Origin: a virus
DNA: 27,519 nt
Direction: 5' to 3' (one strand)
Virus record (IMG/VR): IMGVR_UViG_3300044799_000138
Location: 1 to 27,519 of that record
Below the pieces are notes generated by a model. It did not search any database and had not been told where the DNA came from. It saw only the letters and a program-made list of their open reading frames with translations. The first letter of the stretch is position 1. Each line of letters begins with the position of its first letter. This document shows, piece by piece, positions 1 to 27,519 of this stretch. The translations under genes and the position numbers were made by a program.

Positions 1-114
1 GGGGAAACAGCAAAGTCGAGGCATGGGAAAACAGCAAAGTCGAGGCATGGGAAAACAGCAAAGTCGTGGCAAGGGAAAACAGCAAAGTCGAGGCAAGGGA
101 AAACAGCACAGTCG
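1..114. repeat. 24-bp tandem repeat, about 4.75 copies
   Basis: Units begin at 1, 25, 49, 73 and 97 (last one 18 bases). The core is GGGAAAACAGCAAAGTCGAG followed by GCAT or GCAA. Unit 1 has one base change in the GGGAAAAC block, unit 3 has CGTGG for CGAGG, and the last unit has CAC for CAA. The 24-base period equals eight codons, so the array keeps frame and encodes an octapeptide repeat in the gene it lies in. It touches the left edge, so total copy number is unknown. Confidence 0.95.
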
Positions 115-212
115 AAATAAAATCTACATTAGCAGTAGTTATCTCAAACGGCAAAATCTTCGTCCACACCGACGCAGAAGTTGTTAAAACTACTAAGGTC
201 GGTCCAGAATGA
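3..212 (+). CDS. C-terminal end of an octapeptide-repeat protein (5' end outside window)
   Basis: Frame 3 is open from the left edge to TGA at 210-212 and ends in an ATGA overlap with the next gene, which identifies it as the coding frame. The visible 69 residues start with about five copies of an eight-residue unit, NSKVEAWE or NSKVEARE, and end in a non-repetitive tail (LAVVISNGKIFVHTDAEVV). Alternating V/A/W and polar residues at a period of eight resemble the NATVRAWG-type repeats seen in uncharacterised phage and bacterial proteins, thought to form beta-helix or beta-solenoid rods; that link is from memory of the pattern. It is the first visible gene of the plus-strand early operon. Function unknown; a surface or binding rod is possible. 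Confidence 0.75.
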   Translation, partial: GNSKVEAWENSKVEAWENSKVVARENSKVEARENSTVEIKSTLAVVISNGKIFVHTDAEVVKTTKVGPE

Positions 213-1024
213 ACAGCATTAGTTTTGGCAATCCCGACGAGACTTGGGCGAAACACAACATAACCCAGTATCCCGTCGACTACAACGACGAAAAGTCAAA
301 CTGGAAGGCAATCGTCCGCAACGACAAACTTGTAGCCATCCTCAGCAAATACTACGTTCTCCTGCCAAATGAAGAAGCATTCAACGTAGCAATGACAGCA
401 GCACAAATGGCTGGACTACAACCTTTCACGCCAGCACGATTCGGAATGTTCGCACCTAAAGACAACCGCTTATACAACAAAGCCGAAACACGGATGCATG
501 CGCTTTTCATGCCAAAAGACGAGCATACAGTAGGCGGCGAAAAACTGAAAATCGGCGTCGACGTGTTCAATGCGATAGACGGCTCATCAAGTTTCGGAGC
601 AAGCATATTCACATACCGAGCCATCTGTGGCAACGGCGTAATCTACGGCAAACAAGAAATCTTCGGCGTCACACAAATCCACACGAAAGGACTGCAACCA
701 GTCATCGACAACTTGAAAAACGTTATCTTGTCGGTGATGGATCACACAAACGACGTGTTAGAAGGCTACAAAAGACTGGCAGAAGAACGCTTAACCGAGA
801 AGATGGTTGAACGGCTACGAAAGAAGTTTCCAAAAACGGTTCAGCCAGAATGGTTGAAAGTTGAAGAGAAGCAAGCGCAGTTCGTAGCCTTAAAAGACAT
901 CTCTTTGTGGGAAGCCTACAACGACTTGACACAACTGATTTGGCACAACAAGTCAGACATCACAACCAAGAACCAGCAATACAACGCTCTGCACAAAATC
1001 ATTCCATTGGTGGTAAGACAATGA
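209..1024 (+). CDS. DUF932 family protein (phage/plasmid-like)
   Basis: 271 residues. The central part (YRAICGNGVIYGKQEIFG, about residues 136-153) and the preceding stretch with a conserved GVDVFNAIDGSSSFGASI block match the DUF932/TIGR03299 family, which is common on phages, plasmids and archaeal viruses. The C-terminal third is helical and charged. The biochemical function of the family is not established; it is often near recombination or replication genes, and here it shares an operon with PCNA. Start ATG overlaps the stop of the upstream gene (ATGA) and its own stop overlaps the next ATG, so translation is probably coupled. Confidence 0.8.
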   Translation: MNSISFGNPDETWAKHNITQYPVDYNDEKSNWKAIVRNDKLVAILSKYYVLLPNEEAFNVAMTAAQMAGLQPFTPARFGMFAPKDNRLYNKAETRMHALFMPKDEHTVGGEKLKIGVDVFNAIDGSSSFGASIFTYRAICGNGVIYGKQEIFGVTQIHTKGLQPVIDNLKNVILSVMDHTNDVLEGYKRLAEERLTEKMVERLRKKFPKTVQPEWLKVEEKQAQFVALKDISLWEAYNDLTQLIWHNKSDITTKNQQYNALHKIIPLVVRQ

Positions 1025-1266
1025 TGTCAGCAGAACAAGCCAGGGCGTCAGGGATACAGCCTTCGCTTTCTTTTTCTGTGAAACATGACTGTGGAAAATG
1101 CGGTCACGTCAAAGTCTGCGCACCCTTCAGAGCCATTGAACCTTTAATGAAAAACTGGGAAGAGCAAGACCGACCATTTGAAGCGACAGAACTAGCGAAC
1201 ATCTGCAAGGAATTCATACCATTCAGCGTTTTCGAGACTTTAAAACAAGTCGGTGACAAGCCATGA
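1021..1266 (+). CDS. small Cys-rich putative zinc-binding protein
   Basis: 81 residues. I chose ATG at 1021 (ATGATG) because it overlaps the upstream TGA at 1022-1024; the same frame runs further upstream to 907 but that would lie inside the DUF932 gene. Residues 22-33 contain C-x2-C-x5-C (CGKCGHVKVC) and a fourth Cys follows about 35 residues later (ANICKEFIP), giving a four-cysteine set that could hold one zinc. Small proteins with this spacing are frequent in archaeal viruses and plasmids. Function unknown; position between DUF932 and AbrB genes suggests an early regulatory or replication accessory role. Confidence 0.75.
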   Translation: MMSAEQARASGIQPSLSFSVKHDCGKCGHVKVCAPFRAIEPLMKNWEEQDRPFEATELANICKEFIPFSVFETLKQVGDKP

Positions 1267-1358
1267 AAGAAACGAATCGAGTCTTCATCGGCGAATTTCA
1301 AGTAGGAAAAAAATGGTATCGTGTTGAAGCAGTAACTTATGAGGTCGAGCACAAATGA
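1263..1358 (+). CDS. 31-residue hypothetical protein
   Basis: ATG at 1263 overlaps the upstream TGA (1264-1266), and its own TGA (1356-1358) overlaps the next ATG at 1355. The product starts MKETNRVFIGEFQVGKKWYR and continues with a short beta-rich tail (VEAVTYEVEHK). There is no recognisable domain. The reason to call it is that it exactly fills the gap between two genes with the ATGA coupling used by every other gene in this operon. Confidence 0.55.
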   Translation: MKETNRVFIGEFQVGKKWYRVEAVTYEVEHK

Positions 1359-1516
1359 AAGAGCGAGTTCTAGGTCAAACAACAGTTAGCAGCCAAAACC
1401 AAATCACACTCGTCAAAGAAGTGTTGCCGTTCTTGGAAGTGAAGGCTGGAGACGAAATCGAGTTTGTCTTAAACAACGAAGAAATCATCATTCGCAAGGT
1501 GAAAAAGCATGTCTGA
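1355..1516 (+). CDS. AbrB/SpoVT-like swapped-hairpin DNA-binding protein
   Basis: 53 residues. The pattern VSSQNQITLVKEVLPFLEVK, then AGDEIEFVLNNEEIIIRKVK is the standard swapped-hairpin AbrB layout: a 'G-Q-x-T-v-S-s-x-x-Q-i-t-l-p' strand-loop, a short helix, then 'v-k-a-G-D-e-i-e-f'. Such dimers bind DNA as transition-state regulators or antitoxins. No toxin gene is adjacent, so a regulator of the early operon is more likely. Start and stop both overlap neighbouring genes (1358 upstream, 1509 downstream). Confidence 0.8.
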   Translation: MKERVLGQTTVSSQNQITLVKEVLPFLEVKAGDEIEFVLNNEEIIIRKVKKHV

Positions 1517-2198
1517 ACCGCAATGGCTTAAGGCACGCAAGAAAGACGGCTACATTGAACTTCGTGAAGTGCAAGGCGACAGCGAAGTAATCAAGATTCC
1601 CGAAGGAAACGACGTTACTGTGGTTAAAGCAACGCACTTCATAGCCAAAGACGTCAACGGCGCTCTGTATCCCATAAGCAAAGACGTTTTCTTCAAGACC
1701 TACGAGTTCGTGAAGCAAGAAGAGAAGGCGTCGCCACCAGACTTTTTCAAAGAGTTAACCATTCACAGAAGCATCACGCTGAAGAAAGGCGACGACTATG
1801 AGAAAACAGATTTCACGTTGACAGTTGATTTGTCGGCTTTGGCAGAGCAGCGAAGCGACGTTGTGGAAGACGCTAAAAACCGTGTGCTGGACCTACTTGA
1901 CAAATGGACTGACGAGGTTAAGGGAACAAGCGACGTGCAAGAAAGCGTCAAGAACATTCCAAAACTAGACTTAGCGAAAATCAACAGTCTACCATGGAAG
2001 ACCTATCAGAAAGAAATTGCGAAGCCAGATGAGGCAGCATGGGTTTACCGCAACCACGAAAGCGCAAAAGAATTGTCAGCAGCCATTGAGAAGGCTGGGA
2101 AAGACGGCTTAACCATCGGAAACATGAACTACACGTTCAGCGGAGACCAACAGCAATTCTTGAACCGTAAACCGTTGGGGAAAGTGGGGAGGAGGTGA
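1509..2198 (+). CDS. hypothetical protein, early operon, upstream of PCNA
   Basis: 229 residues, not recognised. The N-terminal 70 residues are beta-rich (KIPEGNDVTVVKATHFIAKD, then ALYPISKDVFFKTYEFV), the middle has a charged segment with a long helix (about 105-140, SDVVEDAKNRVLDLLDKW), and the C-terminal part has conserved-looking PWKTYQKEIAKPDEAAWVYR and a basic tail. No transmembrane segment or cysteine cluster is present. ATG at 1509 lies inside the end of the AbrB gene, and its TGA (2196-2198) overlaps the PCNA ribosome-binding site, so its expression is tied to PCNA. A nucleic-acid role is only inferred from context. Confidence 0.75.
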   Translation: MSEPQWLKARKKDGYIELREVQGDSEVIKIPEGNDVTVVKATHFIAKDVNGALYPISKDVFFKTYEFVKQEEKASPPDFFKELTIHRSITLKKGDDYEKTDFTLTVDLSALAEQRSDVVEDAKNRVLDLLDKWTDEVKGTSDVQESVKNIPKLDLAKINSLPWKTYQKEIAKPDEAAWVYRNHESAKELSAAIEKAGKDGLTIGNMNYTFSGDQQQFLNRKPLGKVGRR

Positions 2199-2203
2199 AA
2201 GAG

Positions 2204-3085
2204 ATGAGTGAATCAGAGACTTTACCACAAAACACGCAGCCAGACCCAGTTCAGCAAAACACAGAGCAAATAACAGTTCCACAGCCAACGGTGACACCAG
2301 CGCCGCCAGAACCAAAACACGCACTCTTTGAGTGGAACGAAAGCCAATACTTCAAGAAAATCCTGCAGCTTATCGACGTGTTCAGCGACGAAGCCGTTTT
2401 TGTCGTAGACGCAGAAAAGTTGAGCATGACAGTTATGGACCCTTCAAGAGTGTCTATGTTGACTTTAACACTTCCAAAAGAGGCGATGGAAGAGTTTAAC
2501 GCAACAGAAGTTTTGCCAAAAATGCTGTTCACGGTGAACGTCACAGACTTGGTAACGTCGGTTTTCAAGAACACTTACAAGGGTGAGAGTGTGCGCTGGC
2601 TTGTTGAAGACAGTTTTCTGGAGACCGTTTTGAGGGAACGTGTGAAACGCACTTTCAAACGTGTGCTCCTAGAAAATCCATCTGACGAATCAGAATACAG
2701 TAGTCCACAGCCAAAAATCACGCACACGTTCAAAGGAAGATTTGTTCTCGAAAACTTGAACACGATATTCAAGGACACCAGCGGAGGCGAAGCGGTTAGG
2801 CTCATAGGCAACAGCGAGAAACTTCTGTTCAGAGTGGACGACCCATTCTACGAATCAGAAGCCAAGAAAGGAGACGACACAACATTAAGTATTGAGTGTA
2901 GCGAGCCAGAAGTCAAGTCAACATATTCAGTCAGTTATCTCAAGGAAGCGTTGAAAGCGTTGTTTGCTTTGTCGCAAGTAGTCACTATTTCCTACGCAAC
3001 GGATATGCCTTTGAAACTGGAAGCGGACCTAGAAAACTACGGAACAGCAACCATCTGGATAGCGCCACGCATTGAAACGGAGTGA
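2204..3085 (+). CDS. PCNA-type DNA sliding clamp with N-terminal extension
   Basis: 293 residues. From about residue 38 the protein follows the archaeal PCNA fold: ALFEWNESQYFKKILQLIDV, then VDAEKLSMTVMDPSRVSML (the typical 'e-G-l-x-x-x-x-M-D-P-S-r-v' segment), and near the end ISYATDMPLKLEADL followed by TATIWIAPRIE, the usual PCNA C-terminus. It should form a trimeric ring that tethers polymerase and other replication factors. The first 37 residues are a low-complexity Q/P/T-rich extension not found in ordinary archaeal PCNA (about 245-250 residues). I chose ATG 2204 because GGAGGTG lies at 2191-2197; a GTG at 2195 is an alternative. No viral polymerase is visible, so it presumably recruits host replication enzymes. 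Confidence 0.9.
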   Translation: MSESETLPQNTQPDPVQQNTEQITVPQPTVTPAPPEPKHALFEWNESQYFKKILQLIDVFSDEAVFVVDAEKLSMTVMDPSRVSMLTLTLPKEAMEEFNATEVLPKMLFTVNVTDLVTSVFKNTYKGESVRWLVEDSFLETVLRERVKRTFKRVLLENPSDESEYSSPQPKITHTFKGRFVLENLNTIFKDTSGGEAVRLIGNSEKLLFRVDDPFYESEAKKGDDTTLSIECSEPEVKSTYSVSYLKEALKALFALSQVVTISYATDMPLKLEADLENYGTATIWIAPRIETE

Positions 3086-3142
3086 GTGATTTTTGCACAA
3101 TAATATACACCAAACACGCTCGCAAACAAGCCTCATCCTCTC

Positions 3143-3148
3143 TTTTTT
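3143..3148 (+). terminator. oligo-T terminator of the early operon
   Basis: Run of six T (CTCTTTTTTCA) about 60 bases after the PCNA stop, with another T5 at 3089-3093. Intrinsic termination at T-runs is usual in archaea. A new promoter-like element follows at 3196. Confidence 0.45.
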
Positions 3149-3195
3149 CACCAAAACCTTAACCCAAAAAGAGATAGCAACCGCAAATCTAATAT

Positions 3196-3205
3196 GCTTA
3201 AAATA
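3196..3205 (+). promoter_or_regulatory. TATA-like promoter of the second plus-strand unit
   Basis: GCTTAAAATA centred near 3201, about 22-27 bases upstream of the TTG start at 3223. This is the usual archaeal TATA-to-start-site spacing, so the transcript may begin at or next to the start codon. There is an AGGAGA at 3205-3210, but it would be lost from such a short leader. The gap 3086-3222 holds no gene. Confidence 0.45.
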
Positions 3206-3222
3206 GGAGAATCGAGCATTAA

Positions 3223-3528
3223 TTGAGTAACATTGAGGGAAAACAAACGGACCTGTATCTATCGAAAACTGAGAGAAAAATCTTTGACGCCCTAGCAAAA
3301 TCAGTCAGCATTAAAGAGGCAGCGATGAAACTAGGTTTAGACCCACAGAGCCTTTACAACTGGAAATGGAAACTGCTGAAACGTTACAAGGCTAGAAGAG
3401 GCTGGATAAACGCTGTGCTTTCTCAAGCCCGACGCAACCAACTACTGAAAGATTTGTTGTCAACGAAGAAGCCTCTCGAAGACGTCATAGAAGACTTAGG
3501 CGAAGAAGAATGGCAGACAATTCGGTGA
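3223..3528 (+). CDS. helix-turn-helix protein
   Basis: 101 residues from a TTG start. Residues about 15-50 form a helix-turn-helix of the sigma-region-4/transposase type: KTERKIFDALAKSVSIKEAA, then MKLGLDPQSLYNWKWKLLKR, where 'IKEAAMKLGLDPQSLYNW' is the two-helix DNA-binding unit. The C-terminal half is basic then acidic (ARRNQLLKDLLSTKKPLEDV). Probably a viral transcription regulator. It heads a group of small zinc-finger genes and overlaps the next one by 19 bases. The TTG is chosen because it sits at the expected distance from the TATA element and no ATG is available before residue 29. Confidence 0.75.
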   Translation: MSNIEGKQTDLYLSKTERKIFDALAKSVSIKEAAMKLGLDPQSLYNWKWKLLKRYKARRGWINAVLSQARRNQLLKDLLSTKKPLEDVIEDLGEEEWQTIR

Positions 3529-3695
3529 GAAGGTGTGCAGAAATAATGAAATCTTCTGAAGAAAGAAAGATACGATGTGGTTTATGTAATGTGGATGTTG
3601 AGGACTGGGAAGAACATAAGAAGTCAGAACAACATCAAAAATACCTTAATAATCAAGGTCTCATTAACAAGATGCTTAGTGAAAATCATGTATGA
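3510..3695 (+). CDS. C2H2 zinc-finger protein
   Basis: 61 residues. Residues 23-42 hold C-x2-C-x11-H-x5-H (CGLCNVDVEDWEEHKKSEQH), a U1/matrin-like C2H2 finger, which is a typical small nucleic-acid or protein-binding module in archaeal viruses. A second possible start is ATG 3546, which has GAGAAGGTG 12 bases upstream and would remove 12 residues without touching the finger. The stop overlaps the next short reading frame. Confidence 0.75.
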   Translation: MADNSVRRCAEIMKSSEERKIRCGLCNVDVEDWEEHKKSEQHQKYLNNQGLINKMLSENHV

Positions 3696-3744
3696 CGAGA
3701 AAGGAGACGCATTCGTTTACCCAATAGAGGAGAAAGAAAAATGA
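3688..3744 (+). CDS. possible 18-residue peptide
   Basis: ATG at 3688 reads MYDEKGDAFVYPIEEKEK and stops at 3742-3744. It overlaps the end of the zinc-finger gene and its TGA overlaps the next ATG (3741), continuing the ATGA chain. The length is too short to judge by composition; it may only serve to couple translation. Confidence 0.3.
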   Translation: MYDEKGDAFVYPIEEKEK

Positions 3745-3920
3745 GTTATGGCTATGGCGTAATTCATGCAGTAGTTGAGTGCGAAGATTGTGAATGGAAA
3801 TCAACGAGTTACAAAAATGCTCAAGCGACAGCGAAAATTCACGCTAAAAGATACGGTCATAAAGTCGTAGGAGATTTAGGTATATCATTCTTTTACGATT
3901 ATCGAAAGGAGAAGGTGTAG
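3741..3920 (+). CDS. small C2H2-like zinc-finger protein
   Basis: 59 residues, below the usual size cut-off. Residues 14-40 have C-x2-C (VECEDCEWKS) then H-x5-H (IHAKRYGH), followed by KVVGDLGISFFYDYR. Small archaeal proteins with 'C-x-x-C ... A-x-x-H-x-x-x-x-G-H-x-V' are common and are thought to be one-finger DNA-binding proteins. GAGGAGAAAG just upstream (3727-3736) is a good ribosome site. It lies in a cluster of four Cys/His-rich small genes. Confidence 0.7.
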   Translation: MSYGYGVIHAVVECEDCEWKSTSYKNAQATAKIHAKRYGHKVVGDLGISFFYDYRKEKV

Positions 3921-3922
3921 AA

Positions 3923-4054
3923 ATGAAGAGAATCAATGTTAAATTCTACTGCACAAAAGACTTTCCAATATGCCATGAAGTCTGTGTTACTGACTGTGGT
4001 GAACCATCTCTTAGAATGTGTAAACATCTCAAAATAGTTCTTGATAAGGAGTAA
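3923..4054 (+). CDS. 43-residue Cys-rich protein
   Basis: Product begins MKRINVKFYCTKDFPICHEV and has six cysteines (10, 17, 21, 25, 33 and one His at 35), ending LKIVLDKE. The cysteine set could bind one metal ion, but the spacing matches no family I recognise. It has a clear ribosome site, GGAGAAGGTG, at 3908-3917. The spacing and reading direction place it in the same unit as the zinc-finger genes. Confidence 0.6.
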   Translation: MKRINVKFYCTKDFPICHEVCVTDCGEPSLRMCKHLKIVLDKE

Positions 4055-4062
4055 AGGCTCAA

Positions 4063-4392
4063 ATGAAAGTCTTTAAAGAGGTTTTTCTGCAATGGCGTTC
4101 AGCACACAGTCTTCTGTTGAAAGACGAGTCAGGTGACTTATACCAAGTTTTCAATTTCCCTTTTTCTCAATATTTAGAAAGCAAGTTTCTATGCAGCGAC
4201 TTATGTGGAAATCCGCTTCACAGACCGCATTTGTCTTGTTTGACTTGTCGTATTCGTAGGGCTTGGAAAAACCCTAGAGAGAGGACGGTGAAAGTAATGC
4301 CTTACATCATGTTGATTAGGGTTCAGCGCTGTCGCTGGCGTCGAATGTTACTGAAAAAACTGTTGGCGATATGCGAGGTCCTAGCAAGTTAA
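4063..4392 (+). CDS. hypothetical protein with paired CxxC-type cysteines
   Basis: 109 residues. The middle holds C-x3-C (CSDLCGNP) and C-x2-C (SCLTCRIRR), about 15 residues apart, a possible zinc site; the last 40 residues are very basic (RVQRCRWRRMLLKK). The start ATG follows AAGGAG (4046-4051) at a slightly long distance. The C-terminal third looks less protein-like than the start, so the true end or even the whole gene is uncertain. It is the last plus-strand gene before the convergent virion operon. Confidence 0.45.
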   Translation: MKVFKEVFLQWRSAHSLLLKDESGDLYQVFNFPFSQYLESKFLCSDLCGNPLHRPHLSCLTCRIRRAWKNPRERTVKVMPYIMLIRVQRCRWRRMLLKKLLAICEVLAS

Positions 4393-4398
4393 AAAAAA
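4391..4398 (-). terminator. oligo-T terminator of the virion operon
   Basis: Eight A on the plus strand, that is T8 on the minus strand, 30 bases after the stop of the last minus-strand gene (4429). It fits an archaeal T-tract terminator for the long virion transcript. Confidence 0.55.
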
Positions 4399-4428
4399 GA
4401 GGACGGGTGCGTCTGAAAAGAGAACGCA

Positions 4429-4851
4429 CTATGTTGGTGCTGGCGGCGTCGGCTGCACAGCAGTTTTTACTTTTATCCAGCCAGCCTTAATAGCGATTAT
4501 CTTCGCAAACCAGTAGAGCCATAATGTTAAGCCAGCGTTGGCAAGCCAGTCCGTTGCTTGTGTGTAGGACCAGCCTGTGTAGACTGTTATCGCACCTATC
4601 GTCATGCCAATTAGCAATGTTGCAATGAATTTTGTCGGGTCAAAGTCGTCGGGGTTTGTGCTGCTGAAGTAGCCTAACATGCTATTGAAGACTGCTGAAA
4701 CAATCGCTGGCAGCAACACTTTCACGAAGTTTGTTGCAAAATCTTCCAGCGACGGTTTGCTGCTGTCTTGAGCGTAAACCACAGCAACCGTGCATGTAAC
4801 CATGACCAAAAAAGTCAAGGCTACTAGAACGGCTGCTAGTTTCTTCTGCAT
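4429..4851 (-). CDS. holin-like membrane protein with signal peptide
   Basis: 140 residues. Residues 1-28 form a signal peptide or first membrane helix (KLAAVLVALTFLVMVTCTVA) with a possible cleavage after AQ; two or three more hydrophobic helices follow (VKVLLPAIVSAVFNSMLGYF, FIATLLIGMTIGAITVYTGW, LTLWLYWFAKIIAIKAGW), then a short P-rich tail. Small size, several helices and position at the end of the tail genes suggest a holin or other lysis protein, but no lysin is visible, so this is inference. GGAGGTGA sits nine bases before the ATG. It is the last gene of the minus-strand operon. Confidence 0.65.
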   Translation of the reverse strand: MQKKLAAVLVALTFLVMVTCTVAVVYAQDSSKPSLEDFATNFVKVLLPAIVSAVFNSMLGYFSSTNPDDFDPTKFIATLLIGMTIGAITVYTGWSYTQATDWLANAGLTLWLYWFAKIIAIKAGWIKVKTAVQPTPPAPT

Positions 4852-4902
4852 CTTTTGTTTTCACCTCCGAAAATTTGGTTACTATTCAAAAAAAACTAGA
4901 AA

Positions 4903-4981
4903 AGACGTGTGAGTGAAGGCGAGCATCAGAACCATGACCACGGATACTGAAAACCCGTCTTCAGTCTCACACGCCGTCTTA
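4903..4981 (-). ncRNA. candidate structured RNA or cis-element in intergenic gap
   Basis: The gap 4862-5001 has no credible reading frame but has nested inverted repeats: AAGAC (4903-4907) with GTCTT (4977-4981), GTGTGAG (4908-4914) with CTCACAC (4967-4973), and ACTGAA (4947-4952) with TTCAGT (4961-4966). The first two stack with a 3-base bulge (4974-4976), enclosing the small hairpin and a 32-base single-stranded region. Strand is assumed to be that of the surrounding operon. It could be an RNA, a transcript processing site or a protein-binding site. Confidence 0.35.
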
Positions 4982-5001
4982 ACGTATTGTTACTGTAAAA
5001 T

Positions 5002-5358
5002 TTAAACTTCTTGCAAGGTTACGGTGCAGTAGCGCATGTTGACTGTTCCTTCGACCAGAACCTTGTCGGATACTTGCTTTATGAAAACTGTGGTGTCTGC
5101 GGTTCGTCTTGGGTCGTCGCTATACAGTTTTACTTCTGTTCCAGCAGCCATTAGACTGAGAAAGTCTTTTGCTGCGCTGTTATCCCAGAGGACGTCGGTT
5201 TCAAAGAATTCGATGGTGATTTGCTGCACTTTTCCGTATGCCTTATGTTTACGTTTGTAGGCTGCGTTAACCCATGCGTCATATTCAGTTCCGACGACGT
5301 CGCCGCTGCCGCCTATTGACTTGACGTTTAGTTCTCGGTTGTTAAGTTTCACCGTCAT
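5002..5358 (-). CDS. putative distal tail protein
   Basis: 118 residues, beta-rich, without cysteine pairs or membrane segments: MTVKLNNRELNVKSIGGSGD at the start and GTVNMRYCTVTLQEV at the end. It is the third gene after the tape measure, a place normally held by tail-tip or baseplate proteins. The alternating hydrophobic pattern (TIEFFETDVLW, TEVKLYSDDP, TTVFIKQVSDKVLVEG) would suit a tail-tube or hub-like beta-barrel. I do not recognise the family; the assignment rests on position. Confidence 0.6.
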   Translation of the reverse strand: MTVKLNNRELNVKSIGGSGDVVGTEYDAWVNAAYKRKHKAYGKVQQITIEFFETDVLWDNSAAKDFLSLMAAGTEVKLYSDDPRRTADTTVFIKQVSDKVLVEGTVNMRYCTVTLQEV

Positions 5359-5360
5359 GG

Positions 5361-5636
5361 CTAAGTCTCCAAATCAACGTCGATGAATTGTGTGTAGTCA
5401 AACAGTTCTCGAAGAGGTTTCTTTCCTGCTCTGATTTCAGCGAAGATTTGCAGCACCGTTTCTTTGACGTCTTGAAGTGTTAGGCTTCGTCCAATGATGT
5501 TTTTGACGGTTTTCAAACGTTCACGCAAGTCCGCTTCATTGATGTCAACTGTTTTAGTTACTGCGCCGTCGCTGTATTCAAAACGCAGCACGGTTTCGCC
5601 TAGTTGAGTGTGAATTTGAGTTAGTTTTATTGTCAT
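5361..5636 (-). CDS. hypothetical protein, distal tail region
   Basis: 91 residues from ATG 5636, which has GAGGTAAC ten bases upstream; the frame is open further upstream but only within the preceding gene. The N-terminal half is beta-rich (LTQIHTQLGETVLRFEYSDG) and the C-terminal half helical (VKETVLQIFAEIRAGKKPLR). Two bases separate its stop from the next start, so it is co-translated with the downstream tail gene. No family recognised; a small tail-tip or assembly protein is likely from context. Confidence 0.6.
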   Translation of the reverse strand: MTIKLTQIHTQLGETVLRFEYSDGAVTKTVDINEADLRERLKTVKNIIGRSLTLQDVKETVLQIFAEIRAGKKPLRELFDYTQFIDVDLET

Positions 5637-5641
5637 TTTTG

Positions 5642-6730
5642 TTACCTCACGTCGACGGCGATGTGGCTTATGCAGCCTCCGAATCCGTAGGCTACCAAGT
5701 TGCAACTTTCTGGTTTAACAGTCTCAAAATTATAGGTCCACGCCAAAATGTCGACTCCGTTGCTTGAAGAATAGTAATCAGTTGATTCGCCAAAAGATTT
5801 GCTGCGCACTTTGCCGAGTTTAATGTATTTTGTAGGATTACGACTTAAAGGCTCAAGCATCACGTAGAGGGTGCTACCTTGTGAAACGTCAATGGAGAAT
5901 GGCTCGTTCTCAGCAGCAATTAGAATCCATGGGCAAATTACGATGCTGATGTAGGCTCTAGCATTTTTGGCTACAGCAAAACCGTTGTAACATTTGACTT
6001 CTATCGTGTATTCTGTGTTTAGGTCTGCAACGAATTCGTAGCGTCCATAAGCGCCTTCGCCGTTTGCTGGAACGGTTGTTTGAACGTCGTCTACAGCCTC
6101 AGTCCAACTCTTTTCTACGCCATTAACGTAGATTCTAAAAGAAAGCCTGTCAGCAGTTGTTCCAGACATTTTGCTTGTGCATGTTCCATCACTGGCGTTT
6201 AAGCCGTTGACGATTACTATGCAGTTATGCTTTTTTATGTTGCCTAAAGGCGTAGTTCTTACTGCGCTTGATGTTAAAACTTTCGTAATTATAGTCGCTG
6301 TAGAAGTTGCTGGCACAGAAACAGTTGCGTCGCCATCAGATTTAGCGAGGTCGGAAAATGAAACTACGCCTATGCTTGCGTATGTTAAGCGCACCGCATT
6401 TCCACTGCTTTTTGCTAACTGAAAAGTAAATGAGTATGTTCCTGCAACAAGCGTTATGTAGGCTTCTCTTTCCACTACGAAGCCAGTAGTGCCATTCATT
6501 AATCCAGCGCTAACAATTGGAACGCCATCGACACATACCCGTGCATTTCCTACTGTAATGCCAAATAGTTCAGCCTTAAATGCTACAAGCAAAGTTTTAG
6601 TTGAAGTTAACACTACTGATTGCGTGGTTTTCGTAGTCCAGTCTGCAGTCACAGTTTGTTCAACGTATGGACCTTGGTTTAGGAAATTTTCCTCTGCTAA
6701 AAGGTCTCTTACTTGTTCAGCAAGTTGCAT
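5642..6730 (-). CDS. putative distal tail / receptor-binding structural protein
   Basis: 362 residues, almost all beta-structure, directly after the tape measure. The N-terminal helix (MQLAEQVRDLLAEENFLNQG) may anchor it to the tail. Two or three sandwich-like repeats follow: ELFGITVGNARVCVDGVPIV then REAYITLVAGTYSFTFQLAK, and again LSFRIYVNGVEKSW then YGRYEFVADLNTEYTIEVKC. These paired strands resemble carbohydrate-binding or fibre beta-sandwiches. It takes the place of the distal-tail protein of siphoviruses. Family not identified; host recognition is inferred. Confidence 0.6.
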   Translation of the reverse strand: MQLAEQVRDLLAEENFLNQGPYVEQTVTADWTTKTTQSVVLTSTKTLLVAFKAELFGITVGNARVCVDGVPIVSAGLMNGTTGFVVEREAYITLVAGTYSFTFQLAKSSGNAVRLTYASIGVVSFSDLAKSDGDATVSVPATSTATIITKVLTSSAVRTTPLGNIKKHNCIVIVNGLNASDGTCTSKMSGTTADRLSFRIYVNGVEKSWTEAVDDVQTTVPANGEGAYGRYEFVADLNTEYTIEVKCYNGFAVAKNARAYISIVICPWILIAAENEPFSIDVSQGSTLYVMLEPLSRNPTKYIKLGKVRSKSFGESTDYYSSSNGVDILAWTYNFETVKPESCNLVAYGFGGCISHIAVDVR

Positions 6731-6735
6731 TTAAT

Positions 6736-9636
6736 TCACCCGACGACATTTCCGAATCTGATTCTTTTGCTAGTTGCTGGAGCACCCGAAGATGATGCTT
6801 CCACAATAACGGATTTTAGCCTATCTGCAACTAAGTTCGCTGCAAGTTCTGCTGTGGCTCTATCGGCTGAGCCTTCGACAACAACTAAGGGACTGTTAAT
6901 TTGAAGAATCGGCGGAGTCGGCGTAGGAATGGCTGGTGCTGGTGGTATCGTTGGAATTGGCAACGCTGGCGTTTCTAGAATCGGCGTAATTGGCAGCGTT
7001 GGAATTACTAATCCTTCACCTGCTTTCGGTGGCTCTGGCATGTAACGTTCTCCGCCAACACCTTTAGTTTCAAGCAGCGCATACAACGCTTCCCAACGAC
7101 CTTGCAAAAGTGCTATCTGCGCTATCTCATTTGCAACGCCTTGTGCTGTTGTGGCGTTAATTGTGTTCCAAGATTCTTGAATTATCATTTGCTTCCATGC
7201 TTCAAGTTGCTGAATCTTAGCCATAATATCGGCGTTTTCGGCTTCCAATATTGCTGCTTCCTCAGTTTTGCCTGCTGCAACGAGTTCAGCAATTTTCGCT
7301 ATGTTAGCGTCGTATTCTTGTGTCAAATCCGCTAAGTAACCGTCTATCTGTTTAACCATGTCGGCTTGCTTGTTTGTGCTGCAGTCGACGAAGGCTTGAA
7401 TGTTATCTTGCGCTTGACCAAGCAAGCCAGCAGTGATTAGGTCGTTGGTGTCTGTGACTAGCGTATCCCAAGAAGCCTTAGAATCCTTTGTGATGTCGTA
7501 GAATTTGCCAGATGCACAGTTTTTGAATGCTTCGAGATTTGCTTGCGCTCTGTCGATGAGTTGTTCTTTAATGGTTTTTGGCACTTGAGCGGTTGCTGCT
7601 TCAATCGCTGCCACGGCTTCTTGAATGATTTTTTCGGCGTCTTGCCAACTGATGCCCCATTGAGCGGCGAATTGGCTGATTAGGCTTTCAGCCATGCTCA
7701 GTTTAGTTTGAGTATCTATGTTCTGGTTTTCAAGAATGTCTATGAATTCTTTGGCAAACCCTTTTTGGCTTTCAATGAAATCTGCGGTTTTGGCTGTGTA
7801 GTTCTCGAAATAGTAGGTTGAAATTGTGGCCAGATGCTCTTGCATGATTCGTTCTGCTTCAGCGTTTGCCGCTTCAAGTTGACGGTTTTTCTCGTCTAAC
7901 AGGCTTTGTTGTTCGTTAACGTAGTCTTCCAAGATTTTTGCTGCCGTGTCCCATGATACGCCCCATAGGTCAGCGAATTGCTGCACAATGGCTATGGTCA
8001 TGTCGGTGCTGAGTCCAAGCCATAAATTATATGCGTTTCCGTAGAGTTGTAGGTCGCTAGTGAATTTCTCTGTTTTCTGTGTGACACGGTTGAAGTAGGC
8101 GTTTTCAAGCCAGTCAGCATGTTTCTGAAAGATTTTCTCTTGTTCTTCCGATGCTTTTTTGGCTGCTTCAGCAAGTTTGTCCTCTTCTTTAATGATGTCT
8201 TTTACTGCGCCGTAAACTGTTTTTGCAGCGTCGTCCCAAGTCATATTCCATTGAGTAGCGAAATCTTGAATGATTGTTGCTGATTGCTGAAGGCTTTGGT
8301 CACTTGCTAGAGTTGTGTCTTCTAACACGTCTCTAACTCTTTGCGCCGCAGAAACAACGGATTCTTGCCAAGCAGTCGTTGCTTGCGTAAATGTTTCAAA
8401 GTAGAATTTGTCGACCGCTGCCATGCGTTCAAGTTCTACAGTTCGCTGTTTCATTGATTGAACGTTATCGTTCATCGTGCCATTCTGTTCCAGTAAGGCG
8501 TCTCTTTCAGCCTTCAATGCGTTTATTCCGCTTTCTCTCACACGGGTTTGGTATGACATTGAGTTTATGTAACTGTTAAGATACGTCTCTGCTCTCTGGA
8601 TTAAGTCGTTCAATTCCGCAAGACGTTGATTGTTCTTGTTAATGACTGATTCTCCAGTTCCTATGGTGCTTTTCAATAGGCTTATTCTGTCGGTTAGTTT
8701 GGCTGCTGAATCATAGGAAGCGTCCATAGAGACTTGAAACGCAGCCATCGCTTCGTTTGCTTTAAGAGTTTCTTTGGAAAGTTCTGTTTCTGCTCCAGCA
8801 GCGAGTCGGCTTTGCATGGCTAAAGTGACTGTGATGGCTGCCATGACAGCGATTAAGCCAATGCCCAATGTAAGCAACCCGATTTTCACAGTTAACGCAG
8901 CGTTGTGGATCCAGTCGGCTGCGGCAGCGAGTTTCGATGCGACTGCTCCAGCAATTTCAACTATGGTTTTCTTAACGCTTGCGCCAGCGCTAGCAATTTT
9001 CGCTAGAACGCTGCCCTCTTCCGCTAGTTGAAACGCCTTCGTTATTCTAATGATGCTGTCTAAAGCAGTCATTGAAGTCGGAATCACAGTTAGAGCCGAC
9101 TGAAGTATAGTTTCGTTGAAATTTCCAGCCATCATGTTCGCTCTTTCAACGGCTACTCCGTAACGTTCTTGAGCATTCGCTAAGTCTTGTGCTGCCAGCC
9201 TCGCTTGTTCGCTTGCTGGACCAAACTTTTCTACAGCAACATTATAGCGAACTTGAGCATCTTCGACAGCGTTGGCTGACTGTTTAACCATAAGGTTTGC
9301 TCGGTCCACTTGAACAGCGTAGTCGGCTACTCGGTCGTAAGCGTTGTATATGCTGAATGCTGCGGTTGCCAGATTGTTAAATGCAAAAACCGTGTCTTTC
9401 GTGCTTACTTGCATTTTGTCTTGGCTGTTCGCTACTTTTCCGCTTGCTTTGTCAAGTTCTGAACCTAGTTTTTCAGCGCTTTTAGCCATGTTGTTTGTTG
9501 TGGTTACGACGTTTTCTCCAGTTTTTTCAAGTCCTTGTAGGCTATTCGCTATTTTTTCGACTGCAGCCACAACTTGAGGGCTTGCCTTATCGTCCGCTGT
9601 TATTTCGATGCCGATTTTTACGCTCGTTTTGTTCAC
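6736..9636 (-). CDS. tail tape measure protein
   Basis: 966 residues, the longest gene. N-terminal MNKTSVKIGIEITADDKASP is the usual start of tape measure proteins, followed by a coiled-coil region (to about 200), a hydrophobic segment at about 250-275 (LTLGIGLIAVMAAITVTLAM) for membrane passage, long alpha-helix, and a Pro-rich C-terminus with PLVVVEGSADRATAELAANL. It sets tail length and is ejected during infection. Residues about 410-665 hold three copies of a roughly 100-residue repeat (see findings). At about 1.5 A per residue the tail would be near 145 nm. Start is GTG 9636; it overlaps the stop of the frameshifted chaperone (GTGA), so translation is coupled. Confidence 0.9.
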   Translation of the reverse strand: MNKTSVKIGIEITADDKASPQVVAAVEKIANSLQGLEKTGENVVTTTNNMAKSAEKLGSELDKASGKVANSQDKMQVSTKDTVFAFNNLATAAFSIYNAYDRVADYAVQVDRANLMVKQSANAVEDAQVRYNVAVEKFGPASEQARLAAQDLANAQERYGVAVERANMMAGNFNETILQSALTVIPTSMTALDSIIRITKAFQLAEEGSVLAKIASAGASVKKTIVEIAGAVASKLAAAADWIHNAALTVKIGLLTLGIGLIAVMAAITVTLAMQSRLAAGAETELSKETLKANEAMAAFQVSMDASYDSAAKLTDRISLLKSTIGTGESVINKNNQRLAELNDLIQRAETYLNSYINSMSYQTRVRESGINALKAERDALLEQNGTMNDNVQSMKQRTVELERMAAVDKFYFETFTQATTAWQESVVSAAQRVRDVLEDTTLASDQSLQQSATIIQDFATQWNMTWDDAAKTVYGAVKDIIKEEDKLAEAAKKASEEQEKIFQKHADWLENAYFNRVTQKTEKFTSDLQLYGNAYNLWLGLSTDMTIAIVQQFADLWGVSWDTAAKILEDYVNEQQSLLDEKNRQLEAANAEAERIMQEHLATISTYYFENYTAKTADFIESQKGFAKEFIDILENQNIDTQTKLSMAESLISQFAAQWGISWQDAEKIIQEAVAAIEAATAQVPKTIKEQLIDRAQANLEAFKNCASGKFYDITKDSKASWDTLVTDTNDLITAGLLGQAQDNIQAFVDCSTNKQADMVKQIDGYLADLTQEYDANIAKIAELVAAGKTEEAAILEAENADIMAKIQQLEAWKQMIIQESWNTINATTAQGVANEIAQIALLQGRWEALYALLETKGVGGERYMPEPPKAGEGLVIPTLPITPILETPALPIPTIPPAPAIPTPTPPILQINSPLVVVEGSADRATAELAANLVADRLKSVIVEASSSGAPATSKRIRFGNVVG

Positions 9637-10150
9637 CTTTTGCGAGTGAAATACCAGTCAAGCCATTTTACTAGAAACTGAAACTGGAACGGCGACAGTT
9701 TGCCTAAGTCTTCGAGTTTGTATTGTGGAAACTCGTGTAGAATCAAGCCTATCGTCTGGGCGTCTCCGCTGGCGCTAATCCAGTCTCGGATAGTCTCAGT
9801 TTTTTCGGCAAAAAATCTGAATGAGCCATCACAAGTTTTAGCAACTCGTTTGTTGCGTCCATTGGAAATTCTCGAACCATGTCAACTGTCAACTCTGGAC
9901 AGCCAGCCTTCAGACTACGCCAAACCATTTGGACTGCACGTTCTTTGTTGTCCTCAATTTTGCCGAGTTCCGTGTAGTCCGTGACCGTTAACACGCTAAT
10001 AACAACTTCACCTAGTTCTGGATGCTTAACTCTCTTGAATTCTCTAGCGTCTTCTAGCAACTGTTTTGGATTGAATTTTTTGCCTACTTTCTTCGCTTGT
10101 TTCTGCTCCCAATCTTCCAGTTTCTTCTTATACTCTTCTACCTTGCTCAT
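9633..10150 (-). CDS. tail assembly chaperone fusion made by -1 frameshift (gpGT-like)
   Basis: The product reads 114 codons in the frame of the shorter chaperone, slips back one base at TTTTTTG (9815-9809), then reads 58 codons in the new frame to TGA at 9635-9633, 172 residues in all. The extension begins AEKTETIRDWISASGDAQTI and ends LVKWLDWYFTRKR; it is protein-like, has no ATG of its own, and no stop between 9809 and 9635. Its stop overlaps the tape-measure GTG. This is the arrangement of lambda gpG/gpGT-type chaperones, which wrap the tape measure during tail assembly. Frameshift efficiency cannot be seen. Confidence 0.75.
9749..10150 (-). CDS. tail assembly chaperone (gpG-like)
   Basis: 133 residues, mostly helical: MSKVEEYKKKLEDWEQKQAK, a basic region, then VISVLTVTDYTELGKIEDNK and a C-terminal MVREFPMDATNELLKLVMAH. 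Position immediately before the tape measure, size and helical content fit the abundant short tail chaperone. ATG overlaps the upstream TGA (ATGA). The last 19 residues (after the slippery site) are read only when no frameshift occurs, ending at TAG 9751-9749. Confidence 0.75.
   Translation of the reverse strand: MSKVEEYKKKLEDWEQKQAKKVGKKFNPKQLLEDAREFKRVKHPELGEVVISVLTVTDYTELGKIEDNKERAVQMVWRSLKAGCPELTVDMVREFPMDATNELLKLVMAHSDFLPKKLRLSETGLAPAETPRR
9809..9815 (-). promoter_or_regulatory. -1 ribosomal frameshift slippery heptamer
   Basis: On the minus strand the sequence in frame is GAT TTT TTG CCG: T TTT TTG is a perfect X XXY YYZ heptamer. A second run, G AAA AAA, follows eight bases later in the same frame and could also slip. 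Downstream CTGG (about 9786-9783) and CCAG can form only a weak hairpin, so no strong stimulatory structure is obvious. Confidence 0.7.
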
Positions 10151-10353
10151 TTCCCTAAATCACGCTCCTTTTCCATGTTGCTTTTTTTTGTTAGATACAG
10201 TCTCTTAGCAGTCACCGTTTGATAGATGACTCTAAGCGGTTGGCAGTCAGCCTTGATTATTTTTTGTAGTTTCTCGATTTCTTCGAGTGATCCATAGGCT
10301 ATCATGCCAAAGTTAAGGTAAACGTCACTGTTACTTGGTTTCTTTTCAACCAT
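10147..10353 (-). CDS. small hypothetical protein before the tail chaperone
   Basis: 68 residues: MVEKKPSNSDVYLNFGMIAY, a helix EEIEKLQKIIKADCQPLRVI and a basic tail. It stops by ATGA overlap with the chaperone start and has GGAG upstream of its ATG. It lies between the tail tube and chaperone genes, where siphoviruses often keep small assembly proteins. No family recognised. Confidence 0.65.
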   Translation of the reverse strand: MVEKKPSNSDVYLNFGMIAYGSLEEIEKLQKIIKADCQPLRVIYQTVTAKRLYLTKKSNMEKERDLGK

Positions 10354-10382
10354 AAAAAACGCTCCATAAAAGGCAGAAAGGG

Positions 10383-10772
10383 CTATTGTGCTCCGCTAGT
10401 GAATGTTTTGCCTTCGCCTCTCACGCTTTCTAGGACTACGCCTTCTTGTTCAATGGTCATTTCCCAGTTGGTTAATACGCAGTTTGCGAGCGTGTATTTC
10501 TTGAGTGAGCCGCCTGTGCCTTCTGGTCTAAATTCAAGAGTGACTTTGGTTTTGGCTATTACCTTGTCGACGTATGTGCTGTCAATCCACATTTTGTCTA
10601 CGGAAAACGGATAACTAGAATTACCATATTCGAGAACTGCTGGGTCAGCGCTGCCTAACTTGTAGTCTTTGATTGCTCCAGCGTCGATGCCTACTCTGCA
10701 GCCTTTAGCGTATCCGATTTCAACTGAATCCATGAGAACGACGGCTGTTCTTCCTATTTCGGGTAACGACAT
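10383..10772 (-). CDS. putative major tail tube protein
   Basis: 129 residues with a strong ribosome site (GGAGGTGAAAGGAG) just upstream, the best in the region, as expected for an abundant virion protein. Beta-rich: PFSVDKMWIDSTYVDKVIAK, KVTLEFRPEGTGG, then CVLTNWEMTIEQEGVVLESV and GEGKTFTSG, the kind of strand pattern seen in tail tube proteins ('v-x-W-x-m-x-v-x-x-e-g-x-v-x-x-x-x-x-x-a-k'). Position between the terminator and chaperone genes agrees. Assignment is from pattern and place. Confidence 0.65.
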   Translation of the reverse strand: MSLPEIGRTAVVLMDSVEIGYAKGCRVGIDAGAIKDYKLGSADPAVLEYGNSSYPFSVDKMWIDSTYVDKVIAKTKVTLEFRPEGTGGSLKKYTLANCVLTNWEMTIEQEGVVLESVRGEGKTFTSGAQ

Positions 10773-10808
10773 TTTCTCCTTTCACCTCCGTTTTGTTCAA
10801 TCAATTTT

Positions 10809-11081
10809 TTATGGGGACGGCACAAACTTGCCTATGACAAAGCCGAAGCACCATTCAGCGATGCCTTCTGTTACAACGGTCACACGGTTTCCAACGACTG
10901 AGAGTTCAATTTCGGTTCCGTCGGCTGCTTTGAACAGTTTGATTAAGTCAAAAGTGTTGAATTTGTGTAGGTCAAAGAATTTGCCAGTTTCAGCGTAGAC
11001 TTGGAAAGTGAACAGCACGTTGTCGATTCCTTGGTCTGGCGCTAGATAGGACTCGCTTTGCTGCGTGATTACGCTGCTCAC
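10809..11081 (-). CDS. small beta-rich structural protein
   Basis: 90 residues from GTG 11081 (VSSVITQQSESYLAPDQGID); the frame is open further upstream to 11171 but that would overlap the preceding gene by nearly 90 bases with unlikely residues, so I prefer GTG just after its stop (11086-11084). It continues VLFTFQVYAETGKFFDLHKF and ends AEWCFGFVIGKFVPSP. Likely a head or tail decoration or tail-tube-associated protein; family not identified. Confidence 0.55.
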   Translation of the reverse strand: MSSVITQQSESYLAPDQGIDNVLFTFQVYAETGKFFDLHKFNTFDLIKLFKAADGTEIELSVVGNRVTVVTEGIAEWCFGFVIGKFVPSP

Positions 11082-11083
11082 GC

Positions 11084-11347
11084 TTACACACTTCCAACAA
11101 CGTGTATGTAGACCAGTTCGTCCGTTAGCGCTGCTTGTGTTATGGTGACTACTCCGCCCGATTTCGTGCATGTGACAACTGAGCCATCACTTGCTTTGGC
11201 GGCAGCAGCGTAGACAAGTGTGCCTATGTTGAATGTGACTGTTTCATTCGTTGTAACGGTTGCTATCGCTAACTGTGTGCGCAGTTTGTTCGCAACGGTT
11301 TGTGCTTGTTTTACATCGGCGAACGTGATAGGGTCTGCTTCAACCAA
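11084..11347 (-). CDS. small beta-rich structural protein
   Basis: 87 residues from a TTG start with GGAG 11 bases upstream (11360-11357). After a short helix (ADVKQAQTVANKLRTQLAIA) the rest is beta-structure with VTFNIGTLVYAAAAKASDGS and GGVVTITQAALTDELVYIHV. It lies between tail terminator and tail tube. The family is not recognised; a tail tube accessory or neck protein is plausible. Confidence 0.55.
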   Translation of the reverse strand: MVEADPITFADVKQAQTVANKLRTQLAIATVTTNETVTFNIGTLVYAAAAKASDGSVVTCTKSGGVVTITQAALTDELVYIHVVGSV

Positions 11348-11400
11348 TGTTTTTTTCTCCTATTGTTTTTTTACATGGTTAATCCATGACTGTGAATTTG

Positions 11401-11829
11401 TTACGACTTGTCCTTCAGAAACAAGACTTGAATAGTAAGTATGGCTGCTGCAATGTTCTCGTTTATGTGCCCCCAATCCGTTCCGAGCAGAAGGTTATCT
11501 GCGCTCAAGTGCTTCTGTCTCGTGTCTCGAACTGTTCCTTTCAAAGTTGGGTTAGCAGCCAGAATAATTGAGATTCTGTCTATTGCGTTCGCAACGTATT
11601 TTTCTGCGTCATCATCAGTTTTTGTGCTGTGAACTACGACTACATGCATGTTTATGGACCACAAATCCACTTTCATCGCTTGCTGGTCTATTGGTCCTTC
11701 GTCAAGTTTCACGTAGCCAAAAGGATAAGTTCTTGTGAGTGGCATTCCAAAATGCCATGTTGAAAGATTAAGCACAGTATCATTTTTTAGCAAGTCTATG
11801 ACGGCTTCTATGGTTGCGACTAATCCCAT
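11401..11829 (-). CDS. putative tail terminator (gpU-like)
   Basis: 142 residues: MGLVATIEAVIDLLKNDTVL at the start, then LTRTYPFGYVKLDEGPIDQQ, INMHVVVVHSTKTDDDAEKY, a helix, and a closing strand AAAILTIQVLFLKDKS. An N-terminal helix followed by 'P-x-x-x-V' and a strand-helix-strand is the general plan of tail terminator proteins. It follows the gp10-like gene directly, which is where siphoviruses keep this gene. It would cap the tail tube and join it to the head. Confidence 0.6.
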   Translation of the reverse strand: MGLVATIEAVIDLLKNDTVLNLSTWHFGMPLTRTYPFGYVKLDEGPIDQQAMKVDLWSINMHVVVVHSTKTDDDAEKYVANAIDRISIILAANPTLKGTVRDTRQKHLSADNLLLGTDWGHINENIAAAILTIQVLFLKDKS

Positions 11830-11835
11830 TTTAAA

Positions 11836-12282
11836 TCACTCAGTTCTTGTAAGTTCCTTCCAAAAGTTTATGACAAACACACGCAGTTTCTCTTTCATCT
11901 GGTCTTTCGTCTTATCAATGAAATGTCTTCCAGCAAACCCGGGGTGTCGGACGTATGTTGCGAAAATTCCTTTTCCGCCTATGTAAAAGTGTAGGACTTG
12001 TTTGAAACGTGGAAAAATGATGTGTGGTTTTGTGCCTTGGTCTACGAATGGAGCGTAAAACGCTATTGGATATGTGAGAACCGTGGCGCCTCTAACTTCT
12101 GTTACGACGCTTTGGCGTAGCCACCCAGTTTTGTAGGGCATGTTGTCTTGCATGGTTTCTTTTGTTTGAATCGCTATGTGACTGAGAAGTTCTTGCCACG
12201 CTTTCGGGTAGACCTCACGGATTCGGCGTCCAAGTTCGTCAAGATTTCTTCTGTCGATTTGCACTTGAATTTTTACGGGCAT
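11836..12282 (-). CDS. HK97 gp10-like head-tail completion protein
   Basis: 148 residues with the standard gp10 signature: helix DELGRRIREVYPKAWQELLS, then MPYKTGWLRQSVV (49-60, the 'P-x-x-T-G-x-L-r-x-S' motif), YAPFVDQGTKPHIIFP (76-91, 'Y-A-x-x-v-e-x-G-T-x-p-h'), and RHPGFAGRHFIDKT (112-125, 'h-P-G-x-x-x-x-x-F'). Such proteins sit at the head-tail interface. The ATG overlaps the stop of the upstream connector gene (ATGA). Confidence 0.85.
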   Translation of the reverse strand: MPVKIQVQIDRRNLDELGRRIREVYPKAWQELLSHIAIQTKETMQDNMPYKTGWLRQSVVTEVRGATVLTYPIAFYAPFVDQGTKPHIIFPRFKQVLHFYIGGKGIFATYVRHPGFAGRHFIDKTKDQMKEKLRVFVINFWKELTRTE

Positions 12283-12647
12283 CAGTATTCTGCTTCTCCA
12301 GTTTTGAAGGCTGTGCTTCGGTTGACTTTGATGAATTCTTTAATTAGTTTCCACAAGTCGTTTATCATGGCGATTTTGTCTGGTGCTCCGCTGAAGGTTA
12401 AGCCGCCTAGGTTTGCTGTCCAGCCAGTCGAAGATATGCCTGTTACGTCGAAGTAGGCTTTGATTGCTGCTAGGTTGCGTATGGCTTCTGCTTCTGCTTC
12501 TGTGCAACTAGCCTTATTGATGGTTCTGCCTACTTGGTCGCTGAGCCATGCAGCGGCTTCCGTAACGTATTGTGCTGTTTCAACGGTTTCGGCTTCTATG
12601 CCGACACGTTTCAGCACTAGCGTATAGTCTGCTGTTACGTCAACCAT
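12282..12647 (-). CDS. putative head-tail connector/adaptor
   Basis: 121 residues, mainly helical: VTADYTLVLKRVGIEAETVE, EAAAWLSDQVGRTINKASCT, AIRNLAAIKAYFDVTGISST and a C-terminal helix MINDLWKLIKEFIKVNRSTA. Small helical proteins of this type (gp6/gp15-like adaptors) join portal to tail and are placed just before the gp10-like gene, as here. GTGATCT precedes the ATG. Confidence 0.6.
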   Translation of the reverse strand: MVDVTADYTLVLKRVGIEAETVETAQYVTEAAAWLSDQVGRTINKASCTEAEAEAIRNLAAIKAYFDVTGISSTGWTANLGGLTFSGAPDKIAMINDLWKLIKEFIKVNRSTAFKTGEAEY

Positions 12648-12657
12648 TTAGATCACA

Positions 12658-13578
12658 TCACTTTGAAAGAGCCTTAACCTGTAGTTCTAAGGCGTCAACT
12701 TTGTCTGCCAACTGTTTTATAGCGCCCATCAATAAACCGTTGACAGCGCCAACGTCAAACAAGTCGTGAAAACCTTTTTCAACAATCAAGTTTCCGTCTT
12801 TGTCGTAGACGTCTTCGGGTTCGTAAGCCTTAATTTCATCTGGCACAGTTGACCAATCAACTTCTGCACGCCCAGTTTTCTGGTCCATGTTAGTCGGATG
12901 AGACTTTATTCTTCGCAGCAATGCTATGTCGTCCAAAGCGTCGAAAGGTCCATGTGTCTTGTAGTAGAGGTAGTTGCTGTAGATGTCGTAAAGATAGTAT
13001 GTGCTTGTGCCGATGTGACCGTAGTTTGCGGTTGTCGGACGCAACGTCGCATGGCAAGAGGCAACGTCGGGAAACATGATTAAACCGCCCGACTGCATAC
13101 GCAAGTCATACTCCAAATGAATCATGCTAACGTATAGTCCATACCAATGTTTAGTTACGCTACCAAGATAGCCATACAGATGCTCGGACGGACAGAATCT
13201 ATTGTGGGCTTGAGCATCGTCAGCATCGAGACAGTAAAGGTAAAGGTCGCTTACTCCCCCTATCGCTGGAATCTTGCCTAGGTATGTTGGCTTCAAATGG
13301 TCGTTAAGATGGTCGTGTGCTTGAGCATGATGTTGGTCTGCTGTCACGCCAGATAATTCGGAGTGAGCAACTTGCGCCCATGCTGGTAAGGAAGCGCCCA
13401 TTTTCAGAACGTAGTTTACCGTTCCTTTCGCCAGTCTAGCCCATTTAGGCGTAGCATTGCCGATTATGATGTCTCCAGCAACTACGGCAGCGGCTAACGT
13501 GTCGGTGTGTGTAGCGCTTAAAACGTCGTGGACGCCGCCGCCTTCATCGCTCCAAGGAATCTTCTTAAGCGTCACCAA
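12658..13578 (-). CDS. fibre-like protein with S74-type C-terminal chaperone segment
   Basis: 306 residues. N-terminal MVTLKKIPWSDE is shared with the fibre gene at 13889. Residues 13-95 follow a common phage fibre pattern (LSATHTDTLAAAVVAGDIII, NATPKWARLAKGTVNYVLKM, then His-rich ADQHHAQAHDHLNDH). A middle Tyr-rich, shufflon-like region (130-205) follows. The C-terminus, from about FDALDDIALLRRIK (212) to NGLLMGAIKQLADKVDALEL (280-299), resembles the short Peptidase_S74 intramolecular chaperone, ending in a coiled coil; the Ser-Asp cleavage site is not evident. Trimeric receptor-binding or head fibre. Start is TTG 13578 or GTG 13575. Confidence 0.75.
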   Translation of the reverse strand: MVTLKKIPWSDEGGGVHDVLSATHTDTLAAAVVAGDIIIGNATPKWARLAKGTVNYVLKMGASLPAWAQVAHSELSGVTADQHHAQAHDHLNDHLKPTYLGKIPAIGGVSDLYLYCLDADDAQAHNRFCPSEHLYGYLGSVTKHWYGLYVSMIHLEYDLRMQSGGLIMFPDVASCHATLRPTTANYGHIGTSTYYLYDIYSNYLYYKTHGPFDALDDIALLRRIKSHPTNMDQKTGRAEVDWSTVPDEIKAYEPEDVYDKDGNLIVEKGFHDLFDVGAVNGLLMGAIKQLADKVDALELQVKALSK

Positions 13579-13579
13579 G

Positions 13580-13864
13580 TTACTTTTCGCTCGCTTTCAC
13601 TTCTATCGGGGTAAGCTGTTCAGTTGCTCCTTCTGAGATGGCGCTTTGAATAAGTTGATGCTCAAGAATTTTGGTTGCTATCAAAGAAACTGTGCTTGGA
13701 TAGGCTAACGCAACTTCCGCTAAAGCGTTGTAGCAGTTTTGCAATTCTCTTTTCTTGTCTTCTCGCCACTTCTGCTCTAACCCTTCCACAAAACCCGAAA
13801 TATAGTCAGACGCATATCGAACAGCCTTTGATTTAGCGTCTTCCCTAACCTTTTTTCGTTCCAT
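13580..13864 (-). CDS. helical hypothetical protein between fibre genes
   Basis: 94 residues, almost entirely helical and charged: KVREDAKSKAVRYASDYISG, FVEGLEQKWREDKKRELQNC and LIATKILEHQLIQSAISEGA. It has a strong ribosome site (AGAGGTGATAAC) before the ATG. It lies between two fibre-like genes and may be a fibre assembly chaperone, but no family is recognised. Confidence 0.6.
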   Translation of the reverse strand: MERKKVREDAKSKAVRYASDYISGFVEGLEQKWREDKKRELQNCYNALAEVALAYPSTVSLIATKILEHQLIQSAISEGATEQLTPIEVKASEK

Positions 13865-13888
13865 AAACAGTTATCACCTCTTGAAAGT

Positions 13889-14260
13889 TTATGCGACTGT
13901 GCAAACGTAGAGATGGTCGTCGTCCGTGTCGTAGTAGACTTGCCCTTTTACTGGCGTCGTTATGGTGGCTGCATTGTGAAAAACTAGATTCTGCGCTTCT
14001 TTTTTGTTGAAATCCAGCAATACGGCTAACGGTCCTAAAGCGTGTTTGTGGTCGTTTCTGGCTGCTGCTGTTCCAGTTCCGTCTCCAGCGTTTCCATCTA
14101 ACGCTACTGGAGAACCTACAGACAAGTCATGTTTGTGGTCGATTCTCGATGCTGTTGCTCCAACGCCGCCGCTTGCAGTTTGCACTTGAACAATTTGTGG
14201 TGCGGTATCGCCTAATGCTGCTACTTCGTCGAACCAAGGAATCTTTTTTAAAGTTACCAT
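13889..14260 (-). CDS. short fibre-like protein
   Basis: 123 residues. It shares N-terminal MVTLKKIPWFDE with the larger fibre gene. Residues 25-80 contain two repeats of the tail-fibre type ending in R-x-D-H-K-H (ATASRIDHKHDLSVGSPVAL and AAARNDHKHALG), where His clusters may bind metal along the trimer axis. The C-terminus (KGQVYYDTDDDHLYVCTVA) matches the end of the next fibre protein (KSRVVYNSVDDHVYVVIS). It is probably a trimeric fibre or adaptor. Confidence 0.7.
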   Translation of the reverse strand: MVTLKKIPWFDEVAALGDTAPQIVQVQTASGGVGATASRIDHKHDLSVGSPVALDGNAGDGTGTAAARNDHKHALGPLAVLLDFNKKEAQNLVFHNAATITTPVKGQVYYDTDDDHLYVCTVA

Positions 14261-14269
14261 TTTTGGTCA

Positions 14270-14665
14270 CTATGAAATGACGACGTAAACATGGTCGTCA
14301 ACGCTGTTGTAGACAACACGGCTTTTTCCAGTTATGCCAGCCGTGCCGTTTACCTTCTCAATTTGAAAACTGAGTTCGTCGGTTGCGCCATCGAAGGCAT
14401 CGCTGTTTCCGACGAGATGAGTGGCTTTATGCGCCACGTTTGAAACTGAACGGAAGCCATGAATCACTCTTTCAGCCTCTCGAATGGCTTGGACCGCACG
14501 CTCAACGATTTCGTCTGCGTGTAAGCCGTCTACCATGTCGGCGTCTAGTTGGCTTCCTTCGCCTTTCGGCATAAGGTCCAGCAACATTCTGAAGGCTTCA
14601 ACTGTCTCGTTTGCCTTCAAAAGTCGCTGTGTAAACATGATTAATTCATTCACTTCTTCGCTCAA
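14270..14665 (-). CDS. fibre-like protein with LDADxVDGLHA motif
   Basis: 131 residues from TTG 14665, preceded by AAAGGAGATTAGG. The N-terminal half is helical (LIMFTQRLLKANETVEAFRM), then GSQLDADMVDGLHADEI, a motif repeated in many phage tail fibres. The C-terminal half is beta-rich with the same end domain as the 13889 gene (YNSVDDHVYV). The upstream helical part may attach to the head or neck. It lies directly after the capsid gene. Confidence 0.7.
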   Translation of the reverse strand: MSEEVNELIMFTQRLLKANETVEAFRMLLDLMPKGEGSQLDADMVDGLHADEIVERAVQAIREAERVIHGFRSVSNVAHKATHLVGNSDAFDGATDELSFQIEKVNGTAGITGKSRVVYNSVDDHVYVVIS

Positions 14666-14697
14666 AGCCTAATCTCCTTTCGCATTAACTTAATACT

Positions 14698-14703
14698 AAA
14701 AAA
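14698..14703 (-). terminator. oligo-T terminator after the major capsid gene
   Basis: Plus-strand AAAAAA, that is T6 on the minus strand, about 36 bases after the capsid stop codon. It could cause partial termination so that capsid transcripts exceed those of the fibre and tail genes. Confidence 0.4.
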
Positions 14704-14738
14704 GGGGAAGGTGAGAGGCATAAGTTACGTTAGTTAGC

Positions 14739-15620
14739 CTAGGATAAACCCGTAAGTTCGCAAATAGCCGTTGGCTGATTAACTCTAGGAACGAGAACCT
14801 CGTAGACTTTGCCGATGGTGTTCTGGTCTTTATCTTGCCAAGTGTATTGAGTGGTGTCTTGGGCGATGCCTAACTCGAAGTTGCCCTGTTCAGCGGAAAT
14901 CACAAGAGCGCTTGTCGTAGCGCCAGCGCTGCTAAATACGCTGTCGCTGACAAAGATTTTGTCAACCATTTTCAGCAATACTGTTCTGACTATGTCACTT
15001 GTGTTCGTGTTGACTTGGCGTAGTCTAGCGTTCAATGAGGCTCTAAGAATTAGGGCGTAGTTTTCATACCATCCGTCAGTCTCAAGTTCTGTGATGGCTG
15101 CGCTTATGTCCGTGTAAATGTTGGCGATTGTGGACCATACGCCAGCGGTTGCTTTCGTGTTTCTTCCAGTTGCAGTTGCGAGTCCTTGAATTCCAAGTGC
15201 TTTCCAACCAGTATATTCACCAGTTAGCAGTAGCTTGTCTTCTTCTTCAGCAACTTGGCGAGCAGCGTTTTCCACGTTAAGCGTGTCGATTGGAATGCCG
15301 CCTCTTCGAGCGGCGATGATGTCTCGCCAGAACATCATGAATCCTTTGCTCAATACTGGAACTTTTACGTCGGCTTCTGCTAATTGCGTGTGGTCAAATA
15401 GGTTTACGATGCCTTCCATGTCTATCGTTGCTTCGCTCATGTCGGTCTCCGTGTATTTGCGCCAGTTCTTGATTCCAACGTGTGGCAATGGAACACGGGT
15501 AAAGAGTTGTCTGCCAATGAGTTTTGGTCTCACGGCTGCGATGATTCTTTCGTCGATGAATCTGATTTCTTCGTCGGTTAACTGTCCAGTTTCAATTCCT
15601 ACTCTGCTTAATCTCTGCAT
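14739..15620 (-). CDS. major capsid protein (HK97 fold, encapsulin-like type)
   Basis: 293 residues. N-terminal helix (LTDEEIRFIDERIIAAVRPK) and IGRQLFTRVPLPHVGIKNWR, EATIDMEGIVNLFDHTQLAE, AARQVAEEEDKLLLTGEYTG, IYTDISAAITELETDGWYEN then YALILRASLNARLRQV match the encapsulin/linocin-like branch of HK97-fold capsids as I remember it. It forms the icosahedral shell. There is no long delta domain at the N-terminus; a separate scaffold-like gene is nearby. Neighbours (portal, protease, decoration protein) agree with the call. Confidence 0.8.
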   Translation of the reverse strand: MQRLSRVGIETGQLTDEEIRFIDERIIAAVRPKLIGRQLFTRVPLPHVGIKNWRKYTETDMSEATIDMEGIVNLFDHTQLAEADVKVPVLSKGFMMFWRDIIAARRGGIPIDTLNVENAARQVAEEEDKLLLTGEYTGWKALGIQGLATATGRNTKATAGVWSTIANIYTDISAAITELETDGWYENYALILRASLNARLRQVNTNTSDIVRTVLLKMVDKIFVSDSVFSSAGATTSALVISAEQGNFELGIAQDTTQYTWQDKDQNTIGKVYEVLVPRVNQPTAICELTGLS

Positions 15621-15636
15621 GTTCAGTCACCTTTCA

Positions 15637-16131
15637 CTAAGCTGCCGCCTTCATGTCTGCTGACTTATTCAGCAACACCATAACGTCTGCGTCTGCACTT
15701 GTCGGGTTAACTGCTTCCCATGCTTGACCGATACGCATGCCTTGAGCGCCCATCGCTCCGACGGCTTCCTTCTGGACTTTTCCGTCTGCTCCAGAAACTA
15801 GATAGTCGCCTTGAACGACGGCTGGCGATGCCATTCCGCCGCTTGTGAGTTTGCACACGACGATGCATGGTCCGCCTACGATGACTTTGGCTTGGTCGCC
15901 TACAGCATAGGCAGTTGTGATTAGTTTGTCTGGTGCTTCCATGAGGACGCCGTGTATGTTGTTTGCTTTTGCTCCACACTCTTTGATTTCGCCCGTGTTA
16001 GTGTCCAAGATAACAAGTCTTTTAGGCAGCATTTTGGCTGCTGTAGCGTTTGCGCCTATTTCCATTTCAATGATGAATGGTGTTCCAGCGACTAAGACGC
16101 TGTTTGCTGGTTTAGTTAGATGTTGTGGCAT
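15637..16131 (-). CDS. capsid decoration protein (DUF2190-like)
   Basis: 164 residues, beta-rich: NSVLVAGTPFIIEMEIGANA, IHGVLMEAPDKLITTAYAVG, QAKVIVGGPCIVVCKLTSGG, AVVQGDYLVSGADGKVQKEA and RIGQAWEAVNPTSADADVMV. The order 'iGv-x-x-x-x-x-x-G-d-x-v-x-v-x-x-x-G' and 'i-G-x-a' fits the small decoration proteins that sit on the capsid surface, and such genes usually lie directly before the capsid gene, as here. Confidence 0.7.
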   Translation of the reverse strand: MPQHLTKPANSVLVAGTPFIIEMEIGANATAAKMLPKRLVILDTNTGEIKECGAKANNIHGVLMEAPDKLITTAYAVGDQAKVIVGGPCIVVCKLTSGGMASPAVVQGDYLVSGADGKVQKEAVGAMGAQGMRIGQAWEAVNPTSADADVMVLLNKSADMKAAA

Positions 16132-16141
16132 GGTTGTTCAC

Positions 16142-16522
16142 CTATTTCTTTTTCCACGCTTCAGCGTAGAGGTCTGGCATTGTGAAATGTGGGTTTTGGT
16201 TTGCTGCGTCTCCAGCGGGTAAAGGCTTGCTGGCATTTTTGGCTAAGCGTAGGGTTTTGAGGTGTGCAGCCATTTCTTCAGTTGATATTTTGGCTAGGTC
16301 TTCTTTCGTCAAGTTGGTGCGTGCCATGAGTTCTGAGCCTAGGTTCGCTCGAACTTGCGCCTCAATGACGCCATTGGCTTTTCCCAGTTGTTCTGTTAGG
16401 CTATCAACTTGTGCCTTAAATGCGTCTCGTTCTTGCGTGGTTTTCTGCAGTTGAAAGGCTATCTCGTCGATAGAAATTTTTGTCAAATCTTTAGTCTCGT
16501 TTCCTTTAGATTCTTCTGGCAT
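16142..16522 (-). CDS. scaffold-like coiled-coil protein
   Basis: 126 residues. Residues about 15-75 form a heptad-type coiled coil (SIDEIAFQLQKTTQERDAFK and AQVDSLTEQLGKANGVIEAQ), followed by a second helical region (LTKEDLAKISTEEMAAHLKT) and a P-rich, basic end (AEAWKKK). Location between protease and decoration gene and coiled-coil make a capsid scaffold the most likely role. RBS AAAGGTGA lies nine bases before the ATG. Confidence 0.65.
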   Translation of the reverse strand: MPEESKGNETKDLTKISIDEIAFQLQKTTQERDAFKAQVDSLTEQLGKANGVIEAQVRANLGSELMARTNLTKEDLAKISTEEMAAHLKTLRLAKNASKPLPAGDAANQNPHFTMPDLYAEAWKKK

Positions 16523-16726
16523 TTTCTTTTTTCACCTTTTTAGGTTTGGTTTGAATTTTGCGTTACGCCTTCATTTGCCGCAAATCTGGTTTACGCCAAT
16601 TTCTAATAATGTAGCGACTAGGAGAGCCGTGACGCTTCAGCGAGTATGCTTTCATACATTACTGCCAAAGAGAAAGGAGAATACGTCACGGCTATCAAGT
16701 GGAAGAGAAATAATCAAACCACTTGA
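16523..16726. other. 204-base non-coding gap with long inverted repeat
   Basis: Between the prohead protease and scaffold genes, where the surrounding genes overlap or nearly touch. It contains AGCCGTGACG (16625-16634) and its perfect complement CGTCACGGCT (16684-16693), enclosing the hairpin GTATG-CTTT-CATAC (16644-16657) and followed by AAGTGG/CCACTT (16698-16703/16719-16724). A 26-codon plus-strand frame (16647-16727) that starts MLSYITAKEKGEYVTAIKWK lies across it without a ribosome site. No other gene is supported. Confidence 0.5.
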
Positions 16727-17704
16727 CTATGAACTCGGCAGCATTTCCAACAGTTTTTCTGTGCGCTCAATCTCGTCTTCTGGAGTCTTTTTGCTGTTGG
16801 AAATTGTTGCACCTACGCCACCGCTAGGAACGAGAACTATTGCAGCAACTCCGCCGCTTGTGGAATCAACAATGACTTTGGCTAAGGCTAAAACTGCGTC
16901 GCCGCCTCCATGCGCATTGAACCATGCTTTCGCTTTAGTCATGTCAAACTTGGTTTTGTCGAAGATGTATGACTGGACCTCTGTGCCGACTTGACACTTT
17001 CCATTTGCCCATTTGCCTTTAGGACAAGCGATAACCGCTTGGATTCCGCTTGTTATGTCGATGGTTCTGAAACTGTCGGGGTCATACTTTTCTTTGTTGC
17101 CGTGTCCGCTGCGTATGCTGTTCTCTGTTGTTTCCCAAGGGTCTGCTGCTACTTGTGCCTCGCCATAGTCATCAACTTCCAGAGTGCATGGGATACCTGC
17201 TTGTGTTGCTCTGCCAACGGGAACGCCGACGGCTACATGGTTAATTAAGATGTCACGTTGAACGAAGTCGTATGATTGACCTTCATGCACACCTTTTTGC
17301 AAGTCTTCTCGATAAAGGAAGCCTATGCTCACGTCCTTGCGTTTTCCAGTTTTCACGTCGACTAGAAATTCGGGTTTGTTGGATAGTTTGAAGAGGTGAA
17401 CCATGCCTCTTACGCCTTTGATTCCTTCGTCCCAAGTGATGTTCGTTGTTTTTCCAGAGATGTCTCTTGGACTAGTCAAAATAGGCAAGTCAACGGCTGC
17501 GTCTGGGTGCTTTCCGCTTGTGGTCCAAGCGCCCTCGAAGGTGAACAGACTTTTCCGCAGTTCATCTTCAGGTCTGAATGCTTTGCCTTGCTTGTATGGT
17601 AGCACGCCTACTCTAGCGAGGACTGCAGGTATACGGATCTCGTTTTCGTCTTCCTCAATTTTTGTGGCGTCTAACTCAACTTGACTGAATGCTATTTTCT
17701 TCAT
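16727..17704 (-). CDS. prohead protease (DUF2213-like)
   Basis: 325 residues. The N-terminal 165 residues match the DUF2213-type head maturation protease: H66 (SGKHPDAAVD), S126 (KRKDVSIGFLYRED), and H156 (YDFVQRDILINHVAVGVPVG) are candidate catalytic residues of the herpesvirus-protease-like fold. It would cut the scaffold and perhaps capsid parts. The C-terminal 150 residues add a Pro-rich linker and a Cys-containing domain (CPKGKWANGKCQVGTEVQSY, then FDMTKAKAWFNAH) of the type often fused to or near phage portal or protease genes. ATG overlaps the upstream TGA. Confidence 0.85.
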   Translation of the reverse strand: MKKIAFSQVELDATKIEEDENEIRIPAVLARVGVLPYKQGKAFRPEDELRKSLFTFEGAWTTSGKHPDAAVDLPILTSPRDISGKTTNITWDEGIKGVRGMVHLFKLSNKPEFLVDVKTGKRKDVSIGFLYREDLQKGVHEGQSYDFVQRDILINHVAVGVPVGRATQAGIPCTLEVDDYGEAQVAADPWETTENSIRSGHGNKEKYDPDSFRTIDITSGIQAVIACPKGKWANGKCQVGTEVQSYIFDKTKFDMTKAKAWFNAHGGGDAVLALAKVIVDSTSGGVAAIVLVPSGGVGATISNSKKTPEDEIERTEKLLEMLPSS

Positions 17705-18252
17705 GTTTTCACGTCCTTAACTTTGAATAGGTAAACAAGCCATAAACCGATGAGAATCAGCACTCCAATAATAGAACTTAAAATCATAAATGAAAACTGA
17801 GCATGCTCGTGGCCTGCTATTTTGCTTAGCCAGCCTGCAAGTGTCCAGTCGCACCACCACCAGCCGTAGCCAACTTGCCCGTCCCAGAACCATGAGAAGA
17901 ATCCAGCGAAGAAGTTTCCAGTCCAGAACAACGTTTGCCAACATGCTGAGATTATGTCGGCTAATCCAGACCATACTACAATTAGTGAACTGCCGAAGAT
18001 GAGTAGCGCTCCGACATAGTCTTCCTCTGCTTGTTTCGTGTGGTCTGAGAGTATGCTTGCTACTGCTGCGAGAGCGCAGATGTTCAGAAGAATTAGTCCG
18101 TTTATCCACCACCATGGACGGAGATTCCAGATGCCGTTAGGAAACAGCAGTTTTGTTGTCACGTAGCCGTCGATGAATGAGCCTACGAAGATGGCTGAAA
18201 CTATCGTTAGCAAGCCTAGAATCAATGTTGCTTTTCGTTCCCATTCAATCAT
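17701..18252 (-). CDS. multi-spanning membrane protein
   Basis: 183 residues from ATG 18252 (MIEWERKATLILGLLTIVSA); a TTG at 18261 would add three residues. Four hydrophobic helices are visible: ATLILGLLTIVSAIFVGSFI, WINGLILLNICALAAVASIL, ALLIFGSSLIVVWSGLADII and FMILSSIIGVLILIGLWLVY. The loop between the third and fourth helix is strikingly rich in aromatic residues, mainly tryptophan (WQTLFWTGNFFAGFFSWFW, GYGWWWCDWTLAGWL). Its stop overlaps the protease start. Function unknown; a virion membrane-penetration or exclusion protein is possible. Confidence 0.7.
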   Translation of the reverse strand: MIEWERKATLILGLLTIVSAIFVGSFIDGYVTTKLLFPNGIWNLRPWWWINGLILLNICALAAVASILSDHTKQAEEDYVGALLIFGSSLIVVWSGLADIISACWQTLFWTGNFFAGFFSWFWDGQVGYGWWWCDWTLAGWLSKIAGHEHAQFSFMILSSIIGVLILIGLWLVYLFKVKDVKT

Positions 18253-18338
18253 TGCTTTCAAATCCGAATTTTCACGTCATAAAACACATTACCGCAATTC
18301 GAGCAATATTAGAGCATAAATACGTGAGGTGAAAAACC

Positions 18339-18575
18339 ATGACCACAAAAACGAAACCGCACAGCAAGAGGACAGCCAAGATAGTTACTGCGTTGCTTCT
18401 AATCTCTGCAGCGTTGTTTGCTATTGACTACATGGAAGACGGAGTAGTTTTTGCTGCGCCAACAGTAGGCGTAGGCGCTGAACTTGTTGAGACTGGCTTA
18501 AACATGAACTTTGTCTACTTGATTGCCATAATCGCTGTTCTCTTGATTGTTGTGATAGCGGTTAAATGGCGTTAG
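18339..18575 (+). CDS. small two-helix membrane protein, opposite strand
   Basis: 78 residues. A basic N-terminus (TKTKPHSKRTAKIVTALL) leads into a signal anchor (VTALLLISAALFAIDYM), then a short Gly/Val-rich loop and a second helix (NFVYLIAIIAVLLIVVIAVK). GAGGTGA at 18326-18332 is a good ribosome site. It is the only plus-strand gene inside the minus-strand virion block, divergent from the membrane protein at 17701-18252. Resembles small pilin-like or major-coat-like proteins in layout, but no family is recognised. Confidence 0.65.
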   Translation: MTTKTKPHSKRTAKIVTALLLISAALFAIDYMEDGVVFAAPTVGVGAELVETGLNMNFVYLIAIIAVLLIVVIAVKWR

Positions 18576-18606
18576 GACATTGAAGACGGTAAGTCTTCTC
18601 TTTCCC

Positions 18607-18612
18607 TTTTTT
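18607..18612 (+). terminator. oligo-T terminator after the 18339 gene
   Basis: Six T (CCCTTTTTTC) 31 bases after the stop codon, right before the opposing stop at 18613. Confidence 0.4.
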
Positions 18613-18894
18613 CTACATGATTATTGCCCAATGGCAACGACAAAAATAATGAACGGGGATTTGAGGCATAAACTGCCCGATGCGGTAGCGTCTTCCACTC
18701 TGCCCATCACAATAGTTGCATGTTGTTTCGGTGATTTCTGTGACCCACTCAAACTCTTTAACGCCTGCTTCACTTGCGTATGCTTGTAATGCTCCGTTCA
18801 CGGTTCTCCAAGTAGCGTATTCTGACAACATGTCAAATCGAGCCAGTAAACCTTCTTCGCTTTTCCAGAAGTCAACCAGTTTCTTATCCCTCAC
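18613..18894 (-). CDS. MuF-like C-terminal domain protein
   Basis: 93 residues. The second half carries the Mu gpF (PF04233) signature: EWVTEITETTCNYCDGQSGR, then FMPQIPVHYFCRCHW, with C-x2-C, G-R, and 'P-x-h-x-x-C-R-C' for metal binding. Full MuF proteins are much longer; this is only the C-terminal part. GTG at 18894 is the only start that fits; it lies within the end of the upstream Cys-rich gene. Normally acts in head morphogenesis near the portal, which is two genes upstream. Confidence 0.7.
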   Translation of the reverse strand: MRDKKLVDFWKSEEGLLARFDMLSEYATWRTVNGALQAYASEAGVKEFEWVTEITETTCNYCDGQSGRRYRIGQFMPQIPVHYFCRCHWAIIM

Positions 18895-19054
18895 ATAACT
18901 GTAGGATTTCGTTCATCAGTTTGTTAGCCTCACAGTTTTTGGCATACTCGTATTCTTGGCATTTTGCAGCGTTCAAGCATAAGGCACGGTCTACACAAAC
19001 TGTCTTCTGAAGTTCCAGCAACTTAGCCTTTATTTCTGACAGAGTGCTTGTCAT
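18884..19054 (-). CDS. 56-residue Cys-rich protein
   Basis: ATG at 19054 overlaps the portal stop (ATGA); stop TAA at 18886-18884. The product begins MTSTLSEIKAKLLELQKTVC and has five cysteines at 20, 26, 32, 41 and 54, with an acidic middle. The cysteine spacing matches no family I know; metal binding is likely. Its location between the portal and the MuF-like end is unusual and may mark an insertion. Confidence 0.6.
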   Translation of the reverse strand: MTSTLSEIKAKLLELQKTVCVDRALCLNAAKCQEYEYAKNCEANKLMNEILQLCEG

Positions 19055-20709
19055 GCTGTTCGCCCATAACCAGAATCCTCTAGGATACGCCTGAAATCAG
19101 CGACGTATTGTCGCTTCAACGCTATCATGTGAGCCTCGTTTTCTGGCGACAACTCTTTGATAGGTCTGTTTAGTCTGGCTTCCAGATGGGTTTTTGTGAT
19201 GCGCTTCATGCTTTGAATGTGCTCGTCAACAACCATTTCGGCTCGGAGCATGGCTTCGTCGAAAGTGAGTTTACTTGTTTTCACGTCGTCATAGATTTTT
19301 TGTAGGCTTGCTTTGAAGTCGTTTTGCATGTTGGTTACGGTTGCTGAATCTGCTGTCGGTGTAGACGCTGGTGTAGACGGAAACATAGCGCTTTTCGCCT
19401 CGAGCTCTACTATGCCGAGTATAACGTTTCCTTCTGGCACGTCCTTGTCTTCGCCTAGTTCTGCTGCTCTGACCTCGTTGACGGTCATGTATTTTAGTTT
19501 CTGCACGGCTGTCTGGGTTTTTGTTAGCTCGAGATTGGCTTTGTCCAACTCGTTCATTTCGTAAGCGCCTTTCCACTTGATACGGTAGTCTGGAACGTTC
19601 TCTTTGAACAGCACTTTCAAGACAGCGTTTACGACTCCTTTGACGAAAGGCTCTAGCCTAGATTGGCAGTCGCTAACAAGTTTAAAATACTCTCTTTCGT
19701 TCACTTCTGAGCCAGTTAATTCGCCTGCTTGAGCGCCACGCAGCATAGGTTCGGGAATCATGCTGCCAGAACTGATGCTTTCAACGACTGGCTTAACAAA
19801 TTTCATGGGGTCAAACGCTACGCCTTCAGCGCCCTTAAACTCCAGCGACTTGTCTTCGCCATGCACAAAATACTTCATTACGCTTAGGTTGTCGAATGCT
19901 CCGCTGTCAATGAAGTCGTCAATGGTTTTGGGGGTAGCGCCTGTTATGGTGACGTCGGGTATTCCAGAGCCATGCCGCACCATTGCCATAACCAAAGACC
20001 AACGCATATTTCGTAGACCAGTCAAATCGTCGTAGACTACTTCTAAAGCGCTTAACCCTTTGTATCTGTGGTCTAACAGCCTAGTGCTGCACCACACGAA
20101 TCGGCTCATGTGAATCTTAATGTCCTCGTTGCTTTCGCCTTTCACGTAGATGAATTCTGGGTAGCCGTAGTTGTCGCTTTCTGGGTCTGTGTCATCGTCG
20201 ATTTTAGTTATGTCTTTTTTGCCGTAAACAACCAAGTCGCTGATGTGTGTGGCGTTGTCAACTGGGTTCTCAAATTCTTCTGCTGCGTCGCCGTATGAAA
20301 TGCCAAGTGCAGCGTAGCCGTAAATCCTCTCGAAAACTAGGGTTCTTGTCAAAGCGTCTTTGGCATGTAGCCGCTCCAGTTCCTTCTGCACCTGCTTATC
20401 TAAATCCGTGTCTTCTGGGTCTTCGATGTTTTCTAGTTCAAACCACTTGTCAAAGACATCATGGGCTACGCCGAAAACTATTCTGTGACCGATTGGTTCA
20501 CGTCTGGCAGCAAACTCTATGTCCTCTTCGTCTATGTTTCCGCCGAAGACTGGTTTGCTGCTGGCTGTGCGGTCTGGCACGTTAGCGCTCATCTGGTCTG
20601 AGCCGAAAGAAACGCCTATTCGGAAGTCTCGCATACTCTTGAGTTTAGTATCTTTCGTAACTGAGACTTTCACTTTCTTCTTTTCTGGTTTTTTCTGTGA
20701 TTTGCTCAT
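19051..20709 (-). CDS. portal protein
   Basis: 552 residues. N-terminal basic tail, then PIGHRIVFGVAHDVFDKWFE, RTLVFERIYGYAALGISYGD, SRFVWCSTRLLDHRYKGLSA, and GELTGSEVNEREYFKLVSDC with QSRLEPFVKGVVNAVLKV, the pattern of the DUF1073/phage portal family. It forms the dodecameric ring for DNA passage. The last 90 residues (about 460-552, QNDFKASLQKIYDDVKTSKL to RRILEDSGYGRTA) are helical and beyond the normal portal end; they could be the N-terminal part of a MuF domain. Confidence 0.85.
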   Translation of the reverse strand: MSKSQKKPEKKKVKVSVTKDTKLKSMRDFRIGVSFGSDQMSANVPDRTASSKPVFGGNIDEEDIEFAARREPIGHRIVFGVAHDVFDKWFELENIEDPEDTDLDKQVQKELERLHAKDALTRTLVFERIYGYAALGISYGDAAEEFENPVDNATHISDLVVYGKKDITKIDDDTDPESDNYGYPEFIYVKGESNEDIKIHMSRFVWCSTRLLDHRYKGLSALEVVYDDLTGLRNMRWSLVMAMVRHGSGIPDVTITGATPKTIDDFIDSGAFDNLSVMKYFVHGEDKSLEFKGAEGVAFDPMKFVKPVVESISSGSMIPEPMLRGAQAGELTGSEVNEREYFKLVSDCQSRLEPFVKGVVNAVLKVLFKENVPDYRIKWKGAYEMNELDKANLELTKTQTAVQKLKYMTVNEVRAAELGEDKDVPEGNVILGIVELEAKSAMFPSTPASTPTADSATVTNMQNDFKASLQKIYDDVKTSKLTFDEAMLRAEMVVDEHIQSMKRITKTHLEARLNRPIKELSPENEAHMIALKRQYVADFRRILEDSGYGRTA

Positions 20710-20713
20710 TTTC

Positions 20714-21004
20714 TTAGCCTTTTAAAATTGCTACAAGCGCAGTTAGTAACGCTGCTAAACCTAGAAAAAGTGCGCCGACGTCTCTGAGGTTCCAGCGTCG
20801 TTTAAGTTTTTCTTCTATGTTTTTGATTCTCGTAACAATCGAGTTTTCTGAACTCTCCAAATCACCCATTATTGCTTTCTTGATTTCGGCTATGTCTTTG
20901 CACGCCGTTGCCGAGTCTTTCGTAGACTGTGTTATCATTGAGATGTAAGGACACTTGGGATTGAGTCCAGCAACTTCACATTCTTCTTGTTTTTTTCCGC
21001 TCAT
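20714..21004 (-). CDS. XhlA-like membrane-anchored protein
   Basis: 96 residues. N-terminal Cys-containing region (EECEVAGLNPKCPYISMITQ), a coiled coil (EIKKAIMGDLESSENSIVTR, IKNIEEKLKRRWNLRDV), then one C-terminal membrane helix (VGALFLGLAALLTALVAILK). Coiled coil plus C-terminal anchor resembles hemolysin XhlA, which is a holin partner in bacterial phages. It lies between terminase and portal, not with lysis genes, so the role is uncertain. Four bases separate it from the large terminase stop. Confidence 0.6.
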   Translation of the reverse strand: MSGKKQEECEVAGLNPKCPYISMITQSTKDSATACKDIAEIKKAIMGDLESSENSIVTRIKNIEEKLKRRWNLRDVGALFLGLAALLTALVAILKG

Positions 21005-21007
21005 GTT

Positions 21008-22255
21008 TTACCTTCCGATTTTGAATGCTCGAATATCGCCTTGAGGCTTAACTTTCAACGAATAACGTAATGCGTCGACGGCGTGGTCTCTTTCCTTGAT
21101 GTTCTCGTTGTATTCCATGATTTCGCTGACCAAGTTCACGCATTTGGCGCTCACGAAAATTCTAGGCTGCCCATCAGAGGCTTTGGCGAATCTGCTGCCA
21201 AGTTCACGTAAGCCGTCTACACGGTTAACCGTGTTTGGTTCAGCCAGTATACCAGAGCGTTTGAGTGCGTCTATGGTTTCGGGTGACGTTGCGTCGCAGA
21301 ACACCTTTCCGACGCCGAATCTTTTGTAAAGTTCTTGTATCGCTGAAATCAAGTCTTCGGTGCGTAGTTGACTTTGATAAAGTTCATCTAGCACGTAAGC
21401 TCGTCCGTCGCCGTCATATCCTACCGCGACGACGGCTGTAGGATTCGTCCAGCCAAAGTCACAACCGTATCTTACTTCTGCTAGGCGACTTCGCTCTATC
21501 TCTCGCATGTGAAGGGTTGCGTCAAAGGGTATGCTGCCCCCGCCAGCAATGGCGAATCGCCCATAAATGAATCGTTCCGCTAAGCCGCCTGTATGAGCCT
21601 TTTCGACCTCTGCTACGAAGTCTTTGGGGAGTTTTGGGTTGTCGTATATGCTCCAGCGGTAAACTTTTGAGCGGACGTTTCTTGTGTTAGGATTTTCAAA
21701 GAATTTGTGTAGGGCTGAGTTCGGGGCGTCTGGCGTCGTAGTCACCCATGCACCACGGGGATAGTCTAGGGTTGAGTTGCTGCCTCTTAGTCGACGAATT
21801 ATGACTTGCCATGCGGTCTCGAAGTTTCTGACTAGCCGTGCTTCGTCGACGTGGCAGAAATCTATGTTTGGTCCTTCAGCACGTTCAGGCTCTTCCAAAC
21901 TTCCAAACCACAGTCTTGAGCCTATTGGACCAGTTCTGAAGTCTATTCGATTTTCAGTTTGACTAAAGGATTTTACTAGCGGGTTTGCTTCGATGGGTTT
22001 GCCTAGAAGCAACTCATTTTCAAGCGTGGGAATTAGGATGCGCCTAACCATTGGATAAGAAGGCTCAAAGACGTAGCCGACTATGCCGTCATTTTCCAGC
22101 AGCCACCTTAAACATTCAAATATGCCAGCGATTGTTTTGCCGCTGCCCGTGCCAGCGAAGACGGCTCTATACATAATTTGGTAGCGGTCATTAAGGAACT
22201 GTTTCTGCTTCAGATGTGGTTGAAACTTTATTGTCACTTGATTTTGTGACTGCAT
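21008..22255 (-). CDS. terL: terminase large subunit
   Basis: 415 residues, full length for this family. ATPase: Walker A AGTGSGKT (34-41), Walker B IDFCHVDEA (131-139, Asp137-Glu138), coupling motif TTT (172-174). Nuclease: D266 in YGCDFGWTNPTAVVAV, D321 in VFCDATSPETIDAL, and ERDHAVDALRYSLK (388-401), the RNase H-like metal ligands. It translocates and cuts viral DNA into the prohead. It starts at ATG 22255, 65 bases inside the small subunit gene. Confidence 0.95.
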   Translation of the reverse strand: MQSQNQVTIKFQPHLKQKQFLNDRYQIMYRAVFAGTGSGKTIAGIFECLRWLLENDGIVGYVFEPSYPMVRRILIPTLENELLLGKPIEANPLVKSFSQTENRIDFRTGPIGSRLWFGSLEEPERAEGPNIDFCHVDEARLVRNFETAWQVIIRRLRGSNSTLDYPRGAWVTTTPDAPNSALHKFFENPNTRNVRSKVYRWSIYDNPKLPKDFVAEVEKAHTGGLAERFIYGRFAIAGGGSIPFDATLHMREIERSRLAEVRYGCDFGWTNPTAVVAVGYDGDGRAYVLDELYQSQLRTEDLISAIQELYKRFGVGKVFCDATSPETIDALKRSGILAEPNTVNRVDGLRELGSRFAKASDGQPRIFVSAKCVNLVSEIMEYNENIKERDHAVDALRYSLKVKPQGDIRAFKIGR

Positions 22256-22589
22256 TTTCCTCTGGCTTCCACATTTTCACAATTAACGGCGCCAAACCTT
22301 CTAACTTGATGTTTTCAGGCATCATCTTACCCATCAGACGGCAGACGTTGGTGAAAACGCATCTGCGGTCTCCAGCGTTGGCTAAATCCATTTCATTAAG
22401 GATTCGAGTGAACAAGTTGCTGAGGTAGTTTTTGAACCATTCAGGGTCCGCCTTTAGTTCCTTGACATCTCGCCAGATAGTTGGTTCACTCACGTCAAGT
22501 TGCCGTGCGATTTCTCTTTCAGTTAGCCCGTGGCTGAGTAACTCGATTACTTTGCGTCGTCTTTCCAGAACTTCTTCGGGAAGTGTCAT
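22191..22589 (-). CDS. terS: terminase small subunit
   Basis: 132 residues. Residues 20-43 form a helix-turn-helix (HGLTEREIARQLDVSEPTIW then RDVKELK), the DNA-recognition part; the middle is helical (FKNYLSNLFTRILNEMDLAN) for oligomer formation and the tail is Ser/Thr-rich. It lies right before and overlapping terL, the standard pair. It would bind packaging sites in viral DNA and load TerL. AAGTGAT is the only ribosome-site-like sequence. Confidence 0.85.
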   Translation of the reverse strand: MTLPEEVLERRRKVIELLSHGLTEREIARQLDVSEPTIWRDVKELKADPEWFKNYLSNLFTRILNEMDLANAGDRRCVFTNVCRLMGKMMPENIKLEGLAPLIVKMWKPEENAVTKSSDNKVSTTSEAETVP

Positions 22590-22610
22590 GTTCTATCACT
22601 TGGAATGTTG

Positions 22611-22623
22611 TTTTCTATAAGAA
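22611..22623 (-). promoter_or_regulatory. TATA-like promoter of terS
   Basis: Minus-strand TTTCTTATAGAAA about 27 bases before the terS ATG (22589), the archaeal TATA spacing for a nearly leaderless transcript. GTTCTAT (22590-22596), seven of eight bases of the operator repeat at 23994, lies at the predicted start site. Confidence 0.4.
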
Positions 22624-22635
22624 ATTGTGAACGTT

Positions 22636-22642
22636 AAAAAAA
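22636..22642 (-). terminator. oligo-T terminator after the nuclease gene
   Basis: Seven A on plus, T7 on minus, 14 bases after the nuclease stop at 22656, just before the terS promoter candidate. It would separate the nuclease unit from the late unit. Confidence 0.5.
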
Positions 22643-22655
22643 GAAGAGGTTTCCC

Positions 22656-23639
22656 TTATAGAAGGGATTGGATTTCTTTGAGGACTCGTTCTGTTTCTTC
22701 TTGGGTGAAGTTTTCGTAGGAGATTGAAACTACTTTGACTCCGAACCTTTTGGTTAAGAGTTCTCGAATGGTTTGGTCACGTTCTTCTTTGCCTTCATGC
22801 ACTTTTCCGTCTATGTAGACTGCGAGGTTTTTGTCTGGAAAATAGAAGTCTGGCGTTGTGGATTGTATGCAGAATTCTTTGTCTGTGATTGGATGCAGGC
22901 CTGTTTCTTGAAGTTTTAGGAGCAAAGATTCTTCTATACGACTATGTTGTGGCTGCATTTGTGCGGCTCTGTGCTCCCACTTGTCTGTTGGCTTCCACTC
23001 TTTGACTTGGGGTTTTGATTCTGGTTTTGGCGCCTCTACTGGAGTTTCGTCTTTACTGAGTAGGTCGCTTTCTTTGAGTGTGCCTTTTTTCCATTCACGT
23101 TCTAGGCATAGGCTGCAGATGACGGCGCCGTTTCTTTTGGTTCGGCTGAAGTAAGTGTTTACGTGGCAGCTGCTGCATGGTAGCGGAGTGGCTGTTTGGA
23201 AGGCTTGTGGTGGCGCTGTTTGGCAAACAGAGCAAGATTCAACGTTTTGTTTCTGATGAGGTGTTTCTGTGATTAAAGGAATGTCTTCAGTTTGGATTTC
23301 ATTCCGAGGCTCTTTATAAGCTGGTTCGGAATCTAATCCGTGTTCCGATGGGGTTTCTGGTTGAGGAATACTTTCACTCGACTGCAAGAACTTGCGTTTT
23401 GCGTCAAACGTGTCTAAAGATTCTTCTGGTTGAGGTTGTGTAACTGCAAATTCTGAACCTACTTCCTTTTGCAATGACTCGAATAATGCCTTATCTTCTG
23501 GTGACTTGTCGAATTTGACTCCTTTATCTTGCATGATTTTAATGTATTTGTTGATGTAGGCTACAGCTCTGTCGCTTTTTTCGGCGCAGAAAGACGGATT
23601 GTTCAAGACAACACAATAAAACTCGTAGCATCTAGTCAT
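22656..23639 (-). CDS. zinc-ribbon protein with C-terminal DUF559/Vsr-like nuclease domain
   Basis: 327 residues in three parts: an N-terminal helical region (1-60), a central linker with three C-x2-C pairs at 136/139, 155/158 and 175/178 (zinc ribbons), and a C-terminal PD-(D/E)xK-type fold: TTPDFYFPDKNLAVYIDG (261-278, with D264 and D277), H281 and R287-like residues, then VKVVSISYENFTQEE. This is the layout of DUF559 or very-short-patch-repair-like nucleases ('P-D-f-x-x-x-x-x-l-a-v-x-i-D-G-x-x-H'). It could nick or cut DNA with target recognition by the zinc part. Role (packaging, repair, anti-host, homing) is open. Confidence 0.7.
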   Translation of the reverse strand: MTRCYEFYCVVLNNPSFCAEKSDRAVAYINKYIKIMQDKGVKFDKSPEDKALFESLQKEVGSEFAVTQPQPEESLDTFDAKRKFLQSSESIPQPETPSEHGLDSEPAYKEPRNEIQTEDIPLITETPHQKQNVESCSVCQTAPPQAFQTATPLPCSSCHVNTYFSRTKRNGAVICSLCLEREWKKGTLKESDLLSKDETPVEAPKPESKPQVKEWKPTDKWEHRAAQMQPQHSRIEESLLLKLQETGLHPITDKEFCIQSTTPDFYFPDKNLAVYIDGKVHEGKEERDQTIRELLTKRFGVKVVSISYENFTQEETERVLKEIQSLL

Positions 23640-23641
23640 GT

Positions 23642-23767
23642 TTATGCCTCAAAGTTGAACGTTACTTCCACTAAGCCTTCATGGATTGCAGCGAGCAACT
23701 CTTCATCTGATAAGCCGTGCCTTCTACCCTTCTCAACCAAAATTCGCTTAAGATGTTCATTTCCCAT
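23642..23767 (-). CDS. 41-residue hypothetical protein
   Basis: Begins MGNEHLKRILVEKGRRHGLS and continues DEELLAAIHEGLVEVTFNFE. ATG 23767 is preceded by AAGGTGATTG, a good ribosome site, and the stop (23644-23642) is two bases from the start of the nuclease gene. Helix-helix-strand layout; no family. The short gap and spacing make it a credible gene of the nuclease operon. Confidence 0.6.
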   Translation of the reverse strand: MGNEHLKRILVEKGRRHGLSDEELLAAIHEGLVEVTFNFEA

Positions 23768-23768
23768 T

Positions 23769-23993
23769 TCAATCACCTTGAATTTGGCTAATTGCCAAAA
23801 CCTTCGTTGACTTCACGTAGCAGCCGTCAAGCCTCAAAGTTTCGCCTTGCAACGCCTTGTTCATGATTTCTGCTCTGTTCCGCATTTCGTCGTCAACAAC
23901 GACGTTGTCATAGCGGACTGGATACCACCGCTTGCCGTTGACGCTCCATTGGAATAAGCCGCTGCTGTTTGCTTTCCTAAACAAGATTTCCAT
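23769..23993 (-). CDS. small hypothetical protein, first gene of the minus-strand unit
   Basis: 74 residues from ATG 23993, preceded by GAGG (24006-24003); an upstream ATG at 24047 would place the start beyond the predicted transcription start and inside the TATA box. The product is basic and beta-rich (MEILFRKANSSGLFQWSVNG, KRWYPVRYDNVVVDDEMRNR, then TLRLDGCYVKSTKVLAISQI). No family recognised. As the first gene after the divergent promoter it may be regulatory. Confidence 0.6.
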   Translation of the reverse strand: MEILFRKANSSGLFQWSVNGKRWYPVRYDNVVVDDEMRNRAEIMNKALQGETLRLDGCYVKSTKVLAISQIQGD

Positions 23994-24055
23994 CGTTCTA
24001 TTCCTCGTTCTATACAACGATAGCGTTATATTTAAATATATCGCCATCGTTCTAT
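23994..24055. promoter_or_regulatory. divergent promoter with palindromic TATA box and three operator-like repeats
   Basis: ATATTTAAATAT (24028-24039) is a perfect palindrome, so it can serve both directions: predicted start sites lie near 24007 (minus) and 24060 (plus), each 10-15 bases from a start codon. CGTTCTAT occurs at 23994-24001, 24006-24013 and 24048-24055, flanking the TATA box and covering or adjoining both start sites. This looks like a repressor-operator region, perhaps bound by the AbrB protein encoded next to it. Confidence 0.6.
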
Positions 24056-24070
24056 TAATTGGTAATTAAC

Positions 24071-24232
24071 ATGCCTATCAAATTTAAGCGAAGCGTATTC
24101 AAATCTGGAGACAGTTTCAGAATAACAATACCAATGGACATAATTAGAGCCTTAGACATAAAGGAAAAAGAGCAACTCGAAATTTCGTTGAATGATTCAC
24201 AAATAATAATAGAGCGAGGAAATAGGGAATGA
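24071..24232 (+). CDS. AbrB/SpoVT-like DNA-binding protein at the divergent promoter
   Basis: 53 residues: KFKRSVFKSGDSFRITIPMD, then IIRALDIKEKEQLEISLNDS and IIIERGNRE. This is the swapped-hairpin layout with the 'S-G-d-S-x-x-i-t-I-P' loop. It lies directly after the operator repeats and is the best candidate to bind them, by the usual pattern of autoregulation. It is not close in sequence to the AbrB protein at 1355-1516. Its stop overlaps the next start (ATGA). Confidence 0.8.
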   Translation: MPIKFKRSVFKSGDSFRITIPMDIIRALDIKEKEQLEISLNDSQIIIERGNRE

Positions 24233-24918
24233 GATTTCTGGCTATAATGGCTATAGTGGTTTATGTTCTGTTGCTAGCATCTTTTCCTATAGTTCAAGCA
24301 AATGGGGGTATAACGATTGATGGAAACCCAAATGATTGGGTTGCTTTAGGTCTTTCACCCATTGGAACAGACCCACCATACAACATTAAAAGTTACCATG
24401 ATATTTGCGCTGACTTGTTAGAGGCCTGGGTTCACTGTGATAGCAACAATCTTTATTTAATGATTAAAGTGCGAGGTGGATATCCCGCAGACTGGGACAC
24501 CACAACGTATATGATTGGATTAGATGATAAAAATTCTTCCACTGGCGACCCGAATGGGTATGATTACGTAGTTGGCGGTTCTCAAAATGTGGGCGTTCTT
24601 TTGGGTTGGAATGAAACAACGCTTTCATGGAATACAAAAGGGCGACTTGAAATGGCGGCTGGTGATTTGGGATATGTAGAGTGGCTTGTTCCATTCTCAT
24701 ACATCCACGTTATGGAGAACGTTGATTTCGAATTTGTTAGTCACGACAAATATTTTGGTGTGGTCAATACCATTAGAGTTAACAATGTAACCATTCCAGA
24801 GTTCCCATCATTCTTGTTTTTGTTTGCATTCATGACTGCAACATTAATTGCCGTTGTATTCACTTCTGGAGTGAACCTTCGCCTCTTGAATCCACTAAAA
24901 CGTCGCCTTTATCACTAG
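24229..24918 (+). CDS. secreted surface protein with IPEFPS C-terminal membrane anchor
   Basis: 229 residues. Signal peptide at 1-24 (AIVVYVLLLASFPIVQA). Mature part starts GGITIDGNPNDWVALGLSPI, the opening of a CBM9/DOMON-like beta-sandwich ('I-x-I-D-G-x-x-x-D-W'), and continues with VEWLVPFSYI near 150. IPEFPS at 189-194 followed by a hydrophobic helix (FLFLFAFMTATLIAVVFTSG) and basic tail is the archaeal PEF-type sorting signal. It is exposed on the host surface. A host-like surface protein on a virus could block superinfection or bind sugars; this is inference. Translationally coupled to the AbrB gene. Confidence 0.8.
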   Translation: MRFLAIMAIVVYVLLLASFPIVQANGGITIDGNPNDWVALGLSPIGTDPPYNIKSYHDICADLLEAWVHCDSNNLYLMIKVRGGYPADWDTTTYMIGLDDKNSSTGDPNGYDYVVGGSQNVGVLLGWNETTLSWNTKGRLEMAAGDLGYVEWLVPFSYIHVMENVDFEFVSHDKYFGVVNTIRVNNVTIPEFPSFLFLFAFMTATLIAVVFTSGVNLRLLNPLKRRLYH

Positions 24919-25099
24919 ACAGCACAACAGCCATTATGACGTGCTGAAACTTTCTGTTCAGTTCATCTGTCATTGCTGAGTGGTTTAGTAGGTTGATGTT
25001 TTCGGCTTTTTCAGGGTCACGGTAACTTTGTTCGAGAAGGATTTTTCTCATGGCACGCTTCTGTTTGGCGTAGACGCTTCTCAGACCACGTTTAGCCAT
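24860..25099 (-). CDS. small basic protein, convergent with the surface protein gene
   Basis: 79 residues: MAKRGLRSVYAKQKRAMRKI, then helices with NLLNHSAMTDELNRKFQHVI and a strand AVVLSSDKGDVLVDSR. GGTGAC precedes the ATG. Its 3' end overlaps the surface protein gene by 59 bases on the opposite strand. The basic N-terminus could bind nucleic acid. Protein-like composition favours a real gene; the antisense overlap and lack of a clear promoter keep the confidence moderate. Confidence 0.5.
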   Translation of the reverse strand: MAKRGLRSVYAKQKRAMRKILLEQSYRDPEKAENINLLNHSAMTDELNRKFQHVIMAVVLSSDKGDVLVDSRGEGSLQK

Positions 25100-25337
25100 T
25101 AAGTCACCGCCAACGTGCCAATGATTTTTTTCTTCGTTCTTCTAATTTTTCTTTTGACCTTTTGTGAACCATGAGCGTCCACTCTCACACCGCATATCAG
25201 TCTTTCTTTGACTGTAGCAGAAAGTGAAAGAGATAGAACTGTGTTTTATGTTGCTTGATTTTGCTTAAAAAGGTTGCTCAGTTTTTGCTTGATTTTTCTT
25301 CTATAGGAGATTTCGATAAAGCATAAATACAGCATAC
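25100..25337. other. intergenic region, mostly AT-rich with T-tracts
   Basis: It carries oligo-T runs at 25124-25130 (T7) and 25146-25150, which could end plus-strand transcription from the surface-protein gene, and the promoter at 25321. A minus-strand 22-codon basic frame (25104-25172) is present but has little support. Otherwise I see nothing in it. Confidence 0.4.
25321..25330 (+). promoter_or_regulatory. TATA box of the CopG-like gene
   Basis: GCATAAATAC centred at 25326 is 27 bases before ATG 25353, the exact distance expected for a leaderless archaeal transcript; no ribosome site is present. Confidence 0.5.
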
Positions 25338-25352
25338 TTGCTCTATTGTATA

Positions 25353-25736
25353 ATGATGGACATGAGCGAGAAATTTAGGAACGTAAGCATCAAAACAGAG
25401 TTTGCCAACAGAATTGAACAGTTCATTGGCGAGCGTCCAGAACTAGGCTACAGGAGCATAGCGCAGTTTCTCGAAGATTCTGCACGCCGACGCCTAGAGA
25501 CGTTGGCTTCTGAGCCGCCTCGTTTCGAGCAAATCAACCATGACGAAAACGGCGTCAAAGTTTTTGACCGTCAACAAAGACAACTTGCTGAAATCCGTTT
25601 TAAGCGAGAAGGCGTTTTCTGCGGGCTTTGCGAAAAAGAATCTTGCGAGCATATTGCTTTCGCTCTTAGAATCCCAGATTTGCAAGCCATTCTTAAGAAG
25701 AAGCGTAAGGACGGCTGGAAGATTCCAGAGGCTTAA
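25353..25736 (+). CDS. ribbon-helix-helix (CopG-like) regulator with C-terminal zinc motif
   Basis: 127 residues from ATG 25353; ATG 25356 and 25362 are near alternatives, and TTG 25338 would lie upstream of the predicted transcript start. N-terminal MSEKFRNVSIKTEFANRIEQ with YRSIAQFLEDSARRRLE is a ribbon-helix-helix DNA-binding dimer unit. The C-terminal part has C-x2-C-x4-C-x-H (CGLCEKESCEHIAFAL), a small zinc site found fused to such domains in archaeal regulators. Likely controls the integrase or lysogeny side. Its stop is two bases before the next gene. Confidence 0.8.
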   Translation: MMDMSEKFRNVSIKTEFANRIEQFIGERPELGYRSIAQFLEDSARRRLETLASEPPRFEQINHDENGVKVFDRQQRQLAEIRFKREGVFCGLCEKESCEHIAFALRIPDLQAILKKKRKDGWKIPEA

Positions 25737-25738
25737 CT

Positions 25739-26131
25739 ATGAACAGAAAGGTCTTGCTGGCTGCCGCTGCAGTCGCGATCTCTGCAGTTGTCTTGGTGAC
25801 TGCCTTACTGGTGATTCGTCCTCAGAGTGCGCCTGCTACTTTTAAGAACTGGTATTTTGTTGATTCCATGTCTGGGAATGGTGATTATCAGTCGTCTGCT
25901 TTTTCGATGTCTGATGAGTGGCGAGTTAAATGGAATTATTCTGGCAACGTCTTCGGAGTCTTTGTTTACAAACAATCTACTATCGACTGGAATCCAGTTG
26001 TAGGTGCTGATTCTTTGCAGACAAATGCCACAAGCGGAATCTTAAACGTAACTCAGACTGGAACAGTCAAAATCGAGGTTATAGCGTCCGATGTGTGTAG
26101 TTGGCATCTAACGATTGAAGCATACTACTGA
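25739..26131 (+). CDS. signal-anchored extracellular protein
   Basis: 130 residues. N-terminal helix (VLLAAAAVAISAVVLVTALL) is a signal anchor, followed by a beta-rich domain with FKNWYFVDSMSGNGDYQSSA, DEWRVKWNYSGNVFGVFVYK and VTQTGTVKIEVIASDVCSWH. It resembles small surface proteins of archaea with a beta-sandwich that ends 'y-x-l-x-i-e-a-x-x'. No enzymatic residues are seen. The gene follows the CopG gene by two bases, so they are co-transcribed. A function at the host surface is inferred. Confidence 0.7.
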   Translation: MNRKVLLAAAAVAISAVVLVTALLVIRPQSAPATFKNWYFVDSMSGNGDYQSSAFSMSDEWRVKWNYSGNVFGVFVYKQSTIDWNPVVGADSLQTNATSGILNVTQTGTVKIEVIASDVCSWHLTIEAYY

Positions 26132-26149
26132 AATGGTGCTGCAGCGAAA

Positions 26150-27412
26150 ATGTTGGAAACACAGACTTTTGACAGTCACTTCAATCGTCTTTTGCAGAGC
26201 GTTAAGGTTTTGCCGACGTCAGTTGTGACCAACGAGATTAGAGAGAGCGTAAGGGTGAATCAAGACGTTTCTATCTGGCTTGGAAAAGTAGGCTACGCAT
26301 CGAGACATGGATACTTGACACTGCTCTGCTTTTTTCTGAAATGTGTCAACATAGAAAACCCGACTGAACTGCTGGACCTAAAAACGTATGAAAATGTTAG
26401 GCAAAGGTTCTTTCCTGCAGAAAGGCTTGTTGAGTATTGGCAGTCGCTTTTGAGGCAAAATGGCGTTCCAGCGCATCTTGAGAAAAGAGTGCTGACTGCT
26501 GTGCGTAGTTTCTTCAAATACAATCGTGTGCCTCTTTTGCAAATCACCTGTTCATATAGAGCGAAGGAAAAGCCTTCTATTTCCGATGATGAATTGTGCA
26601 AGTTTCGTGAAGCGTTGGATTGGCGTGACACCATTCTTTTTGATTTTTTGGTCAGCGTTCCGCTGAGGCGTGGACAGTTTCAAGTTTGCCCAAACTGTAA
26701 GAGAGATTTCTTTCCAAAATGGAAGCATATTCTAACGTTCCCAGACATTCAGCCTTACAGTCCTTTCGTAATCAAGCCAGAGAAGGGACATGAAAGCGAA
26801 AACTATCCAGAAGGATTCATGCAAATCTGTTTCTTAACTGGGACTGCTGCAAAAGGCTTGAACATCTACAGAGTCTTTAAGGAAAACGAGTTAAACAAAA
26901 GTATGAAGTCAGACGACTACATTTTTACGCATAAACAGAATTTTGTTGTTCGCCACAATGCGAGAAAGCATATTTCGCCTATAGGCAAAACTCAAGTCTG
27001 GCAAATCTTTAAGGCTGCACAAGAAAAAACTGGCTTGCGAGTTTACCCACACTACTTGAGGTCATGGGATAACGTGAGGTTGGCTTCATGTGGAATAGAC
27101 AAGCAACTACGTGACGTCTATCTTGGTCACGCCACAGTAGTTTCAGAGGAAGAAGGCTACATACTGCAGATGATTCCAAAATGGCAAGAAACATTCAAAA
27201 AGGCTAGAGCCATTGAAAGCCTAGACTTGGTGCAAGGAATCATAAGTCCAACGGAACTGCAGACGAAACTTATGCAGTTAGAGGACCAGCAAACAGAAAT
27301 TGCACGGTTAAGGGCTGAACTCAGCAGATTCAACATGACTGAAGAAGACATTGACAATTTAAGGTGGCTGCTGGAAAAAGTGAAAAGAGACAAAGTCGTC
27401 GTAAAGGAATAA
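26150..27412 (+). CDS. tyrosine recombinase / integrase
   Basis: 420 residues. N-terminal arm and core-binding domain (to about 145, AERLVEYWQSLLRQNGVPAH), catalytic domain with R173/R174 (VSVPLRRGQ), H-x-x-R at 301-304 (PHYLRSW), H327 (YLGHATVV) and Tyr337 (EEEGYI), the standard R..H-x-x-R..H..Y set. It would integrate or excise viral DNA at att sites. Odd points: a C-x2-C insertion (CPNCKRDFFPKWKH) right after the first Arg, a Gln where Glu is usual in LR-x-G-E, and a long C-terminal coiled coil after the Tyr (QLEDQQTEIARLRAELSRFN). No att site can be fixed from this window. Confidence 0.85.
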   Translation: MLETQTFDSHFNRLLQSVKVLPTSVVTNEIRESVRVNQDVSIWLGKVGYASRHGYLTLLCFFLKCVNIENPTELLDLKTYENVRQRFFPAERLVEYWQSLLRQNGVPAHLEKRVLTAVRSFFKYNRVPLLQITCSYRAKEKPSISDDELCKFREALDWRDTILFDFLVSVPLRRGQFQVCPNCKRDFFPKWKHILTFPDIQPYSPFVIKPEKGHESENYPEGFMQICFLTGTAAKGLNIYRVFKENELNKSMKSDDYIFTHKQNFVVRHNARKHISPIGKTQVWQIFKAAQEKTGLRVYPHYLRSWDNVRLASCGIDKQLRDVYLGHATVVSEEEGYILQMIPKWQETFKKARAIESLDLVQGIISPTELQTKLMQLEDQQTEIARLRAELSRFNMTEEDIDNLRWLLEKVKRDKVVVKE

Positions 27413-27427
27413 TCAATCTACAGACGC

Positions 27428-27519
27428 TCACATCCAAGAAACTATCTTATCATATTCGTCCATCACTAGTTTAACCCATCCCTTATAGTCAACTATCTTG
27501 ACACGTTTTTCAACTTTTT
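27428..27519 (-). CDS. C-terminal end of a gene continuing past the right edge
   Basis: Minus-strand frame open from the right edge to TGA at 27430-27428; the last residues are KVEKRVKIVDYKGWVKLVMD followed by EYDKIVSWM. It is protein-like and converges on the integrase with a 15-base gap. Too short to identify. Confidence 0.5.
   Translation of the reverse strand, partial: KVEKRVKIVDYKGWVKLVMDEYDKIVSWM

Follow-up and report, generated by a model that had tools for sequence, protein, structure and literature searches.

Does the gene between the tail tube and the tape measure of this tailed virus specify one protein or two? The DNA that we analyzed (the window) is a stretch of 27,519 nucleotides, positions 1 to 27,519 of IMG/VR record IMGVR_UViG_3300044799_000138. 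The first-pass annotation, made from this DNA alone, proposed that a tail chaperone gene on the minus strand contains a programmed -1 frameshift like that of lambda gpG/gpGT. Comparative tests support that proposal.

Organization of the tail module

The zero-frame chaperone ORF (9749-10150, minus strand) runs from an ATG at 10150 to a TAG at 9749 and would specify a gpG-like protein of 133 amino acids. The sequence GAT TTT TTG CCG is present on the minus strand as reported, and within it the slippery heptamer T_TTT_TTG (9815-9809) is in register with the zero frame at Phe113-Leu114. A -1 shift at this heptamer leads into 58 open codons that end at a TGA (9635-9633). This extension (9633-9809, minus strand), a putative gpT-like domain, begins with a second reading of the last base of the heptamer. 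Downstream of the shift site, 19 zero-frame codons and the TAG make up a dual-coding overlap (9749-9808, minus strand). The extension has no ATG, and its TGA overlaps the GTG of the tape-measure gene (9636-9634, in the sequence GTGA); on both points the first-pass annotation was right. A single internal TTG lies at 9746, beyond the start of the conserved domain.

The tape-measure gene (6736-9636, minus strand) encodes 966 amino acids from its GTG start, and its N-terminus has homologues in 57 viral loci. On the other side, a small conserved ORF (10147-10353, minus strand) is directly upstream of the chaperone, overlaps its start by 4 nt, and has homologues in two related loci (L003 and L004). 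It is followed by the probable tail tube gene (10383-10772, minus strand), which we assign from a weak match to Phage_tube_2 that does not reach the curated cut-off, and from synteny that is kept in L003, L008, L018, L023, L028 and Bathyarchaeia proviruses. L008 has the tail tube gene in two tandem copies (15954-16829) directly upstream of its chaperone.

The 112 nt between the chaperone stop and the tape measure (9637-9748) had been described as the only sizeable stretch of the tail module that would be non-coding without the shift. This needs a minor correction. The segment 16523-16726 is also between ORFs (204 nt with no minus-strand ORF of at least 60 amino acids, inside the head module), and the apparent gap at 11172-11400 is mostly occupied by a TTG-start ORF (11084-11347, minus strand). 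That ORF and the one listed after it (10809-11171) share 88 nt, and one of the two starts is probably wrong.

The virus, its host and its relatives

The record encodes a terminase, a portal, an HK97-type capsid protein and a neck protein, as well as a PCNA-like sliding clamp (2195-3085, plus strand) in which both PCNA domains score above cut-off. The clamp had no tblastn match in the phage collection, and the first-listed match of the terminase there was a Methanofastidiosa virus (26%). The chaperone is found in 8 of 257 Bathyarchaeia genomes. Because relatives of the capsid protein in named genomes come only from Bathyarchaeota MAGs, and because a provirus in a contig of 2,202,057 bp has capsid, neck, tube, chaperone, extension and tape measure in the order of the window, the host is very probably a Bathyarchaeia archaeon. 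Together with the PCNA gene, these relatives bear out the earlier assignment to an archaeal virus.

The head module has two further features. The major capsid protein (14739-15620, minus strand) matches the Pfam family Linocin_M18 (encapsulin) with an E value of 1.3e-28, far better than its match to any viral capsid family, and this match bears on the relationship between encapsulins and HK97 capsids. In L009, three tandem homologues (8441-9900) of the window gene at 15637-16131 are directly before the capsid gene.

We collected relatives from IMG/VR and from Bathyarchaeia genomes as homologues of the tape measure and the chaperone. Direct searches of IMG/VR with the chaperone, the terminase and the whole tape measure gave no match; the chaperone is too diverged for a direct scan, and the tube and chaperone alignments had no stretch conserved enough to scan with. 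Most early capsid relatives (e.g., L006, L019 and L021) had no chaperone homologue within their record. Capsid relatives did lead to five loci holding the tail module, and an alignment of those five tape-measure N-termini with that of the window led to the 57 viral loci. HMM profile searches covering all three forward frames found the chaperone in 56 of these loci and the extension in 53. The Bathyarchaeia genomes and a further viral record brought in 14 additional cases. Several of the loci are closely related, so locus counts are not independent. A scan of all loci for further -1 overlaps upstream of a long ORF yielded, apart from the chaperones, only unconvincing candidates.

Conservation of the slippery heptamer

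The window by itself is weak evidence for a programmed shift, because one heptamer in such an overlap could be luck. In other genes of these loci, in-frame T_TTT_TTN has a background of 2.2e-4 per codon and any in-frame X_XXY_YYZ a background of 3.1e-3 per codon. The chance of a heptamer in one overlap of 40-odd codons is then about 1% for T_TTT_TTN and about 13% for any canonical heptamer. The case therefore rests on the relatives, where T_TTT_TTN was observed in 48 of 53 overlaps and expected in 0.4.

Comparison with related genomes had been suggested in the first-pass annotation, and it favors the frameshift: in 68 loci the corresponding position is occupied by a canonical X_XXY_YYZ heptamer, and a homologous extension is behind it in the -1 frame. 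The heptamer is T_TTT_TTN in 60 of them (ending in TTA in 28, TTC in 14, TTG in 9 and TTT in 9), C_CCT_TTA in seven (the L038 clade, L049 and L103) and A_AAT_TTT in one (L099). The viral set forms 28 clusters at 70% amino acid identity, 27 with T_TTT_TTN and one with C_CCT_TTA. The final base varies freely, and the six before it are either fixed or exchanged as a set, as tandem slippage predicts.

Codon choice at the site points the same way. It is always TTT followed by TTR or TTY, whereas elsewhere TTT makes up only 43% of Phe codons and TTR 33% of Leu codons; therefore, neither protein frame explains the codons used. Over the 70% clusters, chance would produce this choice with probabilities of 0.43^27 (about 1.6e-10) and 0.335^19 (about 9e-10), figures that assume independent clusters, a rough approximation. 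Selection acts on the heptamer as nucleotides.

Several loci depart from the common arrangement, and one of them, L102, serves as a natural control. In L102 (Bathyarchaeia genome G096), the chaperone homologue has GGG TTT CTA at the site and no extension; the tape measure is directly next, and its ATG shares bases with the zero-frame TGA. Heptamer and extension were lost together. Loss of the heptamer in a relative had been named at the outset as a finding that would count against a frameshift, and L102, the lone such relative reported, is also without the extension. L049 has a diverged -1 extension behind its C_CCT_TTA. One near-identical pair, L090 and L094, runs counter to this pattern: it keeps the -1 extension with only the half site T_TTT_CGG at the aligned codon, which perhaps allows slippage of a single tRNA.

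Entry into the -1 frame

Relative to the chaperone, every one of the 53 HMM-detected extensions in viral loci lies in the -1 frame. That frame is open from the heptamer itself in L093 and from one codon earlier in many other loci; in L095 the zero-frame stop comes one codon after the heptamer. Taken as a whole, these relatives leave room for the shift only from the heptamer to one codon beyond it. On the assumption of a shared mechanism, the -1 frame must therefore be entered at the heptamer.

Alternatively, the extension might be a small independent gene that carries a start codon, or ribosomes might reach it by re-initiating after the chaperone stop. The TTG at 9746 and internal starts in some relatives are compatible with such a gene. 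However, in 64 of 68 loci (all but L046, L059, L070 and L103) the interval from the upstream -1 stop to 10 codons beyond the slip site contains no ATG, GTG or TTG, and independent translation would leave the conserved heptamer unexplained. The whole -1 frame is free of starts in L018, L040, L073, L082, L083, L084 and L092. The first-pass annotation had pointed to an extension encoded separately with its own start as a contrary arrangement, and none was found among the relatives. We regard independent translation of the extension as exceedingly unlikely.

Selection on the extension

A codon substitution analysis, also suggested in the first-pass annotation, favors the frameshift as well. In 38 close pairs, which are not independent and include a few extension comparisons that look recombinant (L061/64/65/66), average pN/pS was 0.20 for the chaperone and 0.18 for the extension past the zero-frame stop. 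Average synonymous divergence in the doubly read stretch, for the two frames in the same pairs, was 0.16 and 0.14 compared to 0.32 and 0.36 where only one frame is coding; in both frames the overlap has roughly half the synonymous change. The extension is under purifying selection as a protein, equal to that on the chaperone. AlphaFold gives a compact four-helix model for the 58 amino acids of the extension (mean pLDDT 93).

T runs are error-prone, and two frames joined at such a run might reflect a homopolymer error in assembly or sequencing, or a decayed pseudogene. The same -1 arrangement, however, recurs with different heptamers in 68 loci, which come from many metagenomes and MAGs, and both frames are under purifying selection. 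Conservation refutes this explanation, and we give it a negligible probability. Comparative sequence evidence instead establishes a conserved -1 architecture in which the heptamer is selected as nucleotides, the extension is selected as protein and the new frame is entered at the heptamer.

Search for stimulatory RNA elements

A stimulatory element, either a downstream structure or an upstream Shine-Dalgarno site, is common but not obligatory for -1 frameshifting. Minimum-free-energy z-scores for pseudoknot-free structures in windows of 40, 60, 80 and 110 nt gave no conserved downstream structure (mean z +0.35 to +0.58 relative to shuffles). If anything, the downstream RNA is less structured than the shuffles. 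There was also no conserved Shine-Dalgarno site upstream, and an SD-like motif was present in only 3 of 53 loci. Low-efficiency shifting without stimulators seems to occur in some tailed phages (PMC5009743). Since we did not find stimulators, an unaided heptamer may be enough here, at low efficiency. We lean toward the view that in Bathyarchaeia viruses a freely changeable heptamer (T_TTT_TTN, or in some lineages C_CCT_TTA or A_AAT_TTT) works without a stimulatory RNA element.

Identity of the chaperone

The AlphaFold model of the chaperone has a pLDDT of 78. In a Foldseek search of BFVD with this model, the best named matches were tail assembly chaperones (prob 0.97-1.00); the best E value, about 2e-3 with prob 1.00, is above the 0.001 line. 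An uncharacterised protein of Methanobacterium virus Drs3 was also among the best matches (prob 1.00, E about 2e-3), and the chaperone of Halobacterium phage ChaoS9 was lower in the list. A PDB fold search with both halves returned nothing significant, and Pfam and PHROGs had no family for the chaperone. These empty searches would also be consistent with a real frameshift in some other tail-module protein. However, a position flanked by the tail tube and the tape measure is what defines the gpG/gpGT-type chaperone, and the best named BFVD matches are tail assembly chaperones; we therefore think another tail protein very improbable. From position and predicted fold, the best reading is a chaperone of the gpG/gpGT type. 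In the phage collection, the tape-measure N-terminus matched just one protein, which is annotated as the tape measure of the Nitrososphaera provirus Pro-Nvie1. The annotated gene upstream of that tape measure is for a gp10-like protein, and the annotation shows no frameshift.

Discussion

We consider it very likely that two nested proteins are made from this gene by -1 tandem slippage at T_TTT_TTG, in the manner of gpG and gpGT. Slippage by the ribosome, its efficiency and the roles of both products are what we infer from the conserved arrangement. Most ribosomes would stay in the zero frame and make the gpG-like tail assembly chaperone of 133 amino acids. A minority would slip back one base with tRNA-Phe in the P site (on TTT) and tRNA-Leu in the A site (on TTG). 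The slipped tRNAs would re-pair with TTT TTT and reading would continue for 58 codons, giving a gpGT-like fusion of 172 amino acids with an added helical domain. By analogy to lambda (PMC5009743), the common part may coat the product of the adjacent tape-measure gene, the rarer C-terminal domain may recruit tail tube subunits, and the efficiency of slipping may set the ratio of the two products.

Slippage could also occur in transcription: RNA polymerase might add a base on the T run, generating a mixed pool of mRNAs and the same protein outcome with no shift by the ribosome. Most sites do have six Ts, and nine loci have seven. However, the sites of the L038 clade, L049 and L103 (C_CCT_TTA) and of L099 (A_AAT_TTT) have no long run and yet fit tandem tRNA slippage, and eight or more Ts are found in none of the heptamer contexts listed. 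Polymerase slippage in bacteria usually requires longer runs. The C_CCT_TTA and A_AAT_TTT lineages speak against transcriptional slippage as the common mechanism, and we judge it very unlikely.

The likeness to lambda in layout and place, first drawn from the window, holds up. In both systems, and in long-tailed dsDNA phages more widely, a short chaperone ORF has the tail tube on one side and the tape measure on the other, the -1 shift is near the 3' end, and the extension ends at or just before the start of the tape measure. Neither system has an evident need for a stimulatory signal. In contrast, sequence similarity to lambda is undetectable, the host here is archaeal, and the heptamer is T_TTT_TTN rather than the G_GGA_AAG of lambda.

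The first-pass annotation regarded such shifts as little documented in archaea. This is fair, although the idea is not new; -1 shifts have already been proposed in haloviruses. For the same gene, they were proposed in HVTV-1 and HCTV-1, -2 and -5, and a +1 shift was predicted in HSTV-2 (PMC5009743, PMC8211752). Halovirus Hardycor1 (HrrHc1_110/115) has a -1 heptamer near the 3' end of the chaperone, upstream of the tape measure; that heptamer is G_GGA_AAT, not T_TTT_TTN, and two genomes were compared there (PMC7911831). The haloarchaeal tailed viruses thus have a predicted frameshift in the same gene in euryarchaeal halophiles, with homology to the genes described here not established. In the Bathyarchaeia viruses, the shift is backed comparatively by a large and diverged set. 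In Saccharolobus solfataricus, a -1 shift in fucA1 was shown by experiment, at A_AAA_AAT and about 10% in vitro (PMC8211752), and archaeal ribosomes are therefore capable of a -1 shift. fucA1 encodes a cellular enzyme and not a tail protein, and its site is a single case with a stem-loop and rare codons. A 2021 review counted one experimentally shown programmed frameshift in Archaea and predictions in a few haloviruses (PMC8211752). Frameshifting goes unmentioned in the surveys of Bathyarchaeia viruses and proviruses that our literature search covered.

The G-T kind of frameshift is known; the host group, the type of heptamer and the unusual depth of comparative support are the additions made here. 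Conservation over some 28 clusters in the viral set alone, replacement of the heptamer and one joint loss make ribosomal slippage nearly certain without culture, in an uncultured archaeal class. The loci also offer sequences of 70-200 nt that could be tested as they are in archaeal translation systems. In genomes of Bathyarchaeia viruses, the second chaperone product is overlooked by gene callers. If these heptamers do work without a stimulatory element, no larger case of programmed frameshifting in archaea would have comparative support, and the tail chaperone gene would have its first case outside the haloarchaeal viruses.
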